DNA of 46,981 bases from Azospirillum sp. (GTDB taxonomy: Bacteria > Pseudomonadota > Alphaproteobacteria > CACIAM-22H2), in contig JADCGK010000043.1 in the NCBI GenBank assembly GCA_020249045.1, positions 1 to 46,981 of the forward strand. Direction: 5' to 3'. This document shows, piece by piece, positions 1-46,981 of this stretch (position 1 is the first letter of the stretch; each line of letters opens with the position of its first letter). The position numbers were made by a program, and so were the translations under genes. The notes beneath the pieces were generated by a model, which worked only from the letters and a program-made list of their open reading frames with translations, had not been told where the DNA came from and did no database searches.

Positions 1-58
1 GCACGATGCCAAGACCCAGCAGGGCCAAACCAAACACAGTCCCGATCAGGCGTTTCAC
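1..58 (-). CDS. N-terminus of an exported protein (partial)
   Basis: Only the first 19 codons lie in the window. Reading leftwards from a GTG at 58, the product begins MKRLIGTVFGLALLGLGIV: two basic residues followed by a hydrophobic stretch, the pattern of a signal peptide or first membrane anchor. A GGAG ribosome-binding site sits about 7 bases upstream of the GTG. The rest of the gene is beyond the left edge, so no family can be given. Its promoter should lie in the gap to its right. Confidence 0.55.
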   Translation of the reverse strand, partial: MKRLIGTVFGLALLGLGIV

Positions 59-303
59 GACGATGCTCCGACGACGCGAATGGAACGGCGCCGACCATCG
101 GCGAGCCCTGACCAAGGCACAAGTATCCCACCTTTATGCATTTTAAATCAGCGCTTTAGCGCCCTTGCGGCACAGGCGGACGCGTTGCGGCGCGGATTTC
201 ACAGCGTCGCGCGGTTTTTCTTCGCTGCGCGCGCGCCTTGATTCGGACCCGTTCGCACCCAATTTGAAGATGTATTGATGCCTGCGCGCGGAGGGTCATT
301 GCG
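59..303. other. Divergent intergenic region
   Basis: This 245-base gap separates the leftward partial gene from the rightward PAS protein, so it should hold promoters for both. It contains an AT-rich patch (135-150) next to a small inverted repeat GCGCT-TT-AGCGC at 151-162, and a GGAGGG ribosome-binding site at 290-295 for the gene starting at 304. No RNA gene or further ORF with coding character was recognised. Confidence 0.4.
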
Positions 304-831
304 ATGTCCGCTGAGCTGTCTCCCCCGCTGGCGCCGCTTTCCCCTGTGCCGCCGATCGAGGATCTTTCGCCGAACGCGGCGTGGGGTGCGGATGTGCGCA
401 GGGCATATCTGTATTGGGCCGCCAAATGGTCGCCCGGACGGTTGCCCGGCCGTGGGGATATCGATCCGCTCGAATTTCCCGATCTGTGGCGCGGCGTTTG
501 GCTGATGGACGTCGCGTACCGGCCGTTCAAGCTGCGCTACCGGCTCGTGGGGACGTTGATCGTCGAGGCGATCGGCTTCGACCCGACCGGGCGCGATCTC
601 GACGACGCGCATCCCCATGTCCGCCAAACGCCCGGCTTTTTCGCGCGCTACGAGCGTGCGGCGGCGAGCGGTACGCCCAGCCGTCGCCGCGGCACGGCGC
701 TATTGTGGCGCCATAACGATTTTCGCGAGGTCGAAAACGTGCTGCTGCCGTTCGCCAGCGACGGGCGGACCGTGGACATGATCATGATGTACACCTCGGT
801 GTTGCGCGCCAACGGCAGCCGCGTGCGCTGA
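304..831 (+). CDS. PAS_5 family protein
   Basis: A 175-residue soluble protein without signal peptide. The region from about residue 35 to 150 (beginning [11 protein letters not shown], then [13 protein letters not shown] and a later YRLVGT segment) matches the alphaproteobacterial PAS_5 family, a single PAS-like fold of unknown ligand. No output domain such as a kinase or GGDEF is attached, so it is probably a stand-alone sensor or binding module. The start is set by the GGAGGG site 8 bases upstream. It lies 86 bases before histidine ammonia-lyase on the same strand, but nothing visible links the functions. Family assignment is from recalled sequence patterns. Confidence 0.8.
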
Positions 832-917
832 GCCGCGTACGCCGCCCCGCCGTTTCCCGGCGCGGCGCGCGGGATCGCACGGTTGCGTCCGGGGGGCGGC
901 CCGAGGGACACTGCCGC

Positions 918-2441
918 ATGACCCTCGTTCTCGTTCCCGGGCGCACGACGCTCGACCAGTGGCGTGCCATCCATGCGGGTGCGACGCCTTCGCTCGATCC
1001 CGCGTGCCGGCCGCGCGTCGCCGAAGCCGCGGCCGCGATCGCCCGCATCCTCGCCAAAGGCGAACCCATTTACGGCATCAACACCGGCTTCGGCAAACTC
1101 GCGGGCGTGCGCATCGGCCCCGACGATCTGGCCACGCTCCAGCGCAACATCGTGTTGTCCCACGCCGCCGGAACGGGCCCGGATCTGCCGCGCGCGGTCG
1201 TGCGGCTCGTCATGGCGCTCAAGCTCGCCAGCCTCGCCCAAGGCGCTTCGGGCGTTTCGCTCGCCACGCTCGATCTGCTCGAAGCGATGCTCGCGCGCGA
1301 TCTCGTCCCCGTCGTTCCCGGTCAAGGTTCGGTGGGCGCATCGGGCGATCTCGCCCCGCTCGCCCATTTGTCCGCCGCGATGCTCGGCGTGGGCGCCATC
1401 GACACGCCCCGGGGGCGCCTGCCCGCGGCGGCGGCGCTGCGCGACGCGGGCCTCGCCCCCGCGCGGCTGGGCGCCAAGGAAGGTCTTGCGTTGCTCAACG
1501 GCACGCAAGTCTCCACCGCACTCGCGCTGACGGCGCTGTTCGAAACCGAGGCCGCGTTCCGTGCCGGTCTCGTGACCGGGGCGCTGGCGACCGACGCCGC
1601 GCGCGGGTCCGACACGCCCTTCGATCCGCGGATCCACGCGTTGCGCAAGCACAAGGGCCAGATCGACGCGGCCGATGCGTTGCGCGCGTTGATGGCGGGC
1701 AGCGCCATCCGGGCGTCCCACCGGATCGACGATCCCCGCGTGCAGGATCCCTATTGCTTGCGCTGCCAGCCGCAGGTGATGGGGGCGTGCCTCGATCTGA
1801 TCCGGCAGGCGGGGGCCACGCTCGCCACCGAGGCCGACGGCGTGTCGGACAATCCGCTGATCTTCGCCGACGCCGACGAGGCGCTGTCGGGCGGCAATTT
1901 CCACGCCGAGCCCGTCGCTTTCGCCGCCGACCAATTGGCCCTGGCGATTTGCGAGATCGGTTCGCTGTCCGAACGGCGCTTGGCGATGCTGATCGACCCC
2001 GCCTTGTCGGGCCTGCCCGCGTTCCTCACGCCCAAGCCCGGCCTCAATTCCGGCTTCATGATCCCGCAAGTGACGGCCGCCGCTTTGGTTTCGGAGAACA
2101 AGCAGCGCGCCTATCCCGCCAGCGTCGATTCGATCCCCACCTCGGCCAACCAGGAGGATCATGTCTCCATGGCCGCCCACGGGGCGCGGCGTCTGCTGTC
2201 GATGACGCGCAATCTGCGCGCGATCCTGGCGATCGAATTGCTGGCGGCGGGGCAAGCGGTCGAATTCCAGGCGCCGTTGACGACCTCCGCCCCGCTCGCG
2301 CGCGTCCTTGCCGCGTTGCGCGCGCGGGTGCCGCGGCTGGAGGACGACCGCCATTTCCACCCCGACATCGAAGCGGCGATCGCCCTCGTCGCGGGCGGTG
2401 TGCTGCCGCGCGAAGCGGGGATCGCCTTGCCGGGGGCTTGA
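918..2441 (+). CDS. hutH: Histidine ammonia-lyase
   Basis: 507 residues, the normal length of the family. It deaminates L-histidine to trans-urocanate and ammonia in the cytoplasm, the first step of histidine breakdown. The Ala-Ser-Gly triad that cyclises into the MIO electrophile is at residues 141-143 inside [14 protein letters not shown], and the N-terminal [11 protein letters not shown] with catalytic Tyr is at about 52-62. Start ATG follows a GAGGGAC ribosome-binding site. No hutU, hutI, hutG or hutC is nearby; the next gene is an aminotransferase 35 bases downstream, so the gene is an orphan relative to the usual hut operon. A tyrosine or phenylalanine ammonia-lyase cannot be excluded, though length and motifs favour HutH. 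Confidence 0.9.
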
Positions 2442-2476
2442 AGGGGCGGGAAACGGCGGATACAACCCCACCCGTC

Positions 2477-3634
2477 ATGAACCCGATTTTCGCCGAATTG
2501 CCGACCACGATTTTCGAGGAGATGTCGGCCCTCGCTCGCGCGCTCGACGCGGTCAATCTGGGCCAGGGATTTCCCGACGATCCCGGCCCCGAGGACGTGC
2601 GCCGCAAGGCGGCCGATGCGGTGATCTCGGGCTGGAACCAATATCCGCCGATGCCGGGCCTGCCCGAACTGCGCCAGGCGGTGGCCGCGCATTACAAGGT
2701 GCATCAAGGGCTCGAGATCGACCCGATGGCCGAAGTGATGGTGACCTCCGGCGCCACCGAGGCGATCGCGGGCGCTTTGCTGGCGCTGATCGCGCCCGGC
2801 GACGAGGTGGTGCTGTTCGAGCCCTATTACGACGCCTATCTGCCGCTCGTGCGCCGCGCCGGCGGCGTGCCGAAATTCGTCAAGCTGGCGCCGCCCGATT
2901 GGCGCTTCACGAAGGCGCAGCTGGCCGCGGCGATCGGGCCCAAAACGCGCGTGGTGCTGTTCAACAACCCGCTCAATCCCTCCGCGACGGTCTACGGCCC
3001 CGCCGAGCTTCGCCTGATCGCCGAAGCGATCCGCGATACGAACGCCATCGTCGTCGCCGACGAGGTGTGGGAACACGTGATCTTCGACGGCCGCGCGCAC
3101 ACCTCGGTACTCGCGATCCCCGAATTGCGCGCCCGGTCGGTCAAGATCGGCTCGGCCGGCAAGATATTCTCGCTGACCGGGTGGAAGGTCGGCTTCACGG
3201 TCGCCGCACCGGACATTCTGAAGGTGCTGATGAAGGCGCATCAGTTCCTGACCTTCACGACCCCGCCCAATCTGCAAAGCGCGGTGGCCTACGGCTTGGG
3301 CAAGGACGCCGCGCATTTCGACGCCATGCGCGCGGATCTGACCGCGCGGCGCGATCATCTCGCCAAGGGCCTTGCTTCGGCCGGGTTCAAGACGCTGGCG
3401 TGCGAAGGCACCTATTTCATCAACGTCGATTTGGCGCCGTTGGGTCTGACCGACGACCAGGCGTTCTGCCGGCGTTTGGTCAAGGAGGCGGGCGTCGCCG
3501 CGATTCCGGTTTCGGCCTTCTACGCCGACGGCGGCATGCGCTCGGCGATCCGCTTTTGCTTCGCCAAGAAATACGAAACCCTCGACGCGGCGGTCGAACG
3601 CCTGGCGCGCTACGCGCCGAAGCTGGCCGCCTAG
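2477..3634 (+). CDS. PLP-dependent aminotransferase (class I/II)
   Basis: 385 residues. It has the fold-type I aminotransferase layout: N-terminal LGQGFPDDPGP, GATEAIAG, NNPLNPSA (about 163-170), ADEVWEH (about 194-200) and the PLP-binding lysine at about 229 in SAGKIFSLTGWKVGF. The sequence is closest in style to the methionine/glutamine-keto-acid (YbdL/KAT) subgroup. Start ATG 2477 is the first before the conserved region. It is probably co-transcribed with hutH 35 bases upstream, which suggests amino-acid catabolism, but the substrate is not determined. Its stop overlaps by 4 bases the convergent racemase-like gene. Confidence 0.85.
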   Translation: MNPIFAELPTTIFEEMSALARALDAVNLGQGFPDDPGPEDVRRKAADAVISGWNQYPPMPGLPELRQAVAAHYKVHQGLEIDPMAEVMVTSGATEAIAGALLALIAPGDEVVLFEPYYDAYLPLVRRAGGVPKFVKLAPPDWRFTKAQLAAAIGPKTRVVLFNNPLNPSATVYGPAELRLIAEAIRDTNAIVVADEVWEHVIFDGRAHTSVLAIPELRARSVKIGSAGKIFSLTGWKVGFTVAAPDILKVLMKAHQFLTFTTPPNLQSAVAYGLGKDAAHFDAMRADLTARRDHLAKGLASAGFKTLACEGTYFINVDLAPLGLTDDQAFCRRLVKEAGVAAIPVSAFYADGGMRSAIRFCFAKKYETLDAAVERLARYAPKLAA

Positions 3635-4401
3635 CGAAGCGTCGGCAGGCGGATTTTCCCGCCCCAGGTCTCCCCGCGCACCCAAGCGAGAAGATCGTCG
3701 CGGTCGGGCTTGCGGCCTTGCATCGCGGCCACGCCGCGCCACGCGGTCGCGAGCATGCAGCTCAATACCGGCGCGCGGCCGATGAAGGGCCGCGCGAGGA
3801 TGGGGGCGAGCGTGGGCATGCCGGTTCCCAGCATCACGATCGCATCGACGTCCTGGCCTTCCATCGCATCCAGGGCGGCGGCGGCCGCGGCCGCGGTCAG
3901 GCTGTAGATCGGATGGAAATCGGGCGAGTCGCGATAGGCGTCGCTTTGCGCGGTCACGGCGAACCCGCGCGCGCGCCAATAGGCGCGGCTGGCCGCGTTG
4001 AGGCCGGGCGTGTAGGGCGACACGAGGCCGATCTTCCGGGCGCCCAGCGCGTTCAACGCCGCGACGACCGCGATCCCCGACGTCACCACCGGCACGCCGG
4101 CTTTGGCCGTCGCGCGCGCGATCATCGCATCCTCGGCTTCGGGACCGGCCAGATAGGAAGCGCCCGTGCACGCGACCGCGACCGCCCCGATGGGCGCGTT
4201 GGCGAATTGGTCGAGTGCGGATTCCATCGTGGCGAAGTAATCCACCAGCCGTTCTTCGATCGTGGGCTTGGGCGAGGTCAAGCGCGCGTTGATCCATGCC
4301 GTGCCCGCGGGCATCAGCACGGCGAACTCGGGTTCGACGGTCGTGTTGGCCTGCGGCGTCAGCGTGCCGAGCAAACCTTCGGGCGCGTATTCGACGGCCA
4401 T
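3631..4401 (-). CDS. Asp/Glu racemase superfamily protein (maleate isomerase/arylmalonate decarboxylase-like)
   Basis: 256 residues, cytosolic. The LLGTLTPQANTTVEPEF start and the VACTGASYLAG motif with Cys78 place it in the Asp/Glu/hydantoin racemase superfamily, near maleate cis-trans isomerases and arylmalonate decarboxylases. Where these enzymes carry the second catalytic cysteine, this protein appears to read MLGTGMPTL (about 190-198), with Thr in place of Cys; another Cys at 215 (VLSCMLATAW) lies further on. The chemistry may therefore differ from a two-cysteine isomerase. It is divergent from the flavin hydroxylase at 4477 and shares its palindromic control region, so it probably belongs to the same catabolic island. 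Exact reaction unknown. Confidence 0.75.
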   Translation of the reverse strand: MAVEYAPEGLLGTLTPQANTTVEPEFAVLMPAGTAWINARLTSPKPTIEERLVDYFATMESALDQFANAPIGAVAVACTGASYLAGPEAEDAMIARATAKAGVPVVTSGIAVVAALNALGARKIGLVSPYTPGLNAASRAYWRARGFAVTAQSDAYRDSPDFHPIYSLTAAAAAAALDAMEGQDVDAIVMLGTGMPTLAPILARPFIGRAPVLSCMLATAWRGVAAMQGRKPDRDDLLAWVRGETWGGKIRLPTLR

Positions 4402-4414
4402 CGCGGGAACTCCG

Positions 4415-4442
4415 TTGACGGATTACTTGTCTGCAATATAGT
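4415..4442 (+). promoter_or_regulatory. Promoter of the first hydroxylase/ABC operon
   Basis: A -35 TTGACG (4415-4420), a 16-base spacer and a -10 TATAGT (4437-4442) form a good sigma-70 type promoter pointing at the gene starting at 4477, giving a leader of about 28 bases. The palindrome at 4425-4448 covers the spacer and the -10, so a bound repressor would block polymerase. Confidence 0.55.
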
Positions 4443-4448
4443 ACAAGA
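4425..4448. promoter_or_regulatory. Operator A, CTTGT-N12-ACAAG
   Basis: Inverted repeat CTTGT (4426-4430) and ACAAG (4443-4447) with a 12-base spacer, in the divergent gap between the racemase-like gene and the flavin hydroxylase. It shares the pattern ACTTGTC-N5-TATA-N2-ACAAG with operator B at 8998-9021. A likely ligand is the GntR/UTRA regulator encoded at 14768, by inference. Confidence 0.6.
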
Positions 4449-4476
4449 CGGCTTCTCCGTCCCCCGGCAGTTTCCC

Positions 4477-6153
4477 ATGGCGACGACGACGATCGAAACG
4501 CCCGTGTTGATCGCGGGCGGCGGGCCCGTGGGCCTGACGCTGGCCGGCGAACTCGGCTGGCGCGGCCGGTCTTGCGTGCTGGTCGAGGAGCGCACGCGCC
4601 CGACCGAGCATCCCAAGGCGACGCTGCTGGGCGCGCGTTCGATGGAGTATTTCCGCCGCTGGGGCATCGTCGATGCGATCTACGCGCGCGCCCTTCCGCC
4701 CGAGGTCAACTACTTCATCACGTTCTCGACGCGGCTTGCGGGCCGGGAATTGCACCGCATCACCTCGCCGTCGATCCGCGAGACCATCGAACGGCCGCCC
4801 GCCGCGATGGCGAAGTACCGCGAACTCGCTTGGTCGCCCTTCTACAAAACCCAGATCGGCCAGCAGGCGCTCGAACCCGTGCTGCTCGACTTCGCGCGCG
4901 CGCGAAGTCCGGTCGACTTGCGGCACGGCTGGCGCTTGCGCGATTTCGTCGAGGAGGGTTCGGGCGTCCTGTCGCGGATCGAGAACCTCGCGACCGGCGA
5001 GATCGCGAATGTCCGCAGCCGCTATCTGATCGCTTGCGACGGCGGGCAGTCGGCCATCCGGCGCGCGCTCGGCATCCGCATGAACGGGCGCGGGCGCATG
5101 CGGCCGAACGTGTCGTTCTACTTCCGCTCCGAGGCGTTCCTGAAGGTCCACGATCGCGGTCTCGGCAATCTCTATTTCATCTTCGCGCCGGACAGTTTCG
5201 GGCTGTTCACCGCGATCGACGGCCATGCCGAATGGCTGTTCCAGTTCTACTTCCTCGATCCGGCAAAACGCACCGACGCCCTCGATCCCAAGGAGGTGCT
5301 GTTCCGCGCTGTGGGCAAGCCGTTCGATTTCGAACTGCGCGGCGTGCAGCACTGGCATCACCATCAATCGGTCGCGCGCGCGTGGCGCTCGCCCGCGGGC
5401 CGGGTGTTCCTGGCCGGGGACGCCGCGCATCTGTTCGCGCCGACCGGCGGAGTGGGGATGAACACCGGCATCGGCGACGCCGTGGATCTCGGCTGGAAGC
5501 TCGACGCCGTGCTCGGCGGCTCGGCGCCCGAATCGCTGCTCGACAGCTACGAGCGCGAGCGCAAACCCATCGCCGTGCGCAATTCCACGATCTCGGCCAA
5601 CAATTCCGACAAGATCGACATGGTGATGGATGAGACCCCGCCCGAAATCGAGGCCGACGGGCCGGAGGGCGACCGGGTGCGCAAGGCCGTGAAGCGCAAG
5701 ATCGTCTGGATGGCCAAGCAGTTCAATTCGGGCGGCACGCATCTGGGCTATCGCTACGCCGACAGCCCGATCGTCGTGCCCGACGGAACGCCCGAGCCGC
5801 CCGACGATTTCACCCAGGTCGTGCCCTCGACCTGGCCGGGCTGCCGCGCGCCGCACGGCTGGCTCGGCGAGGACCGGAGTATGCGCGGCGCGTCCACGCT
5901 GGACTGGTTCGGCCGGGATTGGGTGCTGGTCCGAGCCCGATCCGCGCCCGATTCCGCGGGGCTGGACGCCGCCTTCGCCAGTCGTGGTATGAAACTGGCA
6001 ACGCGAACGCTTCCGACCCCCGAATTGGAAGCGCTCTACGAACGTCCCTTGGTTTTGGTCCGTCCCGACGGGCACGTCGCCTGGCGCGGGAACGAACCGC
6101 CCCCCGATTGCGAAGGACTCGCCGATGTCGTCCGCGGCTGCCACGTCGACTGA
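4477..6153 (+). CDS. FAD-dependent aromatic-type monooxygenase (large, PheA/TfdB-like)
   Basis: 558 residues, cytosolic. The dinucleotide-binding VLIAGGGPVGLTLAGEL is at about residues 9-25 and the second FAD motif FLAGDAAHLFAPTGGVGMNTG lies in the C-terminal half. This is the class A flavoprotein hydroxylase plan, NAD(P)H- and O2-dependent, used to hydroxylate phenols and related rings. The extra C-terminal region of about 150 residues is typical of PheA/MhpA-like members. It is the first gene of a rightward operon with the ABC ATPase and permease, which overlaps its 3' end by 29 bases. The substrate is not evident; the linked importer suggests the transported compound is hydroxylated at once. 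Confidence 0.82.
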   Translation: MATTTIETPVLIAGGGPVGLTLAGELGWRGRSCVLVEERTRPTEHPKATLLGARSMEYFRRWGIVDAIYARALPPEVNYFITFSTRLAGRELHRITSPSIRETIERPPAAMAKYRELAWSPFYKTQIGQQALEPVLLDFARARSPVDLRHGWRLRDFVEEGSGVLSRIENLATGEIANVRSRYLIACDGGQSAIRRALGIRMNGRGRMRPNVSFYFRSEAFLKVHDRGLGNLYFIFAPDSFGLFTAIDGHAEWLFQFYFLDPAKRTDALDPKEVLFRAVGKPFDFELRGVQHWHHHQSVARAWRSPAGRVFLAGDAAHLFAPTGGVGMNTGIGDAVDLGWKLDAVLGGSAPESLLDSYERERKPIAVRNSTISANNSDKIDMVMDETPPEIEADGPEGDRVRKAVKRKIVWMAKQFNSGGTHLGYRYADSPIVVPDGTPEPPDDFTQVVPSTWPGCRAPHGWLGEDRSMRGASTLDWFGRDWVLVRARSAPDSAGLDAAFASRGMKLATRTLPTPELEALYERPLVLVRPDGHVAWRGNEPPPDCEGLADVVRGCHVD

Positions 6154-6937
6154 TCCCCATCCCGCCATCGGCCTGAAGGCCATCGAAAAATGGTACGGCA
6201 CGCGCGACACGCCCGTGCACGCGTTGGCGCCCACCGATCTGGCCGTGCCCGAGGGCCAATTCCTCGTGCTGTTGGGCCCGTCGGGTTGCGGAAAGACCAC
6301 GCTGTTGCGGATGATCGGCGGCTTGATCGAGCCGACCTCGGGCGAATTGTCGATCGAGGGCAAAAATCTGTGGCGCGGCGGCGACCGCCAATCCGAAGCC
6401 CTGTCCGAACTCGGCATGGTGTTTCAGGAGGCGAACCTGTTCCCCTGGCTGACCATCGAGCAGAACATCGCGCTGCCGCTGGAATTGAAGGGGGTGGACA
6501 AGGACAAGCGCCTCGCCCGCGCGCGCGAGTTGTGCAAGCTGGTCGGCATCGCCGGTTTCGAGAAGCGCTGGCCCAAGGAATTGTCGGGCGGCATGCGCCA
6601 GCGCGCGGCGATCGCGCGCGCGCTGTCCTACGATCCGCACATCCTGCTGATGGACGAGCCGTTCGGCGCGCTCGACGCGATGACGCGCGACGCCATGAAC
6701 CTCGAACTCCAGCGCATCTGGATGGAAACGAAGAAGACCGTCGTCCTCGTCACCCACTCGATCGGCGAGGCGGTGTTCCTGGCCGACCGGATCGTGCTGC
6801 TGTCCCCGCGCCCGGGGCGCATCGATTCCATCATCGACGTGCCGTTCCCCCGCGCGCGCGGCACGGAAGTCCAGACCTCCGCCGAATTCCAGGCGATCGT
6901 GCGCCGTTTGCGCGTACGGTTGGCCGAAATCTCCTGA
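6125..6937 (+). CDS. ABC importer ATPase (nitrate/sulfonate/taurine/pyrimidine type)
   Basis: 270 residues. Walker A GPSGCGKTT is at 51-59, the signature LSGGMRQR and Walker B ILLMDEPFGALD follow in order, and the H-loop lies in VLVTHSIGEAVFL. This matches SsuB/TauB-type ATPases that energise small-organic-anion importers. The start at 6125 overlaps the hydroxylase gene by 29 bases but is supported by an AAGGA site about 8 bases upstream and by the absence of another start before the conserved region. The permease follows 13 bases downstream; matching binding proteins are at 11391 and 13771. Confidence 0.9.
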   Translation: MSSAAATSTDPHPAIGLKAIEKWYGTRDTPVHALAPTDLAVPEGQFLVLLGPSGCGKTTLLRMIGGLIEPTSGELSIEGKNLWRGGDRQSEALSELGMVFQEANLFPWLTIEQNIALPLELKGVDKDKRLARARELCKLVGIAGFEKRWPKELSGGMRQRAAIARALSYDPHILLMDEPFGALDAMTRDAMNLELQRIWMETKKTVVLVTHSIGEAVFLADRIVLLSPRPGRIDSIIDVPFPRARGTEVQTSAEFQAIVRRLRVRLAEIS

Positions 6938-6950
6938 AGGCGAACCCCCG

Positions 6951-7778
6951 ATGACCGACAGCGTCAAGATCTCCGTCCCGCCGCCCGAACTGCTCGCCAA
7001 GAAGCGGATCACCCGCGAAGGCCTGCTGCCGTGGATCACCACGCCCGTTCTGGTGTTCGCGATGGTCGTGGTGTGGCACGTCTACGTGAAGACGACGGGT
7101 ATCTCCGCCTTCATCCTGCCCGCGCCGTCGACCGTATGGACCGAATGGCTCGCGATGCTCGACAGCCCGCGCGCCTGGCGTCACACCTATTTCACCATCT
7201 ACGCCACGCTCGTCGGCTTTTTCTGGGCGATCGTGATCGGCGTCGGGCTCGGCGTGATGATCGCGCGCATCCGGTGGCTCGAACAGACGCTCAATCCCTT
7301 CATCGTCGCCACCCAGGTCGTGCCGAAGGTCGCGCTGGTGCCGCTGTTCGTCGTGTGGTTCGGTTTCGGCATCACGTCCAAGGTGATCGTGGCGGCCGTG
7401 CTCGCCTTCTTCCCGATCCTGACCAACACCGTGCTGGGCGTTAAGTCGATCGACGAAGGCCATCGCGACGTGATGACCAGCCTCAACGCCACGCGCTGGC
7501 AGATCTTCAAGCGGCTGGAGCTGCCTTCGGCGCTGCCCTACATCCTGACCGGCCTGGAAGTGGGCATCGTGCTCGCGATCATCGGGGCGATCGTCGGCGA
7601 GTATCTGGGCGGCAACACGGGGCTCGGCGCGCTGCTGATCGCGCGGATGAACGCCTACGAAACCGACCAGATGTTCGCGGTGCTGATCCACATGTCGCTG
7701 CTCGGCTTCGCGTTCTATTTCGCGATCGGGGCGTTGCGCCGGGTGCTGATCCCCTGGCACCAATCCGCGTCGCACTGA
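6951..7778 (+). CDS. ABC importer permease (SsuC/TauC type)
   Basis: 275 residues with about six hydrophobic segments and the inner-membrane permease loop around residues 170-200 (SIDEGHRDVMTSLNATRWQIFKRLELP is read there in part as MTSLNATRWQIF...LELPSALP), followed by EYLGGNTGLGALL. It forms the membrane channel for the ATPase encoded just upstream; two copies should pair in the transporter. Its stop (7776-7778) directly abuts the stop of the convergent hydroxylase gene with no base between them. Confidence 0.9.
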   Translation: MTDSVKISVPPPELLAKKRITREGLLPWITTPVLVFAMVVVWHVYVKTTGISAFILPAPSTVWTEWLAMLDSPRAWRHTYFTIYATLVGFFWAIVIGVGLGVMIARIRWLEQTLNPFIVATQVVPKVALVPLFVVWFGFGITSKVIVAAVLAFFPILTNTVLGVKSIDEGHRDVMTSLNATRWQIFKRLELPSALPYILTGLEVGIVLAIIGAIVGEYLGGNTGLGALLIARMNAYETDQMFAVLIHMSLLGFAFYFAIGALRRVLIPWHQSASH

Positions 7779-8981
7779 TCACGCGACCGCGGCGGCGATC
7801 CGCAAGCCTTCGATCATCGAGGATTTGAGAAGATAGGCCCGCGCCTTGGCGGGATCGGCCGCGGTCGCCTGCAGGCCGGCGAGAAGCTCCCGGCGCTTGG
7901 CGGGATCCTTTTCGCGCATGCGCGCGCGGTTGCGGTCGGCTTGCGCCAGGATCTGCTCCTTGGCCACCGGCCGGCGGCGGCGGTCGTAGAGGTCGAGCCG
8001 CGCGGCCGTATCCGCCCCGCCCAGAATGTCCGCCAACGCCGCGCTCAACTCGAACGCGTCGTGGATGCCGCCGTTGAGGCCCATGCCCCCCGCCGGCGAA
8101 TTCAGATGCGCGGCGTCCCCCGCCAACGCGACGCGGCCCGCGAAATAGCGCGGCACGATCCGCTGATGCACCCGGTACGCGCGCTTCTCCATCACGAAAT
8201 AGCGGTCCTTGCGCGGCACGATCTCCTGCAGGCTCGCCTCGACCGCCGCGTCGGACAATTGCGCGTCCACGGGCGAATCCTCGCGCGGATAGATCGACAC
8301 GCGCCAGCGTCCGGGCACCTTCAACAGCGAGAAATTGCCGCCGTCCTTCCAGCAATACGAAACGTTGGACAGGCCCTCGAGATGGTCTTCGAACGGGAAA
8401 TTCGTCGTCACTAGCAGCGTGGTCTCGGGGTAGGTCTGGCCGTCGAACTCGAGTCCGAGCATCTTGCGCACGCCCCCGCGCGCGCCGTCGGCCCCGACCA
8501 GGAACTTCGCGCGCAAGGTTTCGGATCGGTCGCCGTGCGCGATGCGCGCGGTCACGCCCGCATCGTCCTGCTCGAACCCCTCCAGCCGGGTGCCGAAATC
8601 GATCCGCGCGGTCTTCTCGCGCGCCAACCGCGTTTCGAGCGCTTCGGACAGTTTCCATTGCTCGCATTGCAGGCGGAACGGGTGGGCCGTCACGTCGGCG
8701 AGGATATTGAGGTCGAAGACCGCGCGATCGCCCGACGGATGCAGACGCACCTGCCAATTCGGGCAGACGAGCCCCCGGGTCAGCAATTCGCCCGCGACGC
8801 CGAATTCCGCCAGCATGTCGAGCGTCGGCGGATGGAAGGTCGACGCGCGCAGATCCTTGGCGATGGCCGGCTCGGCTTCGAGCACGCGCACGGCCACCCC
8901 TTTGCGCGCCAACAGATAGCCGAGGCACAGCCCCACCGGCCCGCCGCCGGCGATCAACACGTCGCAATCGGTCGTATCCAT
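7779..8981 (-). CDS. FAD-dependent monooxygenase (short class A hydroxylase)
   Basis: 400 residues, the length of 4-hydroxybenzoate/salicylate/6-hydroxynicotinate-type hydroxylases. VLIAGGGPVGLCLGYLLARKG at the N-terminus binds the ADP part of FAD, VGADGARGGVRK is the middle motif, and ALAGDAAHLNSPAGGMGLNGG binds the flavin ribityl chain. It acts in the cytosol on an unidentified ring substrate. It is divergent from the SDR/aldehyde dehydrogenase operon across operator B, and convergent with the ABC permease with no gap. Having two distinct flavin hydroxylases in one island suggests two successive hydroxylations or two related substrates. Confidence 0.82.
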   Translation of the reverse strand: MDTTDCDVLIAGGGPVGLCLGYLLARKGVAVRVLEAEPAIAKDLRASTFHPPTLDMLAEFGVAGELLTRGLVCPNWQVRLHPSGDRAVFDLNILADVTAHPFRLQCEQWKLSEALETRLAREKTARIDFGTRLEGFEQDDAGVTARIAHGDRSETLRAKFLVGADGARGGVRKMLGLEFDGQTYPETTLLVTTNFPFEDHLEGLSNVSYCWKDGGNFSLLKVPGRWRVSIYPREDSPVDAQLSDAAVEASLQEIVPRKDRYFVMEKRAYRVHQRIVPRYFAGRVALAGDAAHLNSPAGGMGLNGGIHDAFELSAALADILGGADTAARLDLYDRRRRPVAKEQILAQADRNRARMREKDPAKRRELLAGLQATAADPAKARAYLLKSSMIEGLRIAAAVA

Positions 8982-8997
8982 GTCGGTCCCGCCTTGT

Positions 8998-9021
8998 ACT
9001 TGTCCTATCTATATGACAAGT
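8998..9021. promoter_or_regulatory. Operator B, ACTTGTC-N10-GACAAGT
   Basis: Perfect 7-base inverted repeat, ACTTGTC (8998-9004) and GACAAGT (9015-9021), with spacer CTATCTATAT, in the gap between the divergent short hydroxylase and the SDR gene. An additional CTTGT half-site begins at 8993. It matches operator A at ACTTGTC, TATA and ACAAG in the same spacing, which points to one regulator for both promoters. On the minus strand a -10-like TATAGA lies inside the site. Confidence 0.65.
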
Positions 9022-9058
9022 TACGTCCGATCGAAACGCCCAATGAAAGAAGGCCGGT

Positions 9059-9838
9059 TTGCCCCCCGTGAACCGCTTCCAATCCCCGGAAAACAGGCGC
9101 GTCGCCGTGGTCGGCGGGGCGGGCGGCATCGGCCGCGCGCTGGTCTCGGCCTTGCTCGATCAGCGCGCGCGCGTCGCGATCCTCGATTTGCCCGCCAGTC
9201 TCGCCCGGCACGAACCGCCCGCCGGCACGCTCGTCCGCGCCCTGGATGCGACCGACGAAAGCCAAGTCCGCGCCGCCTTCGCCGCCGTCCAAGACGCTTG
9301 GGGCGGGCTCGACGCACTCGTCAATCTCGCGGGCTTCGCCAAGGAGAAAGCGCCCGTCGGCGCTACGCCGCGCGCGACGTGGGACGAGGTGATGGACGGC
9401 AATCTGACCGCCGCCTATCTGTGCAGCCAAGCGGCGCTGCCGTTGTTGCGCGCGGGCGATGCGCCGGCGATCGTGAACATGTCCTCCGGCCTCGCGGTCA
9501 AGCCCACGCCCGGGTACGGGCCCTATTCGGTCGCCAAGGCCGGCGTGCTCGCGCTCACGCGGCTGTTGGCGGCGGAGAACGCACCCGCGATCCGCGTCAA
9601 CGCCGTGGCGCCTGCGGCGGTCGACACGGCCTTTCTGAAGGGCGGAACGGGGCGGGGCGGGGACGAAGCCAACGGCCCCGCGCGGCTCGATCTCGACGCC
9701 TATTTGAAGACCGTCCCGCTCGCGCGCCTCGCCCAGCCCGAGGATGTCGTCGGGCCGATTCTGTTTTTGCTGTCCCCCGCCGCCGCCTACGTGACAGGGC
9801 AGACGCTGCACGTGAACGGCGGGCTTTGGATGAATTGA
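9059..9838 (+). CDS. Short-chain dehydrogenase/reductase
   Basis: 259 residues from a TTG start, chosen because AAGAAGG ends 5 bases upstream; a GTG at 9068 is the alternative. The NAD(P) motif GGAGGIG is at 19-25, the structural VNLAG near 88-92, and the catalytic Ser142/143, Tyr156 and Lys160 in YSVAK. The C-terminal YVTGQTLHVNGG is typical of classical SDRs. It probably oxidises an alcohol or reduces a ketone on the route fed by the hydroxylases, but the substrate cannot be read from sequence. It leads the operon with the aldehyde dehydrogenase, 4 bases downstream. Confidence 0.85.
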   Translation: MPPVNRFQSPENRRVAVVGGAGGIGRALVSALLDQRARVAILDLPASLARHEPPAGTLVRALDATDESQVRAAFAAVQDAWGGLDALVNLAGFAKEKAPVGATPRATWDEVMDGNLTAAYLCSQAALPLLRAGDAPAIVNMSSGLAVKPTPGYGPYSVAKAGVLALTRLLAAENAPAIRVNAVAPAAVDTAFLKGGTGRGGDEANGPARLDLDAYLKTVPLARLAQPEDVVGPILFLLSPAAAYVTGQTLHVNGGLWMN

Positions 9839-9842
9839 CGCC

Positions 9843-11357
9843 ATGAACGCACCCGCGTCCTTGCCCATCGCGGCCCCGGCCGAAACCCACGCGTTGATCG
9901 CCGGCGCGTCGATCGCCGGCGCGGGCGCGCGGCTGCCGATCTTCTATCCGGCCACCGGCGCGCAAGTGGGCGAGTTGATCGAGGACGACGCCGCGCAGAT
10001 CGACCGCGCGGTTGCGGCCGCCCGCACGGCGTTCAAATCGGGTTGGGCGAAGCTCGCGGTCGAAAAACGCCAGGAAATCCTGCTGAAGCTGCACGACGTC
10101 GTGCTCGCGCATGCGGACGAACTCGCGCGCCTGGAATGCCTCAACACCGGCATCGTCATGCGCGAGTTGCGCGAACGGCACATGAAGCGCGCGGCCTACA
10201 ACTTCCGCTTCTTCGCCGAATACATCGCCCACGCGAAGGGCGAGGTCTACGACCAGACGCCCGGCTACCGCTCGGTCGTCGTGCGCGAACCCGTCGGCGT
10301 GGCCGCGCTGATCGCGCCGTGGAACGCGCCGACGGCGCTCGCCTCGATGAAGATCGCCGCATGCCTCGCCTTCGGCAATACGTGCGTCCTCAAGCCCTCC
10401 GAACAGACCCCGCTCGCGCTGCGCCGCTTCGTCGAATTGCTGCACGCTGCGGGCTTGCCCGAAGGCGTGGTCAACCTCGTCAACGGCCGCGGCGCCACGA
10501 CGGGTGCCGCCCTCGTCGCGCATCCGGGCGTCGATCTCGTCAGCTTCACCGGCGGCACGCAGACCGGCCGGGCCATCGCCGCCGAGGCGGGCCGCCGCTT
10601 GAAGCCCGTGACGATGGAACTGGGCGGGAAATCGGCGAACATCGTCTTCGCCTCGGCCGATCTCGACCGCGCCCTCGACGCGGCGTTGGTCGGCATCTAT
10701 TCGAACAACGGCCAGCAATGCCTCGCGGGCTCGCGCATCCTGCTCGAACGCAATATCGCCGACGCCTTCATCGCGCGCTTCGTTGCGCGCGCCCGGGGCA
10801 TCCGGATCGGCGATCCGACCGACGACCGGACGGAGCTGGGCCCCCTCGCTTCGGCGGCGCATCGGGACCGGGTGCTCGGTTTCGTGGACGTCGCCAAGGC
10901 CGACGGCGCCGCCTTGCTGACCGGCGGCAAGCGCGCGGACATGCCGGGCGCGCTGGCGGGCGGGTATTTCGTCGAGCCCACCGCCGTCCGCGTGGGGTCG
11001 AGTGCCGCGCGCGTCTGCCGGGAGGAAATCTTCGGGCCGTTCGCGAGTTTCCTGACCTTCGAAACCTACGACGAGGCGATTTCCGCGGCCAACGACAGCG
11101 ATTTCGGCCTCGTCGCCTATGTGTGGTCGGACCACGTCCCCACCGTCGAGCGTGCCACGCGCGATCTGGCGGCTGGGGTGGTCTGGGTCAACACCCCCAT
11201 GACAAGGGAGTTGCGCGCGCCCTTCGGCGGGTACAAAGATTCGGGTCTCGGCCGCGAAGGCGGGGAGGCGTGCGAGCGCTTCTACACCGAGGTGAAGACC
11301 GTCACCGTGCCGTCCACCCCCGTCGCCGTGCGCAAGCTCGGCCTGCCGACCGGATAA
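9843..11357 (+). CDS. Aldehyde dehydrogenase (semialdehyde dehydrogenase-like)
   Basis: 504 residues, standard length. Catalytic Glu259 is in MELGGKSANIVF and the nucleophile Cys293 in NNGQQCLAGSR; the GQQC and LAGSR context is that of hydroxymuconic or carboxymethyl-hydroxymuconic semialdehyde dehydrogenases (HpaE/DmpC-like). It would oxidise an aldehyde or semialdehyde to the acid with NAD(P)+. No ring-cleavage dioxygenase was found in the window, so the link to aromatic ring fission is only suggestive. It follows the SDR by 4 bases and precedes the first binding protein by 33 bases. Confidence 0.87.
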   Translation: MNAPASLPIAAPAETHALIAGASIAGAGARLPIFYPATGAQVGELIEDDAAQIDRAVAAARTAFKSGWAKLAVEKRQEILLKLHDVVLAHADELARLECLNTGIVMRELRERHMKRAAYNFRFFAEYIAHAKGEVYDQTPGYRSVVVREPVGVAALIAPWNAPTALASMKIAACLAFGNTCVLKPSEQTPLALRRFVELLHAAGLPEGVVNLVNGRGATTGAALVAHPGVDLVSFTGGTQTGRAIAAEAGRRLKPVTMELGGKSANIVFASADLDRALDAALVGIYSNNGQQCLAGSRILLERNIADAFIARFVARARGIRIGDPTDDRTELGPLASAAHRDRVLGFVDVAKADGAALLTGGKRADMPGALAGGYFVEPTAVRVGSSAARVCREEIFGPFASFLTFETYDEAISAANDSDFGLVAYVWSDHVPTVERATRDLAAGVVWVNTPMTRELRAPFGGYKDSGLGREGGEACERFYTEVKTVTVPSTPVAVRKLGLPTG

Positions 11358-11390
11358 ACGAACCAACCAAAAATCAGGAGGTTTCCCGTC

Positions 11391-12398
11391 ATGTTGCATC
11401 GCCGCCAGTTCTTGGGCACCGCCGCCGCCGGCGCTTCGTTGCTCGCCGCGCCCTCGATCGTCAACGCCCAAGCGGGCGAGCCCTTCACCTTCATGACGCC
11501 GTTCGGCTTCATTCCCGATTTCATCGAAATGATGAACATGGTCTCGGGCGGGCATCTGCAACGCCAGGGCTTCGCGCCGCGTCTGCTCGGCGGGCAGGGG
11601 ACCGCGACGGCGATCCAGCAATTGATGGCCGGGACCGCGAGCTTCGTGCGCGTGACCGCGATCGACCAGTTTCTGGCCGTCGCGCGCCAGAACGCGCCGC
11701 TCGTGACCGTCTCGACGCTCTATCAGGGGTCGACCTTCCAGCTCGTCAGCCTGCGCGACCGGCCGATCCGCGACGCGGCCGATCTGCGCGGCAAGACGGT
11801 GGGCATCGTTTCCGTCGGCGGTTCGACCGACCTGCTGCTCAACATCATGCTTCAGAAGGCGGGCTTGCGCACCGAGGACGTCAAGAAGGAAGTCACCGGC
11901 AACAGCCCCGGCGCCCTGCAGCTGGTCCGCCAAGGCCGCGTCGACTGCTTCTTGTGCGCGATCGGCGTGGTCGTCACGCTGCGGCGCGCGAACGAGCCCA
12001 TCGAGGTGATGTCGACCGACAAGTACGCGCCCATGCCCAGCCAGATCTTCGTCACCACGCGCGACTATCTGCAGCGCAATCCCGAGCAGGCAGTCCGCTT
12101 CCTGCGCGCCTATCGCGCTTCGTGCGACGAGGTGATGAACGGGGACAAGCGCGCGATCTTCCAGCGCGCGGCGCGGGACTTCGAAATCCCGGGCATTCGC
12201 GATCTGGACACCGTCAGCGCGCTGATCGACGTTTCGATCCGCGATCTTTGGCTGTCGGAAGGACGCGAGAACCTGTACCGCAACGTGCCGCGTCTGTGGC
12301 TCGACGCCGACCGCAACATCCGCGGCGCCGGCATCGCCGCGGTGCCCAACGTCGAAGCGCTCTACACCAACGAATTCATCGATCGGGCGCGCGCGTGA
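11391..12398 (+). CDS. ABC substrate-binding protein 1 (NMT1/SsuA-like, Tat-exported)
   Basis: 335 residues. HRRQFLGTAAAG at the N-terminus is a twin-arginine motif followed by a hydrophobic core ending at VNAQA, so it is exported folded. The mature protein starts with FMTPFGFIPDFIEMMN and has the two-lobed NMT1/SsuA-type plan (QQLMAGTASFVR, LRGKTVGIVSVGGSTD). It has a perfect AGGAGG site. It is closely similar along its length to the protein at 13771, including the shared MTPFGF, FIEMMN, VGIVSVGG and YAPMPSQ blocks. It should deliver a small organic substrate to the permease at 6951, the only one in this island. Confidence 0.85.
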   Translation: MLHRRQFLGTAAAGASLLAAPSIVNAQAGEPFTFMTPFGFIPDFIEMMNMVSGGHLQRQGFAPRLLGGQGTATAIQQLMAGTASFVRVTAIDQFLAVARQNAPLVTVSTLYQGSTFQLVSLRDRPIRDAADLRGKTVGIVSVGGSTDLLLNIMLQKAGLRTEDVKKEVTGNSPGALQLVRQGRVDCFLCAIGVVVTLRRANEPIEVMSTDKYAPMPSQIFVTTRDYLQRNPEQAVRFLRAYRASCDEVMNGDKRAIFQRAARDFEIPGIRDLDTVSALIDVSIRDLWLSEGRENLYRNVPRLWLDADRNIRGAGIAAVPNVEALYTNEFIDRARA

Positions 12399-12694
12399 GC
12401 GTATCGCCCCTGCCCGGCCGGTCGGCGTTGCGCGACCGGCCGGAGCAGACCTTCTTCGAAGACCCGGCGCTCGACCGGCTGGCCGGCGCGCTCTACGCGT
12501 TGGCGGCGGAAACCTGGGTCCTGCGCGACCGGGTGCGCAGGCTCGAAGCCCACCTCGAATCGACCGGCGCGCTCGTGCCCGGCGCGCTCGAAACCGCGCC
12601 CGAACCGGAGGGCTTGGCCGAGGAGCGCAAGGCCTTCGTGCGCGCGCTGATGGAGCCGCTGCTGGGGCGGCAGAAATCGAACGGAGCGGGTTAG
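12395..12694 (+). CDS. Small helical/coiled-coil protein, unknown
   Basis: 99 residues from a GTG that overlaps the preceding stop as GTGA, the signature of translational coupling to binding protein 1. The middle (about residues 25-55, LDRLAGALYALAAETWVLRD then RVRRLEAHLES) has heptad-like spacing of Leu/Ala and looks like a helical hairpin or coiled coil. No signal peptide, membrane segment or recognised motif is present; cytosolic. It is not recognised. Its place, between two binding-protein genes and 2 bases before a methyltransferase, suggests that it works with that methyltransferase or with the catabolic enzymes, as a subunit or adaptor. Confidence 0.7.
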   Translation: MSVSPLPGRSALRDRPEQTFFEDPALDRLAGALYALAAETWVLRDRVRRLEAHLESTGALVPGALETAPEPEGLAEERKAFVRALMEPLLGRQKSNGAG

Positions 12695-12696
12695 CC

Positions 12697-13758
12697 ATGG
12701 CCGTGTCGCGCCGCGAGTTCGAGGCGTTCCAGGCCTTCGTGCTCGATACGAAGCTCTTCTGGACCGCCGACATGTTCGCCGCCTTGAAGGACGATTTCGA
12801 GGCCCGGCTGCCCAATGCGCAAGGCGCCCCGGGCCCGGCGCGCGTCGAGAAAACGCTGGCCGATTCGCCGACCGCAGCGTGGCACGCGTGGTTCGAACGC
12901 CATCTCCAGCGCATGAAGTATTCCGGGCGGCTCGGCCTCGTGCCCTACGCCGACACGTTGCGCGCGGAGATCGAGCGCGATCTGTCGGCCCCGCTGCCGG
13001 CCGGGCTGCTCGATCTCGATCCGACGCTGGAAATGCCGCGCTACTACGCCGAACTCGACGTGCACCAGCATCCCGGCGGCGTGTGGAGCGATCCCATCGC
13101 GGGCGCCGTCTACGAAATGGGCGCGCGCAGCACCACGCCGCTTCTGTCGAAGCACAAGGATCTGCACCAGCGTCTGGTCGACGCGATTTTGGCGCGCGGA
13201 CCGGCCCGGCGCGTGCTCGACATGGGCTGCGGCTTCGGCAAGACGACCAAGCCGCTCTATGAAACCGCGCGCGACGCCGAGGTCATCGGCATCGATCTGG
13301 CCGCGCCGTGCCTGCGGCTAGCCGCACAGGACGCCGCGCGCGCCCAGGCGCGCAACGTCCGCTTCCTGCAGCGCGACGCCGCGCGCACCGGCCTGCCGGA
13401 CGCGTCGGTCGACGTCGTCACCTCGACGATGCTGCTGCACGAGATGCCGCCCGCGCATACGCGCGCGGTCCTCGCCGAAGCCCATCGCGTGCTGGCCCCG
13501 GGCGGCTTGATGATCCATCTCGACTTCCTGCCGCCCGACGACGAGTTCCTGGCGTGGCTGCATTTCGGCCATGCGCGGCGCAACAACGAGCCCTACATGA
13601 CGACCCTCGCCGCGATGGACATCGGCGGTTCGATCGAGGCCGCGGGCTTCCGAGGCGTCGAGATCTCGGATTTCGAGGAGGCGCCGGGCGCCCTCGAACT
13701 CGCCGGCAGGAAATGGCGCTTCCCTTGGACCCTGATCGCCGCGCGCAAGGCGGCCTGA
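12697..13758 (+). CDS. Class I SAM-dependent methyltransferase
   Basis: 353 residues. An N-terminal region of about 160 residues with no recognised fold precedes a Methyltransf_11/25-type domain: motif I VLDMGCGFGKTT, then VIGIDLAAPCL with the acidic residue for the SAM ribose, VRFLQRDAARTGLPD, VDVVTSTMLLHEMPP and HRVLAPGGLMIHLDF. This is the small-molecule methyltransferase plan. A GGAGCGGG site precedes the start. The substrate is unknown; in a cluster with hydroxylases, O-methylation of a phenolic intermediate is possible. It sits between the 99-residue protein and binding protein 2, all one direction. Confidence 0.82.
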   Translation: MAVSRREFEAFQAFVLDTKLFWTADMFAALKDDFEARLPNAQGAPGPARVEKTLADSPTAAWHAWFERHLQRMKYSGRLGLVPYADTLRAEIERDLSAPLPAGLLDLDPTLEMPRYYAELDVHQHPGGVWSDPIAGAVYEMGARSTTPLLSKHKDLHQRLVDAILARGPARRVLDMGCGFGKTTKPLYETARDAEVIGIDLAAPCLRLAAQDAARAQARNVRFLQRDAARTGLPDASVDVVTSTMLLHEMPPAHTRAVLAEAHRVLAPGGLMIHLDFLPPDDEFLAWLHFGHARRNNEPYMTTLAAMDIGGSIEAAGFRGVEISDFEEAPGALELAGRKWRFPWTLIAARKAA

Positions 13759-13770
13759 GCGGAGCCGACG

Positions 13771-14775
13771 ATGACCCTCGACCGCCGCACCTTCCTCGCC
13801 GCCGGCGCCGCCGCGTCCTTGGCGTCCGCGCCCGCCCTGGCCCAGGCGCGCGAACCCTTGGCGGTCATGACGCCGTTCGGCTTCAACACCGATTTCATCG
13901 AAATGATGAACGCGGTCGCGGGCGGACATCTGGCCCGGCAGGGGTTCGATGCGCGCCTGCTCGGCGCCAACGGCACGGCGCCGGCCACCCAACAGCTGGT
14001 CGCGGGCCAGGTCCAGTTCATCCGTTCGGCCGCCATCGACATGATCCGCGCCGTGCAGTCCTCCGGCGCGCCGTTGGTCGCGGTCGCCACGTCGCATCAG
14101 GGATCGACCTTCCACGTCGTGTCGCTGCGCGACAAACCGGTGCGCGAGGCAAAGGATTTGGCCGGCAAGACCGTGGGAATCGTGTCGGTCGGCGGCACCA
14201 CCGACATCTTCCTCGATCTGATGCTGCAAAGCGCCGGCTTGAAGCGCGACGACGTGCGGCGCGAGGTGACCGGCGCCTCGCCCGGGGCGCTGCAGCTCGT
14301 CAAAGCCGGTCGGGTCGATTGCTTCATGACCTCGATCTCCGCGATCGTGGCGTTGCGCCGCGCGAACGAGCCCATCGAGATCTGGTCGACCGACCGCTAC
14401 GCGCCGATGCCCAGCCAATGCTACGTCACCACGCGCGACACGATCGAACGCCGCCCGCAGACGGTCGTGCGTTTCCTGCGCGCGATGAAGGCGTCGATGG
14501 ACGAAATGCTCGCCGGCAACAGCCGCGCGGTGTTCGAGCGCGCGGGCCGCGAGTACGAAATCCCGGGGATCCGCGATCTCGATTTCGTCGTCGAGGTGGC
14601 GCAAACCTCCCAGCGCGAATTGTGGCTCTCGCGGGGCCGCGAGAATCTGCTGCGCAACGTGCCCGAATTGTGGGAGTCGGGGTTCCGCGCGCTCAAGGCG
14701 GCGGGGCTGGCCGACCCGCCCGATCCGTCGGCGTTGTGGACCAACCGCTTCGTCGAGGAAGCGTTGCGTGGCTAG
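13771..14775 (+). CDS. ABC substrate-binding protein 2 (NMT1/SsuA-like, Tat-exported)
   Basis: 334 residues, a paralogue of the protein at 11391. The twin-arginine motif DRRTFLAAG and a hydrophobic core ending ALAQA give Tat export. Conserved blocks are VMTPFGFNTDFIEMMN, TQQLVAGQVQFIRS, VGIVSVGGTTD, SPGALQLVKAGRVDCF and YAPMPSQ. The two copies differ mainly at positions that would line the ligand cleft and the C-terminus, so they may bind related but distinct ligands for one permease. A GGAG site precedes the start. Its 3' end overlaps the GntR gene by 8 bases. Confidence 0.85.
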   Translation: MTLDRRTFLAAGAAASLASAPALAQAREPLAVMTPFGFNTDFIEMMNAVAGGHLARQGFDARLLGANGTAPATQQLVAGQVQFIRSAAIDMIRAVQSSGAPLVAVATSHQGSTFHVVSLRDKPVREAKDLAGKTVGIVSVGGTTDIFLDLMLQSAGLKRDDVRREVTGASPGALQLVKAGRVDCFMTSISAIVALRRANEPIEIWSTDRYAPMPSQCYVTTRDTIERRPQTVVRFLRAMKASMDEMLAGNSRAVFERAGREYEIPGIRDLDFVVEVAQTSQRELWLSRGRENLLRNVPELWESGFRALKAAGLADPPDPSALWTNRFVEEALRG

Positions 14776-15523
14776 ACGCACGCCCGGGGTGGCCTCGCTT
14801 TACCGGCAGGTCTACGGACACCTGCGCGCGGTGGTGACCGAAGGGCGGGCCGATCCGGCCGATCCGCTGCCCTCCGAGCCCGCGCTCGCCGAACGCTACA
14901 AGGTCAGCCGCGTGACGGTGCGCCGCACGCTGGAGATGCTCGAAGCCGAGGGGCTCGTGCGCCGCGTGCGCGGCGTTGGCACGTTCCCGGTCCCGCGCGA
15001 ACCGGCGAACGACCGTGGAAACATCGGCGGCGCGCTCGATTCGCTGTTGTCCTACGAGCGCACGACGACGGTCGAGAATCTCGAATGGCGGTTGGCCGCG
15101 CCGTCGGCCGACGCGGCCGCGGGCCTGGGTCCGGACAAATGTCTGCGGATCGTGCGCGTCCGGCTTTATCGCGGCACGCCGATTTCGCTGACCACGCTGC
15201 ACGTGCCCAAGCAACACGCCAAGCGGCTCGATCGGGCGCGTGCGGGCGACGAACCCATCGTCGCGATCCTCGAACGCGAGGGTATCGCCGCGGCGCGCGC
15301 GGAGCAGACGCTGACGGCCGTGGCGGCCGACGCGCTGGCGGCCGCGCATTTGCGCGTGGCGGCCGGCGCGCCGCTGGTCGCGATGAAGCGGCTGATGCTT
15401 ACGGCCGCGCGCGCCCCGGTTTTGCACCAGACGAGCCTTTACGCCCCCGAGCGCTTCGAGTACCGGATGTCGCTGGCGCGCGGTTCGCTCGACTCGGCCG
15501 CGCGCTGGACCCCGATCGCCTAG
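14768..15523 (+). CDS. GntR-family regulator with UTRA (HutC-type) domain
   Basis: 251 residues from a GTG overlapping the binding-protein gene by 8 bases. The N-terminal winged helix contains [20 protein letters not shown] (about residues 36-55) followed by [16 protein letters not shown], and residues from about 90 form the UTRA ligand domain ([13 protein letters not shown] near the C-terminus). HutC-type regulators are usually repressors released by a pathway metabolite. As the last gene of the island it is the natural candidate to bind operators A and B. Its 3' end is overlapped on the other strand by the LysR gene. Confidence 0.88.
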
Positions 15524-16412
15524 CATCGGCGGCGGCCGTTTCGGCCGCGAGGTCCGCCACGCGCGCCGCGCGCCGTTCGTCCGGCGCCGCCGGCCAGCAC
15601 GCGACGAATTCGAGTTCGGGCAGATCCGCGTCGCTCGCCACGCGCATCAAACGCCCCGACCGCAACTCCGCGCCGACGATGGCCGCGGGCATCAACGCGA
15701 CCGCGATCCCGTCGAGTGCGAGCTTGATCGCCGGCGACAAGGCGGCCGAGGCGTGCAGTCGCGATGGTCCCACCCCGCGCTGGGCGAACAATTCCTCCAG
15801 CGCGATATGCGGTTTGGTTCCGCGCGCGAAGGTGACGATCGGATGCTCGGCGAGCTTGGCGAGCGGGGCGCGCGCGGGCAGGCCCAGGCGCGGACTCGCG
15901 AGGAAGGCGAGTTCGAACGTACCCAGCGCCTTGTTGCGCAAGCTGGGCGCGGAAAGCGGCCCCAGCAGGAAGGCAAGATCGATCTGGTGGGCCAGCAGGC
16001 GTTCGCGCAAGCGCGGGGAGATGTCGACCTCGATCTCCAGCGCCAAACGCGGATGCTCGCGCGCCAGCCGTTCGATCAGCCGCGGCAGCCAAGTGTGGAC
16101 GATGGTTTCCGCAACGCCCAGCCGCAGCGTGCCTTCGAGGGCCCCGTCGCGCGCCAAAGCCGCACGCATTTCCCCGTGCAGATCGAGAAGCCGCCGCGCG
16201 TAGCCCAACAGCGCGCGGCCCCGTTCGGTGGGCGTTGCCCCGCGCGCCTGCCGGTCGAGAAGCTTGCCGCCGCATTGCGCCTCCAGCCCCGCGATGCGCT
16301 GGGAGATGGCCGGTTGCGTGGCGTTCAGCTTCGCCGCCGCCGCGCGGAAGCCGCCGAGCGTCGCGACCCACACGAAGGTTTCGAGCGCCTTGAGATCGAT
16401 GCTCGCGGTCAT
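15399..16412 (-). CDS. LysR-family transcriptional regulator with C-terminal extension
   Basis: 337 residues, about 40 more than usual. The N-terminal helix-turn-helix is [20 protein letters not shown] (about 22-41), followed by the effector domain ([21 protein letters not shown] onward). The normal domain ends near [13 protein letters not shown]; the remaining residues (Arg/Ser/Ala/Gly-rich) are translated from the strand opposite the GntR gene, giving a 125-base convergent overlap. LysR proteins commonly control the divergent neighbour, here the DUF1445 gene and probably the TRAP operon behind it. A 15-base palindrome lies between the two starts. Confidence 0.85.
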
Positions 16413-16438
16413 GCGATAGAAATTCCTTATCGAAGCCG

Positions 16439-16453
16439 ATCCGAATTTCGGAT
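16439..16453. promoter_or_regulatory. Palindrome in the LysR/DUF1445 divergent gap
   Basis: ATCCGAA (16439-16445) and TTCGGAT (16447-16453) form a perfect inverted repeat around one T, inside the 60-base gap between the LysR start (16412) and the DUF1445 start (16473). A second, imperfect dyad ATCG-N4-CGAT at 16429-16440 lies beside it. The position is right for a LysR binding site, though this is not the textbook T-N11-A box. Confidence 0.5.
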
Positions 16454-16472
16454 TTGTGTTTATCGGCCCAGC

Positions 16473-17285
16473 ATGCTCGCATCGCAGGGCATGGACAAGT
16501 CCGCACCGTACCGCGATCCCGTCGAATTGCGCCGCGCCTGCCGCGAGGGGCGCTTCGCGGGACCCACTTCAGGCCACGCGCACGGTTACGTGCAGGTCAA
16601 TCTTGCGATCCTGCCCGCCGCCTATGCGCCGGATTTTTTGCTGTTCTGCCAGCGCAACCCCAAGCCGTGTCCGGTCATCGCCGTGTCCGAACCCGGGGCG
16701 CGGGATTGCGCGGCACTCGGCGCCGATCTCGATCTCGCGCGCGACGCGGCCGGCTACCGGCTGTTCCGCGACGGCGAACTCGTGGAAACGGCCGACGACG
16801 CGGCCGCGTGGTGGCGCGACGACTTGGTCGCCTTCGCGATCGGCTGTTCGCATTCCTTCGAGGAGGCCTTGGAGGCCGAGGGCCTGACCCCGCGTCACGT
16901 GCGCGCGGGCACGACCGTGCCGATGTTCCGCACTTCGATCGAGTGCGCGCCCGCGGGCATCTTCCGCGGCCCCATGGTCGTGTCGATGCGGCCCTACAAG
17001 CCGGCCGACGCGATCCGGGCGGTTCAGATCACCGCGCGCTATCCGGCCGTGCACGGGGCGCCGGTGCATTTGGCCGATCCCGCGGCGATCGGCATCGCCG
17101 ATCTGGCCAAGCCCGATTACGGCCAGCCGGTGGCGGTCGAAGCGGGCGAAATTCCGGTGTTCTGGGCCTGCGGGGTGACGCCGCAAGCCGCGATCGCCCG
17201 TGCCAAGCCGCCGTTCGCGATCACGCACGCACCCGGGCGGATGTTGGCCACGGATTTGCACAACGCGCGCCTGGCGACGGGTTAG
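16473..17285 (+). CDS. DUF1445 (YcsI-like) putative hydro-lyase
   Basis: 270 residues, the usual family length. [19 protein letters not shown] near residue 30 and the later [20 protein letters not shown] and [12 protein letters not shown] blocks are diagnostic of DUF1445. Some members are D-glutamate cyclases; others are annotated as putative hydro-lyases. It is cytosolic. ATG 16473 was taken; ATG 16491 (MDKSAP) is possible, and neither has a strong ribosome-binding site. Divergent from LysR and 25 bases upstream of a TRAP transporter, it probably acts on the compound that transporter brings in. Confidence 0.85.
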
Positions 17286-17310
17286 CGTCGGAGAAGGGGG
17301 AGCGGGGGGA

Positions 17311-17922
17311 ATGGAAAGCCGATCGTCTTTGTTGCCGCCCGAGCCTTTGGCCCAGCGCATTTCGCGCCTGTTCGCCTGGGCGGCGGGGGCGTGCATCCTG
17401 TTCGGGTGCGGGCTGCTCGTCTCCCTCGACGTGATCACCCGCGCCATCTTCCGCCGCGGCGTCATCGAAAGCTTCGAGATTTCCGGATACGCCTTCGCGG
17501 CGGCGGTCGGCCTGGGCATGGCGTTCGCCGTCGCGTCCAAATCCCATATCCGGGTCGATATCGCGCTCGGACTTCTGCCCCGCAAGCTCCGCGCGCCGTT
17601 CGATCTGATCGCCTCGGCGGCGCTGGCGGCGGTCGCGCTGGCGTTGGCGTGGTTCTGCTGGGGTGTCCTCGACCAGTCGATCGCCATGAACGCGAAGTCG
17701 GTTTCGACGATGCAAACCCCGATGGCGTTGCCGCAGAGCGTTTGGTTCGCCGGGCTGTTCTGGTTCGCGGCGATGTCGGTGATCGTGCCGGTGCAGGCTT
17801 TGCTGCGGTTGCTTGCGGGCGACCGGGCCGGGTTCGAGGCGCTGGTCGGCAGCCTGCGGGTGGACGAGGAGATCGAGCAGGCGGGCGTGGATTCGGACCT
17901 CGCCGGGGGCAAGCGGCCATGA
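17311..17922 (+). CDS. dctQ: TRAP transporter small permease (DctQ)
   Basis: 203 residues with four hydrophobic segments (about 22-44, 60-78, 98-118, 138-158) and the family pattern DVITRAIFRRGVIESFEISGY. It is the small membrane subunit that links the binding protein to DctM in sodium-dependent TRAP uptake. The GAGAAGGGGG/GGGGGGA stretch upstream supplies the ribosome-binding site for ATG 17311. Its stop overlaps the dctM start as ATGA. Confidence 0.9.
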   Translation: MESRSSLLPPEPLAQRISRLFAWAAGACILFGCGLLVSLDVITRAIFRRGVIESFEISGYAFAAAVGLGMAFAVASKSHIRVDIALGLLPRKLRAPFDLIASAALAAVALALAWFCWGVLDQSIAMNAKSVSTMQTPMALPQSVWFAGLFWFAAMSVIVPVQALLRLLAGDRAGFEALVGSLRVDEEIEQAGVDSDLAGGKRP

Positions 17923-19220
17923 TCGCCGTCGCCTTCGCGCTGTTGCTGATCTTCATCTGCGTCGGCTTGCCGGTCGCCGCCGCCCTCGGGCTGATGGGCT
18001 ACGTCCTCCAGGCCAAATACGCCTTCTTCCCCATGACCGGTGCGTTGGGCGAACTCGCGTGGAATTCGTCGAGCGACTTCATCCTCATCGCGTTGCCGAT
18101 GTTCGTGATGATGGGCGAATTGATGCACCGCTCGGGCATGAGCGAGAAGCTGTTCCAGGCGCTGACGCCGTGGTTCGCGCGCGTGCCGGGCCGTCTGATC
18201 CACACCAACATCGCCGCCTCCGCCGTTTTCGCGGCGACGTCCGGCTCGTCGGTCGCGACCGCCGCGACGATCGGCACGGTCGCGATCCCGAACATGGACA
18301 AAGGCGGCTACAACCGACCGCTGTTCCTGGGCTCCATCGCCGCAGGCGGTACGCTCGGGATCCTGATCCCGCCGTCGATCAACATGATTATCTACGCCGT
18401 GCTGACCGACACGTCGGTGGGCGATCTCTACGCGGCCGGGTTCATTCCGGGTTTCGTGCTGGCGGGATTGTTTTCGCTGATGGTGCTCGGCATCTGCCTG
18501 TGGCGACCGGCTTGGGGCGGTCCGGCGGTCGCCGCCGATGGGCTATGGCGCGAGCGTTTGGCGGGTCTCAAGCATCTTTTGCCGCCGCTGGGCCTGTTCT
18601 TCGTCGTCGTCGGTTCGATCTACGCCGGGTTGGCGACGGCGACGGAAGCCTCGGCGCTCGGGTTGATGGCCACGCTGGGATTGGTGTGGGCCAATGGGCA
18701 GTTGACCTTGCGCGTCGTGCTGCACGCCTTCGAAGGCACCGTGCGCGCGACCTGCATGGTGATGCTGATCGTCATCGCGGCCTTCTTCCTCAATTTCGTG
18801 ATGGTGTCGATCGGGCTCATCAAGGCGATCACCGACTCCGTGCTCGCCTTGGGTTGGCCGCCGCTCGCCATGCTGCTGGCGATCGTCGTCTTCTATCTCA
18901 TCCTCGGCTGTTTCATGGAGACGCTGTCGATGATGATCGCGACGACGCCGGTCGTCGTGCCGGTGCTGGTCGCCCTCGGCTACGATCCGGTGTGGTGGGG
19001 CATCGTTTTCGTCATTCTGATGGAGGCGGCGCTGATCACCCCGCCCGTGGGGCTCAATCTTTACGTCGTTCAGGCGGTGCGCGGACGCGGCGCGTTCGGA
19101 GAATTGTGCGCGGGCGCCTTGCCGTTCGTCGCGGCGATGATCGTCATGATCGGCATTCTGATCGCGTTTCCGGATCTGGCGCTTTGGCTGCCCCGGCAGT
19201 TGAAGGCCGTCGCCGGCTGA
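17919..19220 (+). CDS. dctM: TRAP transporter large permease (DctM)
   Basis: 433 residues, strongly hydrophobic throughout with about 12 membrane segments. Family blocks include FILIALPMFVMMGELMHRSG, ATSGSSVATAATIGTVAIP, GGTLGILIPPSINMIIYAVL and EAALITPPVGLNLYV. It forms the transport channel with DctQ and uses an ion gradient. Translationally coupled to dctQ by a 4-base overlap; the binding protein gene follows after 35 bases. Substrate is set by DctP and is not known. Confidence 0.92.
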   Translation: MIAVAFALLLIFICVGLPVAAALGLMGYVLQAKYAFFPMTGALGELAWNSSSDFILIALPMFVMMGELMHRSGMSEKLFQALTPWFARVPGRLIHTNIAASAVFAATSGSSVATAATIGTVAIPNMDKGGYNRPLFLGSIAAGGTLGILIPPSINMIIYAVLTDTSVGDLYAAGFIPGFVLAGLFSLMVLGICLWRPAWGGPAVAADGLWRERLAGLKHLLPPLGLFFVVVGSIYAGLATATEASALGLMATLGLVWANGQLTLRVVLHAFEGTVRATCMVMLIVIAAFFLNFVMVSIGLIKAITDSVLALGWPPLAMLLAIVVFYLILGCFMETLSMMIATTPVVVPVLVALGYDPVWWGIVFVILMEAALITPPVGLNLYVVQAVRGRGAFGELCAGALPFVAAMIVMIGILIAFPDLALWLPRQLKAVAG

Positions 19221-19255
19221 ATCCGTTCCAACGACAACCAGGGAGTCCTTCGATC

Positions 19256-20311
19256 ATGCGCAAAACCCTTCTCGCCGCGGCGGTGCTCGCCGCGATGGCC
19301 CATGCCGGCGCGTCGTCGCCGACCTCGGCCCAGCCGCTGCCGCCGACCACGTTCAACGTCGTCGGCAGCATCGGGAATCTGTCGATGTACACGGCGCGCG
19401 AAGTGCCGTTCTGGAATGAAACGCTGCCGGCCGCCTCGGGCGGGGCAATCCGCGCACAAGTGAAGCCGTTCACCGAACTCGGTTTCCGGGGGCCGGAGAT
19501 TTTCCGCCTCGTATCCAACGGCACGCTGCAATTCGCCACCACGGTGCTGAACTACAACTCCGGCGAAGTGCCGATGAACGAAGCCGCCGATCTCGTCGGC
19601 CTCGTCGGGTCGGTCGAGGAGTTGCAGCGCGTCGTCAACGTGTTCCGCCCGCAATTCTCGGCGTTTCTCGAGCAACGCTACGGCCTGAAGCTGCTCGGCT
19701 TCGGGTCCTATCAGGCCCAGGTCATCTATTGCCGCGACGCCTTCACGCAGATTTCCGATCTGCGCGGACGCAAAGTGCGCGCTTCGGGCGCTTCGCAGCA
19801 GGCCTTCGTCCAGCATATCGGCGGCTCGCCGATCAACATGGCGTTCGCCGAAGTCCAGCCCGCGCTGGCCAACGGCGTCGTCGATTGCGCGATCACGGGC
19901 GCTTTGTCGGGGTATCGCTCGCGTTGGCACGAGGCGGCGCGCTTCATCTCGCCGATGCCGATCAATTTCGGCCTTGCGGCCCAGCTCGCCAATTTGCGCT
20001 GGTGGAACTCGCTCGATCCGCGCGTGCGCGCGCTGATGGAGGTCGAACTGCGCAAGCTCGAGGAATCGATCTTCGATCAGGCGAAGACCGAAACCCAGAC
20101 GGGTCTGAACTGCAACACCGGTACGGGCCCGTGCCCGGAAGGCGCGCCCGCCTCGATGCGCTTGGTCGCGGTCACGCCGGCCGACGAAGCCTTGCGCAAG
20201 GACGCGCTGCAGAAGGCGATTCTGCCCAGCTTCGCCCAGCGTTGCGGGGCCGAGTGCGTCGCGACCTGGAACCAGACCATCGGTCAGGCGCTGTCGATCC
20301 GCATCCAGTAA
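19256..20311 (+). CDS. dctP: TRAP substrate-binding protein (DctP family)
   Basis: 351 residues with a Sec signal peptide (MRKTLLAAAVLAAMAHAGA, cleavage likely near SAQP at about 27). The family hallmark is visible: ISDLRGRKVRASGASQQAFV (about 160-180), where the Arg salt-bridges a carboxylate ligand, and FAEVQPALANGVVDCAITG. It also has four cysteines in the C-terminal half, probably two disulfides (CNTGTGPC and CGAEC). It binds an organic anion in the periplasm for DctQM. A strong hairpin follows the stop, so this ends the transcription unit before sox. Confidence 0.9.
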   Translation: MRKTLLAAAVLAAMAHAGASSPTSAQPLPPTTFNVVGSIGNLSMYTAREVPFWNETLPAASGGAIRAQVKPFTELGFRGPEIFRLVSNGTLQFATTVLNYNSGEVPMNEAADLVGLVGSVEELQRVVNVFRPQFSAFLEQRYGLKLLGFGSYQAQVIYCRDAFTQISDLRGRKVRASGASQQAFVQHIGGSPINMAFAEVQPALANGVVDCAITGALSGYRSRWHEAARFISPMPINFGLAAQLANLRWWNSLDPRVRALMEVELRKLEESIFDQAKTETQTGLNCNTGTGPCPEGAPASMRLVAVTPADEALRKDALQKAILPSFAQRCGAECVATWNQTIGQALSIRIQ

Positions 20312-20330
20312 GGCCAGCCGGCGTATCGCA

Positions 20331-20361
20331 AGGGGCGGCGGCGTGCGAAGCCGCCGCCCTT
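20331..20361 (+). terminator. Hairpin terminator after dctP
   Basis: A perfect 10-base stem GGGCGGCGGC (20333-20342) and GCCGCCGCCC (20350-20359) closes a 7-base loop, with G-U and A-T pairs extending it. The run of T after it is weak (TTCGCATTT), so termination may be partial. It separates the TRAP operon from the sox operon. Confidence 0.65.
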
Positions 20362-20424
20362 CGCATTTGCGAGATGGAATCTTCGGTGGGCCTCAAAAAA
20401 ATCTAAAGACCCCGTTCGAATTTC

Positions 20425-20452
20425 TTGAACTCGTGCATTAGAACATGCTAAT
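20425..20452 (+). promoter_or_regulatory. Proposed sox promoter
   Basis: -35 TTGAAC (20425-20430), 16-base spacer, -10 GCTAAT (20447-20452). Transcription would start near 20459, only about 5 bases before the soxC ATG, which has no clear Shine-Dalgarno sequence. A nearly leaderless sox message is therefore possible; another promoter further upstream (20362-20424) is the alternative. Confidence 0.4.
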
Positions 20453-20456
20453 GCAC
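20433..20456. promoter_or_regulatory. Palindrome at the sox promoter
   Basis: GTGCATTAG (20433-20441) and CTAATGCAC (20448-20456) are perfect 9-base inverted repeats around AACATG, ending 8 bases before the soxC start. The size and position fit a dimeric repressor site (ArsR-, MarR- or GntR-type). No SoxR gene lies in the window. Confidence 0.65.
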
Positions 20457-20464
20457 AAATCGGG

Positions 20465-21817
20465 ATGGAAACGAACGACGACTTGACGGCACGCGGCGCT
20501 TTGCGCCCCGCGCCCGAGAATTTTCTCACGCCTTCACAAATCGCCGAGGTGTCCAAAGGACGCCGCGATTTCCTGCGCGCGGCATTCGCGGCCGCGGGCG
20601 CTGTTGCGGCGGCACCCGCCGCCCTGGCCCAAGGTGCGGGCGATCCGGATATCCTCGAGCCCTTGCCGTGGGCCACGTCGCTTGGCAAGCCGGTGGCCGC
20701 CCTGCCTTACGGCCAGCCCTCGCGCTACGAACGCGGTTTGCAGCGCCGCCAATCGCCGGGCCTGACGCAGACCGATGCGGCCAGCGTTTCCTTCACGCCG
20801 TTGCAGGGCACCTTCGGCATCGTGACGCCGTCGGGGCTGCATTTCGAACGCCATCACCAAGGTTGGTACGACATCGATCCGCGGCGGCATCGGTTCATGA
20901 TCAACGGCGGCGCGCCGGGCATGATCCGCACGCCGAAGGTTTTCACGCTCGACGACATCATGCGCCTGCCGTCGGTTTCGCGGTTCCATTTCATCGAGTG
21001 CGGCGCCAACACCGGCATGGAGTGGGGCAACGCCGCCGTCCCGACGGTCCAGTACACGCATGGCATGCTGGCATGCTCGGAATTCACCGGCGTGCCGCTG
21101 CGCGTTCTGCTCGAGGAATGCGGCGCCGACTTCGCGAAGGGCAAGTTCGTGCTGGCCGAGGGGGCCGATGGCTCGTCCATGACGCGCACGATCCCGATCG
21201 ATTCGGTGCTGTCGGGCGAGGTTCTGGTCGCCTACGGCCAGAACGGCGAAATGCTCCGCCCCGAGAACGGCTATCCACTGCGTTTGGTCGTGCCGGGCGT
21301 GCAGGGCGTGTCGTGGGTCAAATGGCTGCGGCGCTGCGAACTCGGCGACAAACCCTACGGAACCAAGGACGAAACGATCCACTACGTGGATCTGCTGCCC
21401 GACGGCACGCATCGGCAATACACGTCGATCCAGGAAGTGAAATCGGTCATCACCACACCCTCGGGCGGTCAGAAGCTGCTCGCACGCGGCTTCTACACGA
21501 TCTCGGGCCTCGCCTGGTCGGGCCGCGGGCGGATCCGCCGCGTCGACGTCTCCACGGACGGCGGCCGCAACTGGGTCCAGGCCCAACTGCAAGGACCGGT
21601 GATGGCCAAATGCCTCACACGATTCAGCGCGCCTTGGGTTTGGCGCGGCGAGACGGCGCTGTTGCAGGCCCGCGCAACGGATGAAACGGGCCATGTGCAG
21701 CCGACCTATGGCCGGATGCGCGAAGTGCGCGGCACGCGCTCGATCTACCACAACAACTCGATCCAGACGTGGCGCGTGGCGGCGAGCGGCGAGGTGGACA
21801 ATGTCCAAGTTCTTTAG
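20465..21817 (+). CDS. soxC: Sulfane dehydrogenase subunit SoxC (molybdenum)
   Basis: 450 residues. A twin-arginine signal (KGRRDFLRAAF, about 31-41) is followed by an Ala-rich core ending AALAQG, giving Tat export with the molybdenum cofactor. The sulfite-oxidase fold carries the Mo-ligand Cys179 in FHFIECGANTGMEW, then a C-terminal dimerisation domain (RRVDVSTDGGRNWVQA). With SoxD it oxidises the sulfane sulfur bound to SoxY in the periplasm, releasing six electrons. Start 20465 gives a short cytosolic lead of about 30 residues before the Tat motif; no ribosome-binding site is obvious. soxD starts 17 bases inside its 3' end. Confidence 0.95.
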   Translation: METNDDLTARGALRPAPENFLTPSQIAEVSKGRRDFLRAAFAAAGAVAAAPAALAQGAGDPDILEPLPWATSLGKPVAALPYGQPSRYERGLQRRQSPGLTQTDAASVSFTPLQGTFGIVTPSGLHFERHHQGWYDIDPRRHRFMINGGAPGMIRTPKVFTLDDIMRLPSVSRFHFIECGANTGMEWGNAAVPTVQYTHGMLACSEFTGVPLRVLLEECGADFAKGKFVLAEGADGSSMTRTIPIDSVLSGEVLVAYGQNGEMLRPENGYPLRLVVPGVQGVSWVKWLRRCELGDKPYGTKDETIHYVDLLPDGTHRQYTSIQEVKSVITTPSGGQKLLARGFYTISGLAWSGRGRIRRVDVSTDGGRNWVQAQLQGPVMAKCLTRFSAPWVWRGETALLQARATDETGHVQPTYGRMREVRGTRSIYHNNSIQTWRVAASGEVDNVQVL

Positions 21818-22829
21818 CGCCCTCCTCGCGCTGCTGATCGCCGGCGGCGCCTACGCCCAGGAGCGCTTCCCCGGGATCGGCCGGCCCGCCACGCGCGCCG
21901 AGGTCCAAGCGTGGGACATCGACGTGCGCCCCGATTTCCAAGGCTTGCCGCGCGGCAAGGGCACGGTCGCGCAAGGCGAGGAGATTTGGGAGGCCAAATG
22001 CGCCTCCTGCCACGGCACGTTCGGCGAGGCGAACCACACATTCTCCCCGATCGTCGGCGGAACGACCGCGCGCGACATGGAGACCGGCCGCGTGGCCAAT
22101 CTGCGCCGTCAGGACTATCCGCAGCGCACCACCTTCATGAAGGCGCCGTCCGTCGCGACGCTTTACGACTACATTCGCCGCGCGATGCCGTGGACCAATC
22201 CGAAGTCGCTGTCCGACGATGAGGTCTACGCCGTTCTGGCCTATATGCTGAATCTTGCGGACATCGTCCCGGCGGAATTCGAGTTGAACGAGCGCACGAT
22301 CCGCGACGTGCAAAACCGCATGCCCAACCGCAACGGCATGACGACCGACCATGCGATGTGGCCGGGGCGCGGCTTCGGCACCGAACGCAACAAGCCGGAC
22401 ACCCGCGGACCGGCCTGCATGACCGATTGCCGGCTGGAGGCGCGCATCGCCTCGAGCCTGCCCGACCACGCGCGCAACGCGCACGGCAACCTTCTGCTTC
22501 AGAACCGCGTTATCGGCCCGGTGCGCGGCGTGCCGACCGCCCCCGGCGATTTCGACTTCGACGACGCGGAGACCGGCCCGATGCTGCTCGCGCGCGAATC
22601 GGGCTGCCTTGCCTGCCACGGCGTCGCGCAGAAAATCGTGGGTCCCGGCTTCGCGGAAGTCGCGCTAAGATACCGCAATCAGGATGTCGCCGAAGCCCTC
22701 GCCGGGCGCGTGCGGCAGGGCGCGCAAGGCGTGTGGGGGAATGTGCCCATGCCCCCGCAGCCGGATCTGAAGGACGACGAAATTCGCGCGCTGGTCGGCT
22801 GGATTCTGGCCGGCGCGCCGGAGAAGTGA
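21801..22829 (+). CDS. soxD: Diheme cytochrome c SoxD
   Basis: 342 residues with a Sec signal peptide (MSKFFSALLALLIAGGAYAQ). Two haem-binding motifs are visible, CASCH at 67-71 and CLACH at 269-273, in separate N- and C-terminal cytochrome domains; a CMTDC pair at 206-210 could form a disulfide. It is the electron-accepting partner of SoxC in the Sox(CD)2 complex. The start overlaps the soxC end by 17 bases, so the pair is translationally coupled. Confidence 0.93.
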   Translation: MSKFFSALLALLIAGGAYAQERFPGIGRPATRAEVQAWDIDVRPDFQGLPRGKGTVAQGEEIWEAKCASCHGTFGEANHTFSPIVGGTTARDMETGRVANLRRQDYPQRTTFMKAPSVATLYDYIRRAMPWTNPKSLSDDEVYAVLAYMLNLADIVPAEFELNERTIRDVQNRMPNRNGMTTDHAMWPGRGFGTERNKPDTRGPACMTDCRLEARIASSLPDHARNAHGNLLLQNRVIGPVRGVPTAPGDFDFDDAETGPMLLARESGCLACHGVAQKIVGPGFAEVALRYRNQDVAEALAGRVRQGAQGVWGNVPMPPQPDLKDDEIRALVGWILAGAPEK

Positions 22830-22832
22830 ACG

Positions 22833-22853
22833 GCCCGAATCCCGCGTTCGGGC
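22833..22853 (+). terminator. Intercistronic hairpin soxD-soxY
   Basis: GCCCGAA (22833-22839) and TTCGGGC (22847-22853) form a perfect 7-base stem with a 7-base loop in the 45-base gap, just ahead of the strong GGAGGAGGAAGG site of soxY. There is no T-run, so it is more likely an mRNA processing or stability element than a full terminator. Confidence 0.5.
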
Positions 22854-22874
22854 GATGGAGGAGGAAGGAACCGC

Positions 22875-23339
22875 ATGAAGACCGTCGATAACACCCGCCG
22901 CCGCGTCGTGCAGACCGGCGGTGCGCTTGCGGCCTTCGCCGCCGCCGGCCTGCTGCCCACGGACGCGCTCGCCGCGTGGAACCAGGCCGCGTTCGAGGGC
23001 AAGAACATCCCCGACACGCTCAAGGCCCTAAATCTCGACAACCCGACGCCGTCGGGCGATCTGCAGATCGTCGCCTCGGACATCGCCGAAAACGGCGCCG
23101 TGGTGCCGATCCAGATCGTCAGCCGCATCCCCAACACGACGCGGATCGCGCTGATGGTCGAGAAGAACCCGAACATGCTCGCCGCGGTCTTCGACGTGCC
23201 CGAAGGCATGCTGCCGGACGTCGCCACGCGCATCCGGATGCAGCAGACGTCGAATATCGTCGCGGTCGCGGTCGCGGGCGGCAAGGTGCATACCGTCACG
23301 CGCGAAATCAAAGTCACGCTCGGCGGCTGCGGCGGCTGA
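22875..23339 (+). CDS. soxY: Thiosulfate carrier subunit SoxY
   Basis: 154 residues. A twin-arginine-type leader (TRRRVVQTGGALAAFAAAGLL) precedes an immunoglobulin-like domain that ends in GGCGG, with Cys152 as the swinging arm to which sulfur intermediates are covalently attached. It works as a heterodimer with SoxZ in the periplasm and is visited by SoxAX, SoxB and Sox(CD)2. A very strong purine-rich ribosome-binding site (GGAGGAGGAAGG) suggests high expression. soxZ follows after 21 bases. Confidence 0.95.
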   Translation: MKTVDNTRRRVVQTGGALAAFAAAGLLPTDALAAWNQAAFEGKNIPDTLKALNLDNPTPSGDLQIVASDIAENGAVVPIQIVSRIPNTTRIALMVEKNPNMLAAVFDVPEGMLPDVATRIRMQQTSNIVAVAVAGGKVHTVTREIKVTLGGCGG

Positions 23340-23360
23340 GGCGGGAAAGGGAGAACGATC

Positions 23361-23669
23361 ATGACCAGCCCGATGCGAATCCGCGCCAACGTGCGCGACG
23401 GCGTCGTCGACGTCCGCGTCCTGATGGCCCACGAAATGGAAACCGGCCAGCGCGTCGAAAACGGCCGCCCGGTTCCCGCTTGGTTCATCAACGAGGTCGT
23501 CGCGACCCACAACGGCAAAACCGTGATGACCGCCCAATGGGGCCCGGCCGTCTCGAAGAATCCCTACCTGCAGTTCCGCTTCCGCGGCGGTGCAGCGGGC
23601 GAGAAGATCGCCATCAAGTGGACCGACAATCGCGGCGAATCGCGCACCGACGAAGCGACGATCGCCTGA
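23361..23669 (+). CDS. soxZ: Sulfur carrier partner SoxZ
   Basis: 102 residues, no signal peptide, as usual for SoxZ, which is co-exported with SoxY by hitch-hiking on its Tat signal. Characteristic blocks are VLMAHEMETGQR, FINEVVATHNGK and NPYLQFRFRGG. It scaffolds SoxY in the carrier heterodimer. A GGGAGA site lies upstream. A long GC hairpin follows, separating the YZ carrier from soxAXB. Confidence 0.95.
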   Translation: MTSPMRIRANVRDGVVDVRVLMAHEMETGQRVENGRPVPAWFINEVVATHNGKTVMTAQWGPAVSKNPYLQFRFRGGAAGEKIAIKWTDNRGESRTDEATIA

Positions 23670-23683
23670 GCACAGAAGACCGG

Positions 23684-23722
23684 CGCGGCGGCCGCTTGCG
23701 GCCGCCGCGGTCGGCGTGTTTT
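23684..23722 (+). terminator. Strong hairpin between soxZ and soxA
   Basis: A 12-base perfect stem (23684-23695 and 23698-23709, pattern CGCGGCGGCCGC) around TT, followed by GTCGGCGTGTTTTC. The T-run is 10 bases after the stem, so this would terminate only part of the transcripts or stabilise the upstream soxYZ message. Confidence 0.6.
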
Positions 23723-23738
23723 CGAAGGGGGGAATGCG

Positions 23739-24551
23739 ATGAAACGCCGTTGGTATGGCGCGGCCGCCGCCGTTTTGGCGCTGGCTTTCGGGGGCGGGTT
23801 GACCGCGCAGACGCAAGAGGAAACCCAACGCGGCATCGAGGCCTATCGCCAGGCGCTGCAGCAGGGCAACCCGGCCGAATTGTTCGAGGCGCAGGGCGAG
23901 GAACTGTGGAAGAAGCCCATGGGTCCGAGAAACGGCACGCTCGAGCAATGCGATCTCGGCGTGGGGCCCGGCAAGGTCGCGGGCGCCTACGCCCGACTGC
24001 CGCGCTATTTCGCCGACACCGACAAGGTCCAGGATCTCGAAAGCCGTCTGCTCACCTGCATGGAGCGCTATTGGGGCATCGACGTCCAACCGGTGATCGA
24101 CGCGGCCTACACGGCCCCCGCCAAACGCGAAATCATCGCGTTGACGACCTACGTTTCGGGCGAATCGAAGGATGTGGTCGTCGATGTGCGTCCCACCCAT
24201 CCCAAGGAACGCGCCGCCTTCGAACTCGGCAAGCGCATGTTCTTCTTCCAAGGCGGGTCGCACGATTTCTCCTGCGCCACCTGCCATAGCGAGGACGGCA
24301 AGCGCATCCGCTTGCAGGATCTTCCCAACATCACCGAGCGCAAGGGTTCGGCGCTGGGTTGGGGCAGCTGGCCGGCCTATCGGGTGAGTGCGGGCCAAAT
24401 GTGGACGATGCAGTGGCGCATCCAGGATTGCTTCCGCCAGATGCGCTTCCCCGAACCGATCTACACCTCCGAAGCGACGATCGCGTTGTCGGTCTACATG
24501 GCCGCGACGGCGAGCGGCGAGACGATGCGTACCCCCGGGATCAAGCGCTGA
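23739..24551 (+). CDS. soxA: Cytochrome c SoxA (single-haem type)
   Basis: 270 residues with a Sec signal peptide (core AAAAVLALAFGGG). Only one CXXCH is present, CATCH at 179-183, with Cys231 in RIQDCFRQMR as the expected axial cysteine (persulfide) ligand. The position of the N-terminal haem of diheme SoxA is instead occupied by Cys71 and Cys107, which form a disulfide in monohaem members. With SoxX it joins thiosulfate to the SoxY cysteine. soxX starts 11 bases after its stop. Confidence 0.94.
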   Translation: MKRRWYGAAAAVLALAFGGGLTAQTQEETQRGIEAYRQALQQGNPAELFEAQGEELWKKPMGPRNGTLEQCDLGVGPGKVAGAYARLPRYFADTDKVQDLESRLLTCMERYWGIDVQPVIDAAYTAPAKREIIALTTYVSGESKDVVVDVRPTHPKERAAFELGKRMFFFQGGSHDFSCATCHSEDGKRIRLQDLPNITERKGSALGWGSWPAYRVSAGQMWTMQWRIQDCFRQMRFPEPIYTSEATIALSVYMAATASGETMRTPGIKR

Positions 24552-24562
24552 GGAGAAGCCCC

Positions 24563-25201
24563 ATGAAGAAACCCATCCTCGCCGCCGTCGCCGCGACCGC
24601 CTTCCTCGCGTTCGCCGCACCCGCCACCGCGCAAACCGCATGGGGCCCCGGAGCCGACGACGCCGCGTTCCAAGCCATGCTCCGCGCGAGTTTCCGCGAA
24701 CGGCCGGGTGCGCCGCTCACCCGACTTGAACAGGACCCCGTGCAGGCTTTCTGTTCGGACCCCGCAGCATCCCAGTCGCGCGCGGCGGCGGCCACTGCGG
24801 AACGTCTGGAACGCGAGAATTTCGCCGCTGTGAAATTCCCCGCCGACGGCCAGTTTCTCGGCGATTGGCGCCGGGGCGAAGCGATCGCGCAATCGGGCCG
24901 AGGCCTGACCTGGACCGACGGAGCGAACCAAGCGAACGGCGGCAATTGCTACAATTGCCATCAGATCTCCGAAGCCGAGATTTCCTTCGGCACGATCGGG
25001 CCGAGTCTGCTGGGCTACGGCAAGCTGCGCGGCAATACGCCCGAAGTGCAGCGCACGACGTGGGCGAAGATCTGGAACTCCAAATCCAGCAACGCGTGCT
25101 CGAACATGCCGCGCGCGGGTCACATGGGCATTCTGACCGAGGCGCAGATCAAGGACATCATGGCGTTGCTGCTCGATCCGCAGTCGCCGGTGAACAAGTA
25201 A
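24563..25201 (+). CDS. soxX: Cytochrome c SoxX
   Basis: 212 residues with a Sec signal (MKKPILAAVAATAFLAFAAPATAQ). Haem motif CYNCH is at 129-133 and the distal methionine is probably Met182 in NMPRAGH. The N-terminal extension of about 90 residues before the cytochrome domain makes it longer than the smallest SoxX proteins. It takes electrons from SoxA during thiosulfate conjugation. An AGGAG site lies 7 bases upstream of ATG 24563. Confidence 0.94.
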   Translation: MKKPILAAVAATAFLAFAAPATAQTAWGPGADDAAFQAMLRASFRERPGAPLTRLEQDPVQAFCSDPAASQSRAAAATAERLERENFAAVKFPADGQFLGDWRRGEAIAQSGRGLTWTDGANQANGGNCYNCHQISEAEISFGTIGPSLLGYGKLRGNTPEVQRTTWAKIWNSKSSNACSNMPRAGHMGILTEAQIKDIMALLLDPQSPVNK

Positions 25202-25206
25202 CCGCC

Positions 25207-26928
25207 ATGGACCGCCGGGAATTCCTGGGCGTATTGGGGGCGGCCGCGACCGTCGGATTTTCGCTGCGCGCCGAAGATGCGCGGGCGCAAAGCGAAGCCG
25301 ACCGGCTTTACGACGCGCCGCGCTTCGGCACCGTGTCGCTTCTGCACTTCACCGACTGCCACGCCCAGCTTTTGCCGGTGCATTTCCGCGAACCGAGCGT
25401 CAATCTCGGCATCGGCTCGATGGCGGGCCAGCCGCCGCATCTGGTCGGTGAACGGCTGTTGGGCCATTTCGGCGTGCCGGCGGGTTCGCGTCTGGCGCAC
25501 GCCTTCACGCATCTCGATTTCGACCGGCTTGCGCGCCAGTACGGCAAGGTCGGCGGCTTCGCGCATCTGGCGACGTTGATCAAGCGCGTGCGCGCCACGC
25601 GGCCCGGCGCGCTGCTGCTCGACGGCGGGGATACGTGGCAAGGCTCCGGTACGGCGCTGTGGACCAAGGGCCAGGATATGGTCGACGCGTGCAAGCTGCT
25701 CGGCGTCGACGTCATGACGCTGCATTGGGAATGCACCTACGGCGCCGAACGCGTGACCGAAATCGCCGAGAAGGATTTCGCGGGCAAAATCGACGTGGTC
25801 GCGCAGAACATCAAGACGGCCGATTTCGGCGACGACGTGTTCAAGCCCTATGTCGTGAAGGACGTCAACGGCACGAAAGTCGCGGTGATCGGGCAAGCCT
25901 TCCCCTACACCCCGATCGCCAATCCGCGCTACTTCGTCGAGGATTGGACCTTCGGTATCCGCGAGGAGGAAATGCAGAAGGCCGTGGACGCGGCCCGCGC
26001 CGAAGGGGCCCGCGCGGTCGTCGTGCTGTCGCACAACGGCATGGATGTGGATCTCAAGCTCGCCGGCCGGGTGCGCGGGATCGACGCGATCCTGGGCGGC
26101 CACACCCATGACGGTGTGCCCCGACCGACGATCGTCGCCAACGCCGGCGGGCGCACGCTCGTGACCAACGCGGGCTCGAACGGCAAGTTCCTGGGCGTTC
26201 TCGATTTCGAGATGGGCAGCGGCGGCGTCGCCGATTTCCGCTATCGCCTGTTGCCGGTCTTCGCCGATCTGTTGCCGGCCGACCGCGAGATGGCCGCGGC
26301 GATCGAGCGCATCCGCGCGCCGCATTCGGCGAAGCTCGGCGAAAGGCTGGCGATCAGCGAAGGGCTTCTTTACCGACGCGGCAATTTCAACGGTTCTTTC
26401 GATCAGCTGATCTGCGATGCGTTGATCGCCGAGCGCGATGCGGAGATCGCGTTCTCGCCGGGTTTCCGATGGGGCACGTCGATCCTGCCGGGCGAAGCGA
26501 TCACGATGGAGCACGTCCTCGACCAAACGGCGATCACCTATCCCTACGTCACGCTCGCCGAAATGACCGGTGCGCAGATCAAGGAAATCCTCGAAGACGT
26601 CGCCGACAACCTGTTCAACCCCGATCCCTACCAGCAGCAAGGCGGCGATATGGTGCGCGTGGGCGGGCTCGCCTACGCATGCGATCCGACGGCGCGGATG
26701 GGCGCGCGGATCCAGGACATGCGCCTTGCCGGCCGGCCGATCGAAGCGGGCAAGCGCTACAAGGTCGCGGGCTGGGCGCCGGTGGCGGCCGAGGCGCGTG
26801 ATGCCGGCGGCGAACCCATCTGGGATCTCGTTTCGCGGCACCTGCGCGCGAAGCGCACGATTGCACCGCCCGCCCTCAACCTGCCGCGCTTGATCGGGAT
26901 GGACGGCAATCCGGGCCTCGCCCTTTAG
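25207..26928 (+). CDS. soxB: Thiosulfohydrolase SoxB
   Basis: 573 residues, the family's normal length. The Tat signal DRREFLGVLGAAATVGFSL is followed by the metallophosphoesterase domain with metal ligands in LLHFTDCHAQ, GGDTWQGSG, SHNGMD and GGHTHDG, and then the 5'-nucleotidase-type C-terminal domain with GNFNGSFDQ. It hydrolyses the terminal sulfone of SoxY-bound thiosulfonate to release sulfate, using two manganese ions in the periplasm. The start is 5 bases after soxX. An extra Cys occurs in HWECTYG, where Phe is more common. Confidence 0.95.
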   Translation: MDRREFLGVLGAAATVGFSLRAEDARAQSEADRLYDAPRFGTVSLLHFTDCHAQLLPVHFREPSVNLGIGSMAGQPPHLVGERLLGHFGVPAGSRLAHAFTHLDFDRLARQYGKVGGFAHLATLIKRVRATRPGALLLDGGDTWQGSGTALWTKGQDMVDACKLLGVDVMTLHWECTYGAERVTEIAEKDFAGKIDVVAQNIKTADFGDDVFKPYVVKDVNGTKVAVIGQAFPYTPIANPRYFVEDWTFGIREEEMQKAVDAARAEGARAVVVLSHNGMDVDLKLAGRVRGIDAILGGHTHDGVPRPTIVANAGGRTLVTNAGSNGKFLGVLDFEMGSGGVADFRYRLLPVFADLLPADREMAAAIERIRAPHSAKLGERLAISEGLLYRRGNFNGSFDQLICDALIAERDAEIAFSPGFRWGTSILPGEAITMEHVLDQTAITYPYVTLAEMTGAQIKEILEDVADNLFNPDPYQQQGGDMVRVGGLAYACDPTARMGARIQDMRLAGRPIEAGKRYKVAGWAPVAAEARDAGGEPIWDLVSRHLRAKRTIAPPALNLPRLIGMDGNPGLAL

Positions 26929-26937
26929 GAGATCGCC

Positions 26938-27426
26938 ATGCGCAGACTCGCCTTCGCTTTCGTCCTGGCCCTGTTGGCGTCGCCCGTCGCCGCCCAAGAA
27001 GGCACCTTCACGGTCAAACATCTGACGCCCGAGACGGCGCTCAAAGCCGCGCAAGCGGCGCTCGCCGCCTGTCGCGCGGAAGGGGCGCAAACGGCCATCG
27101 CCATCGTCGACCGTTCGGGCGTCACGCAAGTGCTGCTGCGCGACCGGTTCGCCGGGCCGCATACGGTGCACGTCGCCGTCGACAAGGCGTGGACGTCGGT
27201 TTCGTTCCGGCAGAACACGCTGGATCTGGTCCAGGCGACGCAGACGCCCGACATGTCGGGCGCGCGCCAATTCCCGCGTTTCGTCGCGGTCGGCGGGGGC
27301 GTGTTGATCGAAGGCGGGGGATCGATCTTCGGGGCGATCGGCGTGTCGGGCGCGCCGGGCGGCGCGATGGACGACAAATGCGCCAAAGCGGGCCTTGCGG
27401 CCATCGCCGACGAACTGAATTTCTGA
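26938..27426 (+). CDS. Exported HbpS/GlcG-family protein
   Basis: 162 residues with a Sec signal (RRLAFAFVLALLASPVAAQ). The mature part is the GlcG/HbpS (DUF336) fold: AIAIVDRSGV, RDRFAGPHTVHVAVDKAWTS and GGGVLIEGGGSIFGAIGVSGA. Relatives bind haem or act as corrinoid/haem-related accessory proteins. It starts 9 bases after soxB with a GGAGAT site, so it is the last gene of the sox operon. A role in guarding or delivering haem for the three Sox cytochromes is an attractive inference, not shown. Confidence 0.85.
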   Translation: MRRLAFAFVLALLASPVAAQEGTFTVKHLTPETALKAAQAALAACRAEGAQTAIAIVDRSGVTQVLLRDRFAGPHTVHVAVDKAWTSVSFRQNTLDLVQATQTPDMSGARQFPRFVAVGGGVLIEGGGSIFGAIGVSGAPGGAMDDKCAKAGLAAIADELNF

Positions 27427-27436
27427 CGGGCCCGTC

Positions 27437-28111
27437 TCAGCCGCAATAGCGGCGCAGGAATTCCTTGGTGCGTTCGCGCGCCTTGTCGGCCGAGGGCTTG
27501 TCGTAGGATCCGCGCATCTCGCAATTGAAGCCGTGGCCGGCGGGATAGACGAACAGATCCGCATCGGGCAGCGCGCGGCCGACCTTTTCGACGTCGGACA
27601 TCGGGATCGAGGCGTCGGTCTCGCCGAAATGGAACAGCACCGGGCAACGCGCGGTTTCGTTCAGATGCTGGACGACGGCTCCCCCGTAATACGACACGCA
27701 CGCGTCGAGACCGGTGATGCGCGTGGCCGACAGCCATGCGAGCGTGCCGCCCCAGCAATAGCCGATGACCGCGATCTTCACGCAGCCGGCGCGTTGCAGT
27801 GCCAGCGCGCAAGCGGCGATGTCGTTGAGCGCCTTTTCCGCCGGAACCTTGGCGCGCAAATCGCGACCTTTGGCGACGTCGTCCTCGGAATACCCGAGCT
27901 CGATGCCGGGCTTTATCCGGTCGAATAACGCGGGGGCGAGGGTCAGATAACCGTCATACCCGTAGGAATCGGCGGTTTTCCGGACATGTTCGTTGAGCCC
28001 GAAGATTTCCTGAACGATCACCAGCCCCGCTTTGGGCTTGCCCGGCGGATCGGCCCGCCAGGCCTGAAAACGATGTCCATCAACGGCTTGCAGCTCGATC
28101 GGATGACCCAT
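27437..28111 (-). CDS. Dienelactone hydrolase family protein
   Basis: 224 residues, cytosolic alpha/beta hydrolase. The DLH triad and helper are visible: Glu35 in VIVQEIFGLN, nucleophile Cys119 in VIGYCWGG, Asp166 in GETDAS, His193 in AGHGFNC. Such enzymes open dienelactones in chlorocatechol-type routes or hydrolyse related esters. The start MGHPIELQ is well placed just downstream of a 19-base palindrome. It converges on the sox operon, 10 bases from its last stop. No other ortho-cleavage gene is present, so its true substrate is open. Confidence 0.88.
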   Translation of the reverse strand: MGHPIELQAVDGHRFQAWRADPPGKPKAGLVIVQEIFGLNEHVRKTADSYGYDGYLTLAPALFDRIKPGIELGYSEDDVAKGRDLRAKVPAEKALNDIAACALALQRAGCVKIAVIGYCWGGTLAWLSATRITGLDACVSYYGGAVVQHLNETARCPVLFHFGETDASIPMSDVEKVGRALPDADLFVYPAGHGFNCEMRGSYDKPSADKARERTKEFLRRYCG

Positions 28112-28220
28112 CCGTGACCCCGTGGTTTCCGTCCCGGCGGTTCCGTGACGGAACCGTCCGAGCGCGACTATGGCCGGGGGGGCCCGAGTCGGGCAAGTCC
28201 TTGTGAATCCTAGCGGGCCG
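28112..28220. promoter_or_regulatory. Control region of the dienelactone hydrolase gene
   Basis: On the minus strand a -35 TTGCCC and -10 CATAGT with 18-base spacing can be read. Just downstream lies a perfect palindrome CGGTTCCGT-G-ACGGAACCG at 28138-28156, and a smaller one GCCCGA-G-TCGGGC at 28182-28194. The first is well placed as a repressor site. Confidence 0.5.
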
Positions 28221-28847
28221 TCACCGGGCGGCGGCTCGGACCTGCGGCAACCGGGCAGAGGCGACGATCGCCTCGAATGCCGGTTTTCCCGCCGCAAAAT
28301 AGTGGATTTCGGCGGCATGGAACAAGAGCAGGTAAAGCTGCTTGTCGCGTTCGAAGGCGTAGCCCAGCGCATGGCGGTCGGTTTCGAAGCTACCTTGGTT
28401 CCCGGCCCCGAAGCGGAACTCGAAGCGGATTCCCGAATGGCCCGCCACTTCCGCAGGCGCCACCTCCACCAGTTCGAAATCGCTGGCGGCGACGGTTCGC
28501 GCCAAGGTCCCTTGGACGAATGCGACGATATCGGTCGGGCTGCTGCCCGCGCGGTAGCGGGGATATTCGCGCAGCGCGTTCTCCGGCAAATTGACCAAGG
28601 CTTTGCCTTCTTCGATGCCGGGCGCGAGATGGACCGTATCGAGCAATGGTCCGTTCCTGGTCCACGTCTCGGGCCAAATATTGGATGCGCCGTCGACCTG
28701 ACGGTTCCATGTCGAATCCAGCGTCACGTCGAGTTTGCCTTGGATCGCATGGGCACCCGGCCCGACGGAGGCGTAAAAGGCGCACCCCGCGAGCGACAGC
28801 GCGACGGCGGCGACGAGGACGAAGGAACGAAAGCGGTGAGGGGTCAT
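28221..28847 (-). CDS. Putative lipoprotein, unknown
   Basis: 208 residues. A lipoprotein signal is clear: basic N-terminus, hydrophobic VLVAAVALSL and lipobox LAGC with the lipidated Cys near residue 22. The mature part has repeated aromatic/acidic beta-type stretches (FELVEVAPAEVAGHSGIRFEFRFG) and no enzyme motif that I recognise. It lies 4 bases downstream of the M48 protease gene and is probably co-expressed, so it may be an envelope partner of that protease. Confidence 0.78.
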   Translation of the reverse strand: MTPHRFRSFVLVAAVALSLAGCAFYASVGPGAHAIQGKLDVTLDSTWNRQVDGASNIWPETWTRNGPLLDTVHLAPGIEEGKALVNLPENALREYPRYRAGSSPTDIVAFVQGTLARTVAASDFELVEVAPAEVAGHSGIRFEFRFGAGNQGSFETDRHALGYAFERDKQLYLLLFHAAEIHYFAAGKPAFEAIVASARLPQVRAAAR

Positions 28848-28851
28848 GGCA

Positions 28852-30057
28852 TCAACTCGTGAGGGTGCGTCGGATGATTTCGCGATCGGGGGCGCTCGGC
28901 GCGCGGCGCAGATAATCGTTGAGGAGCTCGCGGGCCTCGGATTCGCGGCCCATTTTTCTGCGCAAAAGGCCGAGCGAACGCCACGCGACGGCGGGCGTTT
29001 CGGCGGCGCCGAGCGCCGCTTCGAGAGTTGCGTCCGCCGTCTTTTCGTCCTCGCCGCCGGCGCGCAAGCGCAACGCTTCGCCCTTCGCGTACAGAGCCAA
29101 TCCGTCCTTCGCATCGACCGAGATCCATCGGTCGGCGATGAGCACCGTCGCGCCATGCGCACCCGTGCGGATTTGATCCTCGAAAAGCATCTCGCGGATG
29201 TCCGATATGCCCTCGCGATAGGCCGCCGAACGCGGATCTCCGGCGGGCATCTCCGCCGCCCGCGCGCGCAACGTCGCCTCCCGCTCTCCGGGATCGGGAT
29301 GCGACGCATCGATGATGCTCCGGTAGCGCGGAAGCCCGCGCGCTTCGGACTCGGCGCGCAAGTTCTCCCAATTGCGGGCGGCTTCGATGGGCGCCAATCC
29401 CCGCGTGCTGAGCATGCGGATGCCAATCTCGTCCGCCTCGCGCTCGTGGTCGCGGCTGTAGTTGAAGTAGCTGGCCGTCAGGATGAGGTTGGTCAGGTCG
29501 GTGGCCTGGGCCACGCCCAACCCCGCGAAAATGAAGGCCAGGAACTGTTGGATATCGGCGGCTTGCCGGCGCATCCCGTCGCGCTCTTGCCCGTGCGCCC
29601 GGATGTAATGGCCGATTTCATGGCCGAGAACCGCCGCCAGTTGCGCCTCGTTCGTGCAGCGCAATAGCAGCCCGGTCCATATGTTCATCATCCCGTTCGA
29701 CGCCTGGGAGGCGTTGAAATCGGGCACGCGTATGACGTAGGGCCGAATATCGCCGGCGTACTCGTCAGCCATGCCCTTGACGACGCGGGCAATGTAGGCG
29801 TTGAGGCGCCCGTCGCGCACGAGGAACCGCGAGACGCGCAACCGGCGTTCCATTTGGTCGAACATCGCCCGCAGGCCGTCGTCGGCCGAGGCCGAACTCG
29901 CCGTCCGCACGCCGGGTGCAACGCGCGGACCCAGATCGATGCTGCCGTCGATCCCTGTCAGCGGCCGGCCGGTTTGGTCGGCGGGCATGCAGGCCATCAA
30001 GCCCGTCGCGCAGAAGGCGCACCCGCCGGACAGAAATCCGCGCCGGCCGACCGTCAC
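28852..30057 (-). CDS. M48-family zinc metalloprotease with TPR-like tail (BepA/LoiP type)
   Basis: 401 residues from GTG 30057, which overlaps the upstream stop as GTGA. The N-terminus combines a twin-arginine motif (GRRGFLSGG) and a lipobox-like LMAC at about 20-23, suggesting a Tat-exported lipoprotein. The peptidase domain has HEIGH at 146-150 and the third zinc ligand in HEREADEIG at about 204-212. The C-terminal 130 residues are helical with repeats (YAKGEALRLRAG, WRSLGLLRRKMG), like the TPR part of BepA. It probably does outer-membrane quality control in the periplasm, together with the two flanking lipoproteins. Confidence 0.85.
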   Translation of the reverse strand: MTVGRRGFLSGGCAFCATGLMACMPADQTGRPLTGIDGSIDLGPRVAPGVRTASSASADDGLRAMFDQMERRLRVSRFLVRDGRLNAYIARVVKGMADEYAGDIRPYVIRVPDFNASQASNGMMNIWTGLLLRCTNEAQLAAVLGHEIGHYIRAHGQERDGMRRQAADIQQFLAFIFAGLGVAQATDLTNLILTASYFNYSRDHEREADEIGIRMLSTRGLAPIEAARNWENLRAESEARGLPRYRSIIDASHPDPGEREATLRARAAEMPAGDPRSAAYREGISDIREMLFEDQIRTGAHGATVLIADRWISVDAKDGLALYAKGEALRLRAGGEDEKTADATLEAALGAAETPAVAWRSLGLLRRKMGRESEARELLNDYLRRAPSAPDREIIRRTLTS

Positions 30058-30758
30058 TGCGGCATGCCTTCCAGCAGGGCCGCGATCGTCTCTTTCGCCG
30101 GTTCGGCCGTGCGCAGATCGCCGGCCCCGCGCAGCAAACGGTTGAACCAAACGACGTCGCCGGTGTTTAGATCCACCATCGAAGCGAAACCGATCTGCAT
30201 TCCGCCGTGCAACGCCACGCCGAACACGGCGGCCGCGACCACCTGCGCCGCCACGCGCGCCCCGCTCGAATAGGAGTCGCGGACATGCACCAAAACCACG
30301 TAGTCGGCCGCGTCCGCCGGCGCCAAACCCCGGATCGCGGGCCCCATGGTCCACTCGAACTTGCCTTTCTTGGTCGGCAGGGATTCGGGGCCGTCGTATT
30401 GGTGGGCCCTGATCGACTGTCCGACGGCCGCGTGCAGACGCATCAGCTTGGCGGTCTGGGCGTCGTCCACCACCCCGTCGTGGAACGCGACCGCGATCTT
30501 GCGTTCCTCGAAGAACCCGCGCAGCGCGGCATTCATGTTCGCGCGCGCGGCCACGGTCCAATCCTGCCGGGGCGTCGGCGCGCCGCCGAACGACAGTTCG
30601 AAAAGCTCGGCGTCGACCGGCAAGACCAGGATCCGGGCGTCGCGCTCGGCCGGCCGCGTCAAGGTTTCCTGCAGACGGTGATGGTTCTGCACGCACGCCG
30701 CGAGCGAAACCGCGAGCATGACGACGCAAATCGCCTTCGCGCGTTTGTATAAATTCAC
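30054..30758 (-). CDS. Putative lipoprotein, unknown
   Basis: 234 residues. A signal with lipobox LAAC (Cys about residue 22, VVMLAVSLAACVQ) marks an envelope lipoprotein. The mature region (ARILVLPVDAELFEL, ADYVVLVHVRDSYSSG, VDLNTGDVVWFN) loosely recalls the CsgG/GNA1162-like group of lipoproteins with a Rossmann-like fold, but the match is weak. It is the first gene of the operon with the M48 protease and the second lipoprotein, joined by a 4-base overlap. Confidence 0.75.
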   Translation of the reverse strand: MNLYKRAKAICVVMLAVSLAACVQNHHRLQETLTRPAERDARILVLPVDAELFELSFGGAPTPRQDWTVAARANMNAALRGFFEERKIAVAFHDGVVDDAQTAKLMRLHAAVGQSIRAHQYDGPESLPTKKGKFEWTMGPAIRGLAPADAADYVVLVHVRDSYSSGARVAAQVVAAAVFGVALHGGMQIGFASMVDLNTGDVVWFNRLLRGAGDLRTAEPAKETIAALLEGMPQ

Positions 30759-30837
30759 GACAGCATTCCCCGCCCCGATAATCTTGAGGTTGTAGGATGC
30801 TGCGTATCCCAGCCGCCTGTCAAGCGGCCGGCCCGCG

Positions 30838-31938
30838 TCACACGTTGAATCGGAACAGGAAGACGTCGCCGTCCTTGACCGGGTAATCGCGCCCTTCGGT
30901 GCGGGCCTTGCCCGCTTCCTTGGCGGCCGCTTCGCCGCCCAGGGCCACGAAATCGTCGAAGCCGATCGTCTCGGCGGCGATGAAGCCGCGCTCGAAATCC
31001 GAATGGATGACGCCGGCGGCCTCGGGGGCTTTGGCGCCTTTGCGCACCGTCCACGCGCGCGCTTCCTTCGGCCCGGCGGTGAAGAACGTCTGCAGGCCCA
31101 GCAAGCCGTAGCCCGCGCGGATCACGCGCGCGAGGCCGGTCTCCGACAGGCCGAGGGAGGCGAGGAATTCCTTGCGCTCGGCGTCGGTGGCGAGTTGGGC
31201 GATCTCCGCTTCGATGGCCGCCGAGATCACCACGCTCGTGGCGCCTTGCTTGGCCGCCATCGCGGCCACTTTGGCGGACAGCGAATTGCCCTTGTCGGCC
31301 GAGCCTTCCTCGACGTTGCAGACGTAGAGCACCGGCTTGGCGGTGATGAGCTGGAGCTGGCGCCACGCGTCGGCCTGTTCGGCCGGTACGGCGATCGTGC
31401 GCGCGGGCCGGCCCTCGCGCAGCGCGGCCAGGGCGGGCTCGATCAGGTCGACCTGGGCTTTGGCTTCCTTGTCGCCGGTCTTGGCTTTCTTCTGGAGATT
31501 GGGCAGCCGCTTTTCCAGGCTGTCCATGTCCGAGAGCATGAGCTCGGTCTCCACCGTCTCGGCGTCGCGGATCGGATCGATCGAGCCCTCGACATGGGTG
31601 ATGTCCCCGCCTTCGAAGCAGCGCAGCACGTGCGCGATCGCATCGACCTCGCGGATATGGCCGAGGAATTGGTTGCCCAGACCTTCGCCCTTCGAAGCGC
31701 CGCGCACGAGCCCGGCGATATCGACGAATTCGAGTTGGGTGGGCACCGTCTTCGCCGACTTGGCGAGTTCGGCGAGCTTGTCCAAGCGCGGGTCGGGCAC
31801 GGGTACGCGGCCGACATTGGGTTCGATCGTGCAGAACGGATAGTTCGCGGCCGCGGCCGCCGCCGTGGCGGTCAGCGCGTTGAACAAGGTCGACTTGCCG
31901 ACGTTCGGCAGGCCCACGATCCCGCAGCGGAAACCCAT
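30838..31938 (-). CDS. ychF: Ribosome-binding ATPase YchF
   Basis: 366 residues, full length. GLPNVGKST is the P-loop near the N-terminus, and the G4 position reads NVEEG rather than NKxD, which is why these Obg-class proteins prefer ATP. The C-terminal TGS-like domain includes GLQTFFTAGPKEARAW and the terminal RDYPVKDGDVFLFRFNV. It is involved in ribosome-associated stress signalling. It sits 12 bases after pth in the same direction, the common order in this bacterial group. Confidence 0.95.
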   Translation of the reverse strand: MGFRCGIVGLPNVGKSTLFNALTATAAAAAANYPFCTIEPNVGRVPVPDPRLDKLAELAKSAKTVPTQLEFVDIAGLVRGASKGEGLGNQFLGHIREVDAIAHVLRCFEGGDITHVEGSIDPIRDAETVETELMLSDMDSLEKRLPNLQKKAKTGDKEAKAQVDLIEPALAALREGRPARTIAVPAEQADAWRQLQLITAKPVLYVCNVEEGSADKGNSLSAKVAAMAAKQGATSVVISAAIEAEIAQLATDAERKEFLASLGLSETGLARVIRAGYGLLGLQTFFTAGPKEARAWTVRKGAKAPEAAGVIHSDFERGFIAAETIGFDDFVALGGEAAAKEAGKARTEGRDYPVKDGDVFLFRFNV

Positions 31939-31950
31939 AGCGCTCGTCCT

Positions 31951-32535
31951 CTATTTCGTTGGAGCCGGGTTCATCGCGAGCCCGACCTTGTTCATGAATT
32001 GCGCGGCTTTACCGGCGATCAGGAGTCCGAGATCGGCGGCGATCGCGGCCGTCATGTCCCCGACCCACGCGGCTTCGCCTTTGCCGAAATCGTGCAGCAC
32101 GTAATCCGCGACGCGGTCCTTGTCGCCCGGATGGCCGATGCCCAGACGCACGCGCACGTAATCTTTCGTGCCCAGATGCGCGTCGATCGATTTGAGCCCG
32201 TTATGCCCCCCATGTCCGCCACCCGTCTTCACACGCAGCTTGGCGGGCGGCAGGTCGAGTTCGTCGTGAATCACGATCGTATCGGCCGCGGCGATCTTCA
32301 AAAACCGCGCGGCTTCGCCCACCGACTGGCCCGACAGGTTCATGTAGGTGAGCGGCTTGAGCGCCACCACCTTCATGCCGTCGACGAAGCCGTCGGCGGT
32401 CTCGCCGTGGAAGCGGCGCTTCCATGGTCCGAAGCGGTGCTTGGCCGCGATCGCGTCGAGCGCGAGGAAACCGATGTTGTGGCGGTTCGCCGCGTATTCG
32501 GGGCCCGGGTTGCCGAGCCCGACGAGGAGCTTCAT
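31951..32535 (-). CDS. pth: Peptidyl-tRNA hydrolase
   Basis: 194 residues. MKLLVGLGNPGPEYAANRHN holds the catalytic His of the family, followed by MNLSGQSVG, HDELDLPPAKLRVK and GGGHGGHNGLKS. It recycles peptidyl-tRNA released from stalled ribosomes. The start ATG 32535 is the conserved one; upstream in-frame sequence is not conserved in character. It is placed between rplY and ychF, the usual arrangement. Confidence 0.95.
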   Translation of the reverse strand: MKLLVGLGNPGPEYAANRHNIGFLALDAIAAKHRFGPWKRRFHGETADGFVDGMKVVALKPLTYMNLSGQSVGEAARFLKIAAADTIVIHDELDLPPAKLRVKTGGGHGGHNGLKSIDAHLGTKDYVRVRLGIGHPGDKDRVADYVLHDFGKGEAAWVGDMTAAIAADLGLLIAGKAAQFMNKVGLAMNPAPTK

Positions 32536-32578
32536 GGCCCGGACCCCGATACGCGTTCGAACGAAACCGCGCCGCGCC

Positions 32579-33301
32579 TTACTTCTTGGCGGCGGGCTTG
32601 GCGGCGGCGGGCGCCGCGGCCTTGGCGTCGCCGGCCTTCGCACCGGCGGCCGGTGCAGCGGCCTTGGCGTCGCCCGCGGCGGCGGGTGCGGCACCTTCGG
32701 CGGCGGCGGCGGTCGGGGCCGCTTCGGCTTCCTTCTGCACCGACGGCGCGCGGATCGCGACGATGGTGAAGTTGCGCGCGATCGTGGGCTTCACGCCCTC
32801 GGGCAACTTGATCGCTTCGATGTGCACCGAATCGCCGATGTCGAGCCCGGCCAGATCGATGACGATCTTGGCGGGGATCTTGTCGGGATGCGACCACACT
32901 TCGATCACGTGGCGAACGAGGTTGACGACGCCGCCGCGCTTGACGCCCGGCGACTTGTCGGCGTTCTCGATCTTGACCGGCACTTCGACGCGCACGCGGC
33001 TCGCGGCGCCGACGCGCTGGAAGTCGACGTGCTCGGGGCGGTCGTTGACCGGATGGAACTGGACGTCGCGCGGCAGCACGCGATGCACTTTGCCGCCGAC
33101 CTCGAGGTCGTAAAGCCGGGTGAAGAACCCGGATTTCGACGCTTCGCGCATCACGTCGCGCGGGTCGAGCGAAACGAGGGTGGGGGCGGCCTTTTCGCCG
33201 TAGATCACGGCGGGCACGCGGCCCGCGCGACGGACGGCACGGGCGGCCCCTTTTCCAGCCCCTTCCCGCGGCTCGGCCGCGAGTTTGTTCACGGAGGTCA
33301 T
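32579..33301 (-). CDS. rplY: Ribosomal protein L25/Ctc, long form with Ala/Lys tail
   Basis: 240 residues. The N-terminal L25 domain (GAARAVRRAGRVPAVIYG) binds 5S rRNA and the middle TL5-type domain (VHIEAIKLPEGVKPT) follows. From about residue 200 the protein is a low-complexity Ala/Lys/Pro tail with the unit GDAKAAAPAA twice at a 14-residue interval; the DNA of the unit (GCGGCCTTGGCGTCGCC on the plus strand) repeats exactly at 32616 and 32658. An AGGAAAG site precedes ATG 33301. It is followed downstream by pth. Confidence 0.94.
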   Translation of the reverse strand: MTSVNKLAAEPREGAGKGAARAVRRAGRVPAVIYGEKAAPTLVSLDPRDVMREASKSGFFTRLYDLEVGGKVHRVLPRDVQFHPVNDRPEHVDFQRVGAASRVRVEVPVKIENADKSPGVKRGGVVNLVRHVIEVWSHPDKIPAKIVIDLAGLDIGDSVHIEAIKLPEGVKPTIARNFTIVAIRAPSVQKEAEAAPTAAAAEGAAPAAAGDAKAAAPAAGAKAGDAKAAAPAAAKPAAKK

Positions 33302-33381
33302 TTGTCTTTCCTTCTTTCTCTCTCGGTTGGCCGGCGCCGGGCCTCCAGGGTTGCCCTTCAAGCGCCGGGATGTGCGGTCCG
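33302..33381. other. Intergenic prs-rplY
   Basis: An 80-base gap between the end of prs and the start of rplY on the minus strand. It carries the purine-rich ribosome-binding site of rplY. A terminator hairpin or promoter could not be clearly read. Confidence 0.35.
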
Positions 33382-34314
33382 TCAGTCGAAAAGACTGGAG
33401 ACCGAACGCTCCTCGTTGATCCGCCGCATGGCCTCGGCCAGCAGCGGTGCGATTTGAATCTGGCGGATGTTCTTGGCCGCCTTCATGGCTTCGGTCGCAA
33501 GGATCGAATCGCTGACGACCAATTCCTTCAGCGGCGAAGCGGCCACGCGCTGCACGGCCCCGCCCGACAAGACGCCGTGCACGACATAGGCCCAGACTTC
33601 CGCGGCACCTTCCTCCATCAACGCCACGGCCGCGTTGCACAGCGTGCCGGCGGAATCGACGATGTCGTCGATCAGGATGCAGGTGCGGCCCTTCACGTCG
33701 CCGATGATGTTCATCACCTCCGACACGCCCGCGCGTTCGCGGCGCTTGTCGATGATGGCGAGATCGGCCTCCAGGCGCTTGGCCACCGCCCGCGCGCGCA
33801 CGACGCCGCCGACGTCCGGGCTGACCATGACCAGGTCCTTGCCGTGGAAGCGTTCGCGGATGTCCTTCGTGAAGGTCGGGGCCGAGAAAAGATTGTCCAA
33901 GGGAATGTCGAAGAAGCCCTGGATCTGCCCCGCGTGCAGGTCGAGCGTCACGACGCGGTTCGCACCCGCTTCGGTGATCAGGTTGGCGACCAGCTTGGCC
34001 GAAATCGGCGTGCGCGGGCCGGACTTCCGATCCTGGCGCGCGTAGCCGTAATACGGCATCACCGCAGTGATGCGCCGGGCCGAGCCGCGACGCAACGCGT
34101 CGATGGCGACCAGCAGCTCCATCAGATTGTCGTTCGCGGGATAGCTCGTCGATTGCAGGACGAACACGTCCTCGCCGCGCACGTTCTCGAGAATCTCGAC
34201 GAACACCTCCTGATCGGCGAACCGGCGCACATTGGCGTGCGTCAGTTGCAGATCGAGGCACTTGGCCACCTGCTCGGCGAGCGGGCGGTTGGAGTTGCCG
34301 GCGAGGAGTTTCAT
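33382..34314 (-). CDS. prs: Ribose-phosphate pyrophosphokinase
   Basis: 310 residues, the standard length. It makes PRPP from ribose 5-phosphate and ATP. The catalytic flexible-loop [19 protein letters not shown] and the PRPP-binding DDIVDSAGT are plain, as is [13 protein letters not shown]-type sequence near the start. It begins the prs-rplY-pth-ychF run on the minus strand. A hairpin at 34354-34391 precedes it. Confidence 0.95.
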
Positions 34315-34353
34315 GGCGGCTAAGGCTCTGAAACCTTTGAGAAATAACGATAA

Positions 34354-34391
34354 GCCCGTGACCCCCGAGACACACCCCCGGGATCACGGGC
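34354..34391 (-). terminator. Hairpin between proC and prs
   Basis: GCCCGTGA (34354-34361) and TCACGGGC (34384-34391) form an 8-base stem with inner CCCG/CGGG pairing. Read on the minus strand it is followed by TTATCGTTATTT, the pattern of a rho-independent terminator for proC. It lies 40 bases before the prs start, so it might also act in a prs leader. Confidence 0.5.
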
Positions 34392-34455
34392 GGGCGGAAA
34401 ATAACAGCGCGACCCCGGGATGTCCACAAAAGGGATTCGTAAGTATTTCCTGGGC

Positions 34456-35259
34456 TTAGCCTGCCAGTTCACGGCCCCGGTCGCGGGCGGCGCGGACCGC
34501 TTTTTCAAGCAAAGGCGCCAAGCCATCTTCCGCCATCAGCACGTCGAGGGCGGCTTGGGTTGTGCCTTTGGGCGATGTGACGTTTTTGCGCAGTTGTTCG
34601 GCGCTCTCGGGCGAGCGATGCAGAAGCTCGCCTGCCCCCGCCACGGTCGCGCGCGCAAGCCGCATCGCCAACTCGGCCGGCAGCCCCGCCTTCACGCCGG
34701 CGGCGGCCAGCGTCTCGGCGAGCAGAAACACATAAGCCGGCCCCGAACCCGATACGGCCGTCACCGCATCGATCAGATCTTCATCCGCGACCCAACCGAC
34801 TTCGCCCACGGCGGCCATCAGCTTGGTCGCAAGGTCGCGGTGCGCGGGCGTCGCGCGGGCATTGGCCACGCAAATGGAAATCCCGCGCCCGATCGCGGCG
34901 GGCGTGTTGGGCATCGCGCGGATTGCGGCGACGGCGCCAAGATGGGATTCGAGAAAGGCGAGTTTGCGGCCCGCGGCGATCGACAGCATGAGCGCATTCG
35001 CCGCCAGCGTGCGATAGGGCGGCAGGGCTTCGCCCATCGTTTGCGGTTTGGTCGCCACGACGATCGCATCGGGCGCGAATGCGGCCGGAATATCCGCCGC
35101 GCGCTTCACGCACGCGACGCCCGCGAGACCGCGGAACTCGGCGTCGCCATCGCCGGGTTCGACCGTCACGAACGGCCCCAGCGAGGGATCGGCGCGCCAG
35201 CCATGCAGCAGCGCGCCGCCCATTTTGCCGCAACCGATCAACAGAATTCGCGTACCCAT
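34456..35259 (-). CDS. proC: Pyrroline-5-carboxylate reductase
   Basis: 267 residues. ILLIGCGKMGGALLHGW is the N-terminal NAD(P)H-binding loop and the C-terminal signature is SGSGPAYVFLLAETLAAAGV followed by TVAGAGELL and TSPKGTTQAAL. It catalyses the last step of proline synthesis. ATG 35259 fits the family start. It lies 44 bases downstream of the YbjN-like gene, a pairing seen in many alphaproteobacteria. Confidence 0.95.
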   Translation of the reverse strand: MGTRILLIGCGKMGGALLHGWRADPSLGPFVTVEPGDGDAEFRGLAGVACVKRAADIPAAFAPDAIVVATKPQTMGEALPPYRTLAANALMLSIAAGRKLAFLESHLGAVAAIRAMPNTPAAIGRGISICVANARATPAHRDLATKLMAAVGEVGWVADEDLIDAVTAVSGSGPAYVFLLAETLAAAGVKAGLPAELAMRLARATVAGAGELLHRSPESAEQLRKNVTSPKGTTQAALDVLMAEDGLAPLLEKAVRAARDRGRELAG

Positions 35260-35303
35260 CGGCCGTCTCCCGCCCGCCCGCGTTTTCGAGGGCGGCAGGC
35301 CTA

Positions 35304-35807
35304 TCAGGCTTCGCCCATCGGGTCGAGACAGGCGGCCGCGACCGCTTCGCCGGGGTCCTTGCCGCCCCAAACGACGTATTGGAACGCCGGGTAGAAACGT
35401 TCGCACTCGGTCAGCGCCACGTCGACGAGGTCTTCGATCTGCTCGACCGTCGCCCCGCGCGCGCCGCGCAACGGCACGGCGTGCCGGAAGGTCGGCAGAC
35501 CGTCGTCGCCCGACAAGTCGAAATGACCGAGCCACAAACGCTCGTTGGCAAGGGCGAGAAGTTCGGCCACGACGCCCCGGCGGTGCTTGGGCAGTTTGAG
35601 ATCGAGCGCGCAGGAGAAATGCAGCGCACTCATATCTTCGTTCCACGCGAAATAGATGCGGTAGTCGCACCAGCGCCCAGGAACTTGCGCGACCAGCTCC
35701 TCTTCGGCCGCACGGTCGAAGGGCCACTCGTTCGCGGTGACGATTTCTTCGATGATATCCAGAGGGTTAGAGGCGGATTCGGAAGTCTGTACCGAGACGT
35801 CGGCCAT
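35304..35807 (-). CDS. YbjN-domain protein
   Basis: 167 residues, cytosolic. The segment from about residue 15 (NPLDIIEEIVTANEWPFDRA) through HFSCALDLKLPKHRRG and FRHAVPLRG is the YbjN (type III secretion chaperone-like) fold. Its molecular role is not settled. The start ATG 35807 was preferred to the longer in-frame ORF because the conserved part begins shortly after it. It is probably co-transcribed with proC. Confidence 0.85.
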   Translation of the reverse strand: MADVSVQTSESASNPLDIIEEIVTANEWPFDRAAEEELVAQVPGRWCDYRIYFAWNEDMSALHFSCALDLKLPKHRRGVVAELLALANERLWLGHFDLSGDDGLPTFRHAVPLRGARGATVEQIEDLVDVALTECERFYPAFQYVVWGGKDPGEAVAAACLDPMGEA

Positions 35808-36010
35808 GCCCTGAAGACTCCCCGTCGGGATCAACCCTTGGGTCTTGGCCAGACATCCGATCCCGATGGTGAGGACGGTGCGACTCGACACAAGACCACT
35901 AGGGTTAGCGTGCCAAACGAGAGTCAAGGGATCAAGCACTTTACCCGACCCACCCACAAGATTTTGGGATGCGAAGGGTCCTGGACCGGATTTATCCCCA
36001 ATTTATGGGG
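35808..36010. other. Intergenic region upstream of the YbjN-like gene
   Basis: A 203-base gap with lower GC than its surroundings. On the minus strand a TTGACT (35922-35927 complement) with an 18-base spacer to CCTAGT (35898-35903 complement) is a possible promoter for the YbjN-proC unit with a long leader. No RNA gene was recognised. Confidence 0.35.
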
Positions 36011-36283
36011 TCACTGGCCGCCGCTCGTGGTTCTCAAGTTCTTGAGTTCGGCTTCCATCGCCGCAAGCCGTTCGGCGAGCCGCTCGTTTTCGAGCCGCGC
36101 GTTGGCGGCCATCTCTTTGATCGCTTCGAATTCCTCCCGTGCGACGAGGTTCTGGGTCTGCAGCCACCGTTCGAGCACAAGGCGCGCTTGCGCTTCGACT
36201 TCCTGACGGATGGCGCCGAAAGCCGACAAGGCGCCGGTCGCAGCGCGGGACAGATCGTCGAGGATTTTATTGTCGCTTTGCAT
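36011..36283 (-). CDS. ubiK: UbiK/BMFP-family accessory protein
   Basis: 90 residues. MQSDNKILDDLSRAATGALS is the family start; the C-terminal half (LVAREEFEAIKEMAANARLE then NERLAERLAAMEAELKNL) is a trimeric coiled coil. Members assist ubiquinone synthesis enzymes at the membrane and can fuse vesicles in vitro. It is divergent from hldD across 66 bases. Confidence 0.87.
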   Translation of the reverse strand: MQSDNKILDDLSRAATGALSAFGAIRQEVEAQARLVLERWLQTQNLVAREEFEAIKEMAANARLENERLAERLAAMEAELKNLRTTSGGQ

Positions 36284-36349
36284 GGCCGGAACTATGCGCG
36301 GGGGCGGGGCGGGTTGCAACGGTCACGCGGGCGCGCCTATAAGCGCCGC

Positions 36350-37339
36350 ATGATCGTGGTCACCGGCGGCGCCGGTTTCATCGGTTCGAATCTGCTCGCG
36401 GGCCTCGAAGCGCACGGCGCGCGCGAATTGGTGTGCGTCGATTGGTTCGGGTCGGGCGACAAATGGAAGAACGTCGCCAAGCGCGCGCTCGCCGACGTGC
36501 TGCCGCCCGAGGATTTGCCGGCCTTCCTCGCCGCGCGCAAAGGCCGGATCGAAACCGTGTTCCACATGGGCGCCAACTCGGCGACCACGGAAACCGACGT
36601 CGATTCGATCGTCCGCACCAACATTCGCGCGACGCTGGATTTGTGGGATTGGTGCGCGGCCAACGGGGCCGCCTTCGTCTACGCGTCGTCCGCGGCGACC
36701 TACGGCGACGGCACGCTTGGCTTCGACGACGATCCGTCGCCCGAAGCGCTCGCCAAGCTTCGGCCGCTCAATCCCTACGGCTGGTCCAAGCATTTGGTCG
36801 ACCGGCGTTTCGCGGCGGCGGCGCGCGATCCCAAAACCCCGCGCCCGCGCCAGCATGTGGGGCTGAAGTTCTTCAACGTCTACGGCCCCAACGAAGCGCA
36901 CAAGGGGCCGATGCGTTCGGTCGTGCATCAGGTCCATCCGGTGGCCGCGCGCGGCGAAGCGTTCCCGCTTTTCCGCTCGCACCGGCCCGACGTGCCCGAC
37001 GGCGGCCAAACCCGCGATTTCGTCTGGGTCGGCGATGTCGTGGACGTGATGCTGTGGCTGCGCGACCATCCGAAGGTGTCGGGCCTGTTCAATCTGGGCT
37101 CGGGCAAAGGGCGTTCGTTCCTCGATCTCGCGACGGCCGTCTATGCCGCGCTCGGCAAGAACGCCGCGATCGCCTGGCGCGACACGCCCGAGGCCATCCG
37201 CGACAAATACCAGTACTTCACCGAAGCGAAGATGGACCGCTTGCGCGCGGCCGGGTACGCCCGGTCCTTCACGCCGCTCGAGGAAGGCGTGCGCAAATAC
37301 GTCCTCGACCATCTCGTCAAAGACGACCCGTACGTCTGA
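36350..37339 (+). CDS. hldD: ADP-L-glycero-D-manno-heptose 6-epimerase
   Basis: 329 residues. IVVTGGAGFIGSNLLAGLE binds NADP, YASSAATYGDG and NPYGWSKH supply the Ser/Tyr/Lys active site of extended SDRs, and VGLKFFNVYGPNE and SGLFNLGSGKGRS are the heptose-epimerase blocks. It makes the heptose donor for the lipopolysaccharide inner core. The start ATG 36350 directly precedes the nucleotide-binding motif. Its stop shares a base with the lgt start (TGATG). Confidence 0.92.
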   Translation: MIVVTGGAGFIGSNLLAGLEAHGARELVCVDWFGSGDKWKNVAKRALADVLPPEDLPAFLAARKGRIETVFHMGANSATTETDVDSIVRTNIRATLDLWDWCAANGAAFVYASSAATYGDGTLGFDDDPSPEALAKLRPLNPYGWSKHLVDRRFAAAARDPKTPRPRQHVGLKFFNVYGPNEAHKGPMRSVVHQVHPVAARGEAFPLFRSHRPDVPDGGQTRDFVWVGDVVDVMLWLRDHPKVSGLFNLGSGKGRSFLDLATAVYAALGKNAAIAWRDTPEAIRDKYQYFTEAKMDRLRAAGYARSFTPLEEGVRKYVLDHLVKDDPYV

Positions 37340-38121
37340 TGGCGCTCGCTTTTCCCGCCATCGATCCCATCGCGATCGAGATCGGTCCGTTCGCCATCCG
37401 TTGGTACGCGCTCGCGTACATCGCCGGCATTCTGGGCGGTTGGAGCTACGCGAGCGCCCTCAACGCCGGCGCGTGGCGGATACTCGACAAGGAAAAACTC
37501 GACGATTTCGTCGTCTGGGTGACGATGGGCGTGATCCTGGGCGGCCGGCTCGGCTACGTGCTGTTCTACAAGCCCGGCTATTATCTCGGCGAACCGCTCG
37601 AAGCGCTCATGTTGTGGCGCGGCGGGATGAGTTTCCACGGCGGTGCGGCGGGCGTGATCGTGGCCATCGCGGCGTTCGCGCGCAAGGAAGGCGTGTCGCT
37701 GTTCCGCTTGGGCGATCTGGTCGTGCAGGTCGTGCCCATCGGGCTGTTCTTCGGGCGGCTCGCGAATTTCGTGAACGGCGAATTGTTCGGCCGCGCGTCG
37801 GACGTGCCGTGGGCGATGGTTTTTCCCTATGGCGGGCCAGAGCCGCGGCACCCCAGCCAGCTCTACCAAGCCTCGCTCGAAGGGATTTGCCTGTTCGCGG
37901 CCCTTGCCGTCATCGCGCGCACCCGCGTCGCGCGCGAGCGACCCGGCTTCGTATCGGGCGCGTTCCTGGCGGGCTATGGATTGGCGCGCGTGCTGGGCGA
38001 ATTGTTCCGCGAGCCCGACGCGCATCTGGGCTTCCTGTTCGGGCCGCTGACCATGGGCATGCTGCTGTCGCTGCCGATGCTGGCGGCGGGCGCGTGGCTG
38101 ATGGCGCGCAAGCCGGCGTGA
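37339..38121 (+). CDS. lgt: Prolipoprotein diacylglyceryl transferase
   Basis: 260 residues with about seven membrane segments. It transfers diacylglycerol to the lipobox cysteine of prolipoproteins, the first step of lipoprotein maturation. The Lgt signature GRLANFVNGELFGR is present, as is RHPSQLYQASLEG near the last third and GGMSFHGGAAG before it. The start overlaps hldD by one base. It would act on the several lipoproteins encoded in this window. Confidence 0.95.
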   Translation: MALAFPAIDPIAIEIGPFAIRWYALAYIAGILGGWSYASALNAGAWRILDKEKLDDFVVWVTMGVILGGRLGYVLFYKPGYYLGEPLEALMLWRGGMSFHGGAAGVIVAIAAFARKEGVSLFRLGDLVVQVVPIGLFFGRLANFVNGELFGRASDVPWAMVFPYGGPEPRHPSQLYQASLEGICLFAALAVIARTRVARERPGFVSGAFLAGYGLARVLGELFREPDAHLGFLFGPLTMGMLLSLPMLAAGAWLMARKPA

Positions 38122-39152
38122 GCGACTTCGCCGAGCGGTTGCGCGCGCGCTGCCCGATGACGGTGCGCGACTTCATGGCCGCTTGCCTCGCCGACCCTGC
38201 GCACGGCTACTACACCAAGGGCGCGCGCGTGGGGCGTGCGGGCGATTTCGTGACGGCGCCCGAGATTTCGCAAATCTTCGGTGAAATCCTGGGCCTGTTC
38301 CTCGCCCAGGCCTGGATCGACCAAGGCCGGCCCGCCGACGCGATCCTCGCCGAACTCGGCCCCGGCCGGGGCACGTTGATGGCCGACGCCGCGCGTGCGA
38401 TCGAACGCGCGGTCGCGTTCCGCCCGCCCCTCCATCTCGTCGAGATCAACGAGACCTTGCGCACCGAGCAGGCGGCGAAGCTGTCGGGGCGGGGGCCGGT
38501 TTGGCATGCGGATGCCGATGCGCTGCCCGATGCGCCGTTGTTCCTGCTCGCCAACGAATTCTTCGATGCGCTGCCGGTGCGCCAGTTCCGCCGCATGGGG
38601 GCCGCGTGGCGCGAACGCGTGGTCACGCCGGATTTCGAGTTCGCCGACGGCCCCGAAGTGCCCGCGCCGGTCGCCCACGAGGTGCCCGACGGCGCGATCG
38701 TCGAAACCTGCCCCGACGCGGCGGCGATCGTCCGGATGCTGGGCGAACGCATCGCGCGGCGCGGCGGGGCGGCGTTGATCGCCGACTACGGCGCGCCGGT
38801 CTCCGGGTGGGGCGACACGTTGCAGGCCGTTCGCGCGCATGCGCGTGTTTCCGTCTTCGACCGGCCCGGAGAAACCGATTTGACCGCGCATGTCGATTTT
38901 GCGGCGCTGGCCGATGCCGCGCGGGCGGGCGGGGCGGCGGCGCATGGGGCGTGCGCGCAAGGCGATTTCCTGCGCCGGGCGGGTGCGCACGCGCGCGCCG
39001 CGGCGCTGATCGCGGCCAATCCCGGCCGGCGCGCGGAGGTTGAACGCGCCCTCGCGCGCTTGATTGCACCGGCCGAAATGGGCAGGGTGTTCCGCGTTTT
39101 GGCGGTGCTGCCGCACGGTGCGGTCCCGCCGGTTCCGATGGACGGATATTGA
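38118..39152 (+). CDS. MidA/NDUFAF7-type SAM-dependent methyltransferase
   Basis: 344 residues from GTG 38118, overlapping lgt as GTGA. The family start MTVRDFMAACLADPAHGYYT, the GDFVTAPEISQIFGE block, the SAM motif ILAELGPGRGTLM and ANEFFDALPVRQF define the NDUFAF7/MidA family, arginine methyltransferases acting on a complex I subunit in mitochondria. In alphaproteobacteria it habitually follows lgt. Its bacterial target is not established. Confidence 0.9.
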   Translation: MSDFAERLRARCPMTVRDFMAACLADPAHGYYTKGARVGRAGDFVTAPEISQIFGEILGLFLAQAWIDQGRPADAILAELGPGRGTLMADAARAIERAVAFRPPLHLVEINETLRTEQAAKLSGRGPVWHADADALPDAPLFLLANEFFDALPVRQFRRMGAAWRERVVTPDFEFADGPEVPAPVAHEVPDGAIVETCPDAAAIVRMLGERIARRGGAALIADYGAPVSGWGDTLQAVRAHARVSVFDRPGETDLTAHVDFAALADAARAGGAAAHGACAQGDFLRRAGAHARAAALIAANPGRRAEVERALARLIAPAEMGRVFRVLAVLPHGAVPPVPMDGY

Positions 39153-39157
39153 CCCGC

Positions 39158-39931
39158 ATGGCGCCGATCACCCTCGGGGCGTTCAACGACGTCGAGTTCG
39201 TGCGTCACGCCTTCTTCACGCGCCAAGGCGGGGTCAGCGTCGGCATCTTCGCGTCGTTGAACTGCGGTTTGGGGTCGGGCGACGCGCCCGAAGCCGTGCG
39301 CGAAAACCGCGCGCGCGCGGCCGCCGCCCTCGACCTCGACGCAGCCGCGCTGACCACGCTTTACCAAGTCCACGGCAAAACGGTCGTGACGCTCGACGGC
39401 CCGCTGCCGATCGAGGCCCGGCCGCAGGCCGATGCGCTCGTGACGCGTACGCCGGGGGTGGCGCTGGGCGTGCTCGCGGCCGATTGCGCGCCCGTGCTGT
39501 TCTGCGACCCGAAGGCGCGCGTGATCGGTGCGGCGCACGCGGGCTGGAAAGGGGCGTTGGGCGGGGTTCTGGAAGCCACGCTCGACGCCATGGAAGCTTT
39601 GGGCGCTTCGCGCGCGGCCACACTGGCCGGCATCGGACCGTGCATCGCCCAGCGCAGCTATGAAGTCGGCCCCGAATTCCCCTTGCCGTTCCTGGCCGAG
39701 GACGAGGCGCATGCGCGGTTTTTCGCGCCGTCGCGCAATCCAGGACGGCATATGTTCGATTTGCGCGGCTTCGCGGGCGAACGCCTGCGGCGCGCGGGCT
39801 GCGGGGAGATCCATTCCCTGCCCAACGATACCTGCGCGGAGTCCGACCGCTTCTTTTCCTACCGGCGCGCCTGCTTGCGCGGCGAGAAGGATTACGGACG
39901 CGGCCTTTCGGCGATCGCGCTCGCCCGATGA
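39158..39931 (+). CDS. pgeF: Polyphenol oxidase/purine nucleoside phosphorylase family (PgeF/YfiH)
   Basis: 257 residues. The copper/zinc laccase-like DUF152 domain shows FTRQGGVS, HGKTVV, LAADCAPVLFCD and GAAHAGWKG, with the conserved His and Cys residues. Family members phosphorolyse purine nucleosides and edit peptidoglycan precursors. ATG 39158 was chosen; a TTG at 39149 overlapping the previous stop is possible. The gene order lgt, MidA-like, pgeF is typical of alphaproteobacteria. Confidence 0.92.
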   Translation: MAPITLGAFNDVEFVRHAFFTRQGGVSVGIFASLNCGLGSGDAPEAVRENRARAAAALDLDAAALTTLYQVHGKTVVTLDGPLPIEARPQADALVTRTPGVALGVLAADCAPVLFCDPKARVIGAAHAGWKGALGGVLEATLDAMEALGASRAATLAGIGPCIAQRSYEVGPEFPLPFLAEDEAHARFFAPSRNPGRHMFDLRGFAGERLRRAGCGEIHSLPNDTCAESDRFFSYRRACLRGEKDYGRGLSAIALAR

Positions 39932-40776
39932 TCCGCGCGCTCGCGCTTCTGCTGACATTGGCGCTCGGCGCGTGTGGCCCCATCCCGCGCCCCTTCCAGC
40001 CGGAGGACAAGGGGGCTGCCGCCAATCCGCTGCTTCGCTTGCCCGATCGCGGCGGCGTCGTCGTGCCGCCGGTGGCCGGGTTACCCGAGGCCGCCGGCCG
40101 CGCCTTCGCCGAGGCGGTGGCCGAGGCGCTGCGCGCGCACGATATCCCGGCCAACACGCGCGTGGGCAATCGCGACAGTCTGATCTTGGATCTGCGCGCC
40201 GCGGCCGAGCCCGGCGGCCGCGTGGGCGTCGAGAGCAATCTCGTCGATCCGCAAGGGGCGGCATTGGTCGAAGGCCGGCATGTCGACGTCGTCCCGCGCG
40301 CGCCCGATGCGCCGGCGGAATGGGCAGGACTCGCCAAACAGGTCGCCGAGGCCATCGCCAACGCGATCAAGCCCGACGCGCTCGCTCAGCGCGATCGTTT
40401 GCCGGTGCGCATCGCCGCCCCCCAGGGCGCGCCGGGCGACGGCGGGCTAGCGCTGATGCGCGCGCTCGCGTTCCATCTCGAACGTGCGGGCGTGAAGCTG
40501 ACCGACGATCCGCGCGCGCCCGCGCTGGCGGTGGAGGGCGAGGTCGCGATCGGACCCGCACCGGCGATTCAAGGGGCGGAAGCGCGGCGCGTGGCGGTGC
40601 GTTGGCGCGTGACCGATCCCGAGGGCGAGGAACTGGGCCGGATCGATCTTGCCAACGCCGTGCCCGCGCGCGCGGTCGACCGGCAATGGGCCGAATTGTC
40701 GTTCGAGATCGCCGCGGCGACCGCCGAGGCGGTCCGCGAACTGGTCGAACGCTTCCGCGCCGCCGCCGCGCGTTGA
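39928..40776 (+). CDS. Putative lipoprotein, unknown
   Basis: 282 residues starting with an ATGA overlap of pgeF. MIRALALLLTLALGACG is a short lipoprotein signal with lipobox LGAC (Cys16). The mature protein is rich in Ala and Arg, with alternating helices and beta segments (VAVRWRVTDPEGEELGRID) and no motif that I recognise. It is part of the lgt-pgeF unit by spacing. Confidence 0.75.
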   Translation: MIRALALLLTLALGACGPIPRPFQPEDKGAAANPLLRLPDRGGVVVPPVAGLPEAAGRAFAEAVAEALRAHDIPANTRVGNRDSLILDLRAAAEPGGRVGVESNLVDPQGAALVEGRHVDVVPRAPDAPAEWAGLAKQVAEAIANAIKPDALAQRDRLPVRIAAPQGAPGDGGLALMRALAFHLERAGVKLTDDPRAPALAVEGEVAIGPAPAIQGAEARRVAVRWRVTDPEGEELGRIDLANAVPARAVDRQWAELSFEIAAATAEAVRELVERFRAAAAR

Positions 40777-40829
40777 CTTCGCACCGCCACGCGCCCACTT
40801 AATTGCGAGACGACGTCCGGAGGAAACCG

Positions 40830-41462
40830 ATGGCCGCCAAGCGCAAATCCGCTCCCGCCCCCGAACCGTCGGCCGTTTCGCCGGCGGACGCCGCGCTCGA
40901 CGCCGCCTTGCGCCTCGCCGCGACGCGCAAATGGTCGGACCTGACGATGCCCGATATCGCCGCCGAGGCGGGCTTGACCCTCGGCGAAATGCTGCGCGCG
41001 ACCCCGTCGAAGGCGGCTTTGCTGGCCGCGTTCGGCCGGCGGGTGGACGGCGCCATGCTCGCCCGGCCCGCCGACGCGGACGGCACGGTCAAGGACAAGC
41101 TGTTCGATCTGATGATGCGGCGCTTCGACGCGCTGGGCCCCCATAAGGCGGCGGTGAAAAACATCCTCGCCGATTTGCCGCGCGATCCGGGGGCCGCCCT
41201 CTGCGCGCTGCCGGGTTTCCTGCGCGCCATGCGCTGGACGGCCGAGGCCGCCGGGATCAAGACCACCGGCCTGCTCGCACCGTTGAAGATCAACGCCCTG
41301 GCGATGGCGTATCTGATTACCTTGCGTGTCTGGCTGCAGGACGAGAGTGCAGATGCAGCAAAGACGATGGCAAGCTTGGACAAGACGTTGGATCGCTTGT
41401 CAGCGCTAGCATCGAGTTTTCCTGGCTTTCCGCGTTCTCGGCAAGCTTCCGAGAGCGCTTAA
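40830..41462 (+). CDS. TetR-fold/COQ9-like protein
   Basis: 210 residues. The N-terminal helix-turn-helix-like segment (MPDIAAEAGLTLGEMLRATP) fits a TetR fold, while the C-terminal part (LKINALAMAYLITLRVWLQD then ESADAAKTMASLDKTLDRLS) matches COQ9, the TetR-derived lipid-binding ubiquinone protein. It may be a true repressor or a ubiquinone-synthesis helper; the poorly conserved recognition helix favours the second. GGAGG lies 6 bases upstream of the ATG. It precedes the phasin gene by 141 bases. Confidence 0.75.
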   Translation: MAAKRKSAPAPEPSAVSPADAALDAALRLAATRKWSDLTMPDIAAEAGLTLGEMLRATPSKAALLAAFGRRVDGAMLARPADADGTVKDKLFDLMMRRFDALGPHKAAVKNILADLPRDPGAALCALPGFLRAMRWTAEAAGIKTTGLLAPLKINALAMAYLITLRVWLQDESADAAKTMASLDKTLDRLSALASSFPGFPRSRQASESA

Positions 41463-41471
41463 GAAATTTTG

Positions 41472-41482
41472 CTGCAACGCAA
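41472..41482. promoter_or_regulatory. PhaR-like binding site upstream of the phasin
   Basis: CTGC-AAC-GCAA matches 7 of 8 bases of the CTGC-N3-GCAG site known for PhaR in Paracoccus and Rhodobacter. Overlapping GCAA/TTGC repeats continue to 41489, next to the -35 at 41492. PhaR represses phasin genes until polyhydroxyalkanoate granules sequester it. Confidence 0.5.
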
Positions 41483-41491
41483 CAATTGCGC

Positions 41492-41520
41492 TTGACTTGA
41501 GGCGTTTCGCTTACCAGAAT
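41492..41520 (+). promoter_or_regulatory. Phasin promoter
   Basis: -35 TTGACT (41492-41497), a 17-base spacer and -10 CAGAAT (41515-41520) are well spaced for a sigma-70 promoter ahead of the phasin gene, with a leader of about 75 bases. Confidence 0.5.
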
Positions 41521-41603
41521 GCCTCACGTATGGGCAGCGCCCATCGGGCTCCCGGGTTTTCGCTCGGCGCCACTTCCGAAACGCCAAACAGCGGAAACCC
41601 AAA

Positions 41604-42053
41604 ATGAAAGGGACACAGAAAATGCCGTTCGGGGAATTCGATTTCGCCAAGATGTTCGACATGCCCAAGCAAATGGGCGATTTCAAATTCGCGCCGGTCG
41701 ATATGGAAGGCCTCGTGGCCGCCCAGCGCAAGAACGTCGAAGCGCTCGCCCAGGCCAACCAATTGGCCGTCGAGAGCATGCAGGCGATCGCCCGTCGTCA
41801 GTCGGAAATCTTCCGCTCGATGATGGAAGAAGCCTCGACCGCCATGCGCGAAGTGATGGCCGCGGGCTCGCCCGAGGAAAAGGCCGCAAAGCAGACCGAG
41901 ATCGCCAAGGAAGCGTTCCAGCGCGCGATCACCAACATGCGCGAACTGGCCGAACTGGTCGCCAAGTCGCAGAACGAGGCGCTGGAAGTCGTCCAGAAGC
42001 GCGTCGCGGACTCGCTCGACGAAGTGAAGTCGCTGATCGCGAAAAAGAAGTAA
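41604..42053 (+). CDS. Phasin family protein
   Basis: 149 residues, mostly amphipathic helix. The phasin pattern is clear: AQRKNVEALAQANQLAVESM, ARRQSEIFRSMMEEAS and a Lys-rich C-terminus. Phasins coat polyhydroxyalkanoate granules in the cytoplasm. ATG 41604 could be followed by the alternative ATG in MPFGEF at codon 7; the first has AAGCGGAAACCC-type sequence upstream, so neither is certain. The own promoter, PhaR-like site and strong terminator show a stand-alone, highly expressed unit. Confidence 0.9.
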   Translation: MKGTQKMPFGEFDFAKMFDMPKQMGDFKFAPVDMEGLVAAQRKNVEALAQANQLAVESMQAIARRQSEIFRSMMEEASTAMREVMAAGSPEEKAAKQTEIAKEAFQRAITNMRELAELVAKSQNEALEVVQKRVADSLDEVKSLIAKKK

Positions 42054-42086
42054 CTCGTCCCGCGCCTTCGGCGTTGACGCGTTCGG

Positions 42087-42118
42087 CCCCGGCGGTTAAT
42101 TCCGCCGGGGTTTTTCTT
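42087..42118 (+). terminator. Intrinsic terminator after the phasin
   Basis: A perfect 9-base stem CCCCGGCGG (42087-42095) and CCGCCGGGG (42102-42110), loop TTAATT, followed by TTTTTCTTT. It is the strongest rho-independent terminator in the window. Confidence 0.92.
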
Positions 42119-42135
42119 TGCGCGGAGCTTCGCTC

Positions 42136-42477
42136 ATGTCCGGCCCCATCTCGTATGCCGATTTCGAACGCGTGGATATTCGCGTGGGCACGATCGTGGA
42201 GGCCGCGCCGTTCCCCGAGGCGCGCAAGCCCGCGATCAAGCTCAAGATCGATTTCGGACCGGGCCTCGGGATCAAGAAATCCTCGGCGCAGATCACCGTA
42301 CATTACACGCCCGAGGCGTTGATCGGCCGCCAAGTCGCCGCGGTGGTGAATTTTCCGCCGCGCCAGATCGGCCCGTTCATGAGCGAGGTGCTGACGCTGG
42401 GCTTTCCCGACGCGGATGGGGCGGTCGTGCTGATCGGCCCGACCTTGCCCGTGCCCGATGGCGGCAAGCTGTTCTGA
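42136..42477 (+). CDS. csaA: tRNA-binding domain protein CsaA
   Basis: 113 residues, a single OB-fold of the EMAP-II/Trbp111 type: ISYADFERVDIRVGTIVEA, FPEARKPAIKLKIDFG, SSAQITVHY and FPPRQIGPFMSEVL. It binds tRNA as a dimer and has been linked to chaperone-like roles in secretion. GGAG lies 8 bases before ATG 42136. It starts shortly after the phasin terminator, so its promoter must be within or near that region. Confidence 0.93.
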   Translation: MSGPISYADFERVDIRVGTIVEAAPFPEARKPAIKLKIDFGPGLGIKKSSAQITVHYTPEALIGRQVAAVVNFPPRQIGPFMSEVLTLGFPDADGAVVLIGPTLPVPDGGKLF

Positions 42478-42491
42478 GCTATAATCGTTCC

Positions 42492-43058
42492 ATGACGATT
42501 TCCCGGCGCGCGATGATTCTGGCGGGCGGCGGGCTGGTCCTGGCCGGACCGGCACCCGCCCAGACCCCGGCGTTTCGCGGCAATCTCGGGCCTTTCGTGC
42601 CCCAGCGCCCGCCCGCACCCGCGCCGATGGTGTCGTTTCGCGACGCCGCAGGAAAGGATCTGACGCTCGCGGATTTCGCCGGGCGCGCGTTGGTCTTGAA
42701 TTTTTGGGCGACGTGGTGCGCGCCGTGCGTCGAGGAAATGCCCGCGCTGGACCGACTGCACGCCGCGCTCGCCGCCGAGGCGATCGAGGTTGCGGCGATT
42801 TCGGTCGATCGCGGCGGGTTGCGCCAAGTGGCGCCGTTCTTCGAGACCCATGGCCTCAAGAACCTGCCGGTCTATCTCGACCCCTCCGGCGCCTCCATGC
42901 GCGCCTTCGCGGTGCGCGGCCTGCCCACGACGATCGTCATCGACCGCCAGGGCCGCGATGCGGGTCGCTTGGAAGGTGCCGCGCATTGGGATTCGGAGGA
43001 CGCCAAGCGCCTGCTGCGCGCTTTGGCGGGGCCGATGGCCGGCCGCACCCGGACCTGA
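42492..43058 (+). CDS. TlpA-like periplasmic thioredoxin
   Basis: 188 residues. A signal peptide with RR (SRRAMILAGGGLVLAGPAPAQ, possibly Tat) precedes a thioredoxin fold with redox motif WCAPC (in NFWATWCAPCVEEMP) and cis-Pro loop GLPTTIVID. It would reduce disulfides in periplasmic or cytochrome partners. In sox operons SoxW has this role; here no soxW is near the sox genes, so this protein is a possible substitute. It is convergent with rpmE. Confidence 0.87.
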   Translation: MTISRRAMILAGGGLVLAGPAPAQTPAFRGNLGPFVPQRPPAPAPMVSFRDAAGKDLTLADFAGRALVLNFWATWCAPCVEEMPALDRLHAALAAEAIEVAAISVDRGGLRQVAPFFETHGLKNLPVYLDPSGASMRAFAVRGLPTTIVIDRQGRDAGRLEGAAHWDSEDAKRLLRALAGPMAGRTRT

Positions 43059-43084
43059 TCGGAAAACGCGGACCCGAAATGGAA

Positions 43085-43117
43085 ACGGGCGCCCGTGCGC
43101 TCGGCACGGACGCCCGT
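43085..43117 (-). terminator. Hairpin between tlpA-like and rpmE genes
   Basis: ACGGGCG-CCGTGC and GCACGG-CGCCCGT pair with one mismatch around GCTCG. On the minus strand TTTCCATTT follows the stem, fitting the terminator of rpmE; it can serve the convergent thioredoxin gene as well. Confidence 0.7.
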
Positions 43118-43144
43118 CGAAACCCTCGAACGCGAAGCCGCGGC

Positions 43145-43489
43145 TTACTTCTTCGCGGCCTTTTCCTTCTTCTCGGCGGCAGGCTTCTCGGCGGCAAGCT
43201 TTTCGGCGGCGGGCTTCTCGGCCGCCGGCTTCGCCGCCTTGGCGGGCGCGTCGCCCGCGGGCTTGGCCTTGATGGCGCCGATCGCCGCGAAGCGCTTGTT
43301 GAACTTCGCGACCTGGCCGCCTTGGTCGATCATGCGCTGCTGGCCGGTCCATGCGGGGTGCGTCTTCGGATCGATGTCCAGACGCAGCGTCTCGCCGGGC
43401 TTGCCGTAGGTCGAGCGCGTCTTGAACGTCGAGCCATCGGTCATGATGACGTTGATTTCGTGGTAGTCGGGGTGAACGCCGGGCTTCAT
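43145..43489 (-). CDS. rpmE: Ribosomal protein L31 with long Ala/Lys tail
   Basis: 114 residues against about 70-75 for ordinary L31. The core [44 protein letters not shown] and KFNKRFAAI is typical and lacks the zinc-binding CxxC, so it is the C-minus form. From about residue 80 the protein is a run of PAAEK repeats with Lys, ending KEKAAKK. A GGAG site lies upstream. It is divergent from cyaY. Confidence 0.93.
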
Positions 43490-43656
43490 GGCCAGCTCCA
43501 AGATGAAGGCAGGGGAAAGGACGCCCGCAACGCGCGCGCACCCCTTCGCGAGGCGCGGGTTATAGTGGAAAGGCGCAGGCCGTGCAAGCCGAGGCTCGAC
43601 GCGCCCCGGGTGCCATGCTAAATCCCCGGCCCGAAACGAATTTCCGGATTCCGACG
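43490..43656. other. Divergent gap rpmE-cyaY
   Basis: 167 bases holding the promoters of both genes. It contains alternative in-frame starts for cyaY (ATG 43615 and an ATG-less stretch before it). No clear operator or hairpin was seen. Confidence 0.35.
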
Positions 43657-43983
43657 ATGGATTCGAGCGCCTTCGAAACCGCCGCCGACGCGCTGCTGGC
43701 CGTCCTCTTGGCCAAGATCGAAGCGGCGTTGGACGGCACCGATGCCGACGTCGAATTGCGCGGCGGGATTCTGACCGTCGAATTCGAGGACGGCCGCCAA
43801 TTCGTGGTCAACAAGCATTCGCCCACGCGACAGATTTGGACCGCCTCGCCCATCGGCGGTGCCGCGCATTACGCATGGGACGCCGATGCGCGCGTTTGGC
43901 GCTCGACCCGCTCCGACGTCGTTCTCGAAAGCGCCTTGGCCGCCGATCTCGCCGTCGCGGCCGGGCGGCCGGTCCCACTTTAG
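43657..43983 (+). CDS. cyaY: Frataxin-like iron donor CyaY
   Basis: 108 residues from ATG 43657, the usual size. An acidic first helix ([20 protein letters not shown]) is followed by [27 protein letters not shown] and GGAAHYAW, the frataxin sheet. It regulates iron delivery in Fe-S cluster assembly. A longer form from ATG 43615 is possible. The ABC exporter starts 4 bases after the stop. Confidence 0.9.
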
Positions 43984-43987
43984 GGCC

Positions 43988-45787
43988 ATGGCGCCGCCGC
44001 CGTCCCCCTCGGATCGGCCGTCCTCGCGCGACTTGCGGGTCTTGCGCCGCCTTTTTGCGCTGATCGCGCCCTATCGCGCGCGCGTGGCGCTTGCGGCCGT
44101 CTCGCTGACGCTGGCCGCCGGCGCGGTGCTGGGCCTCGGGTCGGCGCTGCGCTGGCTGGTCGATGCGGGCTTCGCCGCGGGCAACGCCCATTTGCTCGAC
44201 CGCGCGCTGCTCGGCTTATGCGGTTTCGTCGTGCTGCTTGCCGGCGCCACCTACGCGCGCTCCTACCTCGTCACGTGGCTCGGCGAACGCGTCGCGGCCG
44301 ATCTGCGCCGGCTGGTGTTCGAGCGCGCGCTCGCCTTGTCGCCCGCCTTCTACGAACTCACGCGGACGGGCGAAGTCGTCTCGCGCCTGACGGCCGACAC
44401 CGCGACCGTGCAGACCATCGTGGGCTCCTCCGCCTCGATGGCGTTGCGCAACGTGCTGCTGTTCGCGGGCGGGCTCGCCATGATGGCGATCGCCAGCCCC
44501 AAGCTGACGGCCATGGCGTTGCTTGTGCTGCCGTTCATCGTCGTGCCGCTGGTGGCGTTCGGGCGGCGCGTGCGCAAGCTCAGCCGCGAAAGCCAGGACC
44601 GGTTGGGCGACGTCGGCGCCGACATCGAGGAGTCGCTCGCCGCGATCCGCACCGTGCAGGCCTTCGGCCGCGAATCGGCCGACGCCGCGCGTTTCGGCGC
44701 GCGCGTCGAGGGCGCCTTCGAAGCCAACGTGCGCCGCGCGCGCGCGCGCTCGGCGTTGATCGCGCTCGTGATGCTGCTGGTGTTCGGCGCGGTCGGCTTC
44801 GTGCTGTGGGTCGGCGGACGCGACGCGATCGCCGGCGAAATCACGGCCGGCCAGCTTTCCGCCTTCGTGTTCTACGCGGTCGTCGTCGCCGCCTCGGTCG
44901 GCGCGATCAGCGAATTCGCCGCCGACCTGCAACGCGCCGCGGGCGCTTGCGAGCGGCTGTTCGAACTCGCCGACGAGATCCCGCAGATCGCCGCCCCCGC
45001 CATCCCGCGCGCGTTGCCCGCGCGCGCCGAAGGTCGCGTGGCGTTCGAAAGCGTGCGCTTCGCCTATCCGTCCGCCCCCGATCGCGCGGTGATCGACGGG
45101 CTCGATTTTTCGGTCGAACCGGGACGCACCGTGGCGATCGTCGGCCCGTCCGGGGCGGGCAAGACGACCGTCTTCCAATTGTTGCTGCGCTTTTACGATC
45201 CGCAAGGCGGGGCGATCCGGCTCGACGGCGTGAAGCTCGACGAGGCCGATCCGGCCGCCGTGCGCGCGCGCATCGGCCTTGTCGCGCAGGAGCCGACGAT
45301 CTTCGCCGCCGACGTGATGGAGAACATCCGCTACGGCCGCGCGGACGCCGACGATGCGGCCGTGATGGCCGCGGCGCGCGCCGCGCATGTCGACGAATTC
45401 GCCGAACGCCTGCCGCAAGGGTGGAACACCCATCTGGGCGAACGCGGCGTGCGTCTGTCGGGCGGCCAGCGCCAGCGCATCGCCATCGCGCGCGCGCTGG
45501 TGCGCGATCCGGCGCTGCTGCTTCTCGACGAGGCGACCAGCGCCTTGGACGCGGAAAGCGAACGCCACGTGCAAGCGGCGCTGGAAACGGCCGGCAAAGG
45601 CCGGACCGTGCTGGTCATCGCCCATCGATTGGCGACGGTCGCGCGCGCGGACCGGCTGCTCGTGCTCGACAAGGGCCGGTTGGTCGCCAGCGGAACCCAT
45701 GCCACACTGATGGACGAAGGCGGGCTTTACGCGCGCCTCGCCGCCCTCCAATTCCAGGCGCCCGACAGCCGAGGACGACGCGCATGA
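43988..45787 (+). CDS. ABC exporter (fused membrane and ATPase domains)
   Basis: 599 residues. Six hydrophobic segments occupy residues 25-310 in the type IV ABC exporter plan, with NBD from about 340: Walker A GPSGAGKTT, signature LSGGQRQR, Walker B LLLLDEATSALD and H-loop IAHRLATVARAD. It is in the MsbA/lipid-exporter-like group, but the substrate is not shown. It is coupled to the lipoprotein downstream by an ATGA overlap. Confidence 0.9.
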   Translation: MAPPPSPSDRPSSRDLRVLRRLFALIAPYRARVALAAVSLTLAAGAVLGLGSALRWLVDAGFAAGNAHLLDRALLGLCGFVVLLAGATYARSYLVTWLGERVAADLRRLVFERALALSPAFYELTRTGEVVSRLTADTATVQTIVGSSASMALRNVLLFAGGLAMMAIASPKLTAMALLVLPFIVVPLVAFGRRVRKLSRESQDRLGDVGADIEESLAAIRTVQAFGRESADAARFGARVEGAFEANVRRARARSALIALVMLLVFGAVGFVLWVGGRDAIAGEITAGQLSAFVFYAVVVAASVGAISEFAADLQRAAGACERLFELADEIPQIAAPAIPRALPARAEGRVAFESVRFAYPSAPDRAVIDGLDFSVEPGRTVAIVGPSGAGKTTVFQLLLRFYDPQGGAIRLDGVKLDEADPAAVRARIGLVAQEPTIFAADVMENIRYGRADADDAAVMAAARAAHVDEFAERLPQGWNTHLGERGVRLSGGQRQRIAIARALVRDPALLLLDEATSALDAESERHVQAALETAGKGRTVLVIAHRLATVARADRLLVLDKGRLVASGTHATLMDEGGLYARLAALQFQAPDSRGRRA

Positions 45788-46839
45788 AGACGAAATTCGC
45801 CGCCGCCATCGCCGTGTTGGCGCTTGCCGCCTGCGCGGGCGAACCGGTCCAGCGCGGGCCCTCGCCCCAGCAGCTACGCGCGGTCGAACGCCTGTCCGAT
45901 CAGGATTTCGCGGTGCCGCTGCCCGGCGGCCAGACGCTGTTGATGCCCGTGTTCGCCGACAAGAAACTCGTCGATCCGCATCCGGGCGTCGAGCGGGTGA
46001 TCGTCGGCATCCAGGATCCCGCGCGCAACGCCGGGCTCGAATACGACCGGCTGCTGCGCGTGACGGGCGAGGGGCCCGCGACGATGGTGCTGGTGCCGCA
46101 GTTCCTCGCCGCGCAGGACGCCGAACGCCATCGGCTCGGCCTCGATTTCGCGCGGTGGACGCTGGACGGCTGGAAGGAGGGCGGGAACTCGCGGCCCGCT
46201 TCGCTCGCCGACGAAGGCGCGCTCGCCTCGTCCTTCCAGGCGATCGACGCGCTGCTGCTGTTCCTTGCCGACCGGCAAAGCTTCCCCGATCTCAAGCACG
46301 TCAGCGTCGTCGGCTACGGTCAAAGCGCGCGGTTCGTCCAGCTGTACGCGGCGACCACGCGCGGGCTCGACGCGCCGCGCGCCGCCGGCGTGGCCGTGCG
46401 CTTCGTCGTCGCCGCCGCGGATTCCTATCTTTACTTCGACGAGGAGCGGCCCTCCCGCGCCCACGAAAGCGGTTTCGCCCCCTTCGAGCGCGCGCAGTGC
46501 AACGGTTTCAATTACTGGCCCTATGGGTTCGTTCTGCCCGCACCCTACGCGTCGGGCCAACTGCCGCGCGATTTCGCGCGCGCCTACGCCGGACGCGAGG
46601 TCGTCTATCTGATCGGCGACCGCGATTCGGAGATCGCCGATCGGGGGTGCGAAGCGCGCGCCCAAGGCCGGGACCGCGCCGAACGGCTCGCGCACTACAT
46701 GCGGCACGTCGCGCGCGCCGCCGGCGCCGAACCCGCGGCGCATACCCGCCTGGCGGCACCCGGCGTCGGCGCCGATCCGGCCGCGTTGCTGACGAGTCCC
46801 TGCGGCCGTGCGGCGTTGCTGGGCGAACCGCGCTGCTGA
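45784..46839 (+). CDS. Hydrolase-like lipoprotein, unknown
   Basis: 351 residues. MKTKFAAAIAVLALAACAG is a lipoprotein signal with Cys17. The mature part looks like an alpha/beta hydrolase: VIVGIQDPARNAGLEYDRLL, then VVGYGQSARFVQLYA, where the Ser could be the nucleophile although GYGQSA is not the standard elbow, then VYLIGDRDSEIAD with an Asp in the acid position. A C-terminal His (AAHTRLAAPG) could complete a triad. It is the last gene of the cyaY-exporter unit. Confidence 0.7.
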   Translation: MKTKFAAAIAVLALAACAGEPVQRGPSPQQLRAVERLSDQDFAVPLPGGQTLLMPVFADKKLVDPHPGVERVIVGIQDPARNAGLEYDRLLRVTGEGPATMVLVPQFLAAQDAERHRLGLDFARWTLDGWKEGGNSRPASLADEGALASSFQAIDALLLFLADRQSFPDLKHVSVVGYGQSARFVQLYAATTRGLDAPRAAGVAVRFVVAAADSYLYFDEERPSRAHESGFAPFERAQCNGFNYWPYGFVLPAPYASGQLPRDFARAYAGREVVYLIGDRDSEIADRGCEARAQGRDRAERLAHYMRHVARAAGAEPAAHTRLAAPGVGADPAALLTSPCGRAALLGEPRC

Positions 46840-46840
46840 G

Positions 46841-46981
46841 CTAGGCCCACGCGATCCTGAGGATGTTCGTGGCGCCCGGCGTGCCGAAGGGCACGCCCGC
46901 GGTGATCGCGATGGTTTCGCCCGGATCGGCGAAGCCTTCGGTGCGCGCGACCTTCAGCGCCTTGTCGACCATGTGGTCGAA
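46841..46981 (-). CDS. pyk: Pyruvate kinase, C-terminal end (partial)
   Basis: The last 46 codons and the stop are in the window. GETIAITAGVPFGTPGATNI and the terminal LRIAWA are the highly conserved end of pyruvate kinase. The rest of the gene lies beyond the right edge. It converges on the lipoprotein gene with one base between the stops. Confidence 0.95.
   Translation of the reverse strand, partial: FDHMVDKALKVARTEGFADPGETIAITAGVPFGTPGATNILRIAWA

Follow-up and report, generated by a model that had tools for sequence, protein, structure and literature searches.

Two matching palindromes in a catabolic gene cluster of Azospirillum sp. are predicted switches for the GntR-type regulator encoded there

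The window, by which we mean the whole stretch of DNA that was analysed (46,981 nucleotides of contig JADCGK010000043.1 from Azospirillum sp.), contains a cluster of 12 genes with two divergent gaps, at 4402-4476 and 8982-9058. To the left of the first gap, on the minus strand, is a gene encoding an enzyme of the Amdase/Asp-Glu racemase fold (3631..4401). To its right, on the plus strand, are FMO1, which encodes an FAD aromatic hydroxylase (RebC/PRK06126-like, 4477..6153), and the ATPase (6125-6937) and permease (6951-7778) genes of an ABC importer (6125..7778), which overlap or abut FMO1 and are assigned to the same transcription unit. The second gap separates FMO2, encoding an FAD monooxygenase (PnpA/HspB-like, 7779..8981, minus strand), from a run of plus-strand genes for an SDR (9059-9838), an aldehyde dehydrogenase (HpaE/BADH-like, 9843-11357), an NMT1/THI5-like binding protein (11391-12398), a small ORF (12395-12694), a methyltransferase (12697-13758), a second NMT1-like binding protein (13771-14775) and a GntR/UTRA regulator (14768..15523). 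Since the intergenic gaps are 33 bp or less, the genes at 11391..14775 probably form one operon with those of the SDR, the aldehyde dehydrogenase and the regulator. A LysR gene (15399-16412) adjoins the cluster. Also next to it, at 918-3634, are the gene of a PLP aminotransferase and hutH, whose product, a histidine ammonia-lyase, scores above the curated cut-off.

The nearest matches are PnpA and HspB for FMO2 and RebC for FMO1, while the aldehyde dehydrogenase scores below the cut-off against the HpaE and BADH models. The racemase-like protein resembles maleate isomerase and keeps its first catalytic cysteine (ACTGAS), with Gly/Thr aligned at the position of the second (MLGTGMPTL), and this absence of the second cysteine makes two-cysteine racemase/isomerase chemistry doubtful for the 3631-4401 protein. 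The substrate of the cluster is likely aromatic or N-heterocyclic.

The regulator consists of an N-terminal GntR winged helix-turn-helix (PF00392, E 9.3e-19, residues 11-73), with the recognition helix SRVTVRR, and a C-terminal UTRA effector domain (PF07702, E 2.6e-20, residues 98-231); its best PDB relatives by profile are 2ra5, NagR/YvoA and DasR. Its domains place it in the HutC subfamily, yet by the curated cut-offs it is neither HutC, the histidine utilisation repressor (TIGR02018, 79.8 bits against a cut-off of 220), nor PhnF (TIGR02325, 89 bits against 156.8), and its clade is separated from HutC proper with 100/100 support. The HutC model gave no match in the host genome at E values up to 1e-40, despite the hutH gene beside the cluster. 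As the preliminary description had noted, the regulator is encoded at the end of the gene run; its gene closes the operon that begins at the second gap, which makes autoregulation probable.

Each divergent gap holds one inverted repeat of the form ACTTGTC-N5-TATA-N2-ACAAG, at exactly the place first reported by eye. Candidate operator A (4425-4447, ACTTGTCTGCAATATAGTACAAG, no strand assigned) has the spacers TGCAA and GT, and its 20-bp core (TTGTCTGCAATATAGTACAA, 4427-4446) separates the racemase-like gene from the FMO1-ABC operon. Candidate operator B (8998-9021, ACTTGTCCTATCTATATGACAAGT, likewise unstranded) has the spacers CTATC and TG followed by a final T after the right arm, and its core (TTGTCCTATCTATATGACAA, 9000-9019) lies between FMO2 and the SDR-led operon; its 7-bp arms are perfect (ACTTGTC-N10-GACAAGT). 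The two repeats had also been described as having the same orientation. This holds for the off-centre TATA, which is placed alike in both, but that element is not kept in relatives, where the conserved palindrome is symmetric (consensus of 20 bp, TTGTATTA-N4-TAATACAA). Site B is overlapped on its left by an additional half-site, CTTGTAC (8993-8999), possibly a second weak box, and weaker additional half-sites beside GntR-family palindromes are on record (PMC4494728).

The cluster is absent from genomes of the same genus and order, so relatives were sought by alignment of the regulator. This yielded clusters in a Hyphomicrobiales MAG (L075), Rhizobium sp. NFR07 (L076) and Neorhizobium alkalisoli (L077), whose GntR proteins share 58%, 49% and 46% identity with that of the window, respectively. 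A fifth cluster is carried by a Roseomonas haemaphysalidis plasmid (L183; racemase-like protein 60%, FMO2 56%, GntR 36-38%). In the Hyphomicrobiales MAG both gaps and both sites are kept (gap A, CTTGTATTATCTAGCATACAAG; gap B, TTGTATGATTTATAAGACAA). Gap B is also kept in Rhizobium with TTGTTTTATCAATAAAACAA and in Neorhizobium with TTGTATTATCAATAGAACAA; in these two the racemase-like gene has been relocated beside the GntR gene, and the second site (TTGTATTATCTTCCATACAT and TTGTATTGTTTTGCATACAT, respectively) lies in the new gap between them. On the Roseomonas plasmid, the GntR gene is in an operon with FMO2 and the sole divergent gap contains one site, TTGTCCCAGTGTTATAACAA, which was found by a targeted look and has a modest matrix score of 15.1. 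A TTGT-N12-ACAA/T site is thus retained in the orthologous gaps of all four relatives, which is the opposite of the loss of the motif that had been named beforehand as evidence against the proposal. At L078, L080, L081 and L088, four remoter loci that share some homologous genes, the sequence model described below found no site, and no additional close Rhizobiaceae clusters were present among 298 genomes. The GntR gene is present in five of five clusters and is the sole tested regulator that co-occurs with the cluster. A further wide palindrome on the Roseomonas plasmid (CTGTCCTGTTTGTAGAACAA, 1074-1093) adjoins a different GntR gene (344-1036) and precedes an MBL-hydrolase operon.

Within the 47-kb window, CTTGT-N12-ACAAG occurs twice, as A and B, compared with 0.01 copies expected from dinucleotide shuffles. 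The exact pattern has four copies in the 3.87-Mb host genome (six for the reversed control pattern), the two further copies having GC-rich spacers and positions within long open frames, and a relaxed pattern with up to two mismatches has 18 (53 for the reversed control). A genome-wide scan had been set beforehand as the test that could refute a local regulon. The sequence model, for which eight operators were combined with their reverse complements, returned A and B only in the whole host genome (E values up to 10), so that many scattered copies can be ruled out, and exactly two sites, both at the divergent promoters of the cluster, in each of the Hyphomicrobiales, Rhizobium and Neorhizobium genomes (E values up to 5). 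The operators are therefore confined to the regulator's own cluster in the host and three other genomes. When a scoring matrix was built from three relatives only, with the window's own sites excluded, A and B ranked first (25.2 bits) and second (22.9 bits) in the window, followed by a next score of 10.3. Palindromes are commoner in AT-rich promoter DNA such as that of the two sites, and the repeats might in principle be chance or structural palindromes, such as hairpins, with no cognate protein. We regard this as extremely improbable: a chance origin is ruled out by the two exact sites against 0.01 expected per window and by the top two matrix ranks, the sites are kept in four relatives over great distance, and neither divergent gap contains an intrinsic terminator or terminator-like hairpin.

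The palindrome is also found upstream of GntR-clade genes in quite different gene clusters, and a loose form of the motif lies near the GntR start at 29 of 87 loci (none for the reversed control). When spacings from 0 to 20 were compared in 38 upstream regions (loci dereplicated at 65% identity), TGT-Nx-ACA stood out at a spacing of 12, with 14 of the 38 loci against 1.6 expected. Loci of true HutC genes from the same class, 30 of which served as a control, gave the mirror image, with a GT-N4-AC peak (7/30 against 1.2 expected) and no peak at N12 (1 against 1.5). The operator also covaries with the recognition helix. A TGT...ACA site accompanies the helix SRxTxR at 35 of 40 loci (10/13 after dereplication) and the helix SRxTxK at none of 11 (0/8), and the SRVTVRR helix and TGT...ACA sites of the window agree with this pattern. 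The Arg/Lys split, which was the second helix position tried and was not prespecified, has a Fisher p of 9e-8 for all loci and of 0.001 after dereplication; the latter is preferred because the non-dereplicated loci are related, and even it corrects incompletely for shared ancestry. The position tried first, Ala versus Val/Ile/Met directly after the helix Thr and just before the Arg/Lys residue, covaries weakly with the operator (p 0.015 for all loci, 0.10 dereplicated). We consider it probable that a clade of HutC architecture in Alpha- and Betaproteobacteria reads GT-N12-AC, with half-sites 8 bp wider apart than in characterised HutC-type operators; this would imply that the DNA-binding domains sit differently on DNA. 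A longer linker is unsupported as the cause, the segment between winged helix and UTRA domain being 26-27 residues in both groups, and the difference must therefore stem from how the domains are held. At GntR-clade loci of four sphingomonads (L114, L127, L143 and L144), three to six wide palindromes are spread over several kb, so the local regulons there appear larger than that of the window. In a betaproteobacterial subgroup (Acidovorax, Variovorax and Polaromonas; L082-L108, L118, L131, L152 and others), a near-invariant ATGTCCTATTGACAGAACAA/T, often with a GGAC box after it, precedes the coding match of GntR by ~70 bp.

These patterns bear on whether the palindromes serve another regulator, with the GntR protein as a bystander. 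The LysR gene directly adjoins the cluster, LysR boxes are likewise dyads in divergent gaps, and the format of A and B differs from the canonical HutC-subfamily operator (PMC4494728). However, none of the other four clusters, all of which keep site and GntR, yielded a match to the neighbouring LysR protein; the 20-bp format recurs upstream of GntR-clade genes in different clusters and covaries with their recognition helix; and an unlinked regulator would need just two sites per genome in four genomes. We therefore hold it improbable that LysR or an unlinked protein is the cognate regulator. The palindromes are near-identical, lie at both back-to-back promoters and recur in four distant relatives of the cluster, and so very probably act as switches for the GntR-type regulator that the cluster itself encodes. 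The single regulon under this protein that was proposed at the outset finds support in the conservation of the sites, their genome-wide uniqueness, the co-occurrence of the regulator and the helix covariation.

The promoter context suggests how the sites might act. Gap A contains a plus-strand promoter-like sequence, TTGACG-N16-TATAGT (4415..4442; TTGACG at 4415-4420, TATAGT at 4437-4442; 10/12 matches), and operator A covers the end of its spacer and its -10 element. The reported overlap of operator A with the TATAGT box is thus borne out, and that box has a good -35 partner. The layout is identical in gap A of the Hyphomicrobiales MAG (TTGACA-N16-TAGCAT around the site). Overlap with the -10 element of a good promoter is a classic position for a repressor site, and it leads us to predict repression rather than activation. 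A search of gap B (8982-9058) gave no clear sigma-70-like match, so we infer the sign of regulation there, and how site B would block transcription is less clear. The GntR protein might thus bind both sites and yet activate, or matter at only some of the four units, since one site per divergent gap need not affect both sides; the placement of site A over the -10 element of a good promoter, in the window and in the Hyphomicrobiales MAG, argues otherwise, and we consider this version unlikely, if less so than service to a different regulator.

We thus favour, with considerable confidence although from sequence, a model in which A and B are the sole operators of the cluster's GntR/UTRA regulator and a dimer bound to each controls four transcription units. 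A GntR dimer would bind each 20-bp site, and because each site lies over promoter DNA in a divergent gap, one protein could govern all four units, given the predicted operon structure. Binding at site A would block the FMO1-ABC importer promoter and probably that of the racemase-like gene; binding at site B would block FMO2 and the operon for SDR, aldehyde dehydrogenase, binding protein, methyltransferase, second binding protein and GntR. The regulator, lying within the latter, would control its own expression. By analogy with characterised UTRA regulators, a substrate or intermediate in the UTRA pocket would probably release the protein from DNA. Autoregulation and placement at divergent promoters are common among local repressors of the HutC subfamily.

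A guess made by eye has in this way become a testable regulon of one regulator, two operators and four units, wired alike in four other bacteria. The analysis also yields a rule for target prediction, in which SRxTxR points to TGT-N12-ACA and SRxTxK to no TGT half-site, and which covers a large and apparently uncharacterised group of UTRA regulators. It poses the structural question of how a HutC-type dimer spans half-sites ~1.5 helical turns apart. By way of an inducer or a biosensor, the regulon also gives access to an uncharacterised pathway for an aromatic or N-heterocyclic compound. Our search of the open-licence literature found no paper on this GntR clade or on a GntR regulator with maleate isomerase.

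Operators of the HutC subfamily are typically GT-N4-AC (NyGTMTAKACNy), with FarR, NagQ and SdhR as exceptions (PMC4494728). This format, which is typical rather than strictly defining, is seen neither in A and B nor in the sites of the relatives or the clade-wide peak. HutC, NagR/YvoA, DasR and PhnF share with the window regulator the PF00392 plus PF07702 architecture and palindromic operators with a TTGTC/TTGTA-type half-site, but their GT and AC are 4 nt apart compared with 12 nt in the window. The subfamily label alone would therefore predict another operator, since the characterised repressors use GT-N4-AC and not GT-N12-AC. YtrA-subfamily regulators resemble the window regulator in having half-sites far apart (for example GGTG-N16-CACC in PMC6746942); their C-terminal domain is short and lacks UTRA, whereas the window regulator has a full UTRA domain (residues 98-231) and does not fall in that subfamily. 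FarR/MngR and NagQ bind direct repeats (TGTATTAWTT and TGGTATT, respectively; PMC4494728), unlike the inverted repeat of the window, although FarR and the clade share the half-site word TGTATTA. At the operator level the window clade is like SdhR, a published HutC-subfamily exception with the operator TCTTATGTCTTATATAAGACATAAGA (PMC4494728), which has a wide GT...AC (GT-N10-AC by our count) and a half-site, TGTCTTAT, that resembles the half-sites TGTATTAT and TGTCCTAT of the window clade. SdhR differs in a spacer shorter by 2, an additional outer symmetry and different target genes. The regulatory logic of the cluster, a local repressor-type regulon, is ordinary; its operator geometry is unusual for the subfamily, and what a specialist would not expect is a GT-N12-AC operator throughout the clade.

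Follow-up and report, generated by a model that had tools for sequence, protein, structure and literature searches.

An ATTAG-N6-CTAAT palindrome over the soxC promoter of an Azospirillum sp. genome, a probable operator for a sulfur-responsive ArsR-family repressor

How might a sox operon be controlled when no soxR gene accompanies it? The question is raised by a 46,981-nucleotide stretch of Azospirillum sp. DNA, referred to here as the window, in which a sox gene cluster (Table 1) is preceded by the palindrome GTGCATTAG-AACATG-CTAATGCAC. An earlier note had described this repeat with its 6-base centre and the 8 bases that separate it from the soxC ATG, had placed it over the best promoter-like site of soxC, and had stated that no soxR is linked, and all three points were confirmed. 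The best sigma70-like pair between 20301 and 20470 was TTGAAC-16-GCTAAT (20425-20452), a weak site that matches 8 of 12 consensus positions; a stricter promoter scan reported none at soxC, and alignment with TATTAT in a relative (G017) gives an alternative -10 at 20449-20454. Excerpts of PMC10451225 and PMC12423496 describe ArsR-family repression of sox by SoxR in Hyphomicrobium, Paracoccus and Pseudaminobacter, released by sulfane sulfur in Hyphomicrobium, with the bona fide soxR linked to the sox genes (PMC10451225). In the window, by contrast, no linked soxR was found, and the genome has five PF01022 and six PF12840 matches, none of them on the sox contig; for this reason the regulator is not classed here as a SoxR. 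Directly upstream of sox is a TRAP-transporter-like gene cluster with LysR- and GntR-type regulator genes (13771-20311), the transporter assignment coming from reading the translations. Just past the upstream gene that ends at 20311 lies a G+C-rich inverted repeat with 10-base arms (20333-20359), at which a scan found no terminator-like T run.

Table 1. Coordinates of features at the soxC promoter and in the sox cluster (positions in the window)
Feature	Positions	Strand	Remark
Degenerate counterpart of the G005 dyad AAGAAATCTAA-N9-TTAGATTTCTT	20396-20426	.	Only left half well kept in window
-35-like TTGAAC (4/6)	20425-20430	+	Consensus match only
Palindrome GTGCATTAG-N6-CTAATGCAC, proposed operator	20433-20456	.	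Perfect 9-base inverted repeat
Core dyad ATTAG-N6-CTAAT (= ATTA-N8-TAAT)	20437-20452	.	Kept at G005 soxC; also at other sulfur and arsR promoters
-10-like GCTAAT (4/6)	20447-20452	+	Consensus match only
soxC ATG	20465-20467	+	Within stretch aligned with relatives' Shine-Dalgarno
soxC (sulfane dehydrogenase molybdoprotein)	20465-21817	+	
soxD (cytochrome c)	21801-22829	+	
soxY	22875-23339	+	
soxZ	23361-23669	+	
soxA	23739-24551	+	
soxX-like cytochrome c	24563-25201	+	
soxB (5'-nucleotidase family)	25207-26928	+	
HbpS-like gene	26938-27426	+	Cluster end

The genome search that the earlier note had proposed as a check found the palindrome to be unique, as no other match with up to 3 mismatches occurred in the window or in the own genome (3.87 Mb in 255 contigs). 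When the proximal 80 bases (20385-20464) underwent 5000 dinucleotide shuffles, 11 of these gave a perfect inverted repeat with arms of at least 9 bases and a gap of at most 10, and 5000 shuffles of the whole intergenic region gave 40, frequencies that make the repeat unusual and that are not decisive alone. The window holds ten such perfect repeats, and the nine besides the palindrome are G+C-rich. A chance repeat, with selection acting on the -10 only, would agree with the 11 shuffles that reach 9-base arms and with the overlap between CTAAT and the -10; the comparisons with other promoters described below bear on it through the left half-site, which lies outside the promoter hexamers.

A close soxC was found in seven of the 23 family genomes, the own genome included. 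The nearest relative (G005, 79% identity) carries ATTAG-ATGCTG-CTAAT at the same place in its soxC promoter, and in G017 and G009 TTAG-N6-CTA is kept and CTAA-N-TTAG is added, so that the left half-site stands at a fixed distance in all three. None of these dyad patterns was found in the 250 bases before the soxC match in G008, G016 and G021. Conservation in relatives with the same operon, to which the earlier note had tied its reading, is mixed: the exact core is kept in the nearest relative and a shorter form in two more, while three of the seven soxC promoters show no such motif. An ArsR-type SoxR gene lies directly upstream of soxC in G017; in the other five relatives none of the ArsR matches obtained lies on a sox contig, though some of these contigs are short. 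G005 has a second perfect dyad, AAGAAATCTAA-N9-TTAGATTTCTT, upstream of the first at -114 to -84 from its soxC match, which may be a second operator or an UP element. The family comparison also bears on the LysR- and GntR-type regulators encoded about 4-6 kb upstream of the palindrome (15399-16412 on the minus strand and 14768-15523 on the plus strand), from which sox is separated by the TRAP-transporter-like gene group, as read from translations. Binding of the palindrome by one of them is hardly credible, since neither gene is within the listed sox cluster of G005 or G017 and the even-length dyad is unlike the T-N11-A pattern of LysR sites.

The spacing of the dyad was then examined at more distant soxC genes, in a set of 112 loci comprising 80 named loci, 29 class members and 3 others. 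The class members were obtained from 385 genomes, of which 32 matched; the own genome and two without a locus were removed, and SoxC of the remaining 29 is 49-75% identical. Among the 80 named loci,.TTAG-N6-CTAA. occurred four times in three loci, in every case at most 101 bases before the soxC match: once on the G005 contig, twice in the betaproteobacterium UKL13-2 and once in Pollutimonas. In UKL13-2 the two copies of ATTAG-N6-CTAAT abut each other (L093 3900-3931), with their centres 16 bp apart, in the region that separates soxC from a divergent ArsR gene. Across the 112 loci, TTAG and CTAA at a gap of 6 gave five sites upstream of soxC in four loci, among them the window and G005, and no site in 825 kb elsewhere, and the other gaps from 0 to 14 gave 0-1 upstream and 0-1 elsewhere. 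The looser pattern ATTN-gap-NAAT peaked at a gap of 8, with 17 upstream sites in 16 loci against 0-8 for other gaps; away from the region upstream of soxC, the 23 sites at this gap fall within the 8-25 of the other gaps. Related Limnohabitans-like Burkholderiales make up seven of the 16 loci, and without those seven and the window a gap of 8 still gave nine sites in eight loci, against 0-5 for other gaps. The complementary 5-base arms ATTNG/CNAAT at a gap of 6 gave ten upstream sites in nine of the 80 loci, none elsewhere, and 0-3 upstream at other gaps; without the seven related loci three sites remain, which does not exceed the number for the highest other gap, and this count is not significant by itself. 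Upstream of soxC in the 29 class members, 5-base arms of the form AT..G at a gap of 6 were not found, probably in part because soxC there often closely follows another gene, and the 4-base arms of ATTC-N8-GAAT occurred in 3 of the 29. The half-sites of related sites read ATTA or ATTC.

The own genome has only three copies of TTAG-N6-CTAA. One is the soxC site and another lies at C188:30379; the third, at C35:506, is close to an ABC-transporter ATPase gene and has no sulfur link. The same letters backwards are about tenfold more frequent in this genome (31 against 3). The C188 site lies in a divergent promoter between a gene for a persulfide-dioxygenase-like protein and a YgaP-type rhodanese gene. 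The former encodes an MBL-fold protein that matches ETHE1 (4chl, E 2.1e-22), its best matches carrying MBL names only, and the rhodanese is assigned to the YgaP type by PF00581 together with PF11127. Genes of this kind are controlled by SqrR/BigR/HlyU-type repressors, so the C188 site counts in favor of reading the palindrome as an operator. Rhodanese promoters from 12 of 27 rhodanese loci of the family (L220-L231) were compared, aligned on CTAATAT; the right half-site in this comparison is fixed by the search expression CTTGA...CTAATAT. The loci left out all lack that expression, namely L232-L236, L238-L246 (including L239, with ATT-N10-AAT in an AT-rich stretch) and L237, which scores as well and lies inside the G006 arsR operon. 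The divergent gene was detected at 10 of the 12 loci. At a gap of 6, the five bases to the left agreed with ATTAG at three or more positions in all 12 loci and at four or more in eight; at other gaps from 0 to 13, the corresponding numbers of loci were 0-7 and 0-2. Measured from CTTGA, the end of CTAATAT lies at a distance of 25, 27 or 29, yet the gap is 6 throughout, as would be expected of an operator and not of promoter hexamers alone. With the left half-site at a fixed distance in all 12 of these promoters, as in G005, G017 and G009, a chance repeat becomes highly improbable.

We also examined where else the core stands in the family. The exact sequence ATTAG-N6-CTAAT occurred at nine places in the 23 genomes and the reversed control at seven, so the number of motifs is no evidence, while their locations are. 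Two of the nine are soxC promoters. Two more lie in G006, between a multicopper-oxidase gene and a divergent operon (C13; L158 4783-5870) in which a YgaP-like rhodanese gene follows a BigR-type arsR, with a persulfide-dioxygenase-like match further on. One, in G009, precedes by about 23 bp a YeeE/YedE-type gene whose matches to the TsuA/YeeE model are weak; a search of the own genome for a YeeE/SoxT homologue as a further target found none at E 0.001. Two places are directly upstream of arsR-SRPBCC genes, in G007 (L162 4848-4863) and G004 (L163 3805-3820), and the remaining two have no evident link. As the same core stands before a different ArsR type, the half-site ATTAG may be common to several ArsR groups. 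The palindrome could accordingly be suspected of serving another ArsR protein with no sulfur-sensing role, such as the arsR-SRPBCC type, of which the own genome has a gene pair on C150. We consider this improbable, because elsewhere in the own genome and the family the site accompanies sox, persulfide-dioxygenase/rhodanese, BigR-type and YeeE-type genes, and because no ATTAG-N6-CTAAT was seen by eye upstream of the own C150 gene.

A two-cysteine regulator of the SqrR/BigR/YgaV/SoxR type is encoded in the own genome at C87:4639-4959, unlinked to sox. A search with this protein identified itself as the only close protein of its type in the own genome, the next match having an E value of 8.5e-7. 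Its best relatives of solved structure are HlyU (1.8e-27), SqrR (1.2e-22; we take this to be the protein of entry 6o8l and others, which are listed as ArsR family), YgaV (1.2e-20) and BigR (7.8e-19); its score against the BigR equivalog NF040642 is 84.2 bits, below the cut-off of 155. Cysteines C30 and C96 are invariant among the six family proteins compared. The C87 protein is 44% identical to the G006 protein that has ATTAG-N6-CTAAT in its own promoter and shares with it the stretch SQSALSQHLA, which reads SPAALSQHLA in the linked SoxR of G017. Regulators of this type also occur in genomes without a close soxC, and G008 has one that is 69% identical, yet its soxC promoter lacks the motif. 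The upstream region of the C87 gene itself shows no dyad, and in its surroundings Pfam recognized only LysE and AsnC/Lrp families among 7 of the 23 frames listed, with no sulfur gene seen. The earlier suggestion of an operator for an ArsR-type SoxR is well supported as to the operator, by comparative evidence, and points to the right neighborhood for the regulator; as to its kind, the best candidate is of the unlinked SqrR/BigR/HlyU type and not a bona fide sox-linked SoxR.

Comparison with described systems also points to this group of regulators. The site deduced for RcSqrR of Rhodobacter capsulatus, ATTC-N8-GAAT, which excerpts of PMC9774250 report also at E. coli ygaVP, has the same ATT-N10-AAT spacing as ATTA-N8-TAAT of the window and differs in the fourth half-site base, C in RcSqrR and A here. 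In our judgement this base is not defining, since G006 has ATTAG before its own BigR-type gene. According to the same excerpts, YgaV was footprinted over its own promoter; the window dyad likewise lies over the predicted core promoter of sulfur-metabolism genes at soxC, and the same core is found at the C188 promoter. For BigR, H2S and polysulfides release repression, as excerpted from PMC5823870. BigR/Blh of Xylella and Agrobacterium and YgaV/YgaP of E. coli share with the system proposed here a homologous regulator and sulfur-dioxygenase and YgaP-type rhodanese targets (excerpts of PMC5823870 and PMC9774250); here the proposed regulon includes sox too and the regulator gene is located away from the genes it would control. 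HlyU of Vibrio cholerae, the best solved relative of the C87 protein, is described in excerpts of PMC4330345 as an activator of hlyA that binds the AT-rich imperfect palindrome TAATTCAGACTAAATTA, a site whose dyad spacing differs from that of the window. In the excerpts of two SoxR studies (PMC10451225, PMC12423496) conspicuous repeats guided the choice of probes and a consensus is not given, and no description of the present operator was found in the portions of the open PMC literature on SoxR/SqrR operators that were covered. The operator most likely belongs to an already known type of sulfur-sensing repressor site, for which ATTAG-N6-CTAAT, within the wider class ATTN-N8-NAAT, would provide a concrete sequence for sulfur-responsive ArsR repressors at sox.

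We infer that the palindrome is most likely the operator of a sulfane-sulfur- or sulfide-responsive ArsR repressor of the SqrR/BigR/YgaV/HlyU type that would render sox inducible, and that the repressor is likely encoded by the unlinked C87 gene. A repressor dimer would occupy the half-sites of ATTAG-N6-CTAAT, cover the spacer and the -10, and exclude RNA polymerase. In the presence of thiosulfate, sulfide or polysulfide, a sulfur bridge between the two conserved cysteines would release the repressor, and transcription of soxCDYZAXB would then begin shortly after the palindrome and give a very short leader. The C87 repressor probably also acts on the C188 persulfide-dioxygenase-like/rhodanese promoter, in which case sulfur oxidation and sulfide detoxification would be induced together. 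A sox operon that lacks a linked soxR is thereby given a candidate regulator, encoded elsewhere in the genome, and co-regulation of the operon with persulfide detoxification is predicted. The palindrome could instead act as an RNA hairpin in the leader of a message from a promoter further upstream and control soxC translation, as a 9-pair stem would form beside the start codon. This is very unlikely, and an RNA element was rejected as the main reading, because the fold has an ordinary stability (z -1.14, matched by 26 of 200 shuffles), no Rfam family was found at the palindrome, Watson-Crick pairing survives in G005 only at the core ATTAG/CTAAT, and other promoters show the same fixed N6 spacing. 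Two weak Rfam matches below the gathering scores lie between 20200 and 20700, away from the palindrome.

The operator reading extends to a more tentative proposal, to which we give somewhat less than even weight: that this lineage has dispensed with a dedicated sox-linked SoxR, that one unlinked HlyU/BigR-type sulfane-sulfur sensor acts through ATTAG-N6-CTAAT on both sox, for lithotrophic thiosulfate oxidation, and pdo-ygaP, for persulfide detoxification, and that the soxC start has moved into a former Shine-Dalgarno sequence to give a near-leaderless message. The earlier note had seen no Shine-Dalgarno before soxC, and this was borne out, the longest match before the ATG being 3 nt; in the 20 bases before the starts of soxD, Y, Z, A, X, B and the HbpS-like gene, matches of 4-6 nt were found in all seven cases, that of soxB 13 nt from its start. 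Where G005 and G017 carry GGAAGG ahead of an ATG, the aligned bases of the window are GGATGG. Its ATG at 20465 thus lies within the former Shine-Dalgarno, and ACG stands at the position of the relatives' start codon. With the -10 within 20447-20454, transcription is predicted to start near 20458-20463, with a leader of about 4-6 nt. Given this short predicted leader, the location of the ATG and the 3-nt match, a near-leaderless soxC message is plausible, on the strength of one draft genome. A search of the open PMC literature for a leaderless sox operon found no paper. The alternative starts TTG 20483 and GTG 20549 were rejected, as neither has a better Shine-Dalgarno (3 nt) and with either the protein ahead of the conserved APENFL would be shorter than in relatives. 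The start-codon comparison offers a small example of how a Shine-Dalgarno-led gene may turn near-leaderless.
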